A stretch of DNA of 64,000 nt, taken from Spirochaetae bacterium HGW-Spirochaetae-3 (GTDB taxonomy: Bacteria > Spirochaetota > Spirochaetia > Treponematales > UBA12059). Numbering within the stretch: position 1 is the first letter of the stretch; each line of letters starts with the position of its first letter. The position numbers and the translations under genes are program-made. Location: contig PGXV01000006.1 of NCBI GenBank assembly GCA_002839315.1, positions 63,176 to 127,175 of the forward strand. Direction: 5' to 3'. This document shows positions 1-64,000 of this stretch, one piece after another. A model generated the notes under the pieces. It saw only the letters and a list, made by a program, of their open reading frames with translations, had not been told where the DNA came from and ran no database searches.

Positions 1-776
1 GGCGCGACGTGAGCGCCGAGGGACGACGCGAGCATGTCGGCCCGCTCGGAAAGCGAGCCCTTGATGCGCCAGAAGCTCTCGTTGAATACGTTCGCGGCGG
101 TGACGAGGGCGTAGCGCTCGCGTTCCGAGTCGTCGGCGAGGGAGAAGCTCTCCTTCTTTATGCCTATTTTCCACGCGAAGGGCTGGCCTGCGCGGAGGGC
201 CAGACCCTCGAGCACCGTGGCGCCTATCTCCATGACGCGGCGAACCCGGTCCATGCAGTCGATGCGTAGCTCCACGCCGCGCAGGTCTGGCCGGGCTATC
301 CACAGAGCGATGGGCAAGGTAAGCGGGCCGGAGCCTATGTCGAGCACGCCGTCGCCCCGCTTAAGCCCGAGATCGAGCTCGGCGAGCAGGGGGGAGAGGC
401 GTACGACGTTCCACGGCAGGAAGTACCTGAGATACGCCGCGAGCTTGGCCGGTTCGCCGATATAGTCGGGCTGGCGGGTGGACTTCTGCCTTAGATCCTT
501 GTGCCGCCCGGCCGGCATCGGCGCGGCTTCCTCGACGATGTCTAGTAACGCCGAGACGAGTCGGGCGGAGTCCTTCGGGGCGACGGGCGTCTTATAAGCG
601 GATATGCCGAGCAACTTTGACGGGGCGTATACGACGCGAGGCGGCGCCACGTACTTGGGACGGTCCCCGGGGGATCGCTGGCCCGGCCGGGCCGCGGCCT
701 TGCCGCTCGCTGTATGTCGATTCCGATCGGGCCCGGGACCGCGCGGGCGCTTGTCATCGTGTCGTTCGTCGTTCAT
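1..776 (-). CDS. Rsm22-like SAM-dependent methyltransferase, C-terminus cut by the window edge
   Basis: The reading frame runs leftward from an ATG at 774-776 off the window edge, giving about 258 residues without a stop. The first 45 residues are basic, rich in R, P and G, and probably disordered. Around residues 140-155 is a class I methyltransferase motif I (DIGSGPLTLPIALW), followed by an acidic motif ending in RIDCMDRV, as expected for SAM binding. The spacing and the later segment with AANVFNESF resemble the Rsm22/mitochondrial small-subunit rRNA methyltransferase family, so rRNA is the likely substrate. That assignment is inference, because the C-terminal cysteine-rich part typical of Rsm22 lies outside the window. 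It is well separated from tdh and looks monocistronic here. Confidence 0.6.
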   Translation of the reverse strand, partial: MNDERHDDKRPRGPGPDRNRHTASGKAAARPGQRSPGDRPKYVAPPRVVYAPSKLLGISAYKTPVAPKDSARLVSALLDIVEEAAPMPAGRHKDLRQKSTRQPDYIGEPAKLAAYLRYFLPWNVVRLSPLLAELDLGLKRGDGVLDIGSGPLTLPIALWIARPDLRGVELRIDCMDRVRRVMEIGATVLEGLALRAGQPFAWKIGIKKESFSLADDSERERYALVTAANVFNESFWRIKGSLSERADMLASSLGAHVA

Positions 777-819
777 ATGCCGAACTATCGCACGTAGAGG
801 GCCGGCTTGCAATATCGCC

Positions 820-1000
820 ATCCATGATCGCCATCCATGGCGTTCCCGTCCGTGGAGCGGACGGGCCGTCCCGAGGCCGTGCATCCATGCGCGGCGCCAT
901 CCATGCGCGCCGTCCATGGCGTACCCGTCCGCTGGAGCGGACGGGCCGAGCTGTGGGCGCGCATCCATGCGCGCCATCCATGGCGTGCCCGTCCGGTGAG
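820..1000. repeat. Imperfect direct repeats with internal dyads (CCATCCATGGCG type)
   Basis: The 320-bp gap 777-1095 holds no credible gene. It contains three degenerate copies of a motif beginning GCCATCCATGGCG and continuing into CCCGTCCG, near 830, 909 and 973. Copies two and three are preceded by GCATCCATGCGCG. In the first two copies CCCGTCCG and CGGACGGG form a hairpin around a short TGGA-type loop. It resembles a small REP-like intergenic repeat; no copy was seen elsewhere in the window. Confidence 0.6.
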
Positions 1001-1050
1001 GCGGCCTGCTCCAACCGGGCCTCGTCCGGGGCGCCGAGGCGGATAGCCCG

Positions 1051-1073
1051 GTCCCCGCGCATAGCGCGGGGAC
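1051..1073. terminator. Hairpin downstream of tdh
   Basis: GTCCCCGCGC and GCGCGGGGAC form a perfect 10-bp stem with a 3-nt ATA loop, starting 22 bp past the tdh stop. There is no U-tract on either strand, so intrinsic termination is possible but not certain. Confidence 0.5.
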
Positions 1074-1095
1074 GCGCCCTAAGAAGGAATCTCCG

Positions 1096-2121
1096 TCAAT
1101 CGAGGCTGAGGATTACCTTGCCGGATTGTCCCGATAGCATCGCGTCGAAGCCGGCCTGGAAGTCGTCGAACGCGTAGCGGTGGGTTATCACTGGGGCGAT
1201 GTCGAGGCCGGAACGGAGCATCGTCTGCATCTTGTACCATGTCTCGAACATCTCGCGGCCGTAGATGCCCTTGAGGAAGAGTCCCTTGAATATGACCTTC
1301 TCCCAGTCGATGCCGGCGCCGTTGGGCAGTATCCCCAGAAGCGCGATGCGTCCTCCGTTGTACATATTGGCGAGCATCTGTTCGAAGGCCTGCGGCGAGC
1401 CGGACATCTCCATGCCGACGTCGAAGCCGCCGACCATGTCCAGCTGCTTGATGACGTCCTTGAGGTTCTCCTTGGCGACGTTGACGGTACGGGTGGCCCC
1501 GAGCTTCTTCGCGAGGTCGAGGCGGTAGTCGTTGACGTCGGTGATGACGACGTTGCGCGCTCCTACGTGGCGCGCTATCGCGGCGGCCATGCAGCCGATG
1601 GGGCCGGCGCCGGTGATGATCACGTCCTCGCCGACCATGTCGAAGGAGAGGGCCGTGTGCGTGGCGTTGCCGTAGGGATCGAAGATCGCGGCTATCTCGT
1701 CGGGGATGGAGTCGTGGACGTGCCAGGCGTTGGACGCGGGCACCGATACGTACTCGGCGAAGCATCCGGTACGGTTTACGCCGATGCCCTGGGTGTTGGG
1801 GCACAGGTGCCGTTTGCCGGCGCGGCAGGCGCGGCAGACGCCGCAGACGATATGGCCCTCCGCCGAGACCCGTTCGCCGATGCTGTAGCCCTGGACCGCG
1901 CGGCCCATCTCGACGATCTCGCCGACGAATTCATGGCCGATGGTCATCGGCGTCTTGATGGTGCGCTGCGACCACGCGTCCCATTTGTAGATGTGGACGT
2001 CGGTGCCGCAGATGGCGGTCTTCTTCACTTTGATGAGGAGATCGTTATCGTCGACCGAGGGCATCGGAACGTCTTCCATCCATAGACCGACTTCAGGGGA
2101 TTTCTTAACGAGAGCCTTCAT
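1096..2121 (-). CDS. tdh: L-threonine 3-dehydrogenase
   Basis: Zinc medium-chain dehydrogenase of 341 residues, the same length as the E. coli enzyme. It oxidises L-threonine to 2-amino-3-ketobutyrate with NAD in the cytoplasm. Catalytic zinc ligands are Cys38 and His63/Glu64 (ICGTDVH, GHEF), and the structural zinc cysteines are at 93, 96, 99 and 107, exactly the family spacing. The Rossmann motif [10 protein letters not shown] sits near residue 172. An ATG four codons upstream would place the start inside GGAGG, so the ATG at 2119-2121, preceded by GGAGG at 5 nt, is preferred. The usual partner kbl is not in the window, so the product may be cleaved by an enzyme encoded elsewhere or decay to aminoacetone. 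It is divergent from the butyrate kinase operon. Confidence 0.93.
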
Positions 2122-2149
2122 ATGTGCCTCCATACCAAGATCCGATTAC

Positions 2150-2178
2150 AGTATAGCGTGGAGAATGATGTCAGTGAA
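2150..2178 (-). promoter_or_regulatory. Promoter of tdh
   Basis: On the minus strand TTCACT (2173-2178) and TATACT (2150-2155) are 17 bp apart, about 30 bp before the tdh start codon. The -10 box is strong and the -35 box only partial. Confidence 0.5.
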
Positions 2179-2261
2179 GTGTGGTCCATTCAATTATCGC
2201 AACGAATATTTCATAAAATAAAATAGCGTTTTGAATATTAGCAAAATTTTGTTTATTTTAC

Positions 2262-2290
2262 TTGCGCGTACTGTTTGACCTGCGTATAAT
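2262..2290 (+). promoter_or_regulatory. Promoter of the buk-ptb operon
   Basis: TTGCGC (2262-2267) and a perfect TATAAT (2285-2290) are separated by 17 bp, inside the A/T-rich divergent region between tdh and buk. The ribosome site AAGGAG (2326-2331) lies 5 nt before the buk ATG. Confidence 0.65.
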
Positions 2291-2336
2291 CAAAAAAATA
2301 ACGAGCTACTTCCAAGGTCTCATATAAGGAGTTTGC

Positions 2337-3401
2337 ATGCCCCAGAGGATTCTGATCATAAATCCTGGTTCGACATCGACCAAAATAGGCCTGTTCATCG
2401 ATGGAACGGAGTCTTTTACCGAAGGCGTCGCACATTCCGCCGAAGAGATAGCTCGTTTCCCGTCCGTCGCCGATCAGCTGGAATTCCGTGAGCGGACCAT
2501 ACGCGCGTGCCTGGAGAAACGCGGTTTCGATATTCGATCGCTTTCTTGCGTCGTCGGCCGGGGCGGACTGCTGAAACCCATTCCCGGCGGCGTCTATTCG
2601 GTGACCGAGGCGATGAAGAGCGATCTCAAGAGCGCCCGTTACGGCGAGCACGCGTCGAACCTGGGCGCGCTTATCGCCGACAGCATAGCCGGCGAGATAG
2701 GCGTTCCTGCCTTCGTCGCCGATCCCGTGGTGGTAGACGAGCTCTCCGACGTGGCACGCGTCTACGGTCACAAGCTGTTCCGCAAGCAGAGCATCTTCCA
2801 TGCGCTGAACCAGAAGGCCGTCGCCCACCGCTGGTGCTCGGAGAACGGTCGTCGCTACGAGGACGTCAGGCTGATCGTCGCGCATATGGGCGGCGGCGTC
2901 TCCGTCGGGCTCCATAGCGAGGGCCGCGTCGTCGACGTCAACAACGCGCTGAACGGCGAAGGCCCCTTCAGCCCGGAGCGCGCGGGTACGCTGCCGGCCG
3001 GCGCCTTGGCCAAGCTGTGCTTCTCCGGCACCGTCACCGAAAAAGAGGTGATGAAAATGATCAACGGCCAGGGCGGCATGGTCAGCCTGGCCGACACGAA
3101 CGATATGCGCGTCCTCGAGGCCAGATACAAAGGGGGCGACGCCGAGGCGACGCTTGTCTACGAGGCCTTCGTGTACAACGTCGGGAAGGCGATCGGCGCG
3201 TTGGCGGCGGCCGCCGACGGCAAGGTAGACGGTATCATCCTGACCGGCGGCATAGCCTACGGGAAGCCGGTCCAGGAGGGACTCAATAAGATGGCCGGCT
3301 GGATAGCGCCCGTTACCGCCTACCCGGGCGAGGGCGAGCTCGAGGCGCTGGCCGCCGCCGGCGAGCGCGGCCTCGGCGGCGACGCCAGGGAATACCGATG
3401 A
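2337..3401 (+). CDS. buk: Butyrate kinase
   Basis: Acetokinase-family enzyme of 354 residues, normal for Buk. It transfers phosphate from butyryl- or branched acyl-phosphate to ADP, yielding acid and ATP. Family signatures are visible: ILIINPGSTSTKIG at the N-terminus (phosphate loop), HMGGGVSVG near residue 184 and ILTGGIAYG near residue 300. It has a good AAGGAG site and its own promoter. The stop overlaps the start of ptb by 4 bp (ATGA), so the two are translationally coupled. Followed by ptb and a 2-oxoacid:ferredoxin oxidoreductase, it most likely performs substrate-level phosphorylation from acyl-CoA made by that complex, perhaps isobutyrate, isovalerate and 2-methylbutyrate rather than butyrate; that specificity is inference. 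Confidence 0.93.
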   Translation: MPQRILIINPGSTSTKIGLFIDGTESFTEGVAHSAEEIARFPSVADQLEFRERTIRACLEKRGFDIRSLSCVVGRGGLLKPIPGGVYSVTEAMKSDLKSARYGEHASNLGALIADSIAGEIGVPAFVADPVVVDELSDVARVYGHKLFRKQSIFHALNQKAVAHRWCSENGRRYEDVRLIVAHMGGGVSVGLHSEGRVVDVNNALNGEGPFSPERAGTLPAGALAKLCFSGTVTEKEVMKMINGQGGMVSLADTNDMRVLEARYKGGDAEATLVYEAFVYNVGKAIGALAAAADGKVDGIILTGGIAYGKPVQEGLNKMAGWIAPVTAYPGEGELEALAAAGERGLGGDAREYR

Positions 3402-4297
3402 TCAATTCCATCGCGGATATCATGGCGGCCGCCAGGGCCTCCGGGCGCAAGCGCATCGCGGTCGCCGCGGCGCAGGAGCATTCCGCGCTCGAGGCGGCGC
3501 TCGACGCCAGGGCGGCGGGCATCGCCGAGCCCATCCTGATAGGCGACCTCGAAGCGATACGCGGCATAGCCGCCGAGCTCGGCGCCGATCTCGCCGGCGT
3601 CAGGATGATCGAGGAGAAGGACTTCGCCAAGGCCGCCGCGGCCGCCGTAGCGCTCGTGCGCTCGGGCGAGGCGGACGTGCTGATGAAGGGCGTGCTCGAT
3701 ACGTCGATCCTCTTGAAGGCGGCGCTGAACAAGGAGTCCGGCCTGAACGCCGGCCGCCTGACGAGCCACGTCGCCGTGATCGAATCACCCTACTACCACA
3801 AGCTGTTCATCGTTACCGACGCGGCCATCAACATCGCGCCCGACCTCAGGGGCAAGCTCGACATCATTGCCAACGCGGTACAGGTCTCGCGCTCCCTGGG
3901 CGTCGAGCGGCCCAAGGTGGCGCTGCTCGCCGCGATGGAGAAGGTCAATCCGGAGAAGATGCCGTGCACCGTCGACGCCGCGATCATCACGCAGATGAAC
4001 CGGCGCGGACAGGTCAAGGACTGCGTCGTGGACGGGCCGCTGGCCCTGGACAACGCGGTAAGCGCGGAGAGCGCCAAGATAAAGAAGATCGTCTCCGACG
4101 TCGCCGGCGACGCGGATATCCTCGTCGTCCCGGACATAGAGGCGGGCAACGTGCTCTACAAGGCGCTGCTCGACATGGGCGGAGCCAAGGGGGCGGGCGT
4201 CGTCGCGGGGGCCTCCAAGCCAATCGTGCTGACGAGCCGCGCGGATAGCAGAGAGACCAAGTTGGCGAGCATCGCGCTCGCGGCGCTCGCCGGCTAG
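3398..4297 (+). CDS. ptb: Phosphate butyryltransferase
   Basis: A protein of 299 residues in the phosphate acetyl/butyryltransferase family. It exchanges CoA of an acyl-CoA for phosphate, supplying acyl-phosphate to Buk. Diagnostic segments include ADVLMKGVLDTSILLKA near residue 90, the ESPYYHKLFIVTDAAIN region and the C-terminal DILVVPDIEAGN and IVLTSRADS motifs, all typical of Ptb rather than of the longer Pta. The ATG overlaps the buk stop by 4 bp, which fixes the start. The cytoplasmic pair Ptb-Buk conserves the thioester energy of the oxidoreductase product as ATP. The order buk-ptb is the reverse of the clostridial ptb-buk order. Confidence 0.92.
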   Translation: MINSIADIMAAARASGRKRIAVAAAQEHSALEAALDARAAGIAEPILIGDLEAIRGIAAELGADLAGVRMIEEKDFAKAAAAAVALVRSGEADVLMKGVLDTSILLKAALNKESGLNAGRLTSHVAVIESPYYHKLFIVTDAAINIAPDLRGKLDIIANAVQVSRSLGVERPKVALLAAMEKVNPEKMPCTVDAAIITQMNRRGQVKDCVVDGPLALDNAVSAESAKIKKIVSDVAGDADILVVPDIEAGNVLYKALLDMGGAKGAGVVAGASKPIVLTSRADSRETKLASIALAALAG

Positions 4298-4315
4298 GCC
4301 GGGGCGCGAATCGCG

Positions 4316-4336
4316 CGGGACGCCCTGGGCGTCCCG
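4316..4336 (+). terminator. Intercistronic hairpin between ptb and the oxidoreductase genes
   Basis: CGGGACGCC and GGCGTCCCG form a perfect 9-bp stem with a CTG loop, without a U-tract. It may be a leaky terminator or an mRNA processing/stability hairpin that separates expression of buk-ptb from the ferredoxin oxidoreductase subunits. Confidence 0.45.
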
Positions 4337-4389
4337 TTACGCTGTAGCTTTCCCCGGCGGAGCGGCCGGGAGTACGAGAAGGAGTCGCC

Positions 4390-4605
4390 ATGGCTAACAA
4401 GGGAAAACCCGAGATCGATAGGGAACGGTGCAAAGGATGCCTATTATGCGTCCGCGCCTGCCCCGTCAAGGTTCTCGCGGCTGACGTCGAACCTAATTCG
4501 TGGGGTTATTACCCTTCGACGGCCGTCGCGCCGGAGAAGTGCATAGCCTGCGGCAATTGCTACGCGGTCTGTCCGGACGTGGCGATTAGCGTCTACAAGC
4601 TTTAA
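4390..4605 (+). CDS. 2-oxoacid:ferredoxin oxidoreductase, ferredoxin-like delta subunit
   Basis: A 71-residue 2[4Fe-4S] ferredoxin-type subunit. Two complete clusters of cysteines are present: Cys14, 17, 20, 24 (CKGCLLCVRACP) and Cys51, 54, 57, 61 (CIACGNCYAVCP). As the delta subunit it relays electrons from the TPP centre to free ferredoxin. It has a good GGAG site before the ATG. It begins a four-gene run (delta, alpha, beta, gamma) with 10-11 bp or overlapping junctions, the typical arrangement of KorDABC/VorDBAC complexes. Sequence alone does not separate 2-oxoglutarate from 2-oxoisovalerate specificity; the buk-ptb neighbours favour the branched-chain reaction. Confidence 0.88.
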   Translation: MANKGKPEIDRERCKGCLLCVRACPVKVLAADVEPNSWGYYPSTAVAPEKCIACGNCYAVCPDVAISVYKL

Positions 4606-4616
4606 GGGGGTCCGGC

Positions 4617-5675
4617 ATGGCTTTAGAGAAGCGCCTGATGAAAGGCAACGAGGCTATTGGCGAGGCCGCGATACGAGCGGGTTGCGATGCGTATTTCGGG
4701 TATCCGATTACCCCGCAGAGCGAGCTTATCGCGTATATGGCCAAGCATATGCTCGATGCGAAGCGAGTGTTCATACAAGCGGAGAGCGAAGTCTCCGCGA
4801 TCAATATGGTATACGGAGCCGGCGCCACCGGAGCCCGGGCGATGACCAGTTCGTCGAGCCCGGGAGTCTCGCTCAAGCAGGAAGGCATATCGTACGCCTG
4901 CGGCGCCGACGTCCCGATGGTCGTCGTCAACGTGGCGCGATCGGGCCCCGGCCTCGGCGGCATATCCCCCGCCCAGGGCGACTATTTCCAGTCTACGCGC
5001 GGCGGCGGCCACGGCGACTATTACCACATCGTGCTGGCGCCCAAGAGCGTCCAGGAAGCGGCCGACCTGACCTACGAGGCCTTCGACCTGGCCGACGAGT
5101 GGCGCATGCCCGCGATGATCCTCGCGGACGGCATGATAGGCCAGATGATGGAGGGCGTCAGCTTCCCCGAGCCCAAGGACCCGGCGACGCGCGTCGCCAA
5201 GCCGTGGGCCGTGGGCAACCGCAACGGCCGCAAGGACGTCAACCACGTCGACTCGACTCACCTCGTACCGGAAGAATTCGAGCAGGCGCTGCACGCGCGC
5301 TACGCCCGTTACGAGGAGATGAAGAAAGTGCTGCCCCGTTTCGAGGAGCATTTCGTCGAGGACGCCGACCTGATACTGACCGCCTACGGCACCTCGGCCC
5401 GCGTCTGCCTGGGCGCGATGCAGATGGCCCGCAAGCTCGGCCTCAAGGTCGGGCTCTTCCGCCCGATCACGCTGTGGCCGTACCCGGAGAAGCGCCTGGG
5501 CGAGCTCGAGGGCAAGCGGTTCCTCGCGGTAGAGATGAGCATGGGACAGATGGTCGAGGACGTGCGCCTGTATACGCACGGTAAGAGCGAAGTATCCTTC
5601 TACGGACGCTGCGGCGGCATGATTCCGACCGAGGAAGACGTCCTCGCCGAGATCCGCAAGATCTTGAAGAAATAA
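4617..5675 (+). CDS. 2-oxoacid:ferredoxin oxidoreductase, alpha subunit
   Basis: A 352-residue alpha (pyrimidine-binding and transketolase-C type) subunit of the 2-oxoacid:ferredoxin oxidoreductase family. The N-terminus MKGNEAIGEAAIRAGCD and the segments YFGYPITPQSELI, ARAMTSSSSPGVSLKQEG and RSGPGLGGISPAQGDYFQ are characteristic. The subunit lacks an iron-sulfur domain, so electrons must pass through the separate delta subunit upstream. With the beta subunit it binds TPP and decarboxylates a 2-oxoacid to acyl-CoA. A purine-rich AAGGGGG site lies before the ATG, 11 bp after the delta stop. Specificity (2-oxoisovalerate or 2-oxoglutarate) is not settled by sequence inspection. Confidence 0.9.
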   Translation: MALEKRLMKGNEAIGEAAIRAGCDAYFGYPITPQSELIAYMAKHMLDAKRVFIQAESEVSAINMVYGAGATGARAMTSSSSPGVSLKQEGISYACGADVPMVVVNVARSGPGLGGISPAQGDYFQSTRGGGHGDYYHIVLAPKSVQEAADLTYEAFDLADEWRMPAMILADGMIGQMMEGVSFPEPKDPATRVAKPWAVGNRNGRKDVNHVDSTHLVPEEFEQALHARYARYEEMKKVLPRFEEHFVEDADLILTAYGTSARVCLGAMQMARKLGLKVGLFRPITLWPYPEKRLGELEGKRFLAVEMSMGQMVEDVRLYTHGKSEVSFYGRCGGMIPTEEDVLAEIRKILKK

Positions 5676-5685
5676 GGGGGCGAGC

Positions 5686-6461
<776 letters not shown>

Positions 6462-6465
<4 letters not shown>

Positions 6466-6998
6466 CCGAGAAAACCTTTATGGCCGGATTCGGCGGCCAG
6501 GGCGTCGTATCGATGGGACAGCTGTGGGTATATTGCGGCATGAAGGAAGGCCTCGAGGTCACGTTCTTCCCGTTCTACGGAGCCGAGAAGCGCGGCGGCA
6601 TCGCGCGCGCCAGCGTCATCGTGTCCACCGAGGAAATATCCAGCCCCCTCGTCTCCGCCCCCGACAGCGCCGTCGTGATGAACATGGACTCCCTGCCCCT
6701 CTGCGAGGCCATCCTCAAGCAGGGCGGGACGCTGATCATCAACTCGAGCCTCGTCAAGGTCGACACCAAGCGGACCGACGCCCGCGTGGTCAAGGTACCG
6801 TGCAACGAGATAGCCGAGCGGATAGGAGACGTCAAGTTCGCCAACATGGTGATGATGGGCGCCCTCTCCAAGGCTACCGGCGCCGTCAAGCTCGATAAGC
6901 TGGAGGCGGTGCTCAAGACGTTCTTCAGCGAGAGCAAGCACAAGTTCATACCGATGAACATGCAGGCCATCCAGGAAGGCGCCGACGCGGTAGGCTGA
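6462..6998 (+). CDS. 2-oxoacid:ferredoxin oxidoreductase, gamma subunit
   Basis: A 178-residue gamma subunit. GFGGQGVVSMGQLW at the N-terminus and the FPFYGAEKRGGIARASV segment are the family hallmarks; this domain forms part of the CoA-binding site. The ATG overlaps the beta stop (ATGA). It is the last gene of the operon and is followed after 32 bp by a strong intrinsic terminator, so buk-ptb-delta-alpha-beta-gamma ends cleanly here. Alternative members of the family (pyruvate enzyme gamma) are possible but less likely given the beta and delta subunits. Confidence 0.9.
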
Positions 6999-7030
6999 TC
7001 CGGCTCGTCCCGTACTAACGATCCGTTCTT

Positions 7031-7062
7031 GCCGCTCGGGGTTCGCCCCGGGCGGCTTTTTT
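7031..7062 (+). terminator. Intrinsic terminator of the oxidoreductase operon
   Basis: GCCGCTCGGGG and CCCCGGGCGGC form an 11-bp stem (one G-U pair) with a stable TTCG tetraloop, followed directly by six T residues. This is the clearest rho-independent terminator in the window. Confidence 0.92.
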
Positions 7063-7105
7063 ATATACCGGCGCCGCCGCTTCGGCCGTTATCGTTAAAA
7101 AAGGC

Positions 7106-7134
7106 TTTACATAATATAGACAAAAGAATATATT
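7106..7134 (+). promoter_or_regulatory. Promoter of the persulfide-relay gene
   Basis: TTTACA (7106-7111) and TATATT (7129-7134) are 17 bp apart in an A/T-rich stretch. GAGGAG (7163-7168) lies 5 nt before the ATG at 7174. Confidence 0.7.
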
Positions 7135-7173
7135 GAGGAAGAAATATAATGACAGGGAAATAGAGGAGAGCGT

Positions 7174-9696
7174 ATGGCACGATACATCATCATAGGCGGC
7201 GTGGCGGGCGGAGCGTCGACGGCGGCGAGGCTCAGGAGGCTCGACGAGGCAGCGGATATAACGCTCGTCGAGAGGGGCGACTATATCAGCTACGCCAACT
7301 GCGGCCTGCCTTACTACGCCGGCGGCGTCATAGCGGAGCGGGACAGGCTATTCGTGATGACGCCCGACAAGTTCAAGGCGTGGCTGAACGTGGACGTGCG
7401 CACCGGTACCGAGGCGGTCGCCGTCGATACGGCCGGCAAGACCGTGACGCTGGTCGAGACGAGGACGGGAGCGAAGCGCGTAGAGGCCTACGACGCGCTG
7501 GTGCTGTCCCCCGGCGCCGAACCGATAAAGCCGCCGATACCGGGCATAGACTCCGAGGGAATATACACGCTGCGCTCCGTGCCCGACGTGGACGCGATAA
7601 AGAAGCGTATAGACGAGAGGCGACCCGAGCGCGCCGTCATCGTCGGCGGCGGCTTCATCGGCCTCGAGATGGCCGAGAACCTGCACGAGCGGGGCGTATT
7701 CGTGACCGTCGTCGAGGCCCAGGACCAGGTTATGAACGTCCTCGACCCCGAGATGGCCGCGATGGTCCACCAGCAGCTGAAGAGCAAGAATGTGGAGCTG
7801 TACCTGTCGGACGGCGTCAGCTCGTTCGAGCGACGCGGTAGTCGCACGGTCGTCATCCTCGCGTCCGGGGCCGAGCTGCCGGCCGATATCGTCATACTGT
7901 CGATAGGCGTCAGGCCGGACACGAAGATAGCCAGGGCCGCCGGCATCGAGCTCGCGCCTAACGGGGCCATCGTCGTGGACGCGCGCATGCGCACGAGCGC
8001 GCCGGACGTGTACGCCCTCGGCGACGCCGCCGCCTTCATGCACCCCGTGCTCGGCAAGGTCCTCGGCGCGCCGCTGGCCGGACCCGCGAACAAGCAGGCC
8101 CGCGTCGTAGCGGACTCCATCGTACGCGGCGGCGCGGAGGGAGGCGAGGGCCGCGCGTGGAAGGGCGCCATAGGCACGAGCATAGCCAAGGTCTTCGACA
8201 TCGTCGCGTCGTCCGCGGGACTCGCGGAGAAGACCCTGCGAGCCGCCGGCGTCCCGGTCGCCTCGGTGGTCACGCACGGCTCGAGCCACGCCGGCTACTA
8301 CCCGGGAGCGCTGCCGCTGACCGTCAAGACGGTGTTCGATCCCGAAAGCGGGCGGCTGTACGGAGCCCAGGTCGTCGGATGGGACGGCGTCGACAAGCGC
8401 ATCGACGTCCTGGCCGAGGCCGTGCGACGCGGCGAGTCGGTCGTCGACCTTGCGGCGTTCGAGCACGCCTACGCGCCGCCGTTCTCCAGCGCCAAGGACC
8501 CGGTGAACATCGCCGGCATGGCCGCCGAGAACGTTCTGGACGGCCTGACCCGCGCCGTGCCGTGGAGCGCCGTCCAGGGCATGCTCGACGCGGGCGCCTT
8601 CTTCCTCGACGTGCGGACGCCCGAGGAATTCGCGCTCGGTACCATCCCCGGCGCCGTCAACGTGCCGAACGACCAGCTACGCGCGCGCCTGGGCGAGGTG
8701 CCCCGCGACCGCGCCGTGCTCGTCTTCTGCGGCGTCGGCCTGCGCGGCTACCTCGCCGAGCGCATACTCAGGCAGAACGGCTGGAGCGACGTAGGCAACC
8801 TGTCCGGCGGTTATAAGACCTGGGAGCTTGCTAGCGCCCGTCAATCCAACACCGGCGTCTACAAGCCGGGCATGTCGGGACTGCAGACGGGTTCCGGATC
8901 GCCCTCGTCGTCGCTTAACGAGACCTACTCGGAAGGCTCGGGCATGCCCGAGCACATCGCGCGCGCGGCGGACGTAACCGTCCGCGTCGACGCCTGCGGG
9001 CTCCAGTGCCCGGGCCCGATCATGAGGCTCAAGGCCGAGTCGGACAAACTGCCGCAGGGCGGCCGCGTCATCCTGTCGGCCAGCGACCCGGGCTTCGCGC
9101 GCGACGTCCGCGCCTGGTCCAACATGACGGGCAACCGCCTCGTATCGGTAGAGGAATCCGGCGGCGTCATCACCGCGGTCGTCGAGAAGGGCTCCGGCGT
9201 CAAGCCGGCGGCGGGCGGCGGCTCCCTGGACGGCGCGACCTTCGTCGTGTTCTCCGACGACCTCGACAAGGCCCTGGCCAGCCTCGTGCTCGCCAACGGC
9301 GCCGCGAGCGCCGGCAAGAAACCGACGATGTTCTTCACGTTCTGGGGCCTCTCGGTGATAAAGCGGAAGAAGAAGCCGCACGTCGCCAAGGATCTCATGG
9401 GGCGCATGTTCTCCATGATGCTGCCCGGCCACATGGGCGAGCTTTCGCTGTCCAAGATGAACTTCGGCGGCGCCGGAGCCCTGATGATGAAGGGCCGCAT
9501 GAAGTCCAAGAAGGTCGACCAGCTGGAGACGATGATGGAGCAGGCCCTGCGGGCGGGCGTCCGCCTCGTCGCGTGCCAGATGTCCATGGACATCATGGGC
9601 GTCGCGCGGGAGGAATTGATGGACGGCGTCGAGATAGGCGGCGTGGCTACCTATATGGAAGCCGCGACCAACTCCAACGTCAATCTGTTCATATAA
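7174..9696 (+). CDS. CoA-disulfide/persulfide reductase fused to rhodanese, TusA and DsrE-like domains
   Basis: Flavoprotein of 840 residues with four sulfur-handling modules. Residues 1-450 are an FAD/NAD(P)H disulfide reductase: IIIGGVAGGASTAARLRR, catalytic Cys43 in YANCGLPYY, and a second dinucleotide motif VIVGGGFIGLEMAE. Residues about 470-560 are a rhodanese domain with Cys519 (FCGVGLRG). Residues about 600-670 are TusA/SirA-like with Cys612 in a CPGP motif. Residues about 690-840 resemble DsrE/DsrF/peroxiredoxin-like proteins, with Cys801. Known relatives include NADH-dependent persulfide reductases (reductase plus rhodanese); the extra TusA and DsrE parts suggest an intramolecular persulfide relay. 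It is monocistronic with its own promoter. The substrate (CoA persulfide, polysulfide or sulfur) is inference. Confidence 0.88.
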   Translation: MARYIIIGGVAGGASTAARLRRLDEAADITLVERGDYISYANCGLPYYAGGVIAERDRLFVMTPDKFKAWLNVDVRTGTEAVAVDTAGKTVTLVETRTGAKRVEAYDALVLSPGAEPIKPPIPGIDSEGIYTLRSVPDVDAIKKRIDERRPERAVIVGGGFIGLEMAENLHERGVFVTVVEAQDQVMNVLDPEMAAMVHQQLKSKNVELYLSDGVSSFERRGSRTVVILASGAELPADIVILSIGVRPDTKIARAAGIELAPNGAIVVDARMRTSAPDVYALGDAAAFMHPVLGKVLGAPLAGPANKQARVVADSIVRGGAEGGEGRAWKGAIGTSIAKVFDIVASSAGLAEKTLRAAGVPVASVVTHGSSHAGYYPGALPLTVKTVFDPESGRLYGAQVVGWDGVDKRIDVLAEAVRRGESVVDLAAFEHAYAPPFSSAKDPVNIAGMAAENVLDGLTRAVPWSAVQGMLDAGAFFLDVRTPEEFALGTIPGAVNVPNDQLRARLGEVPRDRAVLVFCGVGLRGYLAERILRQNGWSDVGNLSGGYKTWELASARQSNTGVYKPGMSGLQTGSGSPSSSLNETYSEGSGMPEHIARAADVTVRVDACGLQCPGPIMRLKAESDKLPQGGRVILSASDPGFARDVRAWSNMTGNRLVSVEESGGVITAVVEKGSGVKPAAGGGSLDGATFVVFSDDLDKALASLVLANGAASAGKKPTMFFTFWGLSVIKRKKKPHVAKDLMGRMFSMMLPGHMGELSLSKMNFGGAGALMMKGRMKSKKVDQLETMMEQALRAGVRLVACQMSMDIMGVAREELMDGVEIGGVATYMEAATNSNVNLFI

Positions 9697-9701
9697 AACT
9701 C

Positions 9702-9736
9702 GGCGCGGCGGCGGCGCGACGCGTCGCCGCCGCGCC
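9702..9736 (+). terminator. GC-rich hairpin after the persulfide-relay gene
   Basis: GGCGCGGCGGCG (9702-9713) pairs perfectly with CGCCGCCGCGCC (9725-9736). Only a short T pair follows. It sits 6 bp after the stop codon; probable terminator. Confidence 0.6.
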
Positions 9737-9954
9737 CTTGACAGCGCCCCGGGCTTCTGGGAAGATAATGCATCTTTTCCTGTAACGAGGTCTGTTTGAA
9801 GGCGACGGCGCTCTAGCGGATCGGTCAAGCCGAACCGCGGGACTATCCTACATCGCATAGAGTCTCGCTTTCGTGCCCTGGACGGGCGTCGCCCGTCCTC
9901 AGGATGAACCGTCCGCGCCCGTTACCGCCCCCATTCCCGTTACCAGGATTACCC

Positions 9955-11355
9955 ATGAAGACTTCCATCGACGTCAAGGGCCGTTCCCTCGTCTTCTCCA
10001 CCCCGGAGAACGACGCCGAATTCGACCGTATCGTAGAGCTGAACGAGGCCGTGCACGGCTCAGGCGTCCGCGACCTGTGCCGAACCCTCTACGGCCCCTA
10101 TCCGCTCATGTCGCGCGACGACTGGTACGCCGTTATCGAGCCCGATACGGGCCGCGCCCTGTCGACCCTCTGCCGCATCCCGACGACCTGGACCTATCGC
10201 GCCCCGGGCGCGGCCGTAGCCGCGTCAGTCGACGTTCCCGCCGCCGAGCTTTCCATAGTCGCGACGGCCGAGGACGCCCGCGGCCTCGGCCTGTCCAGCC
10301 TGCTCATACGCCGCTACGAGGCCGATTCCGCGAGGCTCGGCTTCACGCTGTCGACGATCGAGGGCATACCGTATTTCTACCGTCGCTTCGGCTACGAGTA
10401 CGTCGCCCCCCTCTGCGTGCAGCTCAGGCTCGGCCCCGGCCTGTCGCCGAGGGAAGGCAACGAGCGCGACTCGTGGCGGCCGTCGGCCCCGGCCCGCGGC
10501 ATGGAGCCGGGCGGAAAGGCGAGGCTCGCCCTCGCGGCGGAGGCGTCCGCGCTCGGGCTGAGCCTCCGCGAGGCCGGCCCCGCCGACGCCCCCGCGCTCT
10601 CCCGGCTGTTCGACGCGTCCAATCTCGGGCTCGGGATATGCGCCAGGCGCGACGGGCCGCTGTGGGACTACCTCCTCGGGCCGGGACTCGCGTCGCCCGA
10701 GACGGCCCTGCGGAGGCTGCTGGCCTACCGGGGCGATCGCCTCGTCGGCTATCTGGGCGTCTGCGCCGACGGCTTCGGCCCCGGATGGACCGTGCTCGAG
10801 GCCTCCGTCGACCCGGCCCTGGCCGACGGCGAGCGGCGGGCCGTCGCGTACGCGTTCCTGGCCGAGGCCGAGAAGGAGCGGGCGGCCGTAGGCGCCGCGC
10901 ACCTCGTCGTGTCGCTGTCCCGGTCCCATGAGCTGTCCGCGCTCGCGCTCGCGCTCGGCGCCGACGATCGACAGGAATACGGATGGCAGGCCAAGGTCCT
11001 GGACCCCGTCGCCTTCTGCCGCCTGGCGGCGCCCGTCCTGGAGGCGCGGCTCGCCGCGTCGGCGTGGAACGGATCCGCGTACGCCCTGACGCTCGACATG
11101 TACGGCACGGCGCTACGCTTCGACTGGGACGGCTCGCGCCTCGCTGCGGAGAACGGATCCGCTTCGGGGACCGTTCCGGGGCACGCTCCCGAGTGCGGCT
11201 TCCCGCCCGAGCTGTTCGCGCCGCTCGCGCTCGGGTACCGGAGCGTCGCCGACCTGCGGCGCCTACGGCACGACGTATCGATCTACGGGGAGGCGGAGGC
11301 GTTCCTGGACGCGCTCTTCCCGCCGACGGACGCCTACGTGCATCAGTTCATATAG
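9955..11355 (+). CDS. GNAT-family N-acetyltransferase, tandem-domain type
   Basis: A 466-residue protein with an N-terminal GNAT fold. The acetyl-CoA segment reads VATAEDARGLGLSSLLIRR and is followed by GIPYFYRRFGYEY, a typical GNAT beta-bulge region. A second GNAT-like half lies around residues 190-330 (SLREAGPADAPALSRLFD, VAYAFLAEAEKERA), giving an Eis-like tandem layout. An in-frame ATG 17 codons earlier would add a low-complexity proline-rich tail; the ATG at 9955 behind AGGATTACCC is preferred. A weak TTGACA/GATAAT pair lies near 9738-9769. The substrate is unknown (amine, peptide or antibiotic). It is monocistronic and ends at a strong dyad. Confidence 0.7.
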   Translation: MKTSIDVKGRSLVFSTPENDAEFDRIVELNEAVHGSGVRDLCRTLYGPYPLMSRDDWYAVIEPDTGRALSTLCRIPTTWTYRAPGAAVAASVDVPAAELSIVATAEDARGLGLSSLLIRRYEADSARLGFTLSTIEGIPYFYRRFGYEYVAPLCVQLRLGPGLSPREGNERDSWRPSAPARGMEPGGKARLALAAEASALGLSLREAGPADAPALSRLFDASNLGLGICARRDGPLWDYLLGPGLASPETALRRLLAYRGDRLVGYLGVCADGFGPGWTVLEASVDPALADGERRAVAYAFLAEAEKERAAVGAAHLVVSLSRSHELSALALALGADDRQEYGWQAKVLDPVAFCRLAAPVLEARLAASAWNGSAYALTLDMYGTALRFDWDGSRLAAENGSASGTVPGHAPECGFPPELFAPLALGYRSVADLRRLRHDVSIYGEAEAFLDALFPPTDAYVHQFI

Positions 11356-11359
11356 ACCG

Positions 11360-11393
11360 GCGGCCGCTCCGATGCAACGATCGGGGCGGCCGC
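11360..11393. terminator. Perfect-stem hairpin after the GNAT gene
   Basis: GCGGCCGC-T-CCGAT pairs with ATCGG-G-GCGGCCGC over 14 bp (one G-U) with a 6-nt loop. There is no strong U-tract. Likely transcription end of the GNAT gene. Confidence 0.6.
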
Positions 11394-11424
11394 GTGTCTA
11401 TATAGGGCGAAACGGAGCTAGTAG

Positions 11425-12120
11425 ATGAACTTGGAAAACATGCATATCAATATCTGGGGAGATTCCATACTGAAGGGCGTGGTCCTCGACGAGGCTAACG
11501 GTCGCTATCAGGTGCTCGAGAATAACTGCGTCGATAGGTTCGCGAAGCTCACCGGGTCTATCATAAACAACCACGCCAGCTTCGGCATGACGACGGGAAA
11601 GGCGCTGGACCGTATCAAGAAATCCATGATTCGGAAAGCGCCCGACCGCGACGATATCGTGCTCATAGAATTCGGCGGTAACGACTGCGATTTCCGATGG
11701 GACGAGGTGTCCGCGAACCCCGAGGGTCGGCATTCGCCAAAAACGCCGATAGGGCAGTTCGGAGAGGCGCTTCAGGCCATCATAGACCTGTTCAAGTCTA
11801 TCGACGTCAAGCCCGTGCTTATGGCGCTACCGCCGCTCGAGCCGGCGCGATTCCTGGATTGGGTCTCTCGGGGCCTTAACCGCGCCAACATCCTGGCCTG
11901 GCTGGGGGACGTGAACAGGATATACCGCTGGCAGGAGGCGTATAGCGACATCGTCGTCCAGACCGCCAACGCCAACGGACTCCGCGTCATAGACGTGCGG
12001 AAGGATTTCCTCGTGAGCGACGGCTACGCCGCTAAATTCTGCGCCGACGGCATGCATCCCAACGAGGCGGGCCAAGCCGTCATCCTCGAATCCATACTCT
12101 CGTACGTGCGTAGCGCCTAG
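11425..12120 (+). CDS. SGNH/GDSL-family hydrolase
   Basis: A 231-residue SGNH hydrolase. Block I (IWGDSILKG, catalytic Ser), block III (FGGNDCDF, oxyanion Asn) and block V (DGMHPNEAG, Asp and His) are all present, so the enzyme should be an active esterase or carbohydrate deacetylase. There is no signal peptide, so it is cytoplasmic. The ATG is preceded by GGAGCTAGTAG. It is convergent with the PAS protein gene downstream, with only 16 bp between the stops. Substrate not predictable. Confidence 0.8.
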   Translation: MNLENMHINIWGDSILKGVVLDEANGRYQVLENNCVDRFAKLTGSIINNHASFGMTTGKALDRIKKSMIRKAPDRDDIVLIEFGGNDCDFRWDEVSANPEGRHSPKTPIGQFGEALQAIIDLFKSIDVKPVLMALPPLEPARFLDWVSRGLNRANILAWLGDVNRIYRWQEAYSDIVVQTANANGLRVIDVRKDFLVSDGYAAKFCADGMHPNEAGQAVILESILSYVRSA

Positions 12121-12136
12121 CCCCCGCTCGTAGCGC

Positions 12137-12484
12137 CTAACCCCGCACGAAGTGCGGCATACCCTCGGGTAGGACCAGCGACAACTCCACGAGGCCGGCG
12201 ACTTCCCCGGCTTCGTCCCTCCAGGCGCTCTGGAAGACGAGCTTCTTCTGCCCGGCCTTGTCTATCGTGTAGACGTTCTGGCCTCCTGACTCGAGGAGAT
12301 CCTGGATGATAGCCTTGGACCGCTCGTTATGGCAGGCCATGAGGGGCGACCCTACGAGCGCCCTCCCGCCGTCCTTCTCGAACGTAGCCGCCGACTTGTC
12401 GTTCATGTAGACTATCCGGTGCTCCCGGTCGGACACGGTCACCGCCCCGGGGAACCCGGTCACCCAATCAGGCATGCTGCTCAT
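12137..12484 (-). CDS. Stand-alone PAS-domain protein
   Basis: A single PAS domain of 115 residues with no output domain. It opens with VTVSDREHRIVYMNDKSAATF, carries a central ACHNERSKAII segment and ends with PHFVRG; the CH-x-x-x-S region and the PHFVR tail resemble the PAS domain attached to DUF438 proteins, which uses CHPPKS. The start at 12482-12484 is chosen because GAGGAGCG lies 5-6 nt before it; longer versions upstream lack a ribosome site. It may be a small-molecule or redox sensor that acts on a partner; no partner is obvious nearby. Confidence 0.7.
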   Translation of the reverse strand: MSSMPDWVTGFPGAVTVSDREHRIVYMNDKSAATFEKDGGRALVGSPLMACHNERSKAIIQDLLESGGQNVYTIDKAGQKKLVFQSAWRDEAGEVAGLVELSLVLPEGMPHFVRG

Positions 12485-12603
12485 AGACGCTCCTCGGCCG
12501 CCGGCACTATGGCGGGGCTTTACCTTACCAAAGCCCGTAGCCGGTAGACAATGGCCGGCCGCGGTCGCCTTCGGGCTATACCGCCCCGCGACGGCGAGCG
12601 TGC

Positions 12604-12652
12604 TTGACATGTCCGGATTATATCGGTAGTGTATTAACAACATAGTACACTA
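12604..12652 (+). promoter_or_regulatory. Promoter with overlapping YtrA-type operator
   Basis: TTGACA (12604-12609) and TAGTGT (12627-12632) are 17 bp apart. A perfect 7-bp inverted repeat, TAGTGTA (12627-12633) and TACACTA (12646-12652), with a 12-bp centre overlaps the -10 box and runs up to the ribosome site AAGGAG (12653-12658). The AGTGTA/TACACT halves resemble the operator recognised by YtrA-subfamily GntR repressors; the operon's third gene encodes such a regulator, so autorepression is likely. A near copy with identical geometry occurs at 45927-45975. Confidence 0.75.
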
Positions 12653-12664
12653 AAGGAGTATATA

Positions 12665-13555
12665 GTGTTACAGATTCAGTCCATGACCTTCGGGTATGGC
12701 AAGAAGCCGCTTTTCAAGGACTTCGACCTGACTCTGGAGCCCGGGGCCATCCACGGGCTCCTCGGGCTCAACGGGGCCGGCAAGACGAGTCTCTTGAAGA
12801 TCGCCGCCGGCGCCCTCCGTCCGACGGTAGGACGGGTAGAGGCCTTCGGCCGCGATCCCGCCGCCCGCGGAGCCGCCTCCCTCGCCGACGTGGCCTTCGT
12901 GCCCGAGGACCCCTGGTTCCCGGCCTTGAAGCCGGCCGCTTGGGTCGACAGGGTAGCCGTCTTCAGGCCCGCCTTCGACCGGCCGCGTTTCGAGGTCCTC
13001 GTCGACGAACTGGGGCTCGACGCCGACAAGCCCGTCTCCAAGTTCTCCTACGGGCAACGCAAGAAATTCGCTCTCGCGGCCGCCATCGCCAGCGGGGCGA
13101 GGCTCCTGCTGCTCGACGAACCGACCAACGGGCTGGACATACCGTCCAAGACGCAGTTCAGGCGCGTACTGGCCTCGGCCGTCGGTCCCGACCGTATCGT
13201 CGTCGTGTCGACCCATCAGGTCAGGGACCTGGAGAACCTGATAGACCCCATCGTCATCGTCGACAAGGGCCAGGTCGCGTTCGCGGTGAGCGCCGCCGAG
13301 CTTGACTCGCGCCTCCGCGTCGAGCGGCTATCGACCCTCGCGGGGCGGCCCGTCGTCTACGCCGAACGCGACGCGGTCGGCTGGACGGCCCTTCTCGCGG
13401 CCGGCCCGGGCGACGAGTCCGGAGGGGTTGATATGGAATTGGTGTTCAACGCCTCTATCGCTGCGCCCGAGCGCCTGCGAGCGGCTCTTGCCGGCGAGGC
13501 GCTGTCCGAGTTCAACCCCGAATCGCCCGAAGCCGGCATGGGAGGCCTATCATGA
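12665..13555 (+). CDS. ABC transporter ATP-binding protein (YtrB-like)
   Basis: A 296-residue ATPase starting at GTG behind AAGGAG. Walker A is GLNGAGKT (residues 34-41), Walker B LLLLDEPTNG is present, the signature region is degenerate (FSYGQRKKFALA, in place of LSGGQ), and an H-loop THQV follows. It is the first gene of a four-gene operon with a 4-bp overlap into the permease. The architecture ATPase, 6TM protein, GntR regulator, micro-membrane protein matches YtrA-type operons that respond to envelope stress. The truncated paralogue at 45989 shares its N-terminus. Substrate unknown. Confidence 0.88.
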   Translation: MLQIQSMTFGYGKKPLFKDFDLTLEPGAIHGLLGLNGAGKTSLLKIAAGALRPTVGRVEAFGRDPAARGAASLADVAFVPEDPWFPALKPAAWVDRVAVFRPAFDRPRFEVLVDELGLDADKPVSKFSYGQRKKFALAAAIASGARLLLLDEPTNGLDIPSKTQFRRVLASAVGPDRIVVVSTHQVRDLENLIDPIVIVDKGQVAFAVSAAELDSRLRVERLSTLAGRPVVYAERDAVGWTALLAAGPGDESGGVDMELVFNASIAAPERLRAALAGEALSEFNPESPEAGMGGLS

Positions 13556-14355
13556 ACCGCGACGGAACCGTAAACGGATTCTCGTTTTCCCGCGTGGCCC
13601 TGCTCGTCAGGAACAAGGCGTACGAGGACGCGCCGGCCATCCTCATAGGGCTGGCGATACTGATCGGCAACGACCTGCTGTCCCTGGTGTTCAGCCGGGT
13701 AGCGGTTACGAACGATGGACGCGGCCTCTATTACATCATCGCGATAACGGGCGGAGGATTGCTGCTGTCGGCGCTGGCCTTCAAGCGGATGCATGGCCGC
13801 TCGAGCGCGGACTGGATACTCCTGCCCGCGTCTCCATTGGAGAAGTACGCCGCGGCCTTCATCAGCTATATCGTCATCTTCCCGATAGCGGCGGCTATAG
13901 GGCTGTCGGGCGTATCGGTCTCGCTGTCGCTGCTCGAGCGCCTGGCGGGCGGGACGGGCGGGCGAATCTGGCATCCGTTCACCGTCGCGACGCTACGCCT
14001 CTACGGCGAATACGCGGCCGTGGCGGTAGCGTTCCTGGCCGGCTCGGCCACGTTCAGGAAGCGGGCCTTCCTCAAGACGGTCGGCGTCTCGATAGCCTAC
14101 GTATTAACCTGCTCCTTGCTGGTCATGCTGGGCCTCAGGATCATATACGGGCTACGCTTCGGCGATCCGTTCTCCGTGAAATTCGATTCCGGGGCGCTGA
14201 CCATAGGCGGCGCCTACGTACCCAACGCCGATGCGGTGCAAAAGGCGTTCGAGTACCTGGTACGCGGCGTCCGTCTCGCGTTGGTACCGGCCTTCTCCGT
14301 CGCGTTCGGGTATCTGCGTATTCTCGAGAAGGAAGCTCGCGATGAGGTTCAGTAA
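13552..14355 (+). CDS. ABC-2-type membrane permease subunit
   Basis: A 267-residue integral membrane protein with about six hydrophobic segments, for example IGLAILIGNDLLSLVF, YYIIAITGGGLLLSALAF, AAFISYIVIFPIAAAIGL and ALVPAFSVAFGYL. Its N-terminus RVALLVRNKAYEDAP and the LLPASPLEKYAAAF motif recall ABC-2 permeases of YtrA-type operons. It overlaps the ATPase gene by 4 bp and the GntR gene by 14 bp, so it is probably the partner of the ATPase. Sequence similarity to a named transporter cannot be judged by eye. Confidence 0.75.
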   Translation: MNRDGTVNGFSFSRVALLVRNKAYEDAPAILIGLAILIGNDLLSLVFSRVAVTNDGRGLYYIIAITGGGLLLSALAFKRMHGRSSADWILLPASPLEKYAAAFISYIVIFPIAAAIGLSGVSVSLSLLERLAGGTGGRIWHPFTVATLRLYGEYAAVAVAFLAGSATFRKRAFLKTVGVSIAYVLTCSLLVMLGLRIIYGLRFGDPFSVKFDSGALTIGGAYVPNADAVQKAFEYLVRGVRLALVPAFSVAFGYLRILEKEARDEVQ

Positions 14356-14719
14356 CGAGCGTCCCATCTTCATGCAGATAGCCGAGCTCATAGAGAAGGA
14401 CATCCTGTCGGGCCGGCTACGGCCCGGCGACCGGCTACCCTCGGCCCGCGAACTGGCCGTATCGCTCGAGGTCAACCCCAATACCGCGGCCCGGTCGCTT
14501 CAGTCGCTCGCGGACGGGGGCCTCGCCCGATGCGAGCGCGGCACCGGCTACTTCGTGGACGACGGCGGCGCCGAGCTGGCGCGGGCGGAACGGCGCAGGC
14601 GCTTCTTCGAAGCGGACCTGCCCGGCCTCTGGAAGAGTATGGACGAGCTGGGCTTGGGTATAGACGACCTGACCCGGCGATGGGCGGAGCGAGCCTCCGC
14701 CGAAAGGAAGATACCATGA
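14342..14719 (+). CDS. GntR-family regulator, YtrA subfamily
   Basis: A 125-residue protein: a GntR winged helix (RPIFMQIAELIEKDILSG, then SARELAVSLEVNPNTAARSL) with a short C-terminal helical tail of about 50 residues and no large effector domain, as in the YtrA subfamily. The ATG at 14342 follows AAGGAAG; a longer frame upstream would lie inside the permease gene. It overlaps the permease by 14 bp and the next small gene by 4 bp. It presumably represses the operon through the inverted repeat at 12627-12652 and possibly the second copy at 45950-45975. Confidence 0.88.
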   Translation: MRFSNERPIFMQIAELIEKDILSGRLRPGDRLPSARELAVSLEVNPNTAARSLQSLADGGLARCERGTGYFVDDGGAELARAERRRRFFEADLPGLWKSMDELGLGIDDLTRRWAERASAERKIP

Positions 14720-14811
14720 AGACGAGCTCAAAGGTCCTTATAGCGTTCGGCGCGGCCACGGTAGTGGCCATACTCGCCGCCCTCGCGGCCGTCGCCTCCC
14801 TCGCGGGCTAG
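14716..14811 (+). CDS. 31-residue single-pass membrane microprotein
   Basis: Tiny frame beginning with the ATG that overlaps the regulator stop (ATGA) behind AAGGAAG. The product starts MKTSSK and then has about 23 almost purely hydrophobic residues (FGAATVVAILAALAAVASL), so it is a predicted single transmembrane helix. Translational coupling and position in the YtrA-type operon argue that it is real rather than a chance frame. It could be a small subunit or modulator of the ABC transporter; no family is recognised. Confidence 0.6.
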   Translation: MKTSSKVLIAFGAATVVAILAALAAVASLAG

Positions 14812-14822
14812 AGGAATCCATC

Positions 14823-15389
14823 ATGGCACACGGCACGGAGACCTGGACGGTCACGGAGCGGCGCGAGCTGGCCGACTACAGGATATTCAAGGCGGCCGAG
14901 CTTCGAAGCCTCGGCCCCCACGGCAAGGAGGGCCGCTTCGTCATCCTCGACGCCCCCGACTGGGCCGTCGTCGTACCCGTCGTCGTCCGCGAAGGCGGGC
15001 GCTTCATCCTGTCCGTGCGCCAGTACCGCCACGGCTCCGGCGTCGTCTCGGCCGAATTCCCCGGCGGGGTAGTGGAGCCCGGAGAGGCCCCCGCCGCCGC
15101 CGCCGCACGCGAGCTCCTCGAGGAGACCGGCTACTCGGCCGGCCGCGTCGTCCATCTCGGCTCCTGCTCGCCTAACCCCGCGTTCATGGCCAATACCTTC
15201 CACGTCTTCGCCGCGGAGGACCTGTCCCTGGTCGCCGGGCAGTCCCTCGACGAGCACGAACTCGTCGACGTGGAGGAGACCCCCGAGGACGAGCTCCTGG
15301 CCCGCGTCGGAGAGCCGCCGTGGAGCCACGCGCTTATGATGACGGCAGCCTGGTATTACAGGAAGTGGCGGGAAAGAAGTGATCTGTGA
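14823..15389 (+). CDS. Nudix hydrolase, ADP-ribose pyrophosphatase-like
   Basis: A 188-residue Nudix protein with a complete Nudix box: GGVVEPGEAP, then AARELLEETGY, giving the G-x5-E-x7-R-E-x-x-E-E pattern around residues 82-104. The surrounding VPVVVREGGRFILSVRQYRHG and the proline/asparagine segment SPNPAFMANTFHVF are typical of ADP-ribose/NDP-sugar pyrophosphatases. It lies 11 bp after the microprotein and may be co-transcribed. The last codons (S-D-L-stop) are formed by the first heptamer of the tandem repeat that follows, so the C-terminus has been reshaped by the repeat. Confidence 0.85.
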   Translation: MAHGTETWTVTERRELADYRIFKAAELRSLGPHGKEGRFVILDAPDWAVVVPVVVREGGRFILSVRQYRHGSGVVSAEFPGGVVEPGEAPAAAAARELLEETGYSAGRVVHLGSCSPNPAFMANTFHVFAAEDLSLVAGQSLDEHELVDVEETPEDELLARVGEPPWSHALMMTAAWYYRKWRERSDL

Positions 15390-15474
15390 TCTGTGATCTG
15401 TGATCTGTGATCAAGATAACGTATCTTCCACTGATTACTGATTACTGATTACTGATTACTGATTACTGATTACT
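15380..15474. repeat. Two heptamer tandem arrays between convergent genes
   Basis: TGATCTG is repeated 4.7 times (15380-15412). After AAGATAACGTATCTTCC, a small dyad AAGATA/TATCTT, ACTGATT is repeated 6.4 times (15430-15474). The first array contains the Nudix stop codon and the second ends 4 bp before the helicase stop. A degenerate relative, again followed by AAGATAGCG on the matching strand, is found at 48439-48475. Confidence 0.85.
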
Positions 15475-15478
15475 CTCG

Positions 15479-18325
15479 TTACAGCCAGATTTCCCTGAGA
15501 CGGAACCGGAGCGGCAGGGAGCGGTCCAGCGCCTTGCGGCCGAGGGCGTCGCGCAGAGCCGTCTCGCGGGGGCCGATGAGCCTCGCGTCGCCGAGGACGC
15601 CGTCCATCGCCGCCCTGAACAGCTCGGCGTGGGCGCGGAGGCCGGAGAAGGCCTCGGGCACCGGGAAGACGAGCCTACCGTCGGCGGGCGTAAAGACGCC
15701 GACGCTATGGAAGAGCCTCCTCGACAGGGTGCGCCGCTCCCTGTCGCCCAGCGGCCCGAAGCGCTTCTTCCTCCTCGCCGCGAAGGCCCGGTAGTCGTCG
15801 GTCATGGCCCGGGCGGCCTCGGCGGCCTCATGGGCGCCGAGCGGCGGCAGGGTGGAGACGAGGTACTTCTTGTTCGCCGGCGGCGATAGGATGTCGGCCA
15901 GGGCCGTGGTCGCCAGGGCCCCGAGCGCCGCGTCGTCGCACGATACCCGGACGCCGGCCTCGCCCCGATCCTCGACCGTCGGCGCCGGGACGCCGGGGCC
16001 GGCGACTGGCGGGTCCACCGCGCGGGCCGTCTCGACGACGGCGTCGCAGAGCCGCGCTACGAGGCTCCGGAGCGACGAGCCCCTGACCGCGGACCGGGCG
16101 CGGGCCCGCATGATCGCCCCGTTGGGGAAGGGCCGTATCCCGTTCGCCGCGAAGAGGCCTACCGCCGCTATCCATGCGGCCGCCCCCGCTGAGACGGTCA
16201 GGGCCCAGGCCGCGCCGCCGACCGTCGCGGCTCCCAGCGCTGCCCGTGACCAGCGCCTGACGGTCAGGCCCCGGCGTAGCGCGGTCTCGAATCCACCTAC
16301 GACGTCGCCCGCGACGGCGCCGAAGCGCGACTCCGCGCCGTCGGCCGGGCGTATGTCCAGGACGTGGGCCACCTCGTTGCGGTACGGCTTCCCGACGCCC
16401 CAGGCCTCGCGGGTCGACAGCCGGTCGCTCGCCCGCTCGAGCATCGCCGCGTTTATGGCGTCGCGCCTCCCGTGCAGGTACCCGGGCCCGCGGCCGTCGA
16501 GGCCGGGATGCAGGTGGGCTATCCCGCGCTCTATCGTCCCCTCGGCGCCGAGCCCGTAGAAGCGGGAGTACTTGCGCTCCAGCCGCTCCAGGTCGCCGTA
16601 GCCCTGCTCGTCGTCAGGGAAGACAGCGACGACGTCCCAGTTGTTCGCCGCCTTGAGCGGCCGGTCCGGGTCCAGCCTCAGCGTCCGTCCGCGCATCTGG
16701 TTGGCGAACGCGAAGCTGGACGCGCCCGTCAGGTCTATGAGCGTATTGAGCCGCAGAGAGTTCCATCCCTCGCCGAGCATCGCGCGCGTACTGACGAGGC
16801 AGCGCGATATCCCGCGCTCGAATATCTCGCTTATCAGCGGGACGTACGCGCGGGTCGACCAGAGCGACGACTCGCTGCCTATCTCGCAGAAGCCGTCCCG
16901 CCGCGTCACCCGCAGCGCTATGTCGATGCCCCGCTCGTCGAGGAAGCGCCCCGCCGCGGCCAGGAAGTCGTCCAGGATGTCGTCGTCGACGAGGACCGTC
17001 GTCCCGGTCAGCAGTATGGGGTCGCACTCGTCGGTCGCCGGGTCGGTCGTCATGAACTCCATCAGGCTCAGCGCCCCCAGGCCGTAGTCGCCGTCGCGCT
17101 CGTGGTCGCAGAGTATCAGCCCGCGGAAATCGTCGCCCATAACCGCCATCTCTCGCGCTATGATCGGCTTGACGGCGAGCGCCTTGGCCTCGGAGCGGCC
17201 GAGCATCCGGTCGACGGTATCCCCCGAGCGCGCCAGGGCGACGGGCCCGACGGCGTAGCCGAGCGCCGCCAGCGCCTCCCGGCACGAGCCGAGCAGCGCC
17301 CGGGCCGCGTCGCGCGCCGCCTTGCGCGCCCCCTCTCGGGGGGCCTCGAGGGACCCCGAGAGGGTAGGGGCGCCCTCGGCCAAGGGGACGAGATACCCGT
17401 ACAGGTAGTCCTCCAGCGTCAGCAGCGCGTCGGGGAAGCGGGGCGGCTCGTCCATCTCCTGCGTCGGCATGACCGAGGGCGGCAGCGCCAGGCCGTTGGC
17501 GGCGACGAAGCGCGCCATCGCGACGCACAGCCCGGGCCGCTTGCGGTACAGCTCCGCGAAGGTCCACGGCGTCCCGCGCTCGTCCCGGTACGCGGCCAGC
17601 CGCTCCTCCGCCCAGAAATGCAGCGGCGTCACGTCCGTGGCCGTCAGCAGCTCCCGCATCGCGCGCCGGTACGGCTCCAGCCGCCGCCCCAGCGCCTCCA
17701 GCTCGCGGTCGGTAGGCGATACCAGGTAGACCAGGTCCTGGAACGGCGCCAGGTACCCCTCCTTGACGACCGGCGGCAGCGGTATCTCCGCGCTGACCTC
17801 CCCGAGGAGCGCGTCGTACACCTCGCGCTCGCCGGGCTCCGCGTCGACGGGCGGCGTCGCCGTCAGGCCTATCAGCATGGAACCGTGCTTGGCCGCGTGG
17901 CGGCCTATAACGCGCGCCCATTCCTTCGTCAGGTGGTGGCACTCGTCCAGGATGACGACGGATCGCGACGCTATCGCCGCAAGCAGCGCCTTCGAGTTGG
18001 GATGCTCGCCATCGCCGTCCCTTGACCTCACGCACACGCTCTGGTACGTCAGCGACAGCAGCCGCGCGCCCGATCCCGGCTCGCACGACGCCGAGAGCCC
18101 GACGCCCCAGGTCTTCGCGTAGTCCACCCATTGCGCCTGTATGGCCACCGTCGGCGAGAACACGACCGCGTCCAGCCCCGTGCGGCACATCATCTCGAGG
18201 CCCATCAGCGTCTTGCCCGAGCCCGGCGGCGCGACGAAGTGGAAACGCCTGCGGCCCCCGGCGTAGAGCCGGTCGAAGGCGTCGAGCGCGTCTTTCTGGT
18301 ACTTACGGAATTCCATCGCGAGCAT
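15479..18325 (-). CDS. Large SF2 DEAD/DEAH-type helicase with a C-terminal membrane hairpin
   Basis: A 948-residue protein. The N-terminal half is an SF2 ATPase: EFRKYQKDALDAF (Q-motif-like), Walker A APPGSGKTLMG, Walker B VVILDECHH, LTATPP (motif III), and in the second RecA domain VSTRAMLGEGWNS and NQMRGRTLRLDP (motifs V and VI). Around residues 690-740 two hydrophobic stretches, AALGAATVGGAAWALTVSAG and AAWIAAVGLFAANGI, predict a membrane hairpin, unusual for a helicase. The C-terminal 200 residues are not recognised. An alternative start three codons in (18316) is equally possible; neither has a good ribosome site. Helicases of this shape occur in restriction-like or defence contexts, and CRISPR-Cas lies 3.6 kb away, but a defence role is only inference. 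Confidence 0.75.
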   Translation of the reverse strand: MLAMEFRKYQKDALDAFDRLYAGGRRRFHFVAPPGSGKTLMGLEMMCRTGLDAVVFSPTVAIQAQWVDYAKTWGVGLSASCEPGSGARLLSLTYQSVCVRSRDGDGEHPNSKALLAAIASRSVVILDECHHLTKEWARVIGRHAAKHGSMLIGLTATPPVDAEPGEREVYDALLGEVSAEIPLPPVVKEGYLAPFQDLVYLVSPTDRELEALGRRLEPYRRAMRELLTATDVTPLHFWAEERLAAYRDERGTPWTFAELYRKRPGLCVAMARFVAANGLALPPSVMPTQEMDEPPRFPDALLTLEDYLYGYLVPLAEGAPTLSGSLEAPREGARKAARDAARALLGSCREALAALGYAVGPVALARSGDTVDRMLGRSEAKALAVKPIIAREMAVMGDDFRGLILCDHERDGDYGLGALSLMEFMTTDPATDECDPILLTGTTVLVDDDILDDFLAAAGRFLDERGIDIALRVTRRDGFCEIGSESSLWSTRAYVPLISEIFERGISRCLVSTRAMLGEGWNSLRLNTLIDLTGASSFAFANQMRGRTLRLDPDRPLKAANNWDVVAVFPDDEQGYGDLERLERKYSRFYGLGAEGTIERGIAHLHPGLDGRGPGYLHGRRDAINAAMLERASDRLSTREAWGVGKPYRNEVAHVLDIRPADGAESRFGAVAGDVVGGFETALRRGLTVRRWSRAALGAATVGGAAWALTVSAGAAAWIAAVGLFAANGIRPFPNGAIMRARARSAVRGSSLRSLVARLCDAVVETARAVDPPVAGPGVPAPTVEDRGEAGVRVSCDDAALGALATTALADILSPPANKKYLVSTLPPLGAHEAAEAARAMTDDYRAFAARRKKRFGPLGDRERRTLSRRLFHSVGVFTPADGRLVFPVPEAFSGLRAHAELFRAAMDGVLGDARLIGPRETALRDALGRKALDRSLPLRFRLREIWL

Positions 18326-18361
18326 ACCGAACCATGCCAGCTATACGGGCATCGGTCAATC

Positions 18362-18517
18362 CTGCGATCGCGGACCGGTAGGCCGCGATCGCAGGCCGTC
18401 GTTCGACCTGACTCGCGATAGCTCGCAGGTCAACGACGGCGCGATCCTGGACCGGTGGGGCCGCGATCTCCCGCCGTCGTTCGACCTGACTCGCGGTAGC
18501 TCGCAGGTCAACGACGG
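18362..18517. repeat. Tandem pair of a 78-bp two-hairpin repeat
   Basis: Each 78-bp unit has two dyads. In unit one, CCTGCGATCGCGG and CCGCGATCGCAGG (13-bp perfect stem, 18362-18395) are followed by CCGTCGTTCGACCTG...CAGGTCAACGACGG (18396-18439). Unit two (18440-18517) repeats the second hairpin almost exactly and the first in degraded form. A third copy, partly rearranged, lies next to the CRISPR array at 21837-21930. Non-coding, upstream of the MarR-type gene; resembles a REP/BIME-type dispersed element. Confidence 0.8.
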
Positions 18518-18551
18518 CGCGCGCAGGGCCGGGGCTTCGTCGTCCCGGCGC

Positions 18552-18585
18552 TTGACAAAACATAAAAACAGTAGGCAAGCTAACT
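18552..18585 (+). promoter_or_regulatory. Candidate promoter/operator of the MarR-type gene
   Basis: A perfect TTGACA (18552-18557) is followed by an imperfect dyad AGTAGGC-AA-GCTAACT (18570-18585) just before the ATG at 18589. No convincing -10 box at 17 bp. The dyad could be an autoregulatory MarR site. Confidence 0.35.
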
Positions 18586-18588
18586 ATT

Positions 18589-19371
18589 ATGTGGGAAGGA
18601 AAACGACCGGTAGACGATTATAACTTCTATTCGCTGCTGGGCATCGTGCAGTCGGGGATGTGGCTGCAGCGCGATCTCGAGCTATACCTCCGTAGCTTCG
18701 ACCTGACGTTCGGACGGTTCTCTATCCTGTTGAGCATACTCGATACGCCCGATAACGCGATCAACGGAAAGGAGCTATGCAGGAAGATAGGGGTCACGAA
18801 GACGACGATATCGAAGATGGTCAAGAAGCTGATCCAGGATGACCTGATCAGGCCGTCTTCGCCGCCGGGCGATAGGCGCGTCGTCGAATACCGGATAACG
18901 GAGGCCGGTACCGGGAAGCTGAATGACATAATACCCGGTTACCTGCTACGGATGCGGTTGATAGGATCCAATATCTCGATAGCGGAGAAGAAGAGCCTGA
19001 TTTCCATCGTAGGCAAGATCAACTTCATCGATAAAGAGACCGTCCTGAGCAGGTTCGAGGAACGGCCGATCGCCGACAAGGCGGAAGAAATCAAGCGCTA
19101 CTGCGGCGACGGGACGCCTGAAGATATCGATAGCGTGATGCGCTTCCTCGACGAGACGGCGGATATACCGATAACGAGGATCGTCGACTACTATCTGGGG
19201 ACGGTCAAGACGATCGAGGGGATGAAGCGTATCGAGTACTACCTCTTCAACGGCACCCAGATGCAGCGGAACTATGCCACGCTGTTCTTCGCGAGGAAGA
19301 ACGAGTGGGCGCTCGTGAACAAGGCCTATGGCCTGGGGTTGATCGACTATATCCAGGCATACTCGAAATAA
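18589..19371 (+). CDS. MarR-family regulator with a long C-terminal extension
   Basis: A 260-residue protein. Residues about 15-150 form a MarR winged helix: LTFGRFSILLSILDTP, INGKELCRKIGVTKTTISKMVKKL and the wing segment PPGDRRVVEYRITEAG. Typical MarR proteins stop near 150 residues; here about 110 more follow (RFEERPIADKAEEIKRYC, then PEDIDSVMRFLDETAD, IEYYLFNGTQMQRNYATLFFARK), helical and HEAT-like, ending IDYIQAYSK. The extension may sense a protein or ligand. The ATG at 18589 has no ribosome site and is very close to the promoter element. The target is unknown; the gene is convergent with the EamA transporter. Confidence 0.75.
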   Translation: MWEGKRPVDDYNFYSLLGIVQSGMWLQRDLELYLRSFDLTFGRFSILLSILDTPDNAINGKELCRKIGVTKTTISKMVKKLIQDDLIRPSSPPGDRRVVEYRITEAGTGKLNDIIPGYLLRMRLIGSNISIAEKKSLISIVGKINFIDKETVLSRFEERPIADKAEEIKRYCGDGTPEDIDSVMRFLDETADIPITRIVDYYLGTVKTIEGMKRIEYYLFNGTQMQRNYATLFFARKNEWALVNKAYGLGLIDYIQAYSK

Positions 19372-19389
19372 CGGGCGCCGCGATAAGCC

Positions 19390-20268
19390 CTACGCTCCCG
19401 TCCGAACCGTCTCGGCCCGGTTCAGCAGGAAAACGCCTCCCAGCGCCAGCAGGATCCCCAGGAAATCCGACGCTCCGACCCCTTCCCCGAGGACAAGGGC
19501 GCCGAGCGCCGTCGCGGCGACCGGCGCCGCGTACAGCCAGCCCGAGGCGAAGACCGGCCCGGCCTCCCTCACGAGGACGAGCGTCGCCGTATGGGCCACG
19601 ATGGACCCCCCGACGATCAGGTAGAGCAGGGCCGGAACGGCCGCCGAGGTAAAGGCGATATCCTCCAGCATCAAAGCGGCGACGAGGAGTAGTATCCCGC
19701 CGACGAACGACTGGAGCGCGCTCACCGTGACCGTATCCTCCTCATGGCGGAACAAGCGGGGATAGACGGCGTTTCCGGCGGCGTAGAGAACGACGCTGGC
19801 CATGGCCATGGCCAGGAAGAACGGCTCCGAGCGCGAGGCCGCCGGCGCGGCCATGAGGAGTACGCCCGCCGAGCCCGTGACGAAGGCCATGCCGTGGCGC
19901 AGGTTCAGCTTCTTGCCCAGGAGTACCGCCGCGAAGACGGCCGTCACGATCGGGCCCGCCCCGTCCAGCCGGGCCATCAAACCCGAGTCGACCCGCGTCT
20001 CGGCTATGAACATGCAGCCGAAGGTTCCGACGGTCAGGAAAAGCGACAGAACGGCGGAGCGCAGCAGAAGCGGCCGCAGGCGCGTGAACGACGTCCTCTT
20101 CGTAAGCAATAGCAGCGCCAGCATGCATCCGCCCGCGGAGACGAAGCGGAGGGCCGCGAAGAAGAGCGGCGACGCGCCCTCGTCGAGGCCTATGCGGATG
20201 GCCAGGAAGGTGCTTCCGAAGATAAGGCAGACCAGCGCGAACAGGCCGTAGATTCGTCTCCTTGACAT
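19390..20268 (-). CDS. EamA/DMT-family exporter
   Basis: A 292-residue membrane protein with about ten transmembrane segments in two EamA repeats, starting RRRIYGLFALVCLIFGSTFLA and ending VLGEGVGASDFLGILLALGG. The first repeat contains the typical ALRFVSAGGCMLALLL and the second ALLYLIVGGSIVAHTATLVL. The ATG at 20266-20268 is preferred because GGAGG lies 6 nt upstream; an in-frame ATG further out overlaps the divergent gene and lacks a ribosome site. DMT exporters divergent from MocR regulators often export amino acids or other amines; the 89-bp shared control region suggests regulation by the neighbouring MocR protein. Confidence 0.85.
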   Translation of the reverse strand: MSRRRIYGLFALVCLIFGSTFLAIRIGLDEGASPLFFAALRFVSAGGCMLALLLLTKRTSFTRLRPLLLRSAVLSLFLTVGTFGCMFIAETRVDSGLMARLDGAGPIVTAVFAAVLLGKKLNLRHGMAFVTGSAGVLLMAAPAASRSEPFFLAMAMASVVLYAAGNAVYPRLFRHEEDTVTVSALQSFVGGILLLVAALMLEDIAFTSAAVPALLYLIVGGSIVAHTATLVLVREAGPVFASGWLYAAPVAATALGALVLGEGVGASDFLGILLALGGVFLLNRAETVRTGA

Positions 20269-20307
20269 CGCTATCCTCCGACGGCAAGGTAGCATTATCC
20301 GAATTAC

Positions 20308-20345
20308 GGGTACAGTAACAGGAAGAAACCAATCTATGGGTACAG
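20308..20345. promoter_or_regulatory. Direct-repeat candidate MocR operator
   Basis: GGGTACAG occurs at 20308-20315 and again at 20338-20345, exactly 30 bp (about three helical turns) apart, in the 89-bp divergent region between the exporter and the regulator. MocR proteins are known to bind direct repeats; binding here is inference. Confidence 0.5.
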
Positions 20346-20357
20346 CGGGGTAGGCCA

Positions 20358-21746
20358 ATGAAGAAATACGAGCTCCTATACGGCCGGATACGAGACCGCA
20401 TTAGCAAAGGGAGCCTAGCGGCCGGCGAGCGGATGCCTTCCGTCAGGGAAGAGGCCGAGCTGTCCGGCGTATCGATCAATACGGTCATAAAGGCCTACGA
20501 GCTGCTCATGGACGAAGGCTACGTACGCTCCCGCGAGAGGGGCGGGTTCTACGTCCGCAAGGGCGGCGCGGCCCCGTACGAGGGCGGCATCGGCACCGCG
20601 GGCCCTACCCCGGAAATATGCTTCGCCCGGGCGAAGGAGACGGGCGAGCGGCTCGATCAGCTATACGAGCGGCTCCTGCACATCGACGCCAGCTTCGCCA
20701 GCGCCGCGCCCGACCTGGATATCCTTCCCGTACGGGAACTGAGGCGGATAAGCCGCGAGCTTACTACGTCCTGGATGGAATACGGCTATGTCGAGGGAGA
20801 CCTGCCCCTTCGCCGAAGGATCGCCCTGGATCGCGAGGATTGGGACGGCCCGACCGTTGCGGACGATATCGTCGTAACGAACGGTTCGACCGAGGGGCTC
20901 AGCCTCATCCTTCGCGCCCTGCTGGAACCGGGCGACCGGGTCATCCTCGAGTCGCCCACCTATATGAACTACTTCCGGCAGCTGGCTCCCCTTAACGCGG
21001 AGATATGCGAGATCCCGGTCGGAGACGACGGCATCGACCTGGATATGCTCGAAGCCGAGCTGCGGAAACGGCCGGCCAAGATGATACTGGCGCAGCCCAA
21101 CGTCCAGAATCCGACCGGGATCACGATGCCCGACGCGGCGAAGAAGGCCCTCGCGGGGCTGGCCGAGCGTTACGGCGCGTTCCTCGTCCAGGACGACGTC
21201 TACGGCGACCTCTCCTTCGGCGCCGTCAGGCCCGCCAACCTATCGTCCTTCTCCGACAGCCCGCTCATCCTGCAGGTCTCATCCTACTCCAAGTCCATCG
21301 CCCCGGGGCTACGGATCGGCTGGATACGCTCGCCTCGGTATGCCGCGCGCCTGACCGAGGAGAAACTGCGCCTTTCGATGGACGCCCCGCGCTTCTCGCA
21401 GTCCCTGCTCGCCGAGTACGTCGGCTCGCAGTCGCACCGAAGGCACCTGAGGACCATAGGAAAGGCCCTGCAACGGCGCCTGGACGAGTATATCGCGAGG
21501 CTTTCGGAGATATTGCCGGCGGGCAGCTTCGTCAGGAGGCCGTCCGGGGGCTGCCTGCTCTGGATCAACTACCCGGGCGGGACCGACGGGGCGCGTATCT
21601 TCGAACGAGCCGCGGAACGGGGGCTTATCGCGGCGCCGGGAGCCCTTTTCTCGGCGAGCCCGCAGTATGATCATTGCATACGGCTGAACGGCGGCATGAA
21701 GCTGACCGCCGAGCGGTCGCGGACCCTCGACCTCCTCGCCGGTTGA
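20358..21746 (+). CDS. MocR-type regulator (GntR HTH fused to aminotransferase domain)
   Basis: A 462-residue fusion. Residues 1-70 are a GntR helix-turn-helix (LLYGRIRDRISKGSLAAGER, VSINTVIKAYELL). Residues about 90-460 are a fold-type I aminotransferase with NGSTEGLSLILRALL, QPNVQNPTG and the PLP lysine at about 312 in SSYSKSIAPGLRIGW. The DNA-binding half and intact PLP site identify the MocR/PdxR/GabR class, which senses vitamin B6 or amino-acid derivatives. It is transcribed divergently from the EamA exporter with direct repeats between them. An enzymatic aminotransferase role is possible but less likely because of the HTH domain. The ribosome site is weak (GGGGTAGG). Confidence 0.9.
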   Translation: MKKYELLYGRIRDRISKGSLAAGERMPSVREEAELSGVSINTVIKAYELLMDEGYVRSRERGGFYVRKGGAAPYEGGIGTAGPTPEICFARAKETGERLDQLYERLLHIDASFASAAPDLDILPVRELRRISRELTTSWMEYGYVEGDLPLRRRIALDREDWDGPTVADDIVVTNGSTEGLSLILRALLEPGDRVILESPTYMNYFRQLAPLNAEICEIPVGDDGIDLDMLEAELRKRPAKMILAQPNVQNPTGITMPDAAKKALAGLAERYGAFLVQDDVYGDLSFGAVRPANLSSFSDSPLILQVSSYSKSIAPGLRIGWIRSPRYAARLTEEKLRLSMDAPRFSQSLLAEYVGSQSHRRHLRTIGKALQRRLDEYIARLSEILPAGSFVRRPSGGCLLWINYPGGTDGARIFERAAERGLIAAPGALFSASPQYDHCIRLNGGMKLTAERSRTLDLLAG

Positions 21747-21836
21747 CCCGGATGGACGGCCGCCAAGCCTGACGGCGGTTGCTATAAGAACGGGCGCGGG
21801 TTTCGAGGCCCTCGGGATCTATCCGGGAGAGCAGGG

Positions 21837-21930
21837 GCGATCGCCGACTGGCGCGGCGATCGCTAGCCGTCGTTCGACCTGACTCGCTGCGCTCGCAGGT
21901 CAACGGCGGTGATCGCGGCCTACCGGTCCC
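21837..21930. repeat. Third copy of the two-hairpin repeat, next to the CRISPR trailer
   Basis: The hairpin CCGTCGTTCGACCTG...CAGGTCAACGGCGG (21867-21909) is nearly identical to the copies at 18396-18439 and 18474-18517. It is flanked by GCGATCGCC...GGCGATCGC (to 21863) and followed by GATCGCGGCCTACCGGTCC, the reverse complement of the 18.37-kb flank, so the first hairpin module is inverted relative to copy one. The rest of the gap 21747-21956 contains nothing else recognisable. Confidence 0.75.
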
Positions 21931-21956
21931 CGACCTTAATCGAGAGCATCAAGATA

Positions 21957-24545
21957 GAAACACCCCCACACGCGTGGGGAAGACCCTTGCTAAGAGTCCC
22001 CGCCGACAGTAGAGCCGGAAACACCCCCACACGCGTGGGGAAGACCTGACGTCACCGGCGCGACGGTATCCGGGCGCAGAAACACCCACACACGCGTGGG
22101 GAAGACCCTCATCGTACCGCGCGGCACGGAGATCCGCTAGAAACACCCCCACACGCGTGGGGAAGACAGCGCGTCGAGGCCAGCGATGGTCTGCTCGATG
22201 GAAACACCCCCACACGCGTGGGGAAGACAGGGCACCCAATAATCGGCACCATACTTACTTGGAAACACCCCCACACGCGTGGGGAAGACTAGACGTATGA
22301 CTCGACGCCGTGCCGGCGGAGGGAAACACCCCCACACGCGTGGGGAAGACATTTCCTCGTAGGACTCCATCATGCCGAGCGCGGAAACACCCCCACACGC
22401 GTGGGGAAGACTTGCTTGACCATGTTTGCCCTATTGTGCCTCCGGAAACACCCCCACACGCGTGGGGAAGACCACTGTTCCTGCTGGCGAAATGTGGAAA
22501 CTTAAGAAACACCCCCACACGCGTGGGGAAGACCACAAAAGAAGCGGCCAGAAGTGCGATTCGGTAGAAACACCCCCACACGCGTGGGGAAGACGGCCAT
22601 ATGCGCCGCGCCGTAAGCAAGGGAGAGGAAACACCCCCACACGCGTGGGGAAGACCGGGGCAGAATGCTTTATCCGCTTTAATCCCGAGAAACACCCCCA
22701 CACGCGTGGGGAAGACCCGGTTATCGGGTTTACGAGCAAGTACGGATAAGAAACACCCCCACACGCGTGGGGAAGACAGCATAGTCAGACGCCTCGTCTA
22801 TCTCGTAGTAGAAACACCCCCACACGCGTGGGGAAGACTTCAGGCGCTTTAAGCTGGATAGGCCCGCTTGAGAAACACCCCCACACGCGTGGGGAAGACA
22901 CGCCATACGCGATGCAATCATGGGCGCATTCGGAAACACCCCCACACGCGTGGGGAAGACACTCGTTCACCTAGGAGGCCGCAATGGGCGACAGAAACAC
23001 CCCCACACGCGTGGGGAAGACCCCGCGGATACTTGGAGCGGAAGTCGTCGACCAGAAACACCCCCACACGCGTGGGGAAGACGGGTCAATGCCTATCTCG
23101 CTTTTAGTAACGCTAGAAACACCCCCACACGCGTGGGGAAGACAAATAACGCAAAAATCCAGCAAATAAATGCTTAGAAACACCCCCACACGCGTGGGGA
23201 AGACTTCGTCGCACCGGGCTTTGAGTGTGGCTATAGAGAAACACCCCCACACGCGTGGGGAAGACCCCCGGCAAGACGAATCTGTCAAGCCGAGGGTAGA
23301 AACACCCCCACACGCGTGGGGAAGACTCACTCTTTTGCGAATGAGGTGATAGTCTCTGAGAAACACCCCCACACGCGTGGGGAAGACGGCTTCCCATCGG
23401 GTGCGGTACCAGTCGTCGAGGAAACACCCCCACACGCGTGGGGAAGACGATACGACCTTCCCTAAGCCGGACTTCACCGCGGAAACACCCCCACACGCGT
23501 GGGGAAGACAGCAAAGGCGATCCCAGTTGCGAAGGGATCTTGGAAACACCCCCACACGCGTGGGGAAGACTTCCTATCTGATCCGCCAGGCGCGGAAACA
23601 GTAGAAACACCCCCACACGCGTGGGGAAGACAGACAGAACTCGAAACCATGACCCTCGTACCCGGAAACACCCCCACACGCGTGGGGAAGACCTACTCAT
23701 TGTATGACTCCATGATTTCGAAGAAGAAACACCCCCACACGCGTGGGGAAGACGTAAAAACGGAGCGGAAGGAACAAGCTCATGAAGAAACACCCCCACA
23801 CGCGTGGGGAAGACAGTCCAATCCCGGCTCGTTCCACTGATAGTGTGAAACACCCCCACACGCGTGGGGAAGACCCACCATATCAGGATGCAGGACGTCA
23901 CCGCCCAGAAACACCCCCACACGCGTGGGGAAGACTTATCCCGAGCACAACCCCCGAGACGCCAGAGAGAAACACCCCCACACGCGTGGGGAAGACGGTA
24001 ACCGGAAGGAGCACAAGGCCGAGCTCGAGGAAACACCCCCACACGCGTGGGGAAGACATTGCCCGGCCGCTTTGGCCTCTCGCTCCCGTAGAAACACCCC
24101 CACACGCGTGGGGAAGACGGCCCAGCGGGGCATGAAGATCGAGGGGCGCCAGAAACACCCCCACACGCGTGGGGAAGACCTGAAAGAAAGGAGGTGACAC
24201 CTATGCGGTACAGAAACACCCCCACACGCGTGGGGAAGACGGCGGCATGAGATGAAAGCCGTCTTAGACGCGAGAAACACCCCCACACGCGTGGGGAAGA
24301 CCCGAAACCGGAGACGACCACGAAAACAGACTTGGAAACACCCCCACACGCGTGGGGAAGACTTCCTTTCGTATGCCGTGCGGATTTTCTCCGTAGAAAC
24401 ACCCCCACACGCGTGGGGAAGACCGGAAGTTGACGTTTTCGATCAAGGGAATATCGGAAACACCCCCACACGCGTGGGGAAGACGCTACGTCGCGGGCTT
24501 CGATCTCGCCTGCGGTAGAAACACCCCCACACGCGTGGGGAAGAC
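21957..24545 (-). CRISPR. Type I-E CRISPR array, 43 repeats and 42 spacers
   Basis: The repeat is 28 bp. Read on the minus strand it begins GTCTTCCCCACGCG and ends GGGGGTGTTTC, with a CCCCAC/GTGGGG stem typical of I-E. The period is 61 bp (33-nt spacers) except one 32-nt spacer before 23847. All repeats look identical except the one at 22079, which has C to A at position 10 (plus-strand numbering). That decayed unit is third from the left end, which together with repeat polarity and adjacency to cas2 places the leader on the right. The spacer at 24180-24212 contains AAGGAGG and an ATG, so it covers the start of a foreign gene. Apparent reading frames through the array are an artefact of the repeats. 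Confidence 0.98.
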
Positions 24546-24592
24546 ACCAACAGATAATGGTGCAGCCTACGTAGGAATACTAGATGATGTGG
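24546..24592 (-). promoter_or_regulatory. Very short CRISPR leader
   Basis: Only 47 bp separate the first repeat from the cas2 stop. The stretch is not strongly A/T-rich and holds a perfect palindrome CCTACGTAGG (24566-24575). No IHF-like site or convincing promoter is seen, so array transcription may come from inside cas2 or from the cas operon. Confidence 0.4.
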
Positions 24593-24883
24593 TTAGCTCG
24601 AAGGGGGAGTTTTCTCGATGACGAGTGGAAGCCCGCTTATATACGTTACCTGTCGGGTTGTATCGCCGAGGCTCCAGATCTTATAGCCTGGTGTCCGGTT
24701 GCTTCTTTCAAAGATACAGAGACCTGATTCCGGAGGGCATGATTCGTTCAAGTATTGCACCACGTCATCGGCTACAGAGTCTTTGATGCCTGATACGAAG
24801 ACGTTAGCCCTCGGTTCTACGAACCAGAGTTTCATCCGGCCTCGGACGGCTGGAGGTAGGTCGTTAGCTAGTACGACGAGCAT
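24593..24883 (-). CDS. cas2: Cas2, type I-E
   Basis: A 96-residue protein of the Cas2e (CT1978-like) group. It begins LVVLANDLPPAVRGRMKLWF and contains EPRANVFVSGI, both typical of the I-E Cas2, which acts as a structural dimer with Cas1 during spacer integration. It overlaps the cas1 3' end by 20 bp, and a GGGAG site lies 6 nt before the ATG. It is the last gene of the cas operon and abuts the array, so its 3' end may contain leader elements. Confidence 0.93.
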   Translation of the reverse strand: MLVVLANDLPPAVRGRMKLWFVEPRANVFVSGIKDSVADDVVQYLNESCPPESGLCIFERSNRTPGYKIWSLGDTTRQVTYISGLPLVIEKTPPSS

Positions 24884-25751
24884 TCTTATCTCCCTCGAGC
24901 ATTTCCTTGATATCCAGGCCGATCTGTGCGAGTAAGTCCGTCTCTATGACGCGCTTACGGAATTCCGAGGCTACTTTGTGCTTGTTGTACTTTCCAGCCA
25001 TCTCGCGGGTTAGGAAGAAGGCTAGATCGATGCTCAGGTATTCTTTGTAGAGATCGGCCATATCGTAGACGAACGGGAGCGGGCTCCCGGAATGGATGAA
25101 ACCAATATGCGGCGTATAGCCCATGCTATAGATCGCCGAGGTAAGGATCCCGTAGAGAGCCGCGTTCGCCGAGGTCATGATCTGATTGGTGATATCGCCC
25201 ATCTCGAATTTACCGGGAACGAAGGATCGCCCCTTCCATCCGACCTGATACTCCGTGCTCTTCGCTTCGTAGAGATCGCGGACCCGGTAACCCTCCATCC
25301 CCATCATCTCTTGCAAGCTCTTATCGGTAAGTTCTGCTGTCGGGAATCGTCGGGAGTACATACGCCGTGCCACGGCAAGCGCCTTCTTCTCGTCCGAGGC
25401 GATCTTCACCTGCTTCCTCAGGTTGCGTGAATCGGAAGTAGGGCTCTGACCTACGGCATAGAATAAGAGGCTGTCTTCTCCTACCCAGCAGACGCCGCAG
25501 TTCGCCGCCGCCATCACTTTGATGGCTTCATGGGTGATACTCGTCCCCGGCCCCAATAGAAGGGTCTGGATAGTAGCGATGGGAAGCCGAACGACGTTCC
25601 CCTCGCTATCGATCCACTTCACGCTACTATCGTCTATCTCCAGGCGACCTCGCTCCAGGTAGATGAAAGGGTATTTGTCCTTTACTTGGGGTAGACTTTC
25701 CCTGGTTATTTTAATGAACAGGCGATTACGCTCTTTTTCCTCCGTGCTCAT
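24864..25751 (-). CDS. cas1: Cas1, type I-E integrase
   Basis: A 295-residue Cas1. The metal-binding triad is intact: Glu153 (MMGMEGYRVR), His220 (IGFIHSGSP) and Asp230/Asp233 (FVYDMADLYK). The N-terminal beta domain (YIYLERGRLEIDDSS-like) and ITHEAIKVMAAANCGVCW match the I-E branch. It integrates new spacers with Cas2. The start overlaps the cas5e stop by 4 bp (ATGA). No sign of degeneration, so adaptation should be functional, in agreement with the long, uniform array. Confidence 0.96.
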   Translation of the reverse strand: MSTEEKERNRLFIKITRESLPQVKDKYPFIYLERGRLEIDDSSVKWIDSEGNVVRLPIATIQTLLLGPGTSITHEAIKVMAAANCGVCWVGEDSLLFYAVGQSPTSDSRNLRKQVKIASDEKKALAVARRMYSRRFPTAELTDKSLQEMMGMEGYRVRDLYEAKSTEYQVGWKGRSFVPGKFEMGDITNQIMTSANAALYGILTSAIYSMGYTPHIGFIHSGSPLPFVYDMADLYKEYLSIDLAFFLTREMAGKYNKHKVASEFRKRVIETDLLAQIGLDIKEMLEGDKNARRTS

Positions 25752-26431
25752 GGTATAACCGTTATCCTCCTGTCGCGGTATTTCTTTACTTCGCCGAATT
25801 GAACCGGTACGTCATTGATGGTAAAACTTTCTCCTTCAAATTCGCCGTCTAGAACTCTGAAGTCCTCCCGCAAGCCTTTCTCCGCCGCTACGTCCTCCGC
25901 GGCGCGCAGGGCGTCGTCCGCGGTCGAGTACTCTCCCCGATATATGAAGTCGGTAGGTACACAGGTTTTCCGCCCTAGATAGAGGTCGTATACGGGGTTC
26001 AAGAGCGCTTCCGCTATGGATTCGGCGCGGGCGGGCGGGGTCTCCAAGACGACGGCGAACCGGGCGTCCTGGAGATAGTAGCGGTACGTCATCTTCGTTC
26101 CCCCGCCGACGGCCTTGCTTCCATCGCTCTTCTTGGGAATATGAAGCGTCGCCCAGGGATCTGAATCGTCGTAGCCGCTCCCTACCATATGGAAATCTCG
26201 TAGCAATGGTTCCCTGGTAGCCCTTACATACGAGACGACTGTCTGGGTAAGGGACGAGAACTCGAGAAGGAGCTCTTTCTGGTCTCCCCGAGCTCCTAGC
26301 GCGCAACAGACGAGCCCTAGTACGCCCGATTTGGTTGGAAACTTCAGGGAATCCCTACGGCCGAATTTCGAGTCGGCGCCCCAGGCTTGGAGGGGGGCTT
26401 CAAACCACAAAAGGAGATACTCGCGATTCAT
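25748..26431 (-). CDS. cas5e: Cas5e, Cascade subunit
   Basis: A 227-residue Cas5 (CasD). The N-terminus REYLLLWFEAPLQAWGADS and the RDSLKFPTKSGVLGLV segment (glycine-rich RAMP strand-loop) are diagnostic. It caps the 5' handle of the crRNA in Cascade. An ATG three codons earlier would sit one base after GGAG, so the ATG at 26429-26431, 10 nt from GGAG and just after the cas7e stop, is preferred. Coupled to cas1 downstream by a 4-bp overlap. Confidence 0.93.
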   Translation of the reverse strand: MNREYLLLWFEAPLQAWGADSKFGRRDSLKFPTKSGVLGLVCCALGARGDQKELLLEFSSLTQTVVSYVRATREPLLRDFHMVGSGYDDSDPWATLHIPKKSDGSKAVGGGTKMTYRYYLQDARFAVVLETPPARAESIAEALLNPVYDLYLGRKTCVPTDFIYRGEYSTADDALRAAEDVAAEKGLREDFRVLDGEFEGESFTINDVPVQFGEVKKYRDRRITVIP

Positions 26432-26432
26432 C

Positions 26433-27476
26433 TCAGACATTCTCCAGGGTCGATTTCAACGAAGCGACTAAGTCGTCGACCGAGAACGAATCATCCTCGC
26501 CGTACGTGAACTCGGCGATTTTCCCGAAGAGCGAACCGGAGAGTTTTTCCTTCTTCGCCAGATACTCTTTTAATGAATCGATGCTCGGTTGTAGGAACCC
26601 GCCGTTCTCGGCCCGTACGGCCGTTTCAAAGGGAACCTGCAACGGCTGCCCGCGTCGGACCAGGATCTTGGCGAATTCCCAAGGAGACGCCCCTGACTGT
26701 GTGGTCTGACGCGCCGATGGTACGGCGACGTACAAGGCTTTCACGAATGCTTCCAACGCTTCTGTCATGCTCTGTCCAGAAAGCGTCTGCCATAACTGTC
26801 CAAGGTCCAAACGTACGTACCGGTAATACGTTGCCGAGTTGAATTCCAGGCTTCCCATATGGGCCGAGCCGGGTTCGTCCTGCAGGTCGTCGAGCGCGGT
26901 AAAGAATTCTACTTCGTTGGTAACCCTGTGTGTAGAGATCGCGTGGGCGAACGAGGCGGCCGCCTCGACGTTTAGTTCCGCAGCTTGAGCCACCATTCGC
27001 CCGAAGAGCGCGATGTCTATACCGTCGATCACGGGATCGAAGCTCTTCTTCGCGATCTTATGGATTTCCTTCGCGTTGACCGCCTTCGCGTCGAAGCCTA
27101 TTCCCTTGCCGTATTCCGCGAGCGCCTTCGCCTCGGTCATCGTAAAGAAATGGAGCGTATCCTTGGTTAAGGCATCGGCGATCGGAGCCGCAACAGCGTC
27201 TGCCTGTTCCGCGGTCGCGCCAAGCGCCACGGCTTCAGCGGCGACCATCTCCGCGACCTTCTTGGTCCTCACGGCTAGGGTCACCCCGAAATCGTGCAAG
27301 GCCAGGCGGACCTGACGCTTCCAGCATTGACTGCTGACCCGGGCCCGGGTGCTCCCTCCGACTTGCGCGGTCTTCGGGGCTCCGACATCGTCCCTGTTCA
27401 GGCAGGTTACAGGAAAAGACTGCAAGATGTGGAATTCGATCCTCGTGTTCTTGTAGGGATTCGGTTCTTGGGTCAT
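26433..27476 (-). CDS. cas7e: Cas7e, Cascade backbone subunit
   Basis: A 347-residue Cas7 (CasC/Cse4). IEFHILQSFPVTCLNRDDVG, GAPKTAQVGGSTRARVSSQ and CWKRQVRLAL are near-invariant in the family, and the C-terminal half has the VPSARQTTQSGASPWEFA segment. Six copies are expected to line the crRNA in Cascade. AAGGAG lies upstream of the ATG. It lies between cas6e and cas5e, unlike the E. coli order, in which cas7 directly follows cse2. Confidence 0.96.
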   Translation of the reverse strand: MTQEPNPYKNTRIEFHILQSFPVTCLNRDDVGAPKTAQVGGSTRARVSSQCWKRQVRLALHDFGVTLAVRTKKVAEMVAAEAVALGATAEQADAVAAPIADALTKDTLHFFTMTEAKALAEYGKGIGFDAKAVNAKEIHKIAKKSFDPVIDGIDIALFGRMVAQAAELNVEAAASFAHAISTHRVTNEVEFFTALDDLQDEPGSAHMGSLEFNSATYYRYVRLDLGQLWQTLSGQSMTEALEAFVKALYVAVPSARQTTQSGASPWEFAKILVRRGQPLQVPFETAVRAENGGFLQPSIDSLKEYLAKKEKLSGSLFGKIAEFTYGEDDSFSVDDLVASLKSTLENV

Positions 27477-27506
27477 GGCATTTTTCTCCTTGTACTGCGT
27501 AATGAT

Positions 27507-28115
27507 TCAATCTGTAAGGGGAACGAGCTGGAGTAACCCGAAGCCGAAGCCCTTGGCTCGTCCCATCCCCTCTTCGAACGCTTTCCTGAACGTTCCCCGG
27601 TCGACGACACGGAGCTTGCCGATAAAAGTGGCTTCGCCGTGGACAACCGTCGCGCCGTTTTTCTCGAATCGCTGGACGCCGATTCCTTGAACTTGTATCA
27701 GCGGGGTACCTTGGCTATCCCTGATCACTTCGAATCCGAAGCTGGTCGGCGCTTTTTCACAGAACCAGGACAGCAAGGCCTCCTTGCCCCGTACCGCTAC
27801 TGTTTTCCCTGTAGGTTTATCCCGCTTGGTCGGATTCATCCTGACTTCGAAACCGTAGAGCGCGCCGTCAAGGAACGCCGTGGGGATTTCCTTGCTCTCG
27901 ATTCGCCCTAATGTCGGCGAGGCGGGTTCCTTCTGCGACAAGATGAGTATCTTCCGTCCGTGGAAGTCGCCGCCCTTGTCCGCGAACAGAAAGTCTCTCG
28001 TCTGTCCCTCCCGCGCGGGGAAAAGCGAATAGACGACGCGATGCACGCTGTAGGCATCCGTGACCTTCAGCGTTTGACACTCGGCCCGATTCAGGGTCAG
28101 TACGCTGGCTATCAC
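27507..28115 (-). CDS. cas6e: Cas6e, crRNA-processing endonuclease
   Basis: A 202-residue Cas6e (CasE/Cse3). The true start is a GTG at 28113-28115 behind AAGGAGG, giving M-IASVLTLNRAE; longer frames run back into cse2. The catalytic histidine lies in AYSVHRVVYSLFP near residue 25, and the C-terminal glycine loop is GMGRAKGFGFGLLQL. It cuts the repeat RNA at the base of the CCCCAC/GTGGGG hairpin and stays bound to the 3' handle. It overlaps cse2 by 4 bp (GTGA). Its position between cse2 and cas7e is an unusual gene order. Confidence 0.93.
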   Translation of the reverse strand: MIASVLTLNRAECQTLKVTDAYSVHRVVYSLFPAREGQTRDFLFADKGGDFHGRKILILSQKEPASPTLGRIESKEIPTAFLDGALYGFEVRMNPTKRDKPTGKTVAVRGKEALLSWFCEKAPTSFGFEVIRDSQGTPLIQVQGIGVQRFEKNGATVVHGEATFIGKLRVVDRGTFRKAFEEGMGRAKGFGFGLLQLVPLTD

Positions 28116-28630
28116 GCAACCTCCTTCCTTCCGTAGAAGTCGGCGGCCCAGCGGACTCTCGTTCGCTCGGCCTTGAACCAGAGAAGATCGTCTAATAGCT
28201 CGCCGTAGTTCAACGGGACGCTTCTCGATTCTATCAGGCTGAGGATGGGGCGAAGGATGGCGCAAACCTCGGCTACCGTTTCGCAAGCTAATAAGCGGCG
28301 TAGTTTCGCCTTTGCGGCGTCGCTTTGATTGCCGTCCGCTTTGTCCGTCTTGAAACAAGCCGCGATGGCTCGTCCAAGGCCTAGATTGCCATCACGCGCT
28401 GGTTTAGCCTTCGCCAACGCGCTAGCGACTACCGCGAACGGCCGCCGTTCCCGCTCGTTTTCCAGGTCGCACCACCCGGCCAGGTATTCCCAGGCTTGGT
28501 ACTCGGTCGACGGGTTGTCGGCACGCCGTAACGCCGCTCCGAAGGCGGTATCCTGGCTCAATCGCCGCAACACGAACTCGACGAAGGCGCTCCCCTTGGT
28601 CTTTCTTTCAACGACCTCGTTTGTTTCCAT
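28112..28630 (-). CDS. cse2: Cse2 (CasB), Cascade small subunit
   Basis: A 172-residue helical protein of the Cse2 family: SAFVEFVLRRLSQDTAFGAALRRADNP, EYQAWEYLAGW and the arginine-rich LRRLLACETVAE segment. Two copies stabilise the R-loop in Cascade. AAGGAGACGT precedes the ATG. It lies 20 bp after cas8e and overlaps cas6e. Length and order after the large subunit are standard for I-E systems. Confidence 0.93.
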   Translation of the reverse strand: METNEVVERKTKGSAFVEFVLRRLSQDTAFGAALRRADNPSTEYQAWEYLAGWCDLENERERRPFAVVASALAKAKPARDGNLGLGRAIAACFKTDKADGNQSDAAKAKLRRLLACETVAEVCAILRPILSLIESRSVPLNYGELLDDLLWFKAERTRVRWAADFYGRKEVA

Positions 28631-28650
28631 ACGTCTCCTTTTTGTCGGCT

Positions 28651-30135
28651 TTACGCCAAATATTTCCCAAGATAGGGCTTGTTGGCCGCCCAGGCATCCA
28701 GCTGCCGCGCGGTATCCTTAGGACAGAACGTGTCGTACGCCTGCTGAGCATAATTCGCGAAGATCCTTCGCATAGTCTTGGCCTTGTTCGCGTCGGTGCA
28801 GGCGTCGATCAGGTCCTGGAACTGCCGTTCCGCGAGCTGCCAGAAAAGATTGCTCGCTTGCCGCGCGAACATATCGCCATCCGATTTTATATCCCTGTAA
28901 TAGCTTAAGCAGCTTCCATATACGGCCTTGGATAGATCTTCTAACGCGCCCGTTTCCAGTTTGAGTTGCTCGAACCAGGCTCGGCCGATTAATGATACCG
29001 GTAAAGATATTTCCGACTCGACATAGTCGTCGGTGCCCGAGACATATTGCTCTCCGGCGTTGCTGCTGACGCGTAATCCTCCCGACCATACTGTAATCTC
29101 CGTCCCCATTTTTATCGCCCGAGGTAATGCGAGACGCAAGGAGAGACAATCGTAAGGATTAGCGCTATCTGATTGGATGAACGAAAGAAGGGATGTGAGC
29201 ATCCTCCAAGGGCGTTTCTCAGGATCGACCCATAAGACTTTGGGTTCTTTCTGTGAATAGCTAACGGCCATCGAAGGGTCAGTACCACCTTCTTTATAGC
29301 CGGGATACGCTACGCCTTCTGAGTATCGGATGCCGTCTTCTTCTAAGAGCACAAACCGGCTGAAAGGAACGAGCCTCCCCAGCAGTGAGGTCTGAAGGCT
29401 TTTTGCAATTGGACAAGCCTCCCCTGTTGGTGGAGTCTCCCAGGGAACAGGCCCAAGAGCGGACTGAAACGTTTGATGTTCGTTTAGCTGTTGCTGAGTA
29501 ATAAGGTTGACCCTGATAGTGTCCCAGAGGGTAGAGCCTATTATGAAGCTATGGAGGAATCCAAGGAATCCGATAGAGGTGCCCGGCTTGCCTGTGGAGG
29601 GTTTCCCCTTATCGTTTGTTTTTCCCGTATAGCCGGTAGACAGAACGATGCTGTTATCCGTCTTCTTGCCTCCGAGGCCGAATCCCATCAGTTGAACTAG
29701 AATGAGCGCTCTTTCGGCATCGTCGGGAATTCGTTCGATTTGGGACATGGTGAGAACCGTTGTGTTGCCTGTGGAAACACTAGGAATAACGCTTCCATAG
29801 CTCGTTAGCCTGGCTGATGCGATTCCTCTGATCTGCAGGAACGGCTTCTCCCCATACAACCAGAAGCAATCCCTTTTTTCGTTTAGGTAAGCCCGCGTCT
29901 TAGCCGCCAAACCCTCCGTCCCCAGAGCCTCCCATTCAGCCTCGTCCCTAGGCGTAACGGCGGCCTGGGCGATCGCCAGGAGTAGCTTGATAAGGGCGAT
30001 CTTCTGTATGGGGTTCCCTCCTAGGGCCCGAAGGTTCGGGTCGGAGAATATACGCATCAGGCTAACGGGCCCAATCCCGGCGACGGGAATCCATGGCTCG
30101 TCGATTAAGTTGAAACGATTCGTTGCTCTTTCCAT
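28651..30135 (-). CDS. cas8e: Cas8e (Cse1/CasA), Cascade large subunit
   Basis: A 494-residue Cse1 protein, normal length. It starts RFNLIDEPWIPV and contains ALIKLLLAIAQAAVTPRDE, LNEKRDCFWLYGEKPFLQI (Trp and Phe-Leu-Gln signatures) and the C-terminal four-helix bundle (AERQFQDLIDACTDANKAK). It recognises the PAM and recruits Cas3. AAGGAG lies 6 nt before the ATG and the gene follows cas3 by 9 bp. No interruption seen, so interference should be functional. Confidence 0.95.
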   Translation of the reverse strand: MERATNRFNLIDEPWIPVAGIGPVSLMRIFSDPNLRALGGNPIQKIALIKLLLAIAQAAVTPRDEAEWEALGTEGLAAKTRAYLNEKRDCFWLYGEKPFLQIRGIASARLTSYGSVIPSVSTGNTTVLTMSQIERIPDDAERALILVQLMGFGLGGKKTDNSIVLSTGYTGKTNDKGKPSTGKPGTSIGFLGFLHSFIIGSTLWDTIRVNLITQQQLNEHQTFQSALGPVPWETPPTGEACPIAKSLQTSLLGRLVPFSRFVLLEEDGIRYSEGVAYPGYKEGGTDPSMAVSYSQKEPKVLWVDPEKRPWRMLTSLLSFIQSDSANPYDCLSLRLALPRAIKMGTEITVWSGGLRVSSNAGEQYVSGTDDYVESEISLPVSLIGRAWFEQLKLETGALEDLSKAVYGSCLSYYRDIKSDGDMFARQASNLFWQLAERQFQDLIDACTDANKAKTMRRIFANYAQQAYDTFCPKDTARQLDAWAANKPYLGKYLA

Positions 30136-30144
30136 TTTTTCTCC

Positions 30145-32664
30145 TTATTTCTTGGCTTGGTATCCGATTTCCGAATCGTAGACGGCGTTGAGCTGGCCTC
30201 GTTCTCCTAGAAGCGGCGATATCGCCCCGTCGTCCTGAACGATGGCGACCCTGAAGTTATCTTCTAGATAGACGTAATTCTTCAGCCATCCGAGCGATTG
30301 GTCGGATATCGCCGGCGGGGCTACCGATTCCGAGACGGTGACGGTGTGTAGCTGTAACGCTACGGCTGCTTTCCGCCATTCAGGCATCCCTCTGGTCCAA
30401 GGATGATCGGGCAGGGTAAGCACATCGTCGTCGGTGAATGTCACGACGGTATCCGCGCCCTGCTTTCGTAAATGCCTAAGCAACAGGATTTCCACGGTGT
30501 CCATTTCCGAATAGCGGGTGGCCGCCCGTTCGGGCAGGGTGACTCCGCCTCGGGATACGCCGACCAATGCGAGACCGCGGAGCTTCTGTCTCCTCGTCTC
30601 CAGATCGTGCTTGAACCCGGCTAGTACGCCCGTCTCGCCCCGCTCTTCATACGTGGTCTCGAGCAGGTTCCGAATCTGGCTTGGAATAGAGACGCTCTCT
30701 TTGTTTACCCAGGTTTCTAGTGTTCTGCAGAGCACGTATGGCGAATATACGAACCTCGATGTACCTAATGCGGTTTCAGGATCGGCGATGGTCGCCTCCC
30801 GCGACGAGGACAGTATCCACGCTTCGTTCCGGGCGCTAGAAGGGCGATCGTTCTCATGTCGCCAGAGCCTTCCCATCCGCTGGAGGAGCATGTCCGTAGG
30901 ACAAAGGCGCGTTACTAAGAAGTCCGCGTCTATATCGAGGGATTGTTCCACCACTTGGGTGCCGATGAGGATCCTCCCACGGGACGCGCGCGTCGTTTTC
31001 CCGCCGGGACCGTACAGGCCGACCCATAGTCGTTCGTTTCTTTGCCTGTCGGCCTTGATGAACCGTGAGTGAAGAAGCCCGCAATCCACCCCGCAGTCGT
31101 GCGAACGCGACGCAAGGGTCTTGTATCGCTCCTGAGCCTCGAGCACGGTGTTTTCCACCCAGAGAACCTGTTGCCCGTCCTCCGCGCGGCTGAGGGCTTC
31201 ATCCATCGCGCGCTCATTATCGGAAACGAACCTTAAGGCGACCTCGACGTCCTCCGGCGGATCGGTCGCCACTGTCTGCGGGACGCCTTCTCTCGGACAG
31301 GCGGTAACCAGGGGGTATCGTTCCTCTTGGGAAGGTTCCCCGCCAAGCAGGAGGGATCGCCTCTCCCGGGTAAGGGTCGCGCTGAGGATGATCACCGTGC
31401 AGCGGATCTCCACGAGGGCGTTGACGAGGTTGTCGAGCAAGGTACCGGTGTAGCCGTCGTAGGAATGGACTTCGTCGAGTATCACGACCTTCCCGGCTAA
31501 GCCGAAGGTCCGGACGAAGCCGTGCCGTACGTTCATTACCGCCATCAAGGCCTGATCGACGGTACCAACAGCGAACGGAGCCAAGAGCCCACGCTTGGTC
31601 GAGTTGAACCACGAGCCTCCGGGGCCGCCGTCTTCGCCGAGTTCCGCCTCTTCCAAGAGTCGGGCCGACCCGTGGACGAGAAGCGATCGACGATTCGCTT
31701 GCTCGGGCTCAAGGATTTTATCCAGGAATAGGTTAACTCGATCGAATATCTTGTTCGAGGTCAATTGCGTCGGAAGCGCGAAATATATTCCGCCGGCCCT
31801 GTCCGATTCCAACGCTTTATAGGCGGCGTACAAGGCCGCTTCCGTCTTTCCTAGCCCCATCGGCGCTTCCAGGATATAGACGCCCGGCTGCCTGCACGCG
31901 TCCGCTAATCGCGACTGAATAGGGCGGGGAGCGAATTGGAAAATGTCGCGGAAGCTCAGGCCGCGTCGAACCCTCGGACGTATGAAACCTGCCCTATCCA
32001 GGGCCTGATTGACTAGCGGTTCCCACGAGACACCCGGCTGCTCGAAATACGGACCCGATCCTATCCAGTCCGCGACGGTCGTAAGCCCTGATAATACCGA
32101 GGCGTGGATCTCGTCCCTGACATGCGGCCAGTCTGAATGGAGCCGCTTCTTCAATGCTACGATCAGTTCTTCCCTGCGTTCCTGCCACGCGTCCCCGCCG
32201 AAGACTTCGCAATTCGCTCTGTACAGCCCAAGGGCGGGGCTTGAACCATGATGGCGCCCTAGTATCTCCGGTATGAAGGGGCCAATGCCCTGGGTCGCTG
32301 CCTTGCTGACGCCCGGATGGCCCATCCAGTTCTGTTCCAGGTCGGAGTTAACGGCGTCGAATCCTGAAAGCTCGATGCCTAGGGATTGTGCGATCCTTTT
32401 CTGAAACGTAGGGCTGACCTTGCCGACGTCATGCGCGGCGGCGATCAATTCGCTCCCGTAAGGGAACAAGGCTTCGCGCATCCAACCAGGTTGTCGCGCT
32501 ATGAGTCCTTTAGCGACATCGCCTACGATCTGGCAGTGTGTTAGGACGTCGATGCCTGGGAGCGTATTACCCGCGGAATCCTTTAAAGTCTTGGCGAGAC
32601 ACTGATCCAGCGCCAAGGCTGGCGGAGGAGATAATGGGCGTGAAGACTCTTTTGGACCTCTCAT
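30145..32664 (-). CDS. cas3: Cas3 helicase-nuclease, type I-E
   Basis: An 839-residue single-chain Cas3. The HD nuclease has HCQIVGDVAKG, AAAHDVGKVSPTFQ and GRHHGSS (residues about 45-150). The SF2 helicase has Walker A APMGLGKTEAA, DEVH box VVILDEVHSYDGYTG, SATLTRERR and the motif VI region LLQRMGRLWRHE. Both activities look intact. It is the first gene of the cas operon and reads toward the array. The chosen ATG lacks an obvious ribosome site; the upstream 110 bp are strongly A/T-rich. It degrades target DNA after Cascade binding. Confidence 0.96.
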   Translation of the reverse strand: MRGPKESSRPLSPPPALALDQCLAKTLKDSAGNTLPGIDVLTHCQIVGDVAKGLIARQPGWMREALFPYGSELIAAAHDVGKVSPTFQKRIAQSLGIELSGFDAVNSDLEQNWMGHPGVSKAATQGIGPFIPEILGRHHGSSPALGLYRANCEVFGGDAWQERREELIVALKKRLHSDWPHVRDEIHASVLSGLTTVADWIGSGPYFEQPGVSWEPLVNQALDRAGFIRPRVRRGLSFRDIFQFAPRPIQSRLADACRQPGVYILEAPMGLGKTEAALYAAYKALESDRAGGIYFALPTQLTSNKIFDRVNLFLDKILEPEQANRRSLLVHGSARLLEEAELGEDGGPGGSWFNSTKRGLLAPFAVGTVDQALMAVMNVRHGFVRTFGLAGKVVILDEVHSYDGYTGTLLDNLVNALVEIRCTVIILSATLTRERRSLLLGGEPSQEERYPLVTACPREGVPQTVATDPPEDVEVALRFVSDNERAMDEALSRAEDGQQVLWVENTVLEAQERYKTLASRSHDCGVDCGLLHSRFIKADRQRNERLWVGLYGPGGKTTRASRGRILIGTQVVEQSLDIDADFLVTRLCPTDMLLQRMGRLWRHENDRPSSARNEAWILSSSREATIADPETALGTSRFVYSPYVLCRTLETWVNKESVSIPSQIRNLLETTYEERGETGVLAGFKHDLETRRQKLRGLALVGVSRGGVTLPERAATRYSEMDTVEILLLRHLRKQGADTVVTFTDDDVLTLPDHPWTRGMPEWRKAAVALQLHTVTVSESVAPPAISDQSLGWLKNYVYLEDNFRVAIVQDDGAISPLLGERGQLNAVYDSEIGYQAKK

Positions 32665-32919
32665 GGATGTATGCTAGTCATATGTTTGTTTTTATTTATC
32701 ATGCCTGTATTTTACATACTATTGTTCTGATCACGCCACTGAAAAGTAATTTATGCTCTATTGTCCATACGCCTCTCTGTCCTCCCCTCTCGCCCGAGTA
32801 GGAGTTTCGCGGTTCACTCACGCTGACAGGCACCCGCCACCCTGAACGCCGCCCCGCTCGCCCACGAATCCTGGGAGTGCTGAGGCCCCGCGCCTAAGCC
32901 TTTGGCGTGTCCCGATGCC
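32665..32919 (-). promoter_or_regulatory. A/T-rich control region upstream of cas3
   Basis: The 110 bp next to cas3 are much richer in A and T than the surroundings. On the minus strand TAAAAT (complement of 32709-32714) could be a -10 box, but no good -35 box lies at 17 bp. An A/T-rich region here could bind a silencing protein. The remainder to 32919 shows nothing recognisable. Confidence 0.35.
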
Positions 32920-33846
32920 TCATTCCTCGGATACGGTCAGCGCGACGTTGCCGATCTTGTGGCCCGCGTCGACGTAGCGGTGGGCCTCGCGCACGTCGGC
33001 GAGCGCGTACGTCCGGTCGATGACGGGCTTAAGGCGCTCTCCCTCGATTAGTTCCCGTATAAAATCAAGGTCGCCCCCGACTATCGCCGGATTGCCGGAA
33101 TTGTTCAGGTATATCCCGCCGCTAGCGAGCAGGCGCGAGCATTTTCTCTTGTTCAGTTTCATCACGGCGTCGTACACGATATCGTATCGCGCTTCCGTCT
33201 CATAGATATCGGTCGTCGTGTAATCGATTACCGTTCCCGCCCCGAGCCTTCGTACGAGATCGAAGTTCCTGGAACTGCACACGGCCGTTACCTCGGCGCC
33301 GTAATACCTCGCCAGTTGGATCGCGTAGGTCCCGAGGCTTCCCGAGGCTCCGTATATCAGTATCGTTCGCCCTTTTGTAATGCCGGCTTTCTGAAAGTTC
33401 TTTAAGACCGTCAGGCAGGCCGCCGGTACGGTAGCCGCCTCCTCGAACGTCAGGTTGCCCGGCTTCATCGCGATAAGCCCTTTGCGCTCCTGCGTCCCGT
33501 CCTTAACTTTTTCCGGTAAGGATATATATTCCGCGTACCCGCCGAGACCGAATCCGGTTAGCGCGAAGACCTCGTCTCCGACCTTGAACCCGGTAACGCC
33601 CTCGCCGACGGCGGAAACGACGCCCGATACTTCCAGGCCGAGTATCAGGTTCTTCCTCGGCCTTGGCAAGCCGAATACCAGCCTGACGAGGAAGGGATCG
33701 GCCCTTCGTATGCGCGTGTCGCCTATGTGGGCCGACGCGGCGCGTATCCTGATGAGGACGTCGTTATCCCTGAGCGAGGGAACGTCGACCTCGCGCATGA
33801 CGAGCCCTTCGGGAGCCCCGTATCGCTCGCACAGTACCGCCTTCAT
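32920..33846 (-). CDS. Zinc-less NAD(P)-dependent medium-chain dehydrogenase/quinone oxidoreductase
   Basis: A 308-residue MDR protein. The N-terminal GroES-like half (KAVLCERYGAPEGLVMREV, LGLEVSGVVSAVG) and the nucleotide motif LIYGASGSLGTYAIQLARYY are clear; the catalytic-zinc Cys and the structural-zinc Cys cluster are absent, as in quinone oxidoreductases. EVTAVCSSRNFDLVRRLGAG is the cofactor-selectivity region. It lies 9 bp after the CPBP protease gene and is probably co-transcribed with it. It reduces an unknown quinone, enone or aldehyde. Confidence 0.82.
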   Translation of the reverse strand: MKAVLCERYGAPEGLVMREVDVPSLRDNDVLIRIRAASAHIGDTRIRRADPFLVRLVFGLPRPRKNLILGLEVSGVVSAVGEGVTGFKVGDEVFALTGFGLGGYAEYISLPEKVKDGTQERKGLIAMKPGNLTFEEAATVPAACLTVLKNFQKAGITKGRTILIYGASGSLGTYAIQLARYYGAEVTAVCSSRNFDLVRRLGAGTVIDYTTTDIYETEARYDIVYDAVMKLNKRKCSRLLASGGIYLNNSGNPAIVGGDLDFIRELIEGERLKPVIDRTYALADVREAHRYVDAGHKIGNVALTVSEE

Positions 33847-33855
33847 ATTCCCCCC

Positions 33856-34677
33856 CTATGACGATCCGCCGACTCGGGGCGCGGCGCTTGTTAGGCTGTC
33901 GTTCGTCGTCATCGATTTCTTGTCGATGAGGATTAGTAGCGTCGAGGCGACTAAATAAAACACGGAGACGATAGTAATTAACCTGTAATCCTCGATCAGT
34001 ACTATCTGTAATAGCATGTTGAACAAGAAGTGCACCCAGACGGCTACCAGTAGGTTCTTGCTCTTATTATAGAAATAAGTAAGGAACACGGAGAAGCTAC
34101 AAATGCCGAGCATGAAAGAAAGGCTGTAGACGACTAGGTCGTAGCCGCTTAATCCCGATACCAACCATAGCGGGAAATGCCATGCTCCCCATAGGAGCCC
34201 TATGAGAATAGCCGAGACGAGCGGGCTGTGTTTTTTCTGAAGCGCGTTCAAGGCGTATCCGCGCCAGCCGAGCTCTTCTCCCGACGGGCCGGATGTGATG
34301 TTTATGAGTATGGCGGGGACGATATCGGACAATTTTATATAGCTCAGGCCCTTGACGGACTCGCCCCTCAAGAGGATGAAACAGAGGATCGAGAGCGCGA
34401 CGATCAGCGCCTGGATTACCGTCGGGATCATGAAGTCGGCTATCCCGACTCTCGGGAATTGCTTCTTTATAAAATCGGGGATCGACTCTTTCGTATGTCT
34501 AAGGAGCAACAGGACCACGAACGTCGACGACCACGCGCAGATATTCTTTAAGACGGTCAGGACGATCGGGGGCGCTTGCAGGAATACGGCTAGGCCCGTG
34601 ATTGAGAATAGGATCCAGAATAGCAGATACGTGAATAGTACGAACGGTCGAATCGAAGTAGCCTCTTTCTGTCCCAT
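33856..34677 (-). CDS. CPBP-family intramembrane glutamic endopeptidase
   Basis: A 273-residue membrane protein with about eight hydrophobic segments. The CPBP (Abi/Rce1-like) signature is complete: GPSGEELGWRGYALNAL (Glu-Glu-x3-Arg), then GLLWGAWHFPLWL (His) and a later HFLFNMLLQ (His-x3-Asn). Such proteases act in prenyl-protein processing, bacteriocin immunity or maturation of peptides in other systems. The start is supported by AAAGGATCGT before the ATG. First gene of a two-gene unit with the quinone oxidoreductase. Substrate unknown. Confidence 0.83.
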   Translation of the reverse strand: MGQKEATSIRPFVLFTYLLFWILFSITGLAVFLQAPPIVLTVLKNICAWSSTFVVLLLLRHTKESIPDFIKKQFPRVGIADFMIPTVIQALIVALSILCFILLRGESVKGLSYIKLSDIVPAILINITSGPSGEELGWRGYALNALQKKHSPLVSAILIGLLWGAWHFPLWLVSGLSGYDLVVYSLSFMLGICSFSVFLTYFYNKSKNLLVAVWVHFLFNMLLQIVLIEDYRLITIVSVFYLVASTLLILIDKKSMTTNDSLTSAAPRVGGSS

Positions 34678-34865
34678 ACGATCCTTTCCCTGATACGTAT
34701 GCCTTGGAACACGCGTCGTCGAATCGCCGCGGCCTCGTATCGATGCGCGTAGCGCGCCGCCTAACTATACTCCATGCCCCCTCGTTTGCACGATACGAGT
34801 AGCGCTCCTCCGCGCGAGCCGGTTCCGATGGCTTCGATACCCGCTGTTCCACGCGCCAAGGCCCG
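34678..34865. other. Gap without recognisable features
   Basis: Upstream of the CPBP gene there is a small hairpin (GCGCG-TAG-CGCGC near 34745) and no credible gene or promoter. It is the first part of a gene-free stretch of about 1.15 kb that ends at 35834. Confidence 0.5.
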
Positions 34866-35100
34866 ACGCCCCGTGACCCTTGCCCCTGCACGGCCCCGCA
34901 TGCACTAACTAGTACCGATGATGATGCTATCGTATCTTACCGCACCAAAGCCACGACACAACGCCCCTTAACCCTTGTTCCTAACAAGCCCCGCATGCAC
35001 GCGGAGGAGGGTGTCATAAGAAAATCGACCTTCGCGCAGCGAAGGCCATTTTCGTATGACAGGCCCCTCCCCGAACCCCTCCCGGGGCGTCGTGTCGTGG
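34866..35100. repeat. Structured repeat element with nested inverted repeats
   Basis: A 40-bp motif (ACGCCCC...CCCGCATGCAC) occurs at 34866-34905 and, with 9 differences, at 34961-35000. Overlapping the second copy, CCACGACACAACGCCCC (34951-34967) pairs with GGGGCGTCGTGTCGTGG (35084-35100) with one mismatch. Between them lie CTTGTT-CCT-AACAAG (34974-34988) and a long hairpin with ends TGTCATA (35012-35018) and TATGACA (35055-35061). Nested symmetry suggests a small mobile element (MITE-like) or a folded RNA. No frame in it looks coding. Confidence 0.65.
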
Positions 35101-35371
35101 ATAACCCTTGACATCCCCCCCGTAAGCCCTACACTTACCCCAATGGCCGTCGTCCGGGCCCTTCCCGGGCGGCCGCTCATTTCAACATCGGCGATCCCCG
35201 CGACGTCACCACCGTAGTGCAGCGAACTCGAGATGCCCGGAGGTTCCAGTGGCGTACGCGACGGCGACGATTTGACTAGACTCGCGGGTTCCCCGCGTCC
35301 GTATGCTTCCCCCGTATCCGAATCCATCGCCGCCGCTTCCCCCGCGCGAGCCCCTTGGCAGAAGCACCCTG
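35101..35371. other. Gap between structured element and minisatellite
   Basis: Apart from a promoter-like pair at 35108-35135 and a GC-rich dyad near 35154-35168 (CCGGG/CCCGG), nothing recognisable. Long open frames cross it, but they lack start signals and resemble no protein. Confidence 0.45.
35108..35135 (+). promoter_or_regulatory. Candidate promoter reading into the minisatellite
   Basis: TTGACA (35108-35113, perfect) and TACACT (35130-35135) are 16 bp apart. If used, it would transcribe the hairpin minisatellite as a leader of about 690 nt ahead of the gene at 35835. Confidence 0.45.
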
Positions 35372-35770
35372 CCGCCGTACTGCTGAGATCCGCCCCCGAA
35401 CCGAAGAGCGTTGCCCCCGTACTGCGGGGGCACGCCCTCGAACCGCGGAGCGTTGCCCCCGTACTGCGAGGGCACGCCCCCGAACCGAAGAGCCTTGCCC
35501 CCGTACTGCGAGGGCACGCCCCCGAACCGAAGAGCGTTGCCCCCGAACCGAAGAGCGTTGCCCCCGTACTGCGGGGGCACGCCCCCGAACCGCGGAGCAT
35601 TGCCCCCGAACCGAAGAGCATTGCCCCCGTACTGCGGGGGCACGCCCCCGAACCGAAGAGCATTGCCCCCGAACCGAAGAGCATTGCCCCCGAACCGAAG
35701 AGCGTTGCCCCCGAACCGAAGAGCATTGCCCCCGAACCGCGGGGGCACGCCCCCGAACCGCGGAGCGTTA
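35372..35770. repeat. 21-bp minisatellite of two alternating unit types (about 19 units)
   Basis: Tandem units of exactly 21 bp. Type A reads CCCCGAACCGAAGAGCGTTG (variants with GCGGAG or GCATTG); type B reads CCCCGTACTGCGGGGGCACG (variants with GCGAGG). Type B units contain the hairpin CCCCCG-TACTG-CGGGGG. A and B alternate irregularly; the right part is mainly A. Because 21 is a multiple of 3, every frame stays open on both strands, giving LFGSGAM- or PNRRALP-like repeats; no frame has a convincing ribosome site, so I treat it as non-coding. Confidence 0.85.
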
Positions 35771-35834
35771 GCCTATGAGCCCGATCGTCGATCAGCCGTC
35801 GTTGACGGTAAGCATAAAACGTAGGAGGTGGGGA

Positions 35835-36533
35835 ATGACCACGTCATCCATCGCATTGTTCCTTCAGGAATCGCGGACGTTCGTCGAGAACGCGCTTAGC
35901 CTGCCGGAGCTCGCTTCGGTATTGGCCGAGTACGGCTACACGCGGGAGAAGCTGCGGGAGCTGCTAGCGCTGATCGTCGAGGCGGAAGCGCTGGCTCGGA
36001 ATAAGGCCGTCGAGTACGGCGAGAAGTACGAGGCTACCGCCAAGCTGTCGGCGGCATGGGACGAGGCGAACGTCCTGTACCAGAAGGCGCTCAAGCTGAC
36101 CAGGGTGGCGTTGCGCGACGATCCCAAGGGCTCGGAAGCGCTCGGGCTCGGCGGGCCGCGCAAGCAGAGCATCTCGGGCTGGTACGAACAGGCCGGCGAC
36201 TTCTACGCCAACCTGCTCGGCGACCCCGCCTACGTGCTGAGCCTCGAGCGTTTCGGCTATACGCTCAAGCGCCTGCAGGAGGAGAAGCTCGTCGTCGACG
36301 GGGTGATGGGCGCGCGCGACGACAGGGCGACCGAATCCCATCAGGCCAAGGCGTCTACCGCGGCTCGCGACAGGAAGCTCGACGCGCTGGACCTCGGCGT
36401 GTCCGACCTTCGCGCCGTCTGCGAGGTGGCCTTCTACGATACGCCCGAGGAGCTGTCGAAGCTCGGCCCGATGGCCCCGCTACGCAGGCACCGCGTCCCA
36501 GCCAGGAAGAAGCCGGTCGCCGCCACGGCTTGA
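35835..36533 (+). CDS. Conserved helical protein of unknown function
   Basis: A 232-residue soluble protein. The ATG at 35835 lies 6 nt after AGGAGG; a longer frame lacks this signal. It is almost entirely helical, with SIALFLQESRTFVENALSL, YTREKLRELLALIVEAEALAR and SISGWYEQAGDFYANLLGDP, ending in a basic tail (LRRHRVPARKKPV). No family is recognised. The segment QAKASTAARDRK followed by DLRA recurs in a broken copy at 40358-40572, so the gene has at least one paralogue. It is followed by a terminator and preceded by the minisatellite. The role is unknown; a DNA- or coat-associated accessory protein is possible. Confidence 0.75.
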   Translation: MTTSSIALFLQESRTFVENALSLPELASVLAEYGYTREKLRELLALIVEAEALARNKAVEYGEKYEATAKLSAAWDEANVLYQKALKLTRVALRDDPKGSEALGLGGPRKQSISGWYEQAGDFYANLLGDPAYVLSLERFGYTLKRLQEEKLVVDGVMGARDDRATESHQAKASTAARDRKLDALDLGVSDLRAVCEVAFYDTPEELSKLGPMAPLRRHRVPARKKPVAATA

Positions 36534-36556
36534 TCGGGTAGCCGGCGCATGAGCGA

Positions 36557-36591
36557 CGCGGGACGGCCGTATTCGGCTATCCCGCGTTTCG
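36557..36591 (+). terminator. Terminator of the unknown helical protein gene
   Basis: CGCGGGA pairs with TCCCGCG (with an inner GGCCG/CGGCT stem and TATT loop), followed by TTTCGTTTT. It lies 23 bp after the stop codon. Confidence 0.75.
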
Positions 36592-36623
36592 TTTTCATGG
36601 GGCCGTCACCGGGGGAGGGTGCG

Positions 36624-36674
36624 ATGAGAATGATATGGATGCATCGTAGTCGCCGTATGCGCTCCGTGCCTTGA
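36624..36674 (+). CDS. 16-residue Met/Arg-rich mini-ORF before a terminator
   Basis: GGGGGAGG precedes an ATG at 36624. The 16 codons encode four Met and five Arg (RMIWMHRSRRMRSVP after the first Met), and the stop TGA overlaps the start of a terminator-like hairpin (36673-36709). The layout resembles a leader peptide with an attenuator, but it could be chance. The next gene begins at 36952 and has its own promoter. Confidence 0.3.
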   Translation: MRMIWMHRSRRMRSVP

Positions 36675-36709
36675 GCTCCGGCCCCGCGAGGCCGGCTCGG
36701 CTATTTTTT
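36673..36709 (+). terminator. Terminator-like hairpin with T-tract
   Basis: CCGGCC (36678-36683) and GGCCGG (36690-36695), extended by GAG/CTC, are followed 8 bp later by TTTTTT (36704-36709). Backs up the terminator at 36557 or ends the mini-ORF transcript. Confidence 0.6.
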
Positions 36710-36888
36710 CCATGCCTTTAATGCTCATCATGGGTACCGCGTCATCAAGCGTAAGCATTAAAGCAGTATTACGAAAACATGATTACGTTAATTAACTACT
36801 GCTTTACACAACGACGACTATTAAGGCGGCACGACACTATAAGGGCCTTCGGGCGATCTTGAAATGCTATCTATCAAGAAAATATCTA

Positions 36889-36915
36889 GTGACAACCATT
36901 CAGCTATGATATAAT
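36889..36915 (+). promoter_or_regulatory. Extended -10 promoter of the envelope cassette
   Basis: TGATATAAT gives an extended -10 with a perfect TATAAT (36910-36915). GTGACA (36889-36894) lies 15 bp upstream. The surrounding 36720-36951 is markedly A/T-rich and otherwise empty. Confidence 0.65.
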
Positions 36916-36951
36916 CTATGAATAGAAATATTTATTAATAGTGGAGAAACA

Positions 36952-37641
36952 ATGCATAAAATGAGACTGCGAGTCTTGGAAATCTTCGCCTCTCTTTTTT
37001 TCACCTTCTTATCTTTAAACCCGGCCTACGGTCATGATTTTAATGTGGAGCTCAGTCTAGGTACGGGGATATGGGGCGGGCCTTGGGCCCAGGCCGTCAA
37101 CGATGCCAACCTTCCCTTAGGGCTTGATACTAAGGGCCTTATCATACCGACGCTATCCGCGGCGACTGTCTGGAAAGGCCCTCCGCTATTCGGCCCCGTC
37201 AGGTTCAATGCCGCCGCCGGACTAGGCCTCTGGTCAGGATCCTTAGCCGGATACCAGGATGGCGAGCTTCAGCGGGCCCAATCCATTCTCGCCTTTGCGC
37301 TCGAGGCCCAACCCAGGCTTACGGCGGAGTTCCCTATAAACCAAGGGCATTTCATAGCCGAGCTCGGCCTTGGATTCGGTATAGCGCTCGGCCCCGTGCT
37401 TTCTATCGATGCTTTCCCGGGCTTTATGAGCGTAGCGAAGACGTCGCCGGACTTCTTCCGCCGCTTTTTCGGTACAGCCGGGATAGGCGTAGGGTTTCGG
37501 GCTAACGGTCGCTTTTCCTATATGATGCGCGCCGAGGCCGGGATCGCGGACTTTGGCGCGGCGCCAGGAGATGGACCTACCTGGATTGGCCGCTTTCAGG
37601 CCTCAATATCGTACGCCTTGCCTGGAAAGGACAGCCTGTGA
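36952..37641 (+). CDS. Predicted outer-membrane beta-barrel protein
   Basis: A 229-residue exported protein. A signal peptide of about 28 residues (VLEIFASLFFTFLSLNPAYG) ends at a small-residue site. The mature part alternates hydrophobic and polar residues with many glycines and aromatics (VELSLGTGIWGGPW, FNAAAGLGLWSGSLAG, FIAELGLGFGIALG, RFQASISYALPG), as in an eight-strand barrel or porin-like protein. GGAG precedes the ATG. The stop overlaps the protease start by 4 bp (GTGA), so it is coupled to that gene. No specific family recognised. Base composition is less GC-rich than in the metabolic genes. Confidence 0.6.
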   Translation: MHKMRLRVLEIFASLFFTFLSLNPAYGHDFNVELSLGTGIWGGPWAQAVNDANLPLGLDTKGLIIPTLSAATVWKGPPLFGPVRFNAAAGLGLWSGSLAGYQDGELQRAQSILAFALEAQPRLTAEFPINQGHFIAELGLGFGIALGPVLSIDAFPGFMSVAKTSPDFFRRFFGTAGIGVGFRANGRFSYMMRAEAGIADFGAAPGDGPTWIGRFQASISYALPGKDSL

Positions 37642-39392
37642 AACGGTTTAACGCTAGTCTAGGAAAAGCTTGGCTGGCTCATTGCGGGCTCTTGCTCTCC
37701 ACGGCCCTGAGCCTGTCCGCGTGCGCCCCCTTGTTTTCCGGTATCCCCGCGGATCCTGACGCCGTCCTTATCATGCCGGTGTCCGGCACGGGCCTCTTTA
37801 ACTATGAAATAGAAGTCTCTTCCATATCGCGCGACGTATACTTCATATTCAGCGCTTCCGCCGACAAGGATACCTACGCCGTGCCCTCGGCTACGGCGCT
37901 TTCCGTAGACGGCGAGACTTTGCCGGCTCCGTCGGCGATGAAGACCCCCGCCGTATTCGGGGAGAGCGCAGACAAGGGCCAACGGATCGCAGACTTCAAC
38001 CGCAACCCTTGGAGCGCCCTCGGGATAGCTAAAGCGCCTTCGGTTCCTACGGCGAAGCTCTCGTCATCGAACCTTGGCGTCCCTCGAGCCTCGTATACGG
38101 AAGGCGACACAGGAACCCTTAAGGACGGCCCATCAAGCTGGGATTCCACCTGCCGATATGTATCTGATACGCCGATTGGCGTGGCCGCGGACGGCACGCC
38201 GCGGCGCCTGATCGTCTGGGTAGAGGACGATTCCTGGTCTTATGATCCCAGCAACCCTAAGCAGTACCTAGTCACACAAGAGATGGTTAATTGGTTGGCG
38301 GGTAAGTTCCTGGCCTCAGGGGCGGATAATGACGTATACGATTGGCTTACGGCCATCCTCGGCCCCGAATGGGGCGCTACGCCCTATTCGAACCTGATCG
38401 ACTTTGACGGAGATATCCATATCGTGCTCGCGGATATAGAAGACGACGACGAACCTAACGGCGGGATCGTAGGATATTTCTGGTCGCTGAACAATTTTAC
38501 GAACGCCTACCTGGCCGGCACCCCGTACGCGAACCTTTCAAACGAACGTATTATGTTCGTCCTTGATTCCGTCATGTTCGCTAATCCGGTCGGCGGCGGC
38601 GATGATGCCGTATGGTCTACGGCGGACGACTGGGCTCTTGAAGTCTATTCCACCTTGGCCCACGAGTTTCAGCACATGATCTCCTTTTACCAGCGATCCA
38701 TAGTCCGCGACTCGGACGGGGCGGACGTCTGGATAGATGAGCTCTGCTCCATGCTGGCGGAGGATCTCCTGGCCGAGCGCATGGGCGTGCCCGGTCCGCG
38801 TGGCGTCGATCCCTCTGATGGTAGCGCGGGGCCTTCTGACAATACCGAGGGACGCATGCCCCTGTTCAATCGGTATTCCTATTTTCCCCTCGCCGTTACC
38901 TCGTCGTACGACGTCTATGATTATTCGACTACCTACGCCTTCGGAGCCTGGCTGGCGAGGAATTATGGGGGTGCGTCCCTCTTGCGGAGCCTGGTTCATA
39001 CCAGTGCTTCGGACGAGTCGATCGTAGAAACCGCCGCGTCCGCCGGAGGGGCGCAGCCCGGCGACCTTGATTCCCTTATCGCGCGCTGGGCGGCGTCGGT
39101 CCTATACTCAGACCGCGAGGATATGCCCAGCGGTTACCGCTATAATTCCGGCGGCTGGTTTAGTTCCACACTGGACGGCAATAGCTATAGGCTCGGCTCC
39201 ATCGACGCCTTCCGGTACCGCCGCTATGGCACGGCCGAGCTTGGCCCCTTCGTATTTACGGCTAACGGTCCCGCCGGCCAGGGCTCGGCCTCCTCGAACG
39301 TACTGTTCCAGGCCGCCCATGGCTTTACGGGCAAGCGATCCTTTGAAATAAACCTACCTGAGGGCGTACGCATGTATGCGGTGCTTAAGTAA
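37638..39392 (+). CDS. Lipoprotein zinc metalloprotease, M30/hyicolysin-like
   Basis: A 584-residue protein starting at GTG. A lipoprotein signal ends in LSLSACAPL (Cys near residue 29). The catalytic region, about residues 335-385, has STLAHEFQHMISFYQ (HExxH zinc site) followed by DVWIDELCSMLAEDLL, whose Glu is the likely third ligand, as in peptidase family M30. Upstream residues VWVEDDSW and the C-terminal YAFGAWLARNYG also resemble that family. It should be anchored to a membrane and cut extracellular or periplasmic proteins. Encoded between a barrel protein and a small lipoprotein, suggesting a surface cassette. Confidence 0.8.
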   Translation: MKRFNASLGKAWLAHCGLLLSTALSLSACAPLFSGIPADPDAVLIMPVSGTGLFNYEIEVSSISRDVYFIFSASADKDTYAVPSATALSVDGETLPAPSAMKTPAVFGESADKGQRIADFNRNPWSALGIAKAPSVPTAKLSSSNLGVPRASYTEGDTGTLKDGPSSWDSTCRYVSDTPIGVAADGTPRRLIVWVEDDSWSYDPSNPKQYLVTQEMVNWLAGKFLASGADNDVYDWLTAILGPEWGATPYSNLIDFDGDIHIVLADIEDDDEPNGGIVGYFWSLNNFTNAYLAGTPYANLSNERIMFVLDSVMFANPVGGGDDAVWSTADDWALEVYSTLAHEFQHMISFYQRSIVRDSDGADVWIDELCSMLAEDLLAERMGVPGPRGVDPSDGSAGPSDNTEGRMPLFNRYSYFPLAVTSSYDVYDYSTTYAFGAWLARNYGGASLLRSLVHTSASDESIVETAASAGGAQPGDLDSLIARWAASVLYSDREDMPSGYRYNSGGWFSSTLDGNSYRLGSIDAFRYRRYGTAELGPFVFTANGPAGQGSASSNVLFQAAHGFTGKRSFEINLPEGVRMYAVLK

Positions 39393-39441
39393 GGATGGAG
39401 CCCCGCCCTGGCGGGGAGAAAAGCATAAAAGGGGGCTATGA

Positions 39442-39963
39442 ATGAATAAGAATCGAAGAATGGGCGTCTTGATCCTGGCTTTGCTCGCTTTTGCGGCCGT
39501 ATCAAGCTCGTGCGAACTGTTCGGCGCCGACGGACCTACCTACCTCGGCGTCGATTGGGAAGGGGGCACGCTGACCTATGATTGGGACTTGCCTTACCCG
39601 TTTAACGACTCAACGAGTTGGGATGCGCAGACCTACTATGAAATCGAGCCGAGCACCTACTATTTCCAGTACGATCTACCCACTTATAGTTTTTCATCAA
39701 CATGGTATTCCCTTACCATCGAGGCTGAAGCCGGTAGTTTCCCCTTCCAAGAAGGCGCGGAAACGGCCTTTGCCCTCTTGCTCATGAGCACGGGCCCAGA
39801 GCTGTACTCTGGCAACCAGGTCGCAGCGGCAAAAAATATTGAACCCGATGGATCCTGGACCGCGACGGCGAGCATAGGTGGCAAAACGGCTACTCTTAGC
39901 CATATAGTCGACGATGATAAAGTCTATGCAATAAGCCATTCTATGAACTCCAAGACTAAGTAA
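39442..39963 (+). CDS. Small lipoprotein of unknown function
   Basis: A 173-residue protein with an export signal, MGVLILALLAFAAVSSSCELF, whose lipobox Cys is near residue 28. The mature part is acidic and rich in Tyr, Ser, Thr and Trp (LTYDWDLPYPFNDSTSWD, YYEIEPSTYYFQYDLPTY), predicted beta-structure, possibly an Ig-like or small barrel domain. It lies 49 bp after the protease, probably same transcript. No family recognised. Ends before a perfect dyad at 40064. Confidence 0.6.
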   Translation: MNKNRRMGVLILALLAFAAVSSSCELFGADGPTYLGVDWEGGTLTYDWDLPYPFNDSTSWDAQTYYEIEPSTYYFQYDLPTYSFSSTWYSLTIEAEAGSFPFQEGAETAFALLLMSTGPELYSGNQVAAAKNIEPDGSWTATASIGGKTATLSHIVDDDKVYAISHSMNSKTK

Positions 39964-40063
39964 GTATAAGGGGTTTAGCCTAGCTATATAACCAGCTTAG
40001 GGCGGAGTTACGCCGGGCTCTTATGTGGTTGGTTAGCCTCACTAGTAAATGTGGGCTCTGTAT

Positions 40064-40095
40064 AGCAAACCCGGATCAGGCGATCCGGGTTTGCT
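40064..40095. terminator. Perfect 14-bp dyad after the lipoprotein gene
   Basis: AGCAAACCCGGATC and GATCCGGGTTTGCT pair perfectly around AGGC. It has no long U-tract, but the ends (AGCAAA/TTTGCT) could serve termination on either strand. Confidence 0.6.
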
Positions 40096-40113
40096 AGTGA
40101 ACACGAAAGTAAT

Positions 40114-40296
40114 ATGGAAACAAGTCCGCTCAGAGTTAGGGCTGTACTGAGGCGGAAAGGATATTCTATCAGGAGCGATCGAGGCAACTTCCACCTGAAA
40201 TACGAAAGAAAGCGTTGGCTATGCTATTGGCGGTCGATGCTTCTACGGCTGAAGATGATTCCGGGATTACGCCATCTACTACACTCGAGCATCTAA
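40114..40296 (+). CDS. 60-residue basic ORF, possibly a HicA-like relic
   Basis: The frame encodes LRVRAVLRRKGYSIRSDRGN then FHLKYERKRW, faintly like the HicA toxin pattern (hydrophobic helix, GY, R-x-x-G-x-x-H). A normal HicA would keep the H in a GSHH motif; here it is GNFH. The C-terminus changes character and may be frameshifted. There is no adjacent hicB. The alternative is a chance frame in a degraded accessory stretch. Confidence 0.25.
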   Translation: METSPLRVRAVLRRKGYSIRSDRGNFHLKYERKRWLCYWRSMLLRLKMIPGLRHLLHSSI

Positions 40297-40357
40297 AAGG
40301 CTCAATGTAAGGATGGTATTCAGTGCTTTCGAATGAATCCGGATTGAGACGTTCCGG

Positions 40358-40572
40358 ATGCAGTCGGCCGAGGCCAACCAGGCCAAGGCTTCTACCGCCG
40401 CGCGCGACCGCAAGATCGGAGAGCTCGACTCCTGGGTGCTCGCGACCTGCGCGCCGCCTGCGGGCCGCTGCGGGCGGAGGGCATGCAGATCACGCGGGTG
40501 CTCGGCGAGAACGTGGCGCGGCTCCTCAAGACGAAGGCGGGCGCTTCAGACTATCGTGTGGCGAATGGCTGA
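40358..40572 (+). pseudogene. Broken paralogue fragment of the 35.8-kb helical protein
   Basis: Frame one encodes EANQAKASTAARDRKIGELD, matching SHQAKASTAARDRKLDALD of the protein at 35835. Around 40430-40440 the frame must shift to continue with ARDLRAACGPLRAEG, aligning with SDLRAVCEVAF. Only the C-terminal part is present and there is no ribosome site. The last codons overlap a transposase remnant on the other strand, so the copy seems to be truncated by an insertion. Confidence 0.6.
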
Positions 40573-40715
40573 AGATCAAGGCCGCCCAAGTGAAATGGAA
40601 TCGCGTTCTTGGACCGTTTCCTGTTCCGGAAGCCGCGAGCGATTTCCTTGATACGTTGAATGCGTGCATTCTTGGCTTCCGGCATGCCGTTGTTTACCGT
40701 ATGGCGTAGACTCGC
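40551..40715 (-). mobile_element. C-terminal remnant of an ISL3-like transposase
   Basis: On the minus strand the frame reads VNNGMPEAKNARIQRIKEI, then ARGFRNRKRSKNAIPFHLGG and LDLQP. The E-x-x-N...IK...RGFRN...GGLDL pattern matches the end of ISL3-type transposases (new-strand helix after the catalytic Glu). No upstream transposase sequence or inverted repeats remain. It marks an old insertion in this degraded stretch. Confidence 0.5.
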
Positions 40716-40788
40716 CGGAGACGAGCTCGAGACGCGGCCCTGTACGACCGCGACGAAGGCGCCGCCGTCGTACAGGGCCGAGCCGCTT

Positions 40789-41883
40789 TTATTCGGAGCA
40801 CCCCCAGGTGACGGCGACGGTGTGGGTATAGGAATCCCAGTATTCACTCCACCCCGCGGGTTTTTCCGCCGCCTGGCAATGGATCTGTACCTTATCGCAA
40901 CCTTCGATAATAGGATCGTTGATAGTCGTGACACTCGATGGAATGAAGAGGTTTATAAGGTCGTCGCAATGGAAGAAGGCGTAGTTATCGATACTCGTAA
41001 CGCTCGCGGGGATCGTGATCTTGGTCAAAGCGGTATTATACATAAAACTATACGTCCCGATCTCAAGCACTGTAGACGGGATAACATAGGTAGATTCGGA
41101 TCTGCCACAGGGGTATATGATCAGTTTTTTCATCGCTTTATCGAACAACGCGCCGTCCGAGGAGGAAAAATAAGCGTTGTTCCAATCTACGTGTATGGCG
41201 GTCATTGCGTAGCAATTCATGAACGCACTGAACCCGATGCTGGCGACGTTCCTGGGTATCTCGATCGTGCCACCAAGGGAAAGGCAGTCGCCGAAAACTT
41301 CCTCCATTATGCTCGTTAGGCTTTCCGGAATATTAACGGCGATCAGGGACGTACAGCCTATGAACGAATAATCACCCAACACCGTTAAGCCTTCCGGGAG
41401 GTGCAGGTCGGTTATTCCGCTACAGTAATAGAATCCGTTCGAGGCGGTCCTCGTCACCGGTATCCCCTTGTAGTACGCCGGAATGAACAGCTCCGCGTCC
41501 AGGGTTCCCGTCCCCTTGGAGACTTCCCAGGCGGTACCGCCGGATATCGCGTTGAAGCTCAGCGAGTCCGCGGCGTTCCACTTGGCGTACAGGGTAATGT
41601 CTTCCGTGACGGGGTCGTCGAAGTCCCAGCGGGTGGCGCAGGAGGCTTCCGTGTACCAGCCGCTGAAGACCAGGTTTCCGTCCACTGCGTTCGTGAGGTT
41701 CATTGGCTCGTATACCGGGTATCCGGACAGGGTCTTTTCCGCCGGGACGCTCCCTCCTCCCTGGGAATCGAAGGTCACGTCGACGACCACTTCCGCGACG
41801 CCCGCGCCCTTGGCGCACGCGCCGAAACTCAGCGCCGCGCAGGCGAGCGTCGCCGCGCATACGATTGCTTTTACTGTTTTCAT
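40789..41883 (-). CDS. BspA-type leucine-rich-repeat surface lipoprotein
   Basis: A 364-residue exported protein. The signal AIVCAATLACAALSFGACAKG suggests lipoprotein processing at Cys23 with the loose lipobox seen in spirochaetes. Residues about 35-105 form an InlB-type B-repeat (VTFDSQGGGSVPAEKTLSG, VFSGWYTEASCATRWDFDD, ITLYAKWN). Residues about 110-345 are LRR_5 repeats (GITDLHLPEGLTVLGDYSF, SLIAVNIPESLTSI, ALTKITIPASVTSIDNYAF). Such proteins mediate adhesion or protein binding at the cell surface. GGAGGCTCATGA precedes the ATG. Its neighbour is an AraC-type regulator in the same direction, 49 bp upstream relative to transcription. Confidence 0.82.
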   Translation of the reverse strand: MKTVKAIVCAATLACAALSFGACAKGAGVAEVVVDVTFDSQGGGSVPAEKTLSGYPVYEPMNLTNAVDGNLVFSGWYTEASCATRWDFDDPVTEDITLYAKWNAADSLSFNAISGGTAWEVSKGTGTLDAELFIPAYYKGIPVTRTASNGFYYCSGITDLHLPEGLTVLGDYSFIGCTSLIAVNIPESLTSIMEEVFGDCLSLGGTIEIPRNVASIGFSAFMNCYAMTAIHVDWNNAYFSSSDGALFDKAMKKLIIYPCGRSESTYVIPSTVLEIGTYSFMYNTALTKITIPASVTSIDNYAFFHCDDLINLFIPSSVTTINDPIIEGCDKVQIHCQAAEKPAGWSEYWDSYTHTVAVTWGCSE

Positions 41884-41931
41884 TCATGAGCCTCCTTGAT
41901 GGCGCGAGCGCCCCGCGCGTTTATGGAGACT

Positions 41932-43062
41932 CTAGCCCCTTGATTTTAGCCTGTCGTCCTGGTTTACGATTTCTGGACGTCTTGGGGAGGTTTTGCGAAA
42001 GTCCGAGGGCGAGAGGCCGGTTTCCTTGCTGAAGACGGAGTTGAAAGCGGATTTAGAGTTGAAGCCCACGGCGAACGCGATGTCCAGGATCGACGTCTCC
42101 GATTCGGCGGCCAGCAGCTTTTTCGCTTCGTCCACGCGGCGCCGGTTGATATAGCCGCGGAAATTCGTTCCCAGGCTTTCGTTCATGATCTGGGAGAGCC
42201 GGTGATGCTGTATTCCCAGCCGCGTGCTCATGGATTGCAGCGTGATGTCCGGGTCCCGGTACCCGCCTTCCCCCTCGACGGCCCTTTCGAGCCCGGCCAG
42301 GATGGTCCGTACGTCGCGGCCCCTTTGGGGAATCGACGCACGTTCGCCGTTCGGGGGAGCGCATACGGCCCGAAGGGTATACTCGGGATACCGGTAACTC
42401 AGGAAGAAAAAATAGACGCTGTTGATCCCGTTGGCGAGTACGGCGATGCCCAGGATATTCTCGTTCCCCGCGACATGGCCGGCGAGGAAAATGACCATCG
42501 TCAACAGGGCGTTGGCGAAATAAACGAAAACGCCCTTGAAATGCCTCCTGAATTTTCGGTCGCCCGTATCCATGAGCCCTCTCACCAGGTAGGTACAGAG
42601 CGCTACGTGGCAGAAAAAATGAAAGTCCCCCAAAGTATTAATAACCCGAATCGCGGGGATCGCGAAGTGATCGGGGTTGATGCCGTCCCCCGCGAGCGGG
42701 GCCCATTGCATCCACGGTCGGGCTACGACGAGAAAGACGAGAACCGCCAGCGCGGGGACGAACGGTAGCGATCGGAGCGCCGCCTTCGGGGGCTTCTTGC
42801 CCGCCAGGTTTTTGACGTAGGCCAGGAGAACCGGCCCGGCCATGTACGTCACCACGACGTCGCTGTACAGGAGCCATGGCGCCCATGCCAAACGTGTGGC
42901 TCTGTAAAGCCCGTAGTAAAGCCAAATATACCCGAGGCAAAGGAACAAGAAGAACAAGGATCGGTTGACCTGGTTTTTTTTTCGGATCGTCATCTGTAGC
43001 GCGGAAAACATGAACATCGTCGAGCCGACGCCTAAGAAAAGGTATGTAACTATTTTATGCAT
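41932..43062 (-). CDS. AraC-family regulator with N-terminal membrane domain
   Basis: A 376-residue protein. Residues 1-230 contain about seven transmembrane helices (YLFLGVGSTMFMFSALQM, LFFLFLCLGYIWLYYGLY, ALLTMVIFLAGHVAG). Residues about 265-365 are an AraC double HTH: LGIQHHRLSQIMNESLG, RRRVDEAKKLLAAESE, ILDIAFAVGFNSKSAFNSVF and LSPSDFRK. Membrane-bound AraC regulators of this shape sense envelope signals. GGGGACGGC precedes the ATG. It is likely to act on the downstream surface protein gene, transcribed in the same direction. Confidence 0.85.
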   Translation of the reverse strand: MHKIVTYLFLGVGSTMFMFSALQMTIRKKNQVNRSLFFLFLCLGYIWLYYGLYRATRLAWAPWLLYSDVVVTYMAGPVLLAYVKNLAGKKPPKAALRSLPFVPALAVLVFLVVARPWMQWAPLAGDGINPDHFAIPAIRVINTLGDFHFFCHVALCTYLVRGLMDTGDRKFRRHFKGVFVYFANALLTMVIFLAGHVAGNENILGIAVLANGINSVYFFFLSYRYPEYTLRAVCAPPNGERASIPQRGRDVRTILAGLERAVEGEGGYRDPDITLQSMSTRLGIQHHRLSQIMNESLGTNFRGYINRRRVDEAKKLLAAESETSILDIAFAVGFNSKSAFNSVFSKETGLSPSDFRKTSPRRPEIVNQDDRLKSRG

Positions 43063-43376
43063 GCCGTCCCCGCCTGTTCGCAGATCGTAGCCTTAGAGTT
43101 TATTGCTGAATAATCTCCCCTTGAACTGATAGGAACCGTCATTTCGGGATTTTTGCGGTTTCTCGTCGAAATTCGGCTTTTACCCCGAAAAACGACTGTT
43201 TCCCAACCCCGAACAACGAAACCAACCAGGCTTTGTCGGCATCGCCGACGACAGGAAGTCTAATACCTTCTATTTTTGCTGACAAGCTGTGATTCGACCG
43301 ATATTCCCAGAGCATAAGAGTATAACTCCCCCAAGTCGCCGTATATGCAACGATTCTGAGGTGGTATCCTGTTCTG
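43063..43376. other. Gene-free region between the AraC and GGDEF genes
   Basis: The 314 bp contain a short dyad GTCGGC-ATC-GCCGAC (43235-43249) and are richer in A/T than their flanks. It should hold the promoter of the AraC-type gene, but no good -35/-10 pair is evident. No open frame of note. Confidence 0.5.
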
Positions 43377-44396
43377 CTAGAACAGCGTGATGTCCCCCGT
43401 GGCCACTTCCTCGTACTTCTCCGCGCCGGAGGCGACCAGGTCCTCGAAGAAGGTGGTCCGGTTGCGGCCGGTCTTCTTGCTATGGTACATGGCCTTGTCG
43501 GCGTAGTCGATCAGGGTGACCGAGTAGGTGTCGCGGGTCATGCGACAGGCGCCGATGCTGACCGTAACCCTGCCGACCTGCGGGAAGTCGCGTTCCTCGA
43601 CGGCGGTCCTGAATCGTTCCAGCGCGATCGCGCATCCGGCCTGGTCGGTGCCGCGTAGCACGAAGACGAATTCCTCCCCGCCGAAGCGGAACAGCATGTC
43701 CTCGTCGCGGAAGCAGGCCTGCATGGTCTGGGCGAGCAGTATGAGGACCTCGTCGCCGTACAGGTGGCCGAATTTGTCGTTGACGGCCTTGAAGTGGTCG
43801 ATGTCGACCATCACGAGCCAGTATCCCACGCTCTTGCGGTCGCGCTTGTCGCCGGGGAACTCGCCGTCGGCCTCGTCGGGGAGGAGCGAGAAGACCTTGT
43901 TTATGCTGTCGTCGAAGGTCTTGCGGTTGTAGAGGCCGGTCAGCTGGTCGGTCTGGCCGTCGCGCAGCACCTCGCAGAAATTCCTGTATATCTGCAGCAT
44001 CCCGCCTACGAGGTAGGCGTTCATCCTCGACAGCGGCTCCTTTACGGTGATGATCAGGAACGCTTGCGTCGACCGCGTCTTGTGTATGTGGAATATCTCG
44101 GTCAGGCCGTCGCCGGTCCGCGTCGAGCGGGTGGCGTCGCCCGATCCGAGTATCCCCGCGATGGCTATCACCAGCTCGCCGGGAACCTTTATTTCGTCGG
44201 CCGTGACGACGCACTGGCTGTTGTTGAAGGCGAGCTCCCGGTACGGCTGGCCCTTGCCGTCGATCTTCAGGATGCTGAGCCCCGCGGGGTTGAGGAAGTC
44301 CTTCAGCGTTCGCAGGAGGCTGAACTCCATGAGCTCGATGTCCCTCATCGCGGTCAGCTCGGCGAGCTGGTTGAACAGTAGCGGCGCGTAATCCAT
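43377..44396 (-). CDS. GGDEF-domain diguanylate cyclase
   Basis: A 339-residue cytoplasmic protein. Residues about 1-165 are a sensory region of GAF-like character (LLRTLKDFLNPAGLSILKID). Residues about 170-325 are a GGDEF domain with DQLTGLYNRKTFD, VDIDHFKAVNDKFGHLYGDE and the active-site loop FRFGGEEFVFVL, so c-di-GMP synthesis is expected. No RxxD inhibitory site is evident upstream of GGEEF (AQTMQACFRDED has RDED at the right place, so a weak I-site cannot be excluded). GGAGGGTTCCCGAC precedes the ATG. No other cyclic-di-GMP gene is adjacent. Confidence 0.9.
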   Translation of the reverse strand: MDYAPLLFNQLAELTAMRDIELMEFSLLRTLKDFLNPAGLSILKIDGKGQPYRELAFNNSQCVVTADEIKVPGELVIAIAGILGSGDATRSTRTGDGLTEIFHIHKTRSTQAFLIITVKEPLSRMNAYLVGGMLQIYRNFCEVLRDGQTDQLTGLYNRKTFDDSINKVFSLLPDEADGEFPGDKRDRKSVGYWLVMVDIDHFKAVNDKFGHLYGDEVLILLAQTMQACFRDEDMLFRFGGEEFVFVLRGTDQAGCAIALERFRTAVEERDFPQVGRVTVSIGACRMTRDTYSVTLIDYADKAMYHSKKTGRNRTTFFEDLVASGAEKYEEVATGDITLF

Positions 44397-44462
44397 GTCG
44401 GGAACCCTCCGGTCTCGCGTCTACTGTAACGCCCCGAACGGCCAATTTCCAATGGGCGCCCT

Positions 44463-44921
44463 TTACTGCTCCCGTATCGCGCCCAGCCTCCGCCTGGCGG
44501 CCGCCTCGAGCGGGAGGCAAACGATAAGCCCCGCGAGTATGGCGTAGAACATCGATATGAGCGCGACGGCGAGGTTGGGGCCGATGCGCGCCTTGTCGGC
44601 CAGGTTGCCTAGTATCGCTATGAGGCCCAGGAGGAAGGCCATCGGGCCGGTGGCCATGAGGTAGCGGAAGGCCGTGCCGAAGAAGAGCCTGGCGTCCTCG
44701 AGCTCAGGCACGCCCGCCGAGTCGGACAGGGCGTTCCTGAAGGCGGCGCCCATGCTCCGGAAAGACCAGCCGGCTTTCAGGAGCAGCGTCGGTATGCCGA
44801 AGGCGATGACGGCGCTGGCCGGGTCAACGTAGGCGAGGGCGCTTATCGCCGAGAAGCACGTGCCCAGGTAGACGAGGGCCAGGGCGCCCAGAGCCGATAC
44901 GATGTACTTGAACGCGTTCAT
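44463..44921 (-). CDS. Small MotA/TolQ/ExbB-like membrane protein
   Basis: A 152-residue membrane protein with four hydrophobic segments (YIVSALGALALVYLGTCFSA, AVIAFGIPTLLLKAGW, MAFLLGLIAILGNLAD, AVALISMFYAILAGLIVCLP). The last part, GLIAILGNLADKARIGPNLA, then VALISMFYAILAGLIVCLPL, has the GL-x8-IGPNLAVAL pattern of MotA/ExbB proton-channel subunits. It is shorter than MotA. It is encoded 28 bp downstream of the putative anti-sigma gene and so probably belongs to the sigma-factor operon. Function uncertain; no MotB/ExbD partner is present. Confidence 0.55.
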   Translation of the reverse strand: MNAFKYIVSALGALALVYLGTCFSAISALAYVDPASAVIAFGIPTLLLKAGWSFRSMGAAFRNALSDSAGVPELEDARLFFGTAFRYLMATGPMAFLLGLIAILGNLADKARIGPNLAVALISMFYAILAGLIVCLPLEAAARRRLGAIREQ

Positions 44922-44949
44922 GTATTCTCCTCGCGGGCCGCGGCCCGCA

Positions 44950-45297
44950 TTATTCTATGCCCCTCGATCCGTTCGGGAGGCCCGTTTCCCATATCGCGTC
45001 CGCTGCGGCCGCCAGGTCGACCCGTACTTCATCCAGGCGGCCCGAAGCGGCCGCGCTCCCCAGGCTCGACGCCAGCGCGCCCTCGGCCTGCCGGGGCCAG
45101 GCGGCCGCGGCGCACAGGGTCAGGCACGCCGCCAGGGCCAGGCTCGAGCGCCAGTCTCCCGCCCGGGCCGATCCGGCGGCCCTCGTCGGCGGACTCGGCA
45201 GGCGCGGGGGCGGCGGCGCGCGGCGGGCGGCCGCCTCGATATCGTCCTCGAAGTACGCGCGTAGCCCGGCTTCCGCCTTCTCGATGTCGTCAAGCAT
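44950..45297 (-). CDS. Single-pass membrane protein, candidate anti-sigma factor
   Basis: A 115-residue protein overlapping the sigma-factor gene by 8 bp. The N-terminal 50 residues are charged and proline-rich (ARRAPPPPRLPSPPTRAAG), then a transmembrane helix (SSLALAACLTLCAAAAW) and a short external tail. Size, topology and coupling to an ECF sigma gene suggest an anti-sigma factor. The usual zinc-binding HxxxCxxC motif is missing, so the assignment rests on context. Confidence 0.5.
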   Translation of the reverse strand: MLDDIEKAEAGLRAYFEDDIEAAARRAPPPPRLPSPPTRAAGSARAGDWRSSLALAACLTLCAAAAWPRQAEGALASSLGSAAASGRLDEVRVDLAAAADAIWETGLPNGSRGIE

Positions 45298-45859
45298 CGT
45301 TCACCTCCGTCGCCAGCCTGAGTCGCTCCCTCAGACGGTGCATGCGCCACTTTACCGTGCCCAGCGGCGCGCCCGTCGCGCGGGCGGCGTCCGCCAGGCT
45401 CATCGAGCGGCCGTACACGAGGAAGGCCAGCTCGCGCTCGCGCTCCGGCAGCGAGCGCACCAGTTCGGCTATCGCGGCCTGTTCGCCCCGCCGCAGGCAT
45501 TCCGTCTCGGGACTCGGTCGCCGCTCGTCGGCGATGGAGCGTAGATCCTCGGGCGCCGAGTGCGTCTCCGCGCGGCGGGATGTCGCCCGGAGGCGCGACA
45601 GGGCCAGTCGGCGGGCCACGGCGACGAGCCAGGGCTCGAACGGCCGCTCGGGACGGTAGCGGTCGGCCCGCTCGAAGGCCCGCAGCACGGCGTCGCCGGC
45701 CAGTTCCTCGCGGTCCTCCGGCGATAGCCCGGAGAACGAGCGCAGGTAGGCTTCCAGCCGCGGCCGCCATTCTTTCCATAACGAGTCGAAGAGGCGCTGC
45801 CTGTCGTCGGCGGGCAATATCCGGTTTTCCGCGAAAGCGCGGCGTCTCTCAAGCTCCAT
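45290..45859 (-). CDS. ECF-type RNA polymerase sigma factor
   Basis: A 189-residue sigma-70 family protein. Region 2 lies about residues 25-90 (WRPRLEAYLRSFSGLSPED, then AVLRAFERADRYRPERPFEP and WLVAVARRLALSRLRA). Region 4 lies about 125-180 (LVRSLPERERELAFLVY, MSLADAARATGAPLGTVKWR). The start at 45857-45859 is preferred over a much longer frame that reads backward through the relict ABC gene and lacks similarity. It is followed by a membrane protein and a MotA-like protein in the same direction, so it is probably controlled by them. Regulon unknown. Confidence 0.85.
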   Translation of the reverse strand: MELERRRAFAENRILPADDRQRLFDSLWKEWRPRLEAYLRSFSGLSPEDREELAGDAVLRAFERADRYRPERPFEPWLVAVARRLALSRLRATSRRAETHSAPEDLRSIADERRPSPETECLRRGEQAAIAELVRSLPERERELAFLVYGRSMSLADAARATGAPLGTVKWRMHRLRERLRLATEVNDA

Positions 45860-45926
45860 ATACCCGAGTATACGCGCGGAAGGCCTGAAAGGTTGGCGGC
45901 TACGACGTATTATCTTCGCCCGGAGC

Positions 45927-45975
45927 TTGACGTTCGTGTAACATTCCGCTGGTGCATTAAGTGCCTGGTACACCA
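45927..45975 (+). promoter_or_regulatory. Second YtrA-type promoter/operator
   Basis: TTGACG (45927-45932) and TGGTGC (45950-45955) are 17 bp apart, and TGGTGCA (45950-45956) with TACACCA (45969-45975) form an inverted repeat with a 12-bp centre (6 of 7 pairs). Box placement and spacing are identical to those at 12604-12652. It precedes a truncated ABC ATPase gene. Confidence 0.65.
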
Positions 45976-45988
45976 AGGGAGAACAGAC

Positions 45989-46168
45989 ATGATTACATGC
46001 GATTCCATGACCTTCGGGTATGGAAAGAGGCCGCTCTTCGAGGGCCTCGATCTCTCGCTCGCGCCGGGCGCCGTATACGGCCTGCTCGGGCACAACGGTG
46101 CCGGCAAGGTAGAGGTCTTCGGCCGCGTCCCCGGCGGCCGTTCCGCGGGATACTGGCCGAGCGCCTAG
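45989..46168 (+). pseudogene. Relict ABC ATPase gene, paralogue of the 12.7-kb ATPase
   Basis: The 59-codon frame matches the first part of the ATPase at 12665: SMTFGYGKRPLFEGLDLSLA against SMTFGYGKKPLFKDFDLTLE. At Walker A (GHNGAGK) the frame skips straight to VEVFGR, a 51-nt in-frame deletion that removes the Thr of Walker A and the following 16 residues. It then stops after RSAGYWPSA, where the rest of the ATPase is missing. GGGAG precedes the ATG. It cannot encode an active ATPase; it is the remnant of a duplicated YtrA-type operon. Confidence 0.75.
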
Positions 46169-46599
46169 GGCGTCAGCTCGAAGACGCACTCGTCGCCGTC
46201 CCAGAGCGTCTCCCTGACCTCGAGTCGGCGGGGCTCGGGCAGGGCTCCGGCGAGCCCCGCGAAGGGGTTGATGCACGATATCGAACACGGAGCCGGGGCG
46301 CCGAGCTTCTTGGCTATGGCGCAGGCCAGGCAGGAGCCGGTCTTCGCGCGGAACGTCCGGCCCTCGGTCTCCGTCGTCCAGGCGGCGCATCCGAAGATGG
46401 CCGAGAAGGTGGCGAAGAGGGCCTCGGGCGTCGTTATACCGAGTCGCAGGAGTTGGCCGGGCGCCGCGGCCTCCTGCTCGCGCCTCTTGGCCTCGGTTAC
46501 CTGTTCGAGGACGCCGTGGGCCTCGTACTGTCTTGCGGCGTCTACCAGCGCTCCCGCGTAGAAGAGTTGCAGGGTCTTCAGGGTCTGGGTTTCGTTCAT
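46165..46599 (-). CDS. Cysteine-containing protein, possibly L-2-amino-thiazoline-4-carboxylate hydrolase-like
   Basis: A 144-residue soluble protein. The N-terminal helix LKTLQLFYAGALVDAARQYE is followed by the core TGSCLACAIAKKLGAPAP and CSISCINPF, with four cysteines in about 22 residues. The pattern recalls the L-2-amino-thiazoline-4-carboxylic acid hydrolase family, but I cannot confirm it by eye. GGAGGAACGGAC precedes the ATG. It is convergent with, and overlaps by 4 bp, the relict ABC gene. Alternatives: a small ligand- or metal-binding sensor. Confidence 0.5.
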   Translation of the reverse strand: MNETQTLKTLQLFYAGALVDAARQYEAHGVLEQVTEAKRREQEAAAPGQLLRLGITTPEALFATFSAIFGCAAWTTETEGRTFRAKTGSCLACAIAKKLGAPAPCSISCINPFAGLAGALPEPRRLEVRETLWDGDECVFELTP

Positions 46600-46657
46600 G
46601 TCCGTTCCTCCGTTTCTAGTGTCGCCTCGAGTCTACCCGGCGGCGGGAAAGCGGGGT

Positions 46658-46679
46658 ATGATGAGGAATCATCATTTTT
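46658..46679 (+). promoter_or_regulatory. Small dyad with T-tract upstream of the LuxR-type gene
   Basis: ATGATG-AGGAAT-CATCAT followed by TTTTT lies 32 bp before the LuxR-type start. It may be an operator or a weak terminator; TATGAT (46657-46662) inside it could also be a -10 box. Confidence 0.3.
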
Positions 46680-46710
46680 CGCAGAATCTACGCGGTAAAG
46701 GGGAGGCGGC

Positions 46711-47481
46711 ATGGACGTCGGGGACGCGCGGCGGGAATACGATCGGGTCCTTACGCTGGCGACTCTTCGAGCGGAGGATTGCGACGAGTCGAGGCTCGCC
46801 CATCACCTGCCGTTCCTGGAGCGGCTCGACGCCGTGGACGGCAGCTCGGTCGCCCTCTTCGACGTGCGCACGCGATCGTACCGCTTCCTTACGTCGTCGT
46901 TCCGGTTCCTGGGCGGCTATCCGCGCGAGGAGGCGATGACGGGAGGGCCGGACTACTTCTTCAGGCTCATGCACGCGCCCGACGTTCCGTTCGTGCTCGA
47001 GACCGTCTCCAGGACCTTCCGCTTCCTGTACTCGCTGCCCGCCGCGGAGCGCGCTCGCTACAAGCTGACGTTCGAATTCAGGATCGAGGCGGCTTCGGGC
47101 GGCCTCGTCAGGATAGTCCAGCAGGCGGTCGTCCTGGAACTGGACGCGCGCGGCAACGTCTGGCTCGTGCTCATCGCCAACGACCTCGCTCCCGGGGGCT
47201 CGCTCGAAGCGGATCCGGAACGGCGGCTCGTCGACATCCGGACCGGCGACGGGTACCTGTTCCCGCGCGACGCGCCGGACCCGGACCGCGCCCCGCTATC
47301 GAGGCGGGAGCTCGAGGTGCTCGGGCTCGTCGCCTCGGGCATGGCGAGCCGGGAGATAGCCGACCGCCTGTTCCTCAGCGTCGCGACGGTGAACAACCAC
47401 CGCCAGCGTATCCTGGAAAAGCTCGGTACGAGGACGAGCGCCGGGGCCGTGCGCTACGCGGCCGCCGCGGGACTGGTCTGA
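46711..47481 (+). CDS. LuxR-family regulator with PAS-like sensor
   Basis: A 256-residue protein. Residues about 35-150 form a PAS-like domain (VALFDVRTRSYRFLTSSFRF and later QQAVVLELDARGNVWLVLI). The C-terminal 65 residues are a LuxR HTH: LSRRELEVLGLVASGMASRE then IADRLFLSVATVNNHRQRIL. There is no receiver domain, so it is probably a one-component ligand or redox sensor. GGAGGCGGC precedes the ATG. It is divergent from the Cys-rich protein gene; the 111-bp region between them contains the dyad at 46658. Confidence 0.87.
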   Translation: MDVGDARREYDRVLTLATLRAEDCDESRLAHHLPFLERLDAVDGSSVALFDVRTRSYRFLTSSFRFLGGYPREEAMTGGPDYFFRLMHAPDVPFVLETVSRTFRFLYSLPAAERARYKLTFEFRIEAASGGLVRIVQQAVVLELDARGNVWLVLIANDLAPGGSLEADPERRLVDIRTGDGYLFPRDAPDPDRAPLSRRELEVLGLVASGMASREIADRLFLSVATVNNHRQRILEKLGTRTSAGAVRYAAAAGLV

Positions 47482-47511
47482 GGCGCCGGAAGCCCGGTCG
47501 CGTCGCGGCGA

Positions 47512-47539
47512 TTGCATTAGTTCCAGTAATATTTATAAT
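47512..47539 (+). promoter_or_regulatory. Promoter of the response regulator-PAS gene
   Basis: TTGCAT (47512-47517) and a perfect TATAAT (47534-47539) are 16 bp apart. GGAG (47572-47575) lies 5 nt before the ATG at 47581. Confidence 0.6.
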
Positions 47540-47580
47540 CTAGTTAGCCGGATTCATAGCAGAAGCGTATCGGAGTGCAC

Positions 47581-48375
47581 ATGTCGGGCGGAGATAAAAA
47601 AAATATCCTCCTCGTGGAGGACGAGGCGCTCATAGCGATGGCCGAGAAGGCGCAGCTCGAGCGCTACGGCTATGCCGTCGTGACGGCTACGAGCGGCGAG
47701 AAGGCCGTAGAGGCCGTGGAGCGAAACCCGGGGATCGACCTTATCCTCATGGACGTCGACCTGGGCAGCGGCATGGACGGAACGCAGGCCGCCGCGATCA
47801 TACTGGAGAGCCGCGACATACCCGTCGTGTTCGTCTCCTCCCACGGCGAACGGGAAATCGTCGAGAGGACCGAGAAGATCACCTCGTACGGCTACGTCGT
47901 CAAGAGCTCGTCGATCACCGTGCTGGACGCATCGATCAAGATGGCCTTCAAGTTGTTCGACGAGAAGGAAAAAGTGGATGAAGCGATCGACGCCCTTCGG
48001 ACCCACGCCCAGCTGCTCGAGAACGTTATCGACCGGTTCCCTGGTTTCGTCATCTGGAAGGATACCGATTCCGTCATACGCGGATGCAATAACAATTTCG
48101 CCTTGAAGTGCGGGTACTCTTCGTCGTCGGAGATAATCGGGAAAACCGACTATGACCTCCCGTTCCGTCCGGATGAAGCCGACTCCTTCCTCGCGGACGA
48201 CAGGGAGGTCATGCGGACCGGGATACCCAAGCTGCACTTCGAGGAAGTCGAGCATGTCGCGGATAACGAGCTGATGACCCTCGAGACCAGCAAGATGCCG
48301 CTGTACGATGCATCCGGACGGGTCTCCGGCATCCTGGCTGTCGCGACCGATGTCTCGGAGCGCAGGAAGCTATAG
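47581..48375 (+). CDS. Response regulator with C-terminal PAS domain, possibly a truncated kinase
   Basis: A 264-residue protein. Residues about 5-120 are a receiver domain: ILLVEDEALIAMAEK, phospho-acceptor Asp in LILMDVDLGSGMDG, then VVFVSSHG and YGYVVKSSS. Residues about 145-262 are a PAS domain ending in VSGILAVATDVSERRKL. The chain stops just where PAS-linked histidine kinases continue into the HisKA helix, so it may be a shortened hybrid kinase or a receiver that works through its PAS domain. A GTG two codons earlier overlaps GGAG and is less likely. A degenerate heptamer array follows, between this gene and fumarase. Confidence 0.8.
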   Translation: MSGGDKKNILLVEDEALIAMAEKAQLERYGYAVVTATSGEKAVEAVERNPGIDLILMDVDLGSGMDGTQAAAIILESRDIPVVFVSSHGEREIVERTEKITSYGYVVKSSSITVLDASIKMAFKLFDEKEKVDEAIDALRTHAQLLENVIDRFPGFVIWKDTDSVIRGCNNNFALKCGYSSSSEIIGKTDYDLPFRPDEADSFLADDREVMRTGIPKLHFEEVEHVADNELMTLETSKMPLYDASGRVSGILAVATDVSERRKL

Positions 48376-48438
48376 TCCCACGAACCTCATGTCCGGCCTG
48401 AGCGCCAGGCGCGGGCGTCGCCCGCGACCGAGACGCGC

Positions 48439-48475
48439 TATCTTCCACAGATCACAGATAGCGGATCACCGATCG
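48439..48475. repeat. Degenerate heptamer array at the fumarase 3' end
   Basis: Read on the minus strand: GATCGG-TGATCCG-CTATCTG-TGATCTG-TGG followed by AAGATAGCG. The units are diverged copies of TGATCTG, and the flank matches the AAGATAACG that follows the TGATCTG array at 15380-15412. The fumarase stop codon (48466-48468) is the TGA of one unit. Confidence 0.65.
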
Positions 48476-50136
48476 CGGATTCCCGCGTAGTAATCCTCTC
48501 CCCGCGCGTCGACGGCTACCAGCGCCGGCAGTCCCCTGAGCTCTACGAGCCGTATCGCCTCCATGCCGAGCTCGGGCCAGTCTATGACCCGGCACGACGA
48601 TACGTAGCGCGACGCGGCGAGCGCGGCCGCTCCGCCCAGGGCCGCGACGTAGGCGCCTCCGTGGCGCGCGCAGGATTCGCGGCAGGCGGGGCCGCGCTCG
48701 CCCTTGCCTATGGTAAGCGGGAATACGCCGCGCTCGCCGAACGATTCCAGGTAGGAGTCCATGCGCTTCGACGTCGTCGGGCCTATGGAGCCTACGGCGG
48801 CGCCGTCCGGCGTCTCGGTGGGGCTGGCGTAGAACGCTGGGTAGGCCGTCCAGTCGGGTAGCGGCTCGCCGCGGTCGATCATAGCCTGCAGGCGGGCGTG
48901 GGCGGCGTCGCGGGCGAGTACGGCCTTTCCCCAGAGCGCGACGAGCTCTCCGGAGCGGAGGCCGGCGACGGCGGCCCTGGCCTCGGGGGTTCCCGGAGCG
49001 CCGAGGTCGACGCGCCTGGCCTCGCCGAATCCGCCGGGAGCAGCCTCGCCGGCCGCGGGCGCGATGGTCGCGCCGGCTACGATGCGCCCGACGTCGTTCG
49101 CGTCGGCGAGCCGCTCCATGAAGTATCCGTCGCGCGATACGTAGGCGTAGGCCTGGCGGTGCGCGGAGCACGATACGGCGACGACGACCGGGAGGCTGGC
49201 GGCGTGGCGCGGCAGCCGGATTACCCGCGCGTCCCGCGCCAGGAAGCGGCCGCCGAGCTGGGCGCCCCAACCGGAGCGGGCGGCGGCGTCCATCACGAGC
49301 GCTTCGAGGCCGCGGTCGCGGTACGGGCCGCCCCGCGTTTCGGGGCGAGGGGGCAGCGCGTCGAGGGCGCCGGCGCTGGCCAGCTTGCCCGCGAGCGTCG
49401 CCTCCTCGGGACTCTGGCCGCCGAGCACGACGGCTATCCGGTACGGCGGGCACGCGGATACGCCCAGGCCAGCGATGGCCGACGCTATGAAGGACGCGAA
49501 GGCCTCGGGGGCGAGCAGGCGCTTGGTCTCCTGGAAGAGGGCCGTCTTGTTGGACGAGCCGCCGCCCTTGGCGACGAACAGGAACCGGTATTCGTCGCCG
49601 CGCACGGCCGATATATGGGCCGATAGCGGGGCGTTGTCGCCGGTATTCGCCTCGCCGAGGTCGGGCAGGGGAGCGACCTGGCTATTCCGCAGGCGCTTCC
49701 GCTTCCACGCGGCCAGCGCTCCCGCGGCCAGGGCCCCGGCGTCGCCCGAGGGGCCGTCCACCAGGACGCCGTCGCCCTTCCAGCCGTATACCGCCGCGGT
49801 GCCCGTGTCCTGGCAGACGGGGTAGGTGCCCGCGGCCGCTATCGCGGCGTTCTCGAGCAGGGAGGCCGCCGCGTAGCGGTCGCGCCCGTCGGAGCCGGGA
49901 TCCGAGGCAACGGCCGCCAGCTGGGAGAGGAAGGAGCTCCGCAGCCTGAACTGGACGTCGCCGAAGGCCCGTTCGGCCAGGGCCGCGAGAGCCGACTCGG
50001 GTACCATGATGAAGTCGCGGCCGAGCGCCCGCTCGGCTCTAGGCGGGTCCAGCGGGAGTCGGTCGAAGGCCACGGGAAGATCGCCGTCGCGGGCCGCCCG
50101 TATCGATGCGTAGAAAGCGTCGTCTGATCCGTGCAT
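48466..50136 (-). CDS. Fumarate hydratase, class I (iron-sulfur)
   Basis: A 556-residue fused class I fumarase (alpha and beta parts in one chain). Iron-sulfur and active-site signatures: PVCQDTGTA near residue 110, KGGGSSNKTAL near 195, and SACPPYRIAVVLGG near 240; the beta part has GSIGPTTSKRMDSYL and GKGERG. It interconverts fumarate and malate and is oxygen sensitive, fitting an anaerobe. The start ATG is 24 bp from the divergent promoter of the next operon. The C-terminal residues IRDR and stop lie inside the heptamer array, so the end of the protein has been set by the repeat. Tartrate dehydratase is the main alternative. Confidence 0.9.
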   Translation of the reverse strand: MHGSDDAFYASIRAARDGDLPVAFDRLPLDPPRAERALGRDFIMVPESALAALAERAFGDVQFRLRSSFLSQLAAVASDPGSDGRDRYAAASLLENAAIAAAGTYPVCQDTGTAAVYGWKGDGVLVDGPSGDAGALAAGALAAWKRKRLRNSQVAPLPDLGEANTGDNAPLSAHISAVRGDEYRFLFVAKGGGSSNKTALFQETKRLLAPEAFASFIASAIAGLGVSACPPYRIAVVLGGQSPEEATLAGKLASAGALDALPPRPETRGGPYRDRGLEALVMDAAARSGWGAQLGGRFLARDARVIRLPRHAASLPVVVAVSCSAHRQAYAYVSRDGYFMERLADANDVGRIVAGATIAPAAGEAAPGGFGEARRVDLGAPGTPEARAAVAGLRSGELVALWGKAVLARDAAHARLQAMIDRGEPLPDWTAYPAFYASPTETPDGAAVGSIGPTTSKRMDSYLESFGERGVFPLTIGKGERGPACRESCARHGGAYVAALGGAAALAASRYVSSCRVIDWPELGMEAIRLVELRGLPALVAVDARGEDYYAGIRDR

Positions 50137-50166
50137 GCGTAGATGATAGCTCCGACGGCCGGTCGT

Positions 50167-50195
50167 TTGCCAGTATCTCCCGCTTCGCGTATAAT
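50167..50195 (+). promoter_or_regulatory. Promoter of the GpgS operon
   Basis: TTGCCA (50167-50172) and a perfect TATAAT (50190-50195) are 17 bp apart, predicting a transcript start near 50202. An ATG at 50194 lies inside the -10 box and so cannot be the start of the first gene. Confidence 0.75.
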
Positions 50196-50259
50196 GGTAC
50201 GTAACCGGACCGCTCGATACCTATTCGTGACGGGCCCGGAAACCGCGAGGAGGTATATA

Positions 50260-51459
50260 CTGGAAAAGTCCGTATTGAATGGAATCCTTAAAAGGACGAA
50301 GGAGCTCGAGTCGTCGCTCGAGTCCATGCGGGAGCTGCTCATTAGCAACGCCATCATGCTCGGCGAGGTCCCGTCCTACGCCGGCACCTGGCAGAGCGAC
50401 GACGAGATGGCCAGCGTCGACTATAGCGTCCGGGCGCGGTTCTTCGCGGACCGCATGACGGAGCTTGGCGTCGACGAGTGCACCACCGACCCGCTCGGCA
50501 ATCCTATCGGCATCATCAAGGGCACCGACCCGACCCTGCCGCCGATACTCGTCTGCGCCGAGCTCGACTCGCTCTACACGCCCTCCGGCGACATACACTA
50601 CGCCCTCGACGGCGACTCCATCGTCGGCCCCGGCCTGATGGACAACGCTCTGGGCGCCGCCGCGGTCATGGCGCTGCCCGAGGTGCTGCGGCGCGAGGGC
50701 GTGTCGTTCAGGTCGACGGTCATGCTCGCCGGCATTCCCAACTCGATGCGCGAGAGCAAGAACCTCGTCGTCGTCGATCGCTTCCTCGATTGCCTTTCGG
50801 TACGGCCCAAGGCGGCCCTTATCGTGAAGGGCGGCGAGCTGGGCCGCCTCAACTACTATTCCGAGGCGGTCGTGCGCGCCGATATCGTCTGCGAGCGCAG
50901 GCCGGGGGCGCGCTTCGCGCCGCTCAACATGATCATCGTCGCCAACGAGATCATAGACAGGCTCCTCGCGATAGAGCTGCCCCAGAAGCCCGAGACGACG
51001 GTCACCGTAGGGATGATACGCGGCGGCTACAAGTACGGCGCTCCCGCCACGACGGTCAGGATAGGCATAGAGCTGCGGAGCACGTCGAACGACGCGCTGT
51101 CCGCCCTGTCGGGCAGGATCGCGTCGATACTGGACCTGGTACGGCACGAGCGCCGGGTGGACATCGAGTACGACGTCGCCGCCGAGCTCGGCGCGGAGAG
51201 CCTGGGATGGGAGCATCCCCTGACGAAGGCCGCCGTCGCGATACTCGACGAGCTGGGCATAGAGCTCGGCGTCTACCCGAGCGTCTCCGAGCTCTTCTAC
51301 TACCTGAAGCGGGGCATACCGGCCATCACGGTCGGCGTCGCCAGGGGCAACGAGTACCATCAGGACCGCGCGTGCGCGAGCATACGCTCGCTGTACAGCG
51401 GCATGGCCCAGCTCGTCGGGCTGATGCTGATGGCAGACGAGGAGGCCGCCGATGCATGA
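50260..51459 (+). CDS. M20-peptidase-like protein with altered metal ligands
   Basis: A 399-residue protein of the M20/M28 fold. I place the start at CTG (50260), 6 nt after GAGGAGG (50247-50253) and downstream of the predicted transcript start; TTG at 50275 is the alternative. Family features: LGNPIGIIKG, ILVCAELDSLYTPSGD and GPGLMDNALGAAAV (bridging Asp kept). However, the usual His-x-Asp ligand reads Glu-Leu-Asp, and the catalytic Glu-Glu pair after motif 3 is replaced by IPNSMRESK; a late EYHQDRA His remains. So it may be a non-peptidase member. It overlaps gpgS by 8 bp and opens a five-gene operon for glycoside synthesis, where a deacylase or structural role is possible. Confidence 0.65.
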   Translation: MEKSVLNGILKRTKELESSLESMRELLISNAIMLGEVPSYAGTWQSDDEMASVDYSVRARFFADRMTELGVDECTTDPLGNPIGIIKGTDPTLPPILVCAELDSLYTPSGDIHYALDGDSIVGPGLMDNALGAAAVMALPEVLRREGVSFRSTVMLAGIPNSMRESKNLVVVDRFLDCLSVRPKAALIVKGGELGRLNYYSEAVVRADIVCERRPGARFAPLNMIIVANEIIDRLLAIELPQKPETTVTVGMIRGGYKYGAPATTVRIGIELRSTSNDALSALSGRIASILDLVRHERRVDIEYDVAAELGAESLGWEHPLTKAAVAILDELGIELGVYPSVSELFYYLKRGIPAITVGVARGNEYHQDRACASIRSLYSGMAQLVGLMLMADEEAADA

Positions 51460-52444
51460 GCCGGGGGATTGGCTTTCCAGGCGTACCTTCCACCACGACG
51501 ATTTCTCCGATATCGCGGCGCTGGTAGCGCGGAAGAAGGAGCGGGGCCTGTCGATATCGCTGTGCTTCCCGACGCTCAACGAGGAGGCGACGATCGCCAA
51601 GGAGATCGTCATCATCAAGAGCGAGCTGCAGATGCGGTACCCGCTCGTCGACGAGATCGTCGTCATCGACTCGGGCTCCACGGACCGTACCCGCGAGGTC
51701 GCGGCCGAATTCGGCGCCAAGGTATACCTGGCGACGGATATCCTGCCGGACATCCCGCCGTTCAAGGGCAAGGGCGAGAACCTCTGGAAGGCCCTGTACG
51801 TGCTCGAGGGCGACATCATCGTCTACGTCGACGCCGACATCAAGAACATCCACCCGCGCTTCGTCTACGGCCTCGTTGGCCCGCTGCTGTCCGACGACGA
51901 GGTGCGCTTCGTCAAGGCGTTCTACGACAGGCCGATAGCGCTTGACCAGAAGACCGTCAAGCCGTCCGGCGGCGGGCGCGTCACGGAGCTCGTCACGCGG
52001 CCGCTGTTCTCCAGCTTCTATCCCGACCTGGCCCAGTTCATCCAGCCGCTGTCGGGAGAGTACGCGGGCTTCAGGGAATGCTTCGACTCCATACCGTTCC
52101 CCATAGGCTACGGCGTGGAGACGAGCATGCTGATGGACATCTACGACAAGTACGGAATGGACGCGATGGCACAGGTCGACCTGGACAAGCGCGTGCACCG
52201 CAACCAGACCACCGTGGCGCTCGGCCGCATGTCGTTCGGCATCATCCAGACCTTCATCGCCAAGCTGAGGGCCTCGGGCAAGGCGTCCATGGCGTCCGAG
52301 CTCTACAAGACGATGATACAGTTCGAGCTGGAAGGCGGGACGTACCGGCGCAGGGAGAACCGCATCGACATCGTCGAGCGGCAGCCGATCATAGACCTGC
52401 CCGAGTATCGCGCCAAGTTCCCCGAAAGGGCAGACCGCGCATGA
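51452..52444 (+). CDS. gpgS: Glucosyl-3-phosphoglycerate synthase
   Basis: A 330-residue GT81-type glycosyltransferase with the GpgS layout. Nucleotide-sugar site: LCFPTLNEEATIAKE and VVIDSGSTDRTREVA; metal motif YVDADIKN; acceptor region YDRPIALDQKTVKPSGGGRV then TELVTRPLF, with PLSGEYAG and IGYGVETSML. It joins glucose from a nucleotide sugar to 3-phosphoglycerate, giving the precursor of glucosylglycerate. It overlaps the gene before by 8 bp and the next by 4 bp. Mannosyl-3-phosphoglycerate synthase is the closest alternative, but the SGGGRVTELV and GEYAG segments favour GpgS. Confidence 0.88.
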   Translation: MHEPGDWLSRRTFHHDDFSDIAALVARKKERGLSISLCFPTLNEEATIAKEIVIIKSELQMRYPLVDEIVVIDSGSTDRTREVAAEFGAKVYLATDILPDIPPFKGKGENLWKALYVLEGDIIVYVDADIKNIHPRFVYGLVGPLLSDDEVRFVKAFYDRPIALDQKTVKPSGGGRVTELVTRPLFSSFYPDLAQFIQPLSGEYAGFRECFDSIPFPIGYGVETSMLMDIYDKYGMDAMAQVDLDKRVHRNQTTVALGRMSFGIIQTFIAKLRASGKASMASELYKTMIQFELEGGTYRRRENRIDIVERQPIIDLPEYRAKFPERADRA

Positions 52445-53868
52445 AGGTCCTCGTCGTGCATTACCACCTCAAGCCCGGCGGCGTGACTACCGTGATACGC
52501 CGCCAGCTCTCCGCGCTGTCGGCTCAGGGGATAGACGCCGCGGTGCTGGCGGGCGAGGCCTCCGCCGGCTTCGGCGGCGAGCTGTCCGTCGAGCCGGCGT
52601 TGGCCTACGACGCGCCCGGCTCCCCCGACGAGCCCGACCCGGGGCGGGTCAGGGCCATCGCGTCGGCGATACGCCACGAGGCGGACGCGCTCGGGAGCGA
52701 TACGGTCGTGCACGTGCACAACCCGACCATCCGCAAGAACTCGTCGATGCTCGCGGCGCTCGCCGAGCTGGCGTCGTCGCGGCGTCCCCTCGTGATGCAC
52801 GTCCACGACCTCGCCGAGGATTGGCGCCCCGAGGTCTATTCGGATCAGCCCTATACCGACGGGGCGGTCTGGGCCGCGATAAACCGTTTCGACGCGGCGG
52901 CGCTGGCCGGCGCCGGCGCCGGATCCGTGCGGTACCTGCCCAATCCCGTGCCGTGCCCCCCGCCTCTGTACCGTTCGGGCCAGGAGCCGGAACGGGCCGC
53001 GGGGCCCGGTCTCGTGATATATCCGGTCCGCGGCATACGGCGCAAGAACCTCGGCGAGGCCGTGCTGCTGTCGCTGTTCGCCAGGCCGGGCGGCCGCGTC
53101 GGCGTGACCCTGCCGCCTACGAGCCCGCGCGACGTCCCGTACTACGAGCTGTGGCGCGGCGCGGCCGTGGAGCTCGCGGCTCCCTTCTCGTTCGGTCTCG
53201 GCCTGGAGCGCAGCCTGGAAGAGGTATACGCGGAGGCGTCGGCCGTGCTGACGACGTCCGTCAAGGAAGGCTTCGGCCTGTCGTTCCTGGAACCGGCGTC
53301 GAGGGGGTACGCGACGCTCGGCAGGCGCCTGCCGCGCGTCGTATCGGACTTCGAGGACGAGGGGCTATCGTTCCCGGCGCTCTACGATTCGATACGGGTA
53401 CCGTCGGGGCTGTTCGACGAGGCGGCGTTCGCCGCGCGCGTCGGGGCCGTCGTCGAGTCTGCCGCGCTCGCGTACGGCATCGATTCCGCGGGCTTGGCCG
53501 ATTCGGTCATCAAGAGCATCTTCGGCGCCAATAGCGCCGTCGGCGCTAATAGCGCCGCGGGCGCCGATTTCGGCAGGCTCGACGAGACGGCCCAGCTCGA
53601 GGCGTTGCGAAGCCTGAAGGCCCGTCCGTCCGCCCGCCGCGCGATCGTCGTCGCCAACCCGTTCCTGGACGGCTGGGACGAGGCGGCGGATCGCGTCGCG
53701 CCGCCGTCCCGCGAGTCGCTCGAGCCCTGGTCGGAGGCCGCGTACGGCGCGCGGCTCGTAGAGCTGTACCGCGACGCGCTCGAGCGCCGCGGCGGAGCGG
53801 CTCCCGGTAAGGACGCCTTGCTTAGACTGTACGTACGACCGGAGGCCTTCCATGGCGTCGGCGTCTGA
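52441..53868 (+). CDS. GT4-type glycosyltransferase
   Basis: A 475-residue protein starting at an ATG that overlaps the gpgS stop (ATGA). The N-terminal Rossmann half has VLVVHYHLKPGGVTTVIRRQ and VVHVHNPTIRKN, and HVHDLAEDWRPE; the C-terminal half has VIYPVRGIRRKNLGEAVLL and VKEGFGLSFLEPASRG, the E-x7-E region of GT4/GT-B enzymes. A short repeat GANSAVGANSAAGAD near residue 365 makes a flexible loop. It overlaps the phosphatase gene by 17 bp. Probably adds a sugar to the GpgS product or to another glycoside; donor unknown. Confidence 0.75.
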   Translation: MKVLVVHYHLKPGGVTTVIRRQLSALSAQGIDAAVLAGEASAGFGGELSVEPALAYDAPGSPDEPDPGRVRAIASAIRHEADALGSDTVVHVHNPTIRKNSSMLAALAELASSRRPLVMHVHDLAEDWRPEVYSDQPYTDGAVWAAINRFDAAALAGAGAGSVRYLPNPVPCPPPLYRSGQEPERAAGPGLVIYPVRGIRRKNLGEAVLLSLFARPGGRVGVTLPPTSPRDVPYYELWRGAAVELAAPFSFGLGLERSLEEVYAEASAVLTTSVKEGFGLSFLEPASRGYATLGRRLPRVVSDFEDEGLSFPALYDSIRVPSGLFDEAAFAARVGAVVESAALAYGIDSAGLADSVIKSIFGANSAVGANSAAGADFGRLDETAQLEALRSLKARPSARRAIVVANPFLDGWDEAADRVAPPSRESLEPWSEAAYGARLVELYRDALERRGGAAPGKDALLRLYVRPEAFHGVGV

Positions 53869-54793
53869 TTTCTCCGCTTCCCTTATAGAGGAGCTAAGGC
53901 GGGCGATAGCCGAGCGGGGTATAGAACCCCCTCCGTCGGACGATACGGCCGAGCGCTTCGTCCCGTCCGCCCGGGTACCCGCCGAGTTCGCGGAGATCGC
54001 GGGGCGGGCCCTGCCTTCTGCTCCGGAGGCCGTCGCCGTCGATGTCTACGGGACGCTTCTGGCTAGCGCGATGGGCGAGATAGGCCCCGGGTCGGCGTGG
54101 GAAGGCGAATCGCCCGGCGACCCGGACGATACCTATCGCGACATCTTCCCTCGCGACATGGCCGATCGCCTGCACGGTCTCGTCGCCGACATCCACGAGC
54201 GCGAACGGGCCCGCGGCATTCCCTGGCCGGAGGTGGACGCGCCCGCGATGTTCGCCCAGGCGCTCGGCCTCGGGTTGGAAGACGGCGCCCGGGCCTGCGT
54301 CGCGTGGGAATGCTCCAATAACCGCTGCTCCGCCATGTCGGGAGCGGCCGCCTTCCTGGCGGAATGCGCCGGGCGGGGCCTACCCCTGGGTATCGTGTCC
54401 AACGCGCAGTTCTATACGCCGCTGTTCCTCGAGGCGGCCTTCGGGGCGGCGTTGTTCGGGCCCGGTACGGAGTCCGCCCCGTCGCTCGGTTTCGACCCCG
54501 GGCTGGCCCTGTGGTCCTATGAGACGAGGCGCGCCAAGCCGGATCGCTGGATGTTCGAAGAGCTGGCTCGCCGCCTGGCGTCGCGCGGTATCCCGGCGGA
54601 CAGGATACTGTACGTCGGCAACGACGCGCTCAACGACTGCGCCGCCGCCGGCGAGGCCGGCATGATGACCGCCCTGTTCTGCGGCGACGCGCGCTCCTGC
54701 AAGCCGCGGGCCCGGGAAGCCCGCGTCTCAGCCTGCCCGCCGGATACGCTGGTAAAATCGTGGGACGACCTGAGGAGGCTCGTATGTACTTGA
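53852..54793 (+). CDS. HAD-superfamily phosphatase
   Basis: A 313-residue HAD protein with all four motifs: VAVDVYGTLLAS (nucleophile Asp; second position Tyr, as in DxYGT subgroups), GIVSNAQFYTP (Ser/Asn), the Lys in RRAKPDRWMF, and LYVGNDALNDCAAAGEAGMM (Asp pair). A cap domain lies between motifs I and II, with residues FAQALGLGLEDGARACVAWE. Between two glycosyltransferase genes, it is the natural candidate to remove the phosphate from a glycosyl-3-phosphoglycerate. Its start lies inside the previous gene (17-bp overlap), and its end overlaps the GT4 gene by 10 bp. Confidence 0.8.
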   Translation: MASASDFSASLIEELRRAIAERGIEPPPSDDTAERFVPSARVPAEFAEIAGRALPSAPEAVAVDVYGTLLASAMGEIGPGSAWEGESPGDPDDTYRDIFPRDMADRLHGLVADIHERERARGIPWPEVDAPAMFAQALGLGLEDGARACVAWECSNNRCSAMSGAAAFLAECAGRGLPLGIVSNAQFYTPLFLEAAFGAALFGPGTESAPSLGFDPGLALWSYETRRAKPDRWMFEELARRLASRGIPADRILYVGNDALNDCAAAGEAGMMTALFCGDARSCKPRAREARVSACPPDTLVKSWDDLRRLVCT

Positions 54794-56079
54794 CGAGAGC
54801 GCGTGACATAACGCGGGTAGGATTCGTGTCGACGCGGTTCCAGGGGACCGACGGCGTGTCCCTGGAGACGTGGAAATGGAACGAGGTCCTGACGGAGCTC
54901 GGCTACGAGACCTTCTTCTTCTCCGGCAAGAGCGACTGGTTCCCCGAGCGCTCGCGCGTCGTCGAGGACGCGTTCTTCGGCCAGCCGAAGGTAAAGGAGC
55001 TGCATAACGAGATATTCGACCGCAGCACGAGGCGCCGCGGGCTGACCGCGGAGGTCGGCGAGATAAAGGGCAAGCTCAAGGCCGCGCTGTACGAATTCGT
55101 CAAGGAATTCAGCATCGACGTGCTGATCGTGGAGAACGCGTTCGCGATACCTATGCACATACCGCTCGGGATAGCCCTGGCGGAGCTCGTCGCGGAGCTG
55201 GAGATGCCGACCATAGCGCACAACCACGACTTCGCGTGGGAGCGGCAGCGCTTCATGACCGGCTGCGCCGAGGACTACATCGTGCGGGCCTTCCCGCCGC
55301 GCCTGCACAGCGTATACCACGTCGTCATCAATTCCGAGGCGCGCAGGCAGCTGGCCTTCCGCTGCGGCATCTCGTCCATCATGATACCCAACGTATGGAA
55401 TTTCGACTCCGACCCGGTCGGGCCCGATGACTACAACGCCGGCCTCCGCGCAGAGCTGGGCATAGGGCCGGACGAGGTGCTGTTCCTGCAGCCGACGCGC
55501 ATCGTCGCCCGCAAGGGCATAGAGAGCGCCATCGAGATGGTCGCCCGGTATAACCGGCTCGTCGGTGGCTCCAAGCACGGACGCCTCCTCGTATCGCATC
55601 CCGACCTCGACGAGGGCGACGCGTACCAGTCGAGGGTCCTCGACTACGCCAAGTTCATGGAGGTCGAGCTGATAGTCAGGCCCGACCTGATAGGCGTGGA
55701 CCGGGGGACGCGGCCGGACGGGGGCAAGGTCTATTCGCTGTGGGACGCGTACGTCGGCTCTGACTTCGTCACGTACCCGTCGACGTACGAGGGCTTCGGC
55801 AACGCGTTCCTCGAGGCGATCTTCTACCGCAAGCCGATACTCGTCAACCGATACGCCATATACGCCCAGGACATAGAGCCGCTGGGCTTCAGGACGACGG
55901 TGATGGACGGCTACGTCACCGACGCCGTCGTCCAGGACGTCGCGCGCGTGCTGGACGATCCGATGGAGGAGCGCAAGCGCGTCGCGGAGAACTTCGCGAT
56001 AGGCAAGAAGTACCTGTCGTACGAGGTGCTTAGGCGAAGGCTGCCGTCGGTGTTCATGAACTTCGGCGCGGTTTCCTAA
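54784..56079 (+). CDS. GT4 glycosyltransferase, possibly a mannosylglucosylglycerate-type synthase
   Basis: A 431-residue GT-B enzyme. The ATG at 54784 lies 5 nt after GAGGAGG (54772-54778). It begins RVGFVSTRFQGTDGVSLE, has NHDFAWERQRFMTG and INSEARRQLAFRCGI, then FLQPTRIVARKGIESAIEM and the C-terminal YPSTYEGFGNAFLEAIFYRK with the nucleotide-sugar Glu residues. In solute pathways that extend glucosyl(-phospho)glycerate, a GT4 enzyme adds mannose; the position after gpgS and a HAD phosphatase suggests that reaction, but the donor is not proven. Last gene of the operon; no clear terminator follows. Confidence 0.75.
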   Translation: MYLTRARDITRVGFVSTRFQGTDGVSLETWKWNEVLTELGYETFFFSGKSDWFPERSRVVEDAFFGQPKVKELHNEIFDRSTRRRGLTAEVGEIKGKLKAALYEFVKEFSIDVLIVENAFAIPMHIPLGIALAELVAELEMPTIAHNHDFAWERQRFMTGCAEDYIVRAFPPRLHSVYHVVINSEARRQLAFRCGISSIMIPNVWNFDSDPVGPDDYNAGLRAELGIGPDEVLFLQPTRIVARKGIESAIEMVARYNRLVGGSKHGRLLVSHPDLDEGDAYQSRVLDYAKFMEVELIVRPDLIGVDRGTRPDGGKVYSLWDAYVGSDFVTYPSTYEGFGNAFLEAIFYRKPILVNRYAIYAQDIEPLGFRTTVMDGYVTDAVVQDVARVLDDPMEERKRVAENFAIGKKYLSYEVLRRRLPSVFMNFGAVS

Positions 56080-56117
56080 GCGGACAGGCCGCGAAGCGGA
56101 CTAGGCCGCGGAGCGGA

Positions 56118-57644
56118 CTAGAACCCTCCCGATATGCCTATGCCGGCCTTCCACGAGGAAGGCCCGGGCGACCAGTCCATCCCGGCCATCAGGGTAAAGG
56201 CGAGGGGCAGGCGGGCGGGCGCCAGGTTGATCTCGACGGCCGTGCCGATAGGCCACGCCATGGAGAATCCGTCGGAAAGCGGGTCGCTGATCATGGACGC
56301 CGACAGCGACGCGCCGACGGCGTAGCCGCTCGCGCTGAGAGAGGCGCCTAGCCCGGCCCTCACCGACGCGTCGCCTTCCCAGTAGCCGCCGATATGGGGC
56401 ATCAGGGCCACGTTCAGGAAACGCGAACCGAGGCCCATGGCCGCCCCGAGCCGCGCGTACGACGGGTTGCCCGCGGTAGCGTCGGACAGGCGGCCCTCCG
56501 CGACGGCCGAGAGTCCGAACGGGCCGGGCAGCCCGGCCGCGACCCGTAGCCCGATCGTCGCGGCGGCGGTCTCGTCGCCGCGGAGCTCCAGGCCTATGCC
56601 GCCGTCGAGGCCGCGCTCCAGGGAGCCGCCCGCCGAGAGCGTAACGCCGCCCGAGGCGGAGGAGCCGTCGACGGGGCCGTCGGCCCAGCCGAAGGCCGCT
56701 ATGCGGAAACCGTCGACGCCGGGCGCGAAGGCCGCCGGGGCGTAGACGGCGCCGTACATCGGCCCGTACGAGCCGACGGGCACGACGATGAGCGTGGAAT
56801 CCACGACGATGCCGGACGAGAAGTCGTACCGGTCGCGCAGGGTCTCGATGCCCGCCTCCGGCCTGACCGAGAGCTCTATGGAGTACGTTCCGTCGGGCAC
56901 CGGCTCTCCGTCCCCGCCGCGGCCGTCCCAGGAGAACGCCTGGTCCCAGTCGGCGAAGGGGCCGCTCGACTCCTCGTACAGGCGCTCGCCGTTCGGCCCC
57001 AGCACGACGAAGTCGGCGTAGCCGGCCGCGCTCACGCCGAACGAGACGCTCGCTATCCCCTTGAGACCGGAATTGCGCGGGTTGAAGCGCGCCCGCGACA
57101 GCGCGAAGCCCGCGGCCTCGAACGGCGCCTTCTCGAGCGCGGCCGACAGGTACGCGACCATCCGCTCCGGAATGTATATGGAGAACGTCTGCTCGACGTA
57201 TCCGAACGCCTTGACTACCACGGTCCGTTGCCCCGCCGGCGCCTCGATGACGCCCTGCGAGTACGATTCGCCGTCGATGATCACCTTCGCCTGGGGCGGC
57301 TGGACCTTTACGTCGAGGAAGCCGGTCTTGACCTGCAGCGACGCGGTGACGGTCGTCTTCGTGTCGGCGGCGAGGGTGACGGTCACGACCGAGTCGTAAT
57401 AGCCTTCCGCCCTCAGTACGAGAAGATGCGCTCCGGGCGCCAGCCCGGTCATGTCGAGCGGGACCGTGCCGCGTACCTGGTAGTCCAGCCATACCGCGGC
57501 GCCGCGTACGTCGCAACGTACGGACAGGGACGACAGGCCGCCGAGCGACGCCGATTCGACCTGGATCGTAGGCGTAGAGGTCCAGGAGAACGCGAACGCG
57601 CCGGCGGCCGCGAGGATGAACGCTATGAAGGGGAATCTTCTCAT
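56118..57644 (-). CDS. Exported PEGA/FlgD-like repeat protein with barrel-like C-terminus
   Basis: A 508-residue exported protein. A signal peptide (RRFPFIAFILAAAGAFAFS) is followed by two PEGA domains (residues about 45-105, with VPLDMTGLAPGAHLLVLRAE; about 105-170, with GFLDVKVQPPQAKVIIDGE). Residues about 200-275 form a FlgD-like Ig domain, with FADWDQAFSWDGRGGDGEPV then PDGTYSIELSV. The last 200 residues alternate as beta-strands (GLRVAAGLPGPFGLSAVAEG, LMAGMDWSPGPSSWKAGIGI) and end in an aromatic F, as outer-membrane barrels do. It could anchor or assemble surface structures. It is divergent from the MinD-like gene. Confidence 0.7.
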   Translation of the reverse strand: MRRFPFIAFILAAAGAFAFSWTSTPTIQVESASLGGLSSLSVRCDVRGAAVWLDYQVRGTVPLDMTGLAPGAHLLVLRAEGYYDSVVTVTLAADTKTTVTASLQVKTGFLDVKVQPPQAKVIIDGESYSQGVIEAPAGQRTVVVKAFGYVEQTFSIYIPERMVAYLSAALEKAPFEAAGFALSRARFNPRNSGLKGIASVSFGVSAAGYADFVVLGPNGERLYEESSGPFADWDQAFSWDGRGGDGEPVPDGTYSIELSVRPEAGIETLRDRYDFSSGIVVDSTLIVVPVGSYGPMYGAVYAPAAFAPGVDGFRIAAFGWADGPVDGSSASGGVTLSAGGSLERGLDGGIGLELRGDETAAATIGLRVAAGLPGPFGLSAVAEGRLSDATAGNPSYARLGAAMGLGSRFLNVALMPHIGGYWEGDASVRAGLGASLSASGYAVGASLSASMISDPLSDGFSMAWPIGTAVEINLAPARLPLAFTLMAGMDWSPGPSSWKAGIGISGGF

Positions 57645-57688
57645 GCTCCCTACTGTAGCGCGTCCCGGCCCGTGCTACAAGCCGGAGC

Positions 57689-57717
57689 TTGCGGCCGGAA
57701 GGATATCGCCATACAAT
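57689..57717 (+). promoter_or_regulatory. Promoter of the MinD-like gene
   Basis: TTGCGG (57689-57694) and TACAAT (57712-57717) are 17 bp apart, so transcription should start near 57725. GAGGAGG (57736-57742) precedes a GTG start at 57748. Confidence 0.65.
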
Positions 57718-57747
57718 GACCGGCATCATGCGAACGAGGAGGCAGGC

Positions 57748-58746
57748 GTGGGCGTACTGATACCCATAGGCTCGGGCAAGGGCGGCGTAGGCAAGACGGT
57801 ATTCACGGCTAACCTGGGAGCGGTCCTGGCCTCGTACGGCAAGACGGTCATCCTCGTGGACCTCGATCTCGGCGGAGCGAATCTCCATACCTGCCTCGGC
57901 GTGCGCAACAAGCATCCCGGGGTCGGTTCCATCGTCTGGAAGAAGGAGAAGCGGCTCGAGAACCTCGTGGTTCCTACGTCCATCGACCGGCTCTTCCTCG
58001 TGCCCGGGGACAACCTCCTGCCCGGTACGGCCAACCTGGACTTCTTCACCAAGCGCCGCATCATGAAGGAGCTGCTCGAGCTGACGGCCGACTACGTCCT
58101 CGTCGACCTCGGAGCGGGCGCGTCGTACAACGTCATAGACTTCTGGCTGATGGCTCCCGACGGCATCGTCGTGACGGCCCCCGAGATACCCTCCGTGCTC
58201 AACGCGTACTCGTTCCTCAAGACAGCCGCGTTCAGGATGCTCTTCCGGTCGTTCGGCAAGGGTAGCCCCGAGCGGGAGCAGATAGTCGAATTCGTCGTCA
58301 ACAGGACCGAGGGGCAAGGCGACACCTTCCTCGCCTTCGCCGAGGGGCTGGCCAGGGCCGACGCCCAGAAGGGCGGCGCCAAGGGGGCCAAGGCGCTCGA
58401 GGAGCTGCGGCGGCTACGTCCGAGGGTCGTCGTCAACATGGGCTCGGGCCAGGACGACGCGACGATAGCCCAGCGCCTGCGCGAGATATCGGCCAGGAAC
58501 CTCGGCGTCGGCATGGAGTACATCTCCTATATAATGCGCGACCCCTACGTGTCCGCCTCCGTCCAGGATCGCGCCCCGCTCGCTATCACGGCGCCGGACG
58601 CGTCGTTCGTCCGGGGCGTCAGGGCCGCCGCCGAGAGGATCATCCGGACCCCGACCGCATCCGCGCCCGGCCTCGAGCTGGACGACGAGGATATCTTCTC
58701 GATGATAGAGAAGGCCTTCGACGAGGAAGGCAGCCCGACCCTGTAA
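57748..58746 (+). CDS. MinD/ParA-family (FlhG-like) ATPase
   Basis: A 332-residue deviant Walker-A ATPase. The GTG at 57748 is chosen because GAGGAGG lies 5 nt before it and upstream ATGs precede the predicted transcript start. The P-loop is GSGKGGVGKTVFTANL (lysine signature KGGVGKT), switch I VILVDLDLGGANLH and switch II YVLVDLGAGASYNVID. The C-terminal third contains VNMGSGQDDATIAQRLREI, as in MinD-like proteins of unknown partner. MinD/FlhG proteins control placement of division or flagellar machinery. The neighbouring PEGA protein and later envelope genes fit a cell-surface role. Confidence 0.85.
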   Translation: MGVLIPIGSGKGGVGKTVFTANLGAVLASYGKTVILVDLDLGGANLHTCLGVRNKHPGVGSIVWKKEKRLENLVVPTSIDRLFLVPGDNLLPGTANLDFFTKRRIMKELLELTADYVLVDLGAGASYNVIDFWLMAPDGIVVTAPEIPSVLNAYSFLKTAAFRMLFRSFGKGSPEREQIVEFVVNRTEGQGDTFLAFAEGLARADAQKGGAKGAKALEELRRLRPRVVVNMGSGQDDATIAQRLREISARNLGVGMEYISYIMRDPYVSASVQDRAPLAITAPDASFVRGVRAAAERIIRTPTASAPGLELDDEDIFSMIEKAFDEEGSPTL

Positions 58747-58751
58747 CGGTC

Positions 58752-58780
58752 TTGCCCCGGCGTATCCGGGCCGATATCAT
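58752..58780 (+). promoter_or_regulatory. Promoter immediately before the GH3 gene (leaderless candidate)
   Basis: TTGCCC (58752-58757) and TATCAT (58775-58780) are 17 bp apart. The predicted transcript start, 6-8 nt after the -10 box, coincides with the ATG at 58787, so the mRNA may start at its own start codon. Confidence 0.5.
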
Positions 58781-58786
58781 CGGCGC

Positions 58787-60064
58787 ATGCTCAAGCTTCG
58801 CCTCTCCGTCGTCGTATTCGCTATCGTATCGGTTTCTCTGGTGTTCTGCGCGTCCTCGTCGTGTACCCGGGCCGTACCGGCGCTTCCGACCGCGGACGAC
58901 GAGCCGGTTACCGCCCGGAACGCCCGCTCCGAGGCCAGGGCCCGGATCGTAGCCGCGGCTATGAGCGACGAGGAACTCGTCGGGCAGGCGATGATCATAG
59001 GCGTAGACGGCGTCGGCGAGCTGTCGAACGGCAGTCGCGCCATCCTGAGCCTCGTACGGCCCGGCGCCGTTATCCTGTTCGGCTTCAACGTAGCGGAAGA
59101 TCCCCGTTCGGTAGCGTCGCTCGCGGCCGATATACGGTCGGCGGCCGGCGTTCCGGCGCTCGCCGACGGCGCCGCCCTGCCGCCCTTCGTCGCCATCGAC
59201 CACGAGGGCGGCGCCGTATTCCGATTCAAGGGCGGGTTGACGAGGCTGCCGCCCGCCAGGACGATGGGGCGGGCCGGGGCCGCCGCCGCCGCCGCCGCGG
59301 GCGCCGCCGCCGGTTCCGAGCTGCGCGCCGTAGGCGTCACGATGAACGCGGCGCCCGTCGTCGAGGCGCTTACCCAGGCTAACCGCGCCTTCCTGGCCGA
59401 TCGGGCCTGGTCAGACGACCCCGCGACGTCCGGGCGACTCGCCGCCGCCTTCATCGAAGCCTGCCAGTCATCCGGCGCTGCCGCCGTCGCCAAGCACTTC
59501 CCCGGCAACGCCGCCGCGGATCCCCATCGCGGACTCCCCGTTCTGGACGTCTCGCGCGCCGCGCTGGAGGGCGCCTTCCTCGCTCCGTTCAGGCGGGCCG
59601 TCGATGCCGGGGTCTCCGCCATCATGCTGTCGCATGCGCTGGTCCCCGCGATCGACCCCGGCCTGCCGGTAAGCCTGTCGCCGCTCGCCATAGCGCTCCT
59701 AAAGGACGAACTAGGCTTCCGGGGCATCGTACTGACCGACGACCTGCAGATGGCCGCCCTGTCGGGGCGGGGCGGGGCGGGGGAGGCCGCGATAGCGGCG
59801 CTGTCGGCGGGCGCCGACATGGTGATGGTCTCCGGCGGCCGCACGGCCCGGGACGCCCGCGCCGATATACTCGCCGCGCTCGCCGACGGGCGGCTTTCCC
59901 GGTCGCGCCTGGAGGACGCGGCCGCCAGGGTCGTCGCGCAGAAGCTGCGCTTCGGGCTCGATACGGAGACCGAAACGGATCGCGGGTCAAGGCTCGAAGG
60001 CCTAGGCGCTACGGTAGCCGGGAACAGGGCCGCGCTATCGGGAGCGATGGCCGGGCGGGAGTGA
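58787..60064 (+). CDS. GH3 beta-N-acetylhexosaminidase-like lipoprotein
   Basis: A 425-residue protein. The signal LRLSVVVFAIVSVSLVFCAS contains possible lipobox cysteines (SSSC at about residue 25), so it may be membrane-anchored. Family 3 glycosidase features: IDHEGGAVFRFKGGLTRLP, VAKHFPGNAAADPHRGLPV (with the His of the NagZ-type loop) and the nucleophile region IVLTDDLQMAAL. Later VMVSGGRTARDARADIL is less conserved. It probably removes GlcNAc from cell-wall fragments or other glycans outside the cytoplasm. It stands before the vWA and M23 genes. Confidence 0.82.
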   Translation: MLKLRLSVVVFAIVSVSLVFCASSSCTRAVPALPTADDEPVTARNARSEARARIVAAAMSDEELVGQAMIIGVDGVGELSNGSRAILSLVRPGAVILFGFNVAEDPRSVASLAADIRSAAGVPALADGAALPPFVAIDHEGGAVFRFKGGLTRLPPARTMGRAGAAAAAAAGAAAGSELRAVGVTMNAAPVVEALTQANRAFLADRAWSDDPATSGRLAAAFIEACQSSGAAAVAKHFPGNAAADPHRGLPVLDVSRAALEGAFLAPFRRAVDAGVSAIMLSHALVPAIDPGLPVSLSPLAIALLKDELGFRGIVLTDDLQMAALSGRGGAGEAAIAALSAGADMVMVSGGRTARDARADILAALADGRLSRSRLEDAAARVVAQKLRFGLDTETETDRGSRLEGLGATVAGNRAALSGAMAGRE

Positions 60065-60118
60065 TTTTTCTCGCAACCGCGCCTAAGACGTAGCGCCGTA
60101 TCCGCCGATCCTGTAAGG

Positions 60119-61324
60119 GTGAGCAAGAAAGGCGTTCCGTCGATAGCGCTCCTCCTCGTCCTGGCGATAACCGCGGTTCCGCGGGCCTTCGCGGCCGATC
60201 TCTCGGTCGCGTCGTCCGACCTGCGCATAGAGCAGCGCGGAGACGCCGGCTATCACCTGTTCGTCAGGGCCAAACCGGGTATCGGCAGCGTGCTGCTGGT
60301 CGAGACCACCAAGGACCCGGGCGGAGTCGCCGATAACTACGCGTATCGCGCCGAGGCCTGGAATCCGGTGAACGGCGACGAGAAACGCCTCCTGAACGGC
60401 GTCTTCATGGATCCGAAGAGCGGTATCCGGTCACTCATCGACTCCACGCCCGAGCCTGACGCCGAGTTCGGTTCCGCCTTCCACGTGTTCATACCCTGGG
60501 TCGTATCGTACGGCTATCCCTGGTCCAGGAACGGCAGGGAATTCATCGCCGACGGCACGTTCGTCAATATACGGGCCTTCGCCAGGCCCTACGCGGACTA
60601 TTCGGGCGGATTCCTCGATAATCCGTACCGTATATCGGTAACGCAGAAGCCCTTCCCGAGGCCGGAACCCAAGGTCGTCCCCGCGATCGAGCCGCCGCCG
60701 CCGATCGTCGAGCCTCCCGCGCTGGAGCCGGCGCCCGTTCCTCCCGATACTTCCATCTATATGCCCGAGGCGCTCCGCTCCTTCGAGTCGATAGCAAAGT
60801 CGGGCAAGGGTACCGTCTCGTATTCCCTCGGCGAGGCGGATATCGTGCCTACCCTCGAACGTATCCTCGACGCGGTCGAAGGCGATTCCCTCGACCTCGT
60901 CATCTGCCTGGACACGACCGATTCGATGGCCGACGACATAGAGGCCGTCAAGACGAGCCTGCCCGAAATGGTCAAGGCGAAGACGGCCCGCTTCGCTTCG
61001 TTCAGGCTGGGGCTCGTACTGTACAAGGATTACTTCGAGGATTACGTCGTGAAGCGCTTCGAATTCACCGATGACGTCGACGCCTTCACCCGGGCGGTCA
61101 CCAAGGTGCGCGTGGCGGGCGGCCGGGATATTCCCGAAGCCGTCTACGAGGCTCTCTACGAGGCTCTCGTCGGCTATGACTGGTTCGCGGAGTCGAAGCT
61201 CATCGTGCTTGTCGGGGACGCGCCCGCCCATCCGTTGCCGCGCGGCAAGATAGACAAGGCGATGGTCGACGGGAAGTCGTCCGAGCTGGGCGTCTCGATC
61301 GACGTGATCATACTGCCGCACTGA
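60119..61324 (+). CDS. Secreted von Willebrand factor A-domain protein
   Basis: A 401-residue protein starting at GTG behind a weak AAGG site. A signal peptide (PSIALLLVLAITAVPRAFA) ends near residue 26. Residues 28-185 are beta-rich, followed by a proline-rich linker (IEPPPPIVEPPALEPAPVPP). Residues about 255-400 form a vWA domain with a MIDAS-like DLVICLDTTDSMADD (D-x-T-x-S-M) and a later SKLIVLVGDAPAHPL. It probably binds a protein or metal in the periplasm. The stop overlaps a possible early start of the LysM gene, so the two are adjacent without a clear terminator. Confidence 0.78.
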   Translation: MSKKGVPSIALLLVLAITAVPRAFAADLSVASSDLRIEQRGDAGYHLFVRAKPGIGSVLLVETTKDPGGVADNYAYRAEAWNPVNGDEKRLLNGVFMDPKSGIRSLIDSTPEPDAEFGSAFHVFIPWVVSYGYPWSRNGREFIADGTFVNIRAFARPYADYSGGFLDNPYRISVTQKPFPRPEPKVVPAIEPPPPIVEPPALEPAPVPPDTSIYMPEALRSFESIAKSGKGTVSYSLGEADIVPTLERILDAVEGDSLDLVICLDTTDSMADDIEAVKTSLPEMVKAKTARFASFRLGLVLYKDYFEDYVVKRFEFTDDVDAFTRAVTKVRVAGGRDIPEAVYEALYEALVGYDWFAESKLIVLVGDAPAHPLPRGKIDKAMVDGKSSELGVSIDVIILPH

Positions 61325-61344
61325 TGATCTGGAACCGTTTCTTG

Positions 61345-61374
61345 TTTACACCTCGGGTGCCGCCGTATTACAAT
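61345..61374 (+). promoter_or_regulatory. Promoter of the LysM-M23 gene
   Basis: TTTACA (61345-61350) and TACAAT (61369-61374) are 18 bp apart, placing the transcript start near 61381. This rules out the earlier in-frame ATG at 61324. Confidence 0.55.
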
Positions 61375-61404
61375 CACGGGACATCAGGAATGGAGCCTCG
61401 CGGG

Positions 61405-62370
61405 ATGGAACGACGACGGAAAAACAAGAACGGCATGGAAATCCTCGAGAGGGTCGCCAGCTTCAAGGTGCTCGCCTTCTCGGCGACGGTCCTGGTTTTC
61501 GGCTTCTCCTTCGTCGCCTCGAGCGTCACGGCCTCCGCGTCGATCAGGGAGGAATCCATCGGAGCGGCCGATCTCGCAGACGTCGGCGGGGCCGGCCCGG
61601 ACGGTACGAGCGAGGATTTCTCGATGGACGCGCCTCCTCCTGATCAGGGGCTGTTCTACGTCGTCTACCGCGTCGTCAAGGGCGATACGATTTCGGAGGT
61701 CGCCGCCAGGTACGGCGTTACGACCGATTCCATCGTGACGTTCAACGGCATCACCAACGCCAGGACGCTGTCCATAGGCAAGTACCTGAAGATCCCGACC
61801 CTTAACGGAATACTCTACTCCACGGCGGCCGGCGATACGGCGACCGCGCTCGCGGCGAGCTACGGCGTATCCGGGGACCGCATCAAGGAGCTGAACGGCA
61901 TAGGCGACGAACCGCTCTCCGCCGGCAAGCCCGTGTTCCTGCCGGACGCCCGCATGTCCAGCTGGGCGCTCCGCGAGATATCGGGAGACCTGTTCTCGTG
62001 GCCTATACGCGGCTGGATAACCAGCTGGTACGGATGGAGGGACGACCCGTTCTCCGGAGCCCGTAGCTTCCACACGGGCGTGGATATCGGCGCCCGCAGG
62101 GGCGCCTCGGTAAGGGCCGCGATGGAGGGCGTCGTGTCCGCTACCGGGTATTCGACCGTGTCGGGCAACTACGTCGTCATCAGGCACCACTCCGGCTATA
62201 CGTCGCTGTATGCGCACCTGGACCGGATAGACGTCAAGCCGGGCCGCAGCGTGTCTCAGGCGACCGTGATTGGCGCCGTCGGCAGTACCGGCTACAGCAC
62301 CGGGCCGCACCTGCATTTTACCGTCAGCAAGAACGGGCGTACGATGAACCCCATGACGGTCCTTCGCTAG
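61405..62370 (+). CDS. LysM and M23-family peptidoglycan endopeptidase
   Basis: A 321-residue protein. After a short basic N-terminus (MERRRKNKNG) comes one membrane helix (VLAFSATVLVFGFSFVASS), so it is anchored or cleaved. Two LysM modules follow (VYRVVKGDTISEVAARYGV; a second with TAAGDTATALAASYGVSG), then the M23 domain: FHTGVDIGARRGASV (His and Asp zinc ligands), HHSGYTSLYAHLDRID and PHLHFTVSKNG (His-x-His). It should cut peptidoglycan crosslinks during growth or division. The start at 61405 follows GGAG (61391) and lies downstream of the predicted transcript start. Confidence 0.88.
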   Translation: MERRRKNKNGMEILERVASFKVLAFSATVLVFGFSFVASSVTASASIREESIGAADLADVGGAGPDGTSEDFSMDAPPPDQGLFYVVYRVVKGDTISEVAARYGVTTDSIVTFNGITNARTLSIGKYLKIPTLNGILYSTAAGDTATALAASYGVSGDRIKELNGIGDEPLSAGKPVFLPDARMSSWALREISGDLFSWPIRGWITSWYGWRDDPFSGARSFHTGVDIGARRGASVRAAMEGVVSATGYSTVSGNYVVIRHHSGYTSLYAHLDRIDVKPGRSVSQATVIGAVGSTGYSTGPHLHFTVSKNGRTMNPMTVLR

Positions 62371-62383
62371 TCGCCTGATTAGT

Positions 62384-62412
62384 TTGACAGGCCTACCCTT
62401 TTGGACTACCAT
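62384..62412 (+). promoter_or_regulatory. Promoter of ptsI with an almost absent leader
   Basis: Perfect TTGACA (62384-62389) and TACCAT (62407-62412) are 17 bp apart. The ATG at 62422 is only 10 nt past the -10 box, so the leader is about 3 nt long. Confidence 0.55.
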
Positions 62413-62421
62413 GCGGTGAAT

Positions 62422-64000
62422 ATGAGAAACCTTCAGGGCATACCGGCATCCCCCGGCATAGCCATAGGTTCTGCTTTCGCGTTCCTCGACGACGAGGAGC
62501 CGACGATCCCGCGATATACCGTCACGGAGCTTGAGCTCGACGGCGAGTGGGATCGTTTCGTCGTCGCCGTCGGCAAGGCCAAGGACGACGTGACGGTGCT
62601 TCGCGACAGGGCGACGCGGGAGATGGGCTCCGAGCACGGCGCCATCTTCGACGCGCACCTCCTGATGCTCGACGACCCCGAGGTGCTCGACGCCATCGAT
62701 CTGTCGCTACGGGATTCCTTCCTCAACATAGAGTGGATAGTCCATCAGTACGAGCAGACCATCGTCAAGCGGCTCGAGGGCCTCGACGACCCGATACTGC
62801 AGGAACGCACGGTAGACGTGCACGACATAATAAAGCGCGTCCTCAACCACCTGATGTTCCGCGAGCGCTTCTCGCTGGCGGACCTCGGCTCCGACGTCGT
62901 GCTGGTCGCCCACAACCTCCTGCCGTCGGACATGATCGCGATGAACCGCGCCAGGGTGAAGGCCATCGTTATGGACGCGGGCGGCAAGACGAGCCATACG
63001 GCCATCCTGGCCCGCGCCTTCGAGATACCGGCGGTGCTCGGGCTCGGCGGCGCGGTGCGCGGCATAAAGAGCGGCGCCATCGTCGTCGTCGACGGCAATA
63101 CCGGCGACGTCAGGGTCGACCCGGACGCCCAGACCCTCGAACGCTACGAGCGCGTGCGCGCGAAGATGGCCGAGCGGGACGAGGACCTGACCGCCATCGC
63201 CTCGTTGCCGGCGAGGACGCTGGACGGCAGGGACGTGCTGATAAAGGCCAATATCGAGGTGCCCGAGGAGACCGATTCCGTGCTCAGGCACGGCGCGGCG
63301 GGGGTCGGCCTGTTCCGGTCGGAGTTCCTCTTCCTGCAGCCGGGGCGCGCGCCCAGCGAGGACTCCCAGTACGCCGCGTACCGTCGGGTCATCGAGGCCA
63401 TGGCCGGCCGTCCCGTCACCATCAGGACCCTGGACGTAGGCGGCGACAAGGTCGTTCCCGACCTCGCGATAGAGGAAGAGAAGAATCCCCTGCTGGGCTG
63501 GCGGGCGATACGGTACTGCCTGTCCGATCCCGAGCTGTTCCAGGATCAGCTGCGCGCCATCCTGCGCGCCAGCGCCCACGGGGACGCGCGTATCATGTTC
63601 CCGATGATATCCGGTCCCGTCGAGCTCGACTCGGCGATAGCCGCGCTCGAGCGCGCCAAGGCCGAGTGCCGCAAGCGTAACCAGGCGTTCCGCGAGGACA
63701 TCCCGGTCGGCATCATGATCGAGGTGCCGAGCGCGGCGCTGATAGCCGATATCCTGGCGACCAAGGTCGACTTCTTCTCGATCGGAACGAACGACCTGAT
63801 CCAGTATACGATAGCCGTCGACCGGGGCAATGAACGGGTAGCGTACCTGCACGAGCCCTTCCATCCGGCCGTGCTGCGCCTCGTCAAGAAGGTGATAGAC
63901 GACGGCCACGCCGCCGGCATACCGGTGTCCATGTGCGGCGAGATGGCCAGCGATCCCTTCGCGGCCATCGTTCTCCTCGGCCTCGGCCTGGACGAATTCT
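62422..64000 (+). CDS. ptsI: Phosphoenolpyruvate-protein phosphotransferase (enzyme I), cut by window edge
   Basis: The frame runs from an ATG at 62422 off the window end, 526 codons so far; full enzyme I has about 570-590. It begins [15 protein letters not shown], has the phospho-His at about residue 192 ([19 protein letters not shown]), the PEP-binding arginines in [12 protein letters not shown] and [10 protein letters not shown], and [27 protein letters not shown] and the active-site Cys in SMCGEMA. It phosphorylates HPr from PEP. HPr (ptsH) and sugar permeases are not in the window, so it may serve regulation (PTS-Ntr or HPr kinase) rather than transport. Confidence 0.93.

Follow-up and report, generated by a model that had tools for sequence, protein, structure and literature searches.

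Our analysis of a 64,000-nucleotide stretch of genomic DNA (the window) indicates, with good confidence, that the site at 45927-46168 is what remains, in a decaying state, of the 5' end of an ABC operon of the YtrA type, which once stood complete between an ECF sigma factor gene and a fumarase gene. The features of this region are listed below. Counterparts are given from locus L025/L162 on contig C31 (JAHIWG010000050.1) of G004, the member of the genus nearest to the source genome by shared genes and by NUDIX and fumarase identity.

45290..45859, minus strand: ECF sigma factor gene, anchoring the synteny on the upstream side (81% identity to G004)
45927..45932, plus strand: remnant -35 hexamer TTGACG (TTGACA in L025)
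45950..45975, plus strand: degenerate YtrA-type operator TGGTGCATTAAGTGCCTGGTACACCA, from motif match and comparison with intact sites
45950-45955: former -10, TGGTGC, within the remnant operator (TACTGT in L025)
45989..46168, plus strand: ABC ATPase remnant of 59 codons (codons 1-40 homologous, then deletion, short tail and stop)
46165..46599, minus strand: small protein with a weak ATC_hydrolase match below the Pfam cut-off
46711..47481, plus strand: LuxR-type regulator with a GerE domain
47575..48375, plus strand: receiver-PAS protein, third gene of the block
48466..50136, minus strand: class I fumarate hydratase, anchoring the synteny on the downstream side (77% identity to G004)

The promoter-operator of the remnant (45927-45975) reads TTGACG-17 bp-TGGTGCATTAAGTGCCTGGTACACCA; its spacing and inverted-repeat geometry are intact and identical to those of the live site. 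The open reading frame behind it aligns to the live ABC protein across codons 1-40, after which exactly 51 nt (17 residues, TSLLKIAAGALRPTVGR) are missing, the gap lying between 46108 and 46109. Beyond the gap 33 nt are recognisable at 85%, and 19 codons lead up to the stop. The preliminary description had reported an in-frame deletion of this size that cuts Walker A and is followed by truncation. The deletion and the truncation are both there, but the Walker A lysine is retained and the Thr next to it is the first residue lost. Together with this Thr, the Q-loop, the signature and Walker B are gone. The permease and GntR genes are absent at the locus, where blastn reveals no 3' remnant of either ahead of the fumarase gene, and a search of Rfam around the remnant gave no match.

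The live operon (12604-14811) consists of the following elements, all on the plus strand.

12604..12652: promoter-operator TTGACA, 17 bp, TAGTGTATTA-N6-TAGTACACTA, the left arm overlapping the -10
12665..13555: ABC ATPase
13552..14355: permease, with no Pfam match
14342..14719: YtrA-like GntR regulator, 125 aa
14716..14811: hydrophobic peptide of 31 aa, its start overlapping the GntR stop

The live control unit can also be written TTGACA-17 bp-TAGTGTATTAACAACATAGTACACTA. Both units, each with an inverted repeat around a 12-bp centre, are present where the preliminary description had placed them, and its claim that a YtrA-type operator, a homologue of the live one, precedes a dead ABC gene is confirmed. 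The N-terminus of the live regulator is a GntR winged helix (PF00392, E 6.9e-16) and about 50 residues follow it within the total of 125 aa, which may correspond to the very short C-terminal domain of the YtrA subfamily (about 50 aa, two helices). The regulator is encoded together with ABC transporter genes, as is usual for that subfamily. AGTGTA and TACACT half-sites around a 12-bp centre are found in the live site, in 28 orthologous sites and at most of the 65 loci of a wider set, and the live GntR protein would act as a repressor of its predicted operator. Its recognition-helix region (VNPNTAARSLQSLAD) is identical to that of the L025 regulator, which suggests that either regulator could probably read both operons. 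The 31-aa peptide has no Pfam match, and each of the 13 further close operons examined has a small ORF resembling it after the GntR gene. A second YtrA-like regulator (L002, G000 C18:303700-306906; 42% identical) was considered as the binder of the remnant and rejected: its own upstream sequence, TTGTATTA-N6-TAGTACAA (read by eye), has the same geometry but another half-site, and is unlike the remnant.

With at most one mismatch allowed, the pattern TRGTGYA-N12-TRCACYA is present at only two places in the 3,883,727-base genome, namely the live and the remnant operators, each site being scored twice, once per strand. A control search with the pattern reversed hits one place, and zero chance matches of the 26-mer pattern are expected in the 64-kb window.

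Comparison with G004 reveals the order sigma - operator - ABC - permease - GntR - fumarase. The operon there is complete at the position of the remnant, has the usual -10 and operator, and includes a hydrophobic peptide of about 30 aa. Presence of an intact operon at this place in a close relative suggests that the remnant site is an inherited leftover. At the DNA level the remnant is 88% identical to the start of the G004 ABC gene over 156 nt and 80% identical to the live copy over 105 nt, and in the tree it groups with L025 (support 77). A block of three genes, encoding the small protein, the LuxR-type regulator and the receiver-PAS protein, stands where G004 has the remaining operon; the first two of these genes adjoin in G015 and G020 as well. 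The ECF sigma gene was not found in the six other genomes of the genus, so that the operon at the sigma-fumarase place can be compared in a single relative, G004. With an intact orthologue at the equivalent position and essential parts missing from the remnant, the site is best filed as a pseudogene plus a decaying control region which, judged by the bases compared, would not be a functional operator.

The operators of 28 intact operons give the consensus TAGTGTAYTA-N6-TARTACACTA, in which A2 and T6 occur in every site (28/28) and A18 in 27/28. In the remnant these near-invariant bases are replaced by G2, C6 and G18. The identity of geometry claimed earlier for the two operators holds, but in sequence the remnant departs from the intact operators at these three positions. 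The remnant operator scores 14.9 bits on one strand and 16.4 bits on the other, whereas even the weakest intact site reaches 27.3 bits with a profile from which it was itself omitted. Among the Spirochaetota sites with upstream sequence printed, a -35 TTGAC usually lies 17 bp before the operator and the left arm of the operator is the -10, TAGTGT or TACTGT. In sigma-70 promoters, the most needed -10 bases are the equivalents of operator positions 2 and 6.

Between the remnant and L025, 6 of 26 operator positions and 7 of 120 coding positions have changed (Fisher p 0.013). All six operator differences fall on the remnant side when polarised with the live copy, L024 and L027. Part of the excess in the operator may come from a drift of this A+T-rich site towards G+C. 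Ten codons are unlike between the remnant and L025, and in six of them the residue is changed. The wider set, which is mostly Bacteroidota and overlaps the first set in part, has a recognisable operator upstream of 62 of its 65 loci, and each of the remnant's three changes is seen there singly in a few of the more distant loci (A2G in 5/62, T6C in 1/62 and A18G in 3/62). Occurrence of each single change in other operators means that residual binding is possible; no wider-set site with three or fewer mismatches carries two of the remnant changes, the combination being read from the list of sites. The two arms of the remnant operator retain some of their symmetry. Selection for a symmetric change, at positions 2 and 25, was also considered and dropped, because chance alone yields a symmetric pair half the time (expected probability 0.52 for 6 random changes in 26 positions).

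The preliminary description had suggested two reasons for which the site might have been kept, as a decoy or as the promoter of another transcript, and neither suggestion is supported by our analysis. As a decoy, the operator would have been retained to titrate the live GntR repressor, raising expression of the live operon. The right half-site is indeed near natural variants, the spacing is intact and the remnant is the sole second match in the genome; a YtrA-like regulator of Xanthomonas citri has also been reported to recognise GGTG-N16-CACC (PMC6746942), which the remnant happens to fit. However, A2, T6 and A18 are lost and the score lies far under that of every intact site. The operator has moreover been changing faster than the dead coding part, which is the opposite of what is expected of a kept decoy, and a single extra site would presumably titrate little. 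We consider such retention improbable. It is just as doubtful that the remnant binds the live GntR protein weakly, as a small titration site tuning the replacement operon; if true, the operator of a dead operon would still be tuning the operon that replaced it.

Retention of the promoter for another transcript, or control of the divergent sigma gene by the operator, appears very improbable. Some 90 bp separate the site from the start of this sigma gene, and the -35 is largely retained, but the -10 (TGGTGC) lacks both A2 and T6. The first gene beyond the remnant (46165-46599) runs antisense to it, hence no intact gene stands directly behind the remnant promoter. The sigma gene has, in addition, a conserved upstream block of its own, CCAACCTTTC...CGTATAC (window 45865-45900, minus strand), which is kept in L025, lies closer to the sigma start and looks like the gene's own promoter. 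Hardly credible is a partial duplication, in which a piece of the 5' end of the live operon was copied to the place of the remnant. The two regions are clearly homologous, but the remnant is nearer to the G004 operon than to the live copy and stands at that operon's place, and copying from the live operon was dropped on grounds of synteny and identity.

Simple decay of a resident operon accounts for the data, and a weak residual binding of the repressor might persist. According to this explanation, the operon was formerly whole at the sigma-fumarase place, while a functional-looking copy 33 kb away would have arrived separately. Given the second copy, the resident operon might have become dispensable, redundancy being the probable cause. 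Most of it would then have been lost and the three-gene regulatory block would have come to occupy its position, although the order of these events could be different. The remaining promoter-operator and 5' codons would have been drifting since, with a presumably weakened binding of GntR.

The origin of the live copy can be approached through its neighbours. In G001 and G002 the PAS and NUDIX genes that flank the live operon stand side by side, with the operon absent and about 107 bp separating the matched parts. This adjacency in two congeners suggests, though not firmly, that the live copy reached its present place separately. A third location is seen in G003 and G006, whose operon is flanked by the orthologues of window 3-875 and 1099-2133. 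A tree of three concatenated proteins joins the live copy to L024 and L027 (of G006 and G003, respectively; 99/97), with L025 falling outside; placing the live copy and L025 as sisters fits less well, but the AU test does not reject it (p 0.086). The lineage probably held two diverged operons, derived from an old duplication or a transfer, of which one is now being lost.

About 57 nt at codons 6-24 show zero differences between the remnant and L025, which is odd for a dead gene, though intact operons, too, show an unusual conservation in part of it. Codons 6-12 (TCC ATG ACC TTC GGG TAT GG; window 12680-12699 and 46004-46023) have near-identical synonymous sites across families, the stretch being present in L024, L025, L027, L029, L030, L031, L034 and L073 as well, all in GC-rich genomes. 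Codon agreement is 0.76 in two segments, 6-10 and 16-20, and about 0.3-0.6 in the rest of codons 1-60. Codons 6-12 could form a UUCG-loop hairpin, which in most cases is stabler than synonymous shuffles and shows some covariation, but its pairs are broken in L026, L028, L035, L037, L183 and L184. On this mixed evidence the nucleotide stretch at codons 6-20 appears conserved and a hairpin is possible.

Elsewhere in the window, 22014-24545 holds a CRISPR-like array whose repeat, near AGAAACACCCCCACACGCGTGGGGAAGAC, recurs with a period of 61. At 816-973, the position where G003 and G006 carry the operon, two 80-bp units follow one another in tandem, with a palindromic core of CCCGTCCG...CGGACGGGC, and a similar palindrome adjoins the operon in L024. 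Tandem 21/63-nt repeats (GCCCCCGAACCGAAGAGCGTT) lie at 35370-35739; ORFs at the start of L025 (550-930) have repetitive translations resembling them.

The remnant alone alters no general view, being an ordinary decay of a displaced operon that is well documented by synteny. It offers a clear, small example of operon loss in which a second copy has settled elsewhere and the control region, promoter as well as operator, decays together with the genes. The decayed operator leaves a site that motif scans would count as a regulon member. A by-product of the analysis is the well-conserved operator of a YtrA-type operon common to Spirochaetota and Bacteroidota. Literature on YtrA with Spirochaetes or Bacteroidetes yielded nothing on the present operon.

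Among the closest known systems, the G004 operon shares place, neighbours and operator architecture with the remnant but is complete. A sequence relative of the live GntR protein is the YtrA-family structure of Corynebacterium glutamicum (2DU9, 2EK5; E 1e-10), which is a family relative only. In Bacillus subtilis, YtrA binds AGTGTA-13 bp-TACACT ahead of two operons, ytrGABCDEF and ywoBCD (PMC8060467), and that system resembles the present one in its GntR regulator of the YtrA type, its ABC genes and the occurrence of AGTGTA...TACACT at two loci. However, the centre is 13 bp long there and 12 bp here, the regulator gene precedes the ABC genes in B. subtilis whereas it follows them here, and the second site stands before an intact operon in B. 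subtilis but before a dead fragment in the window.
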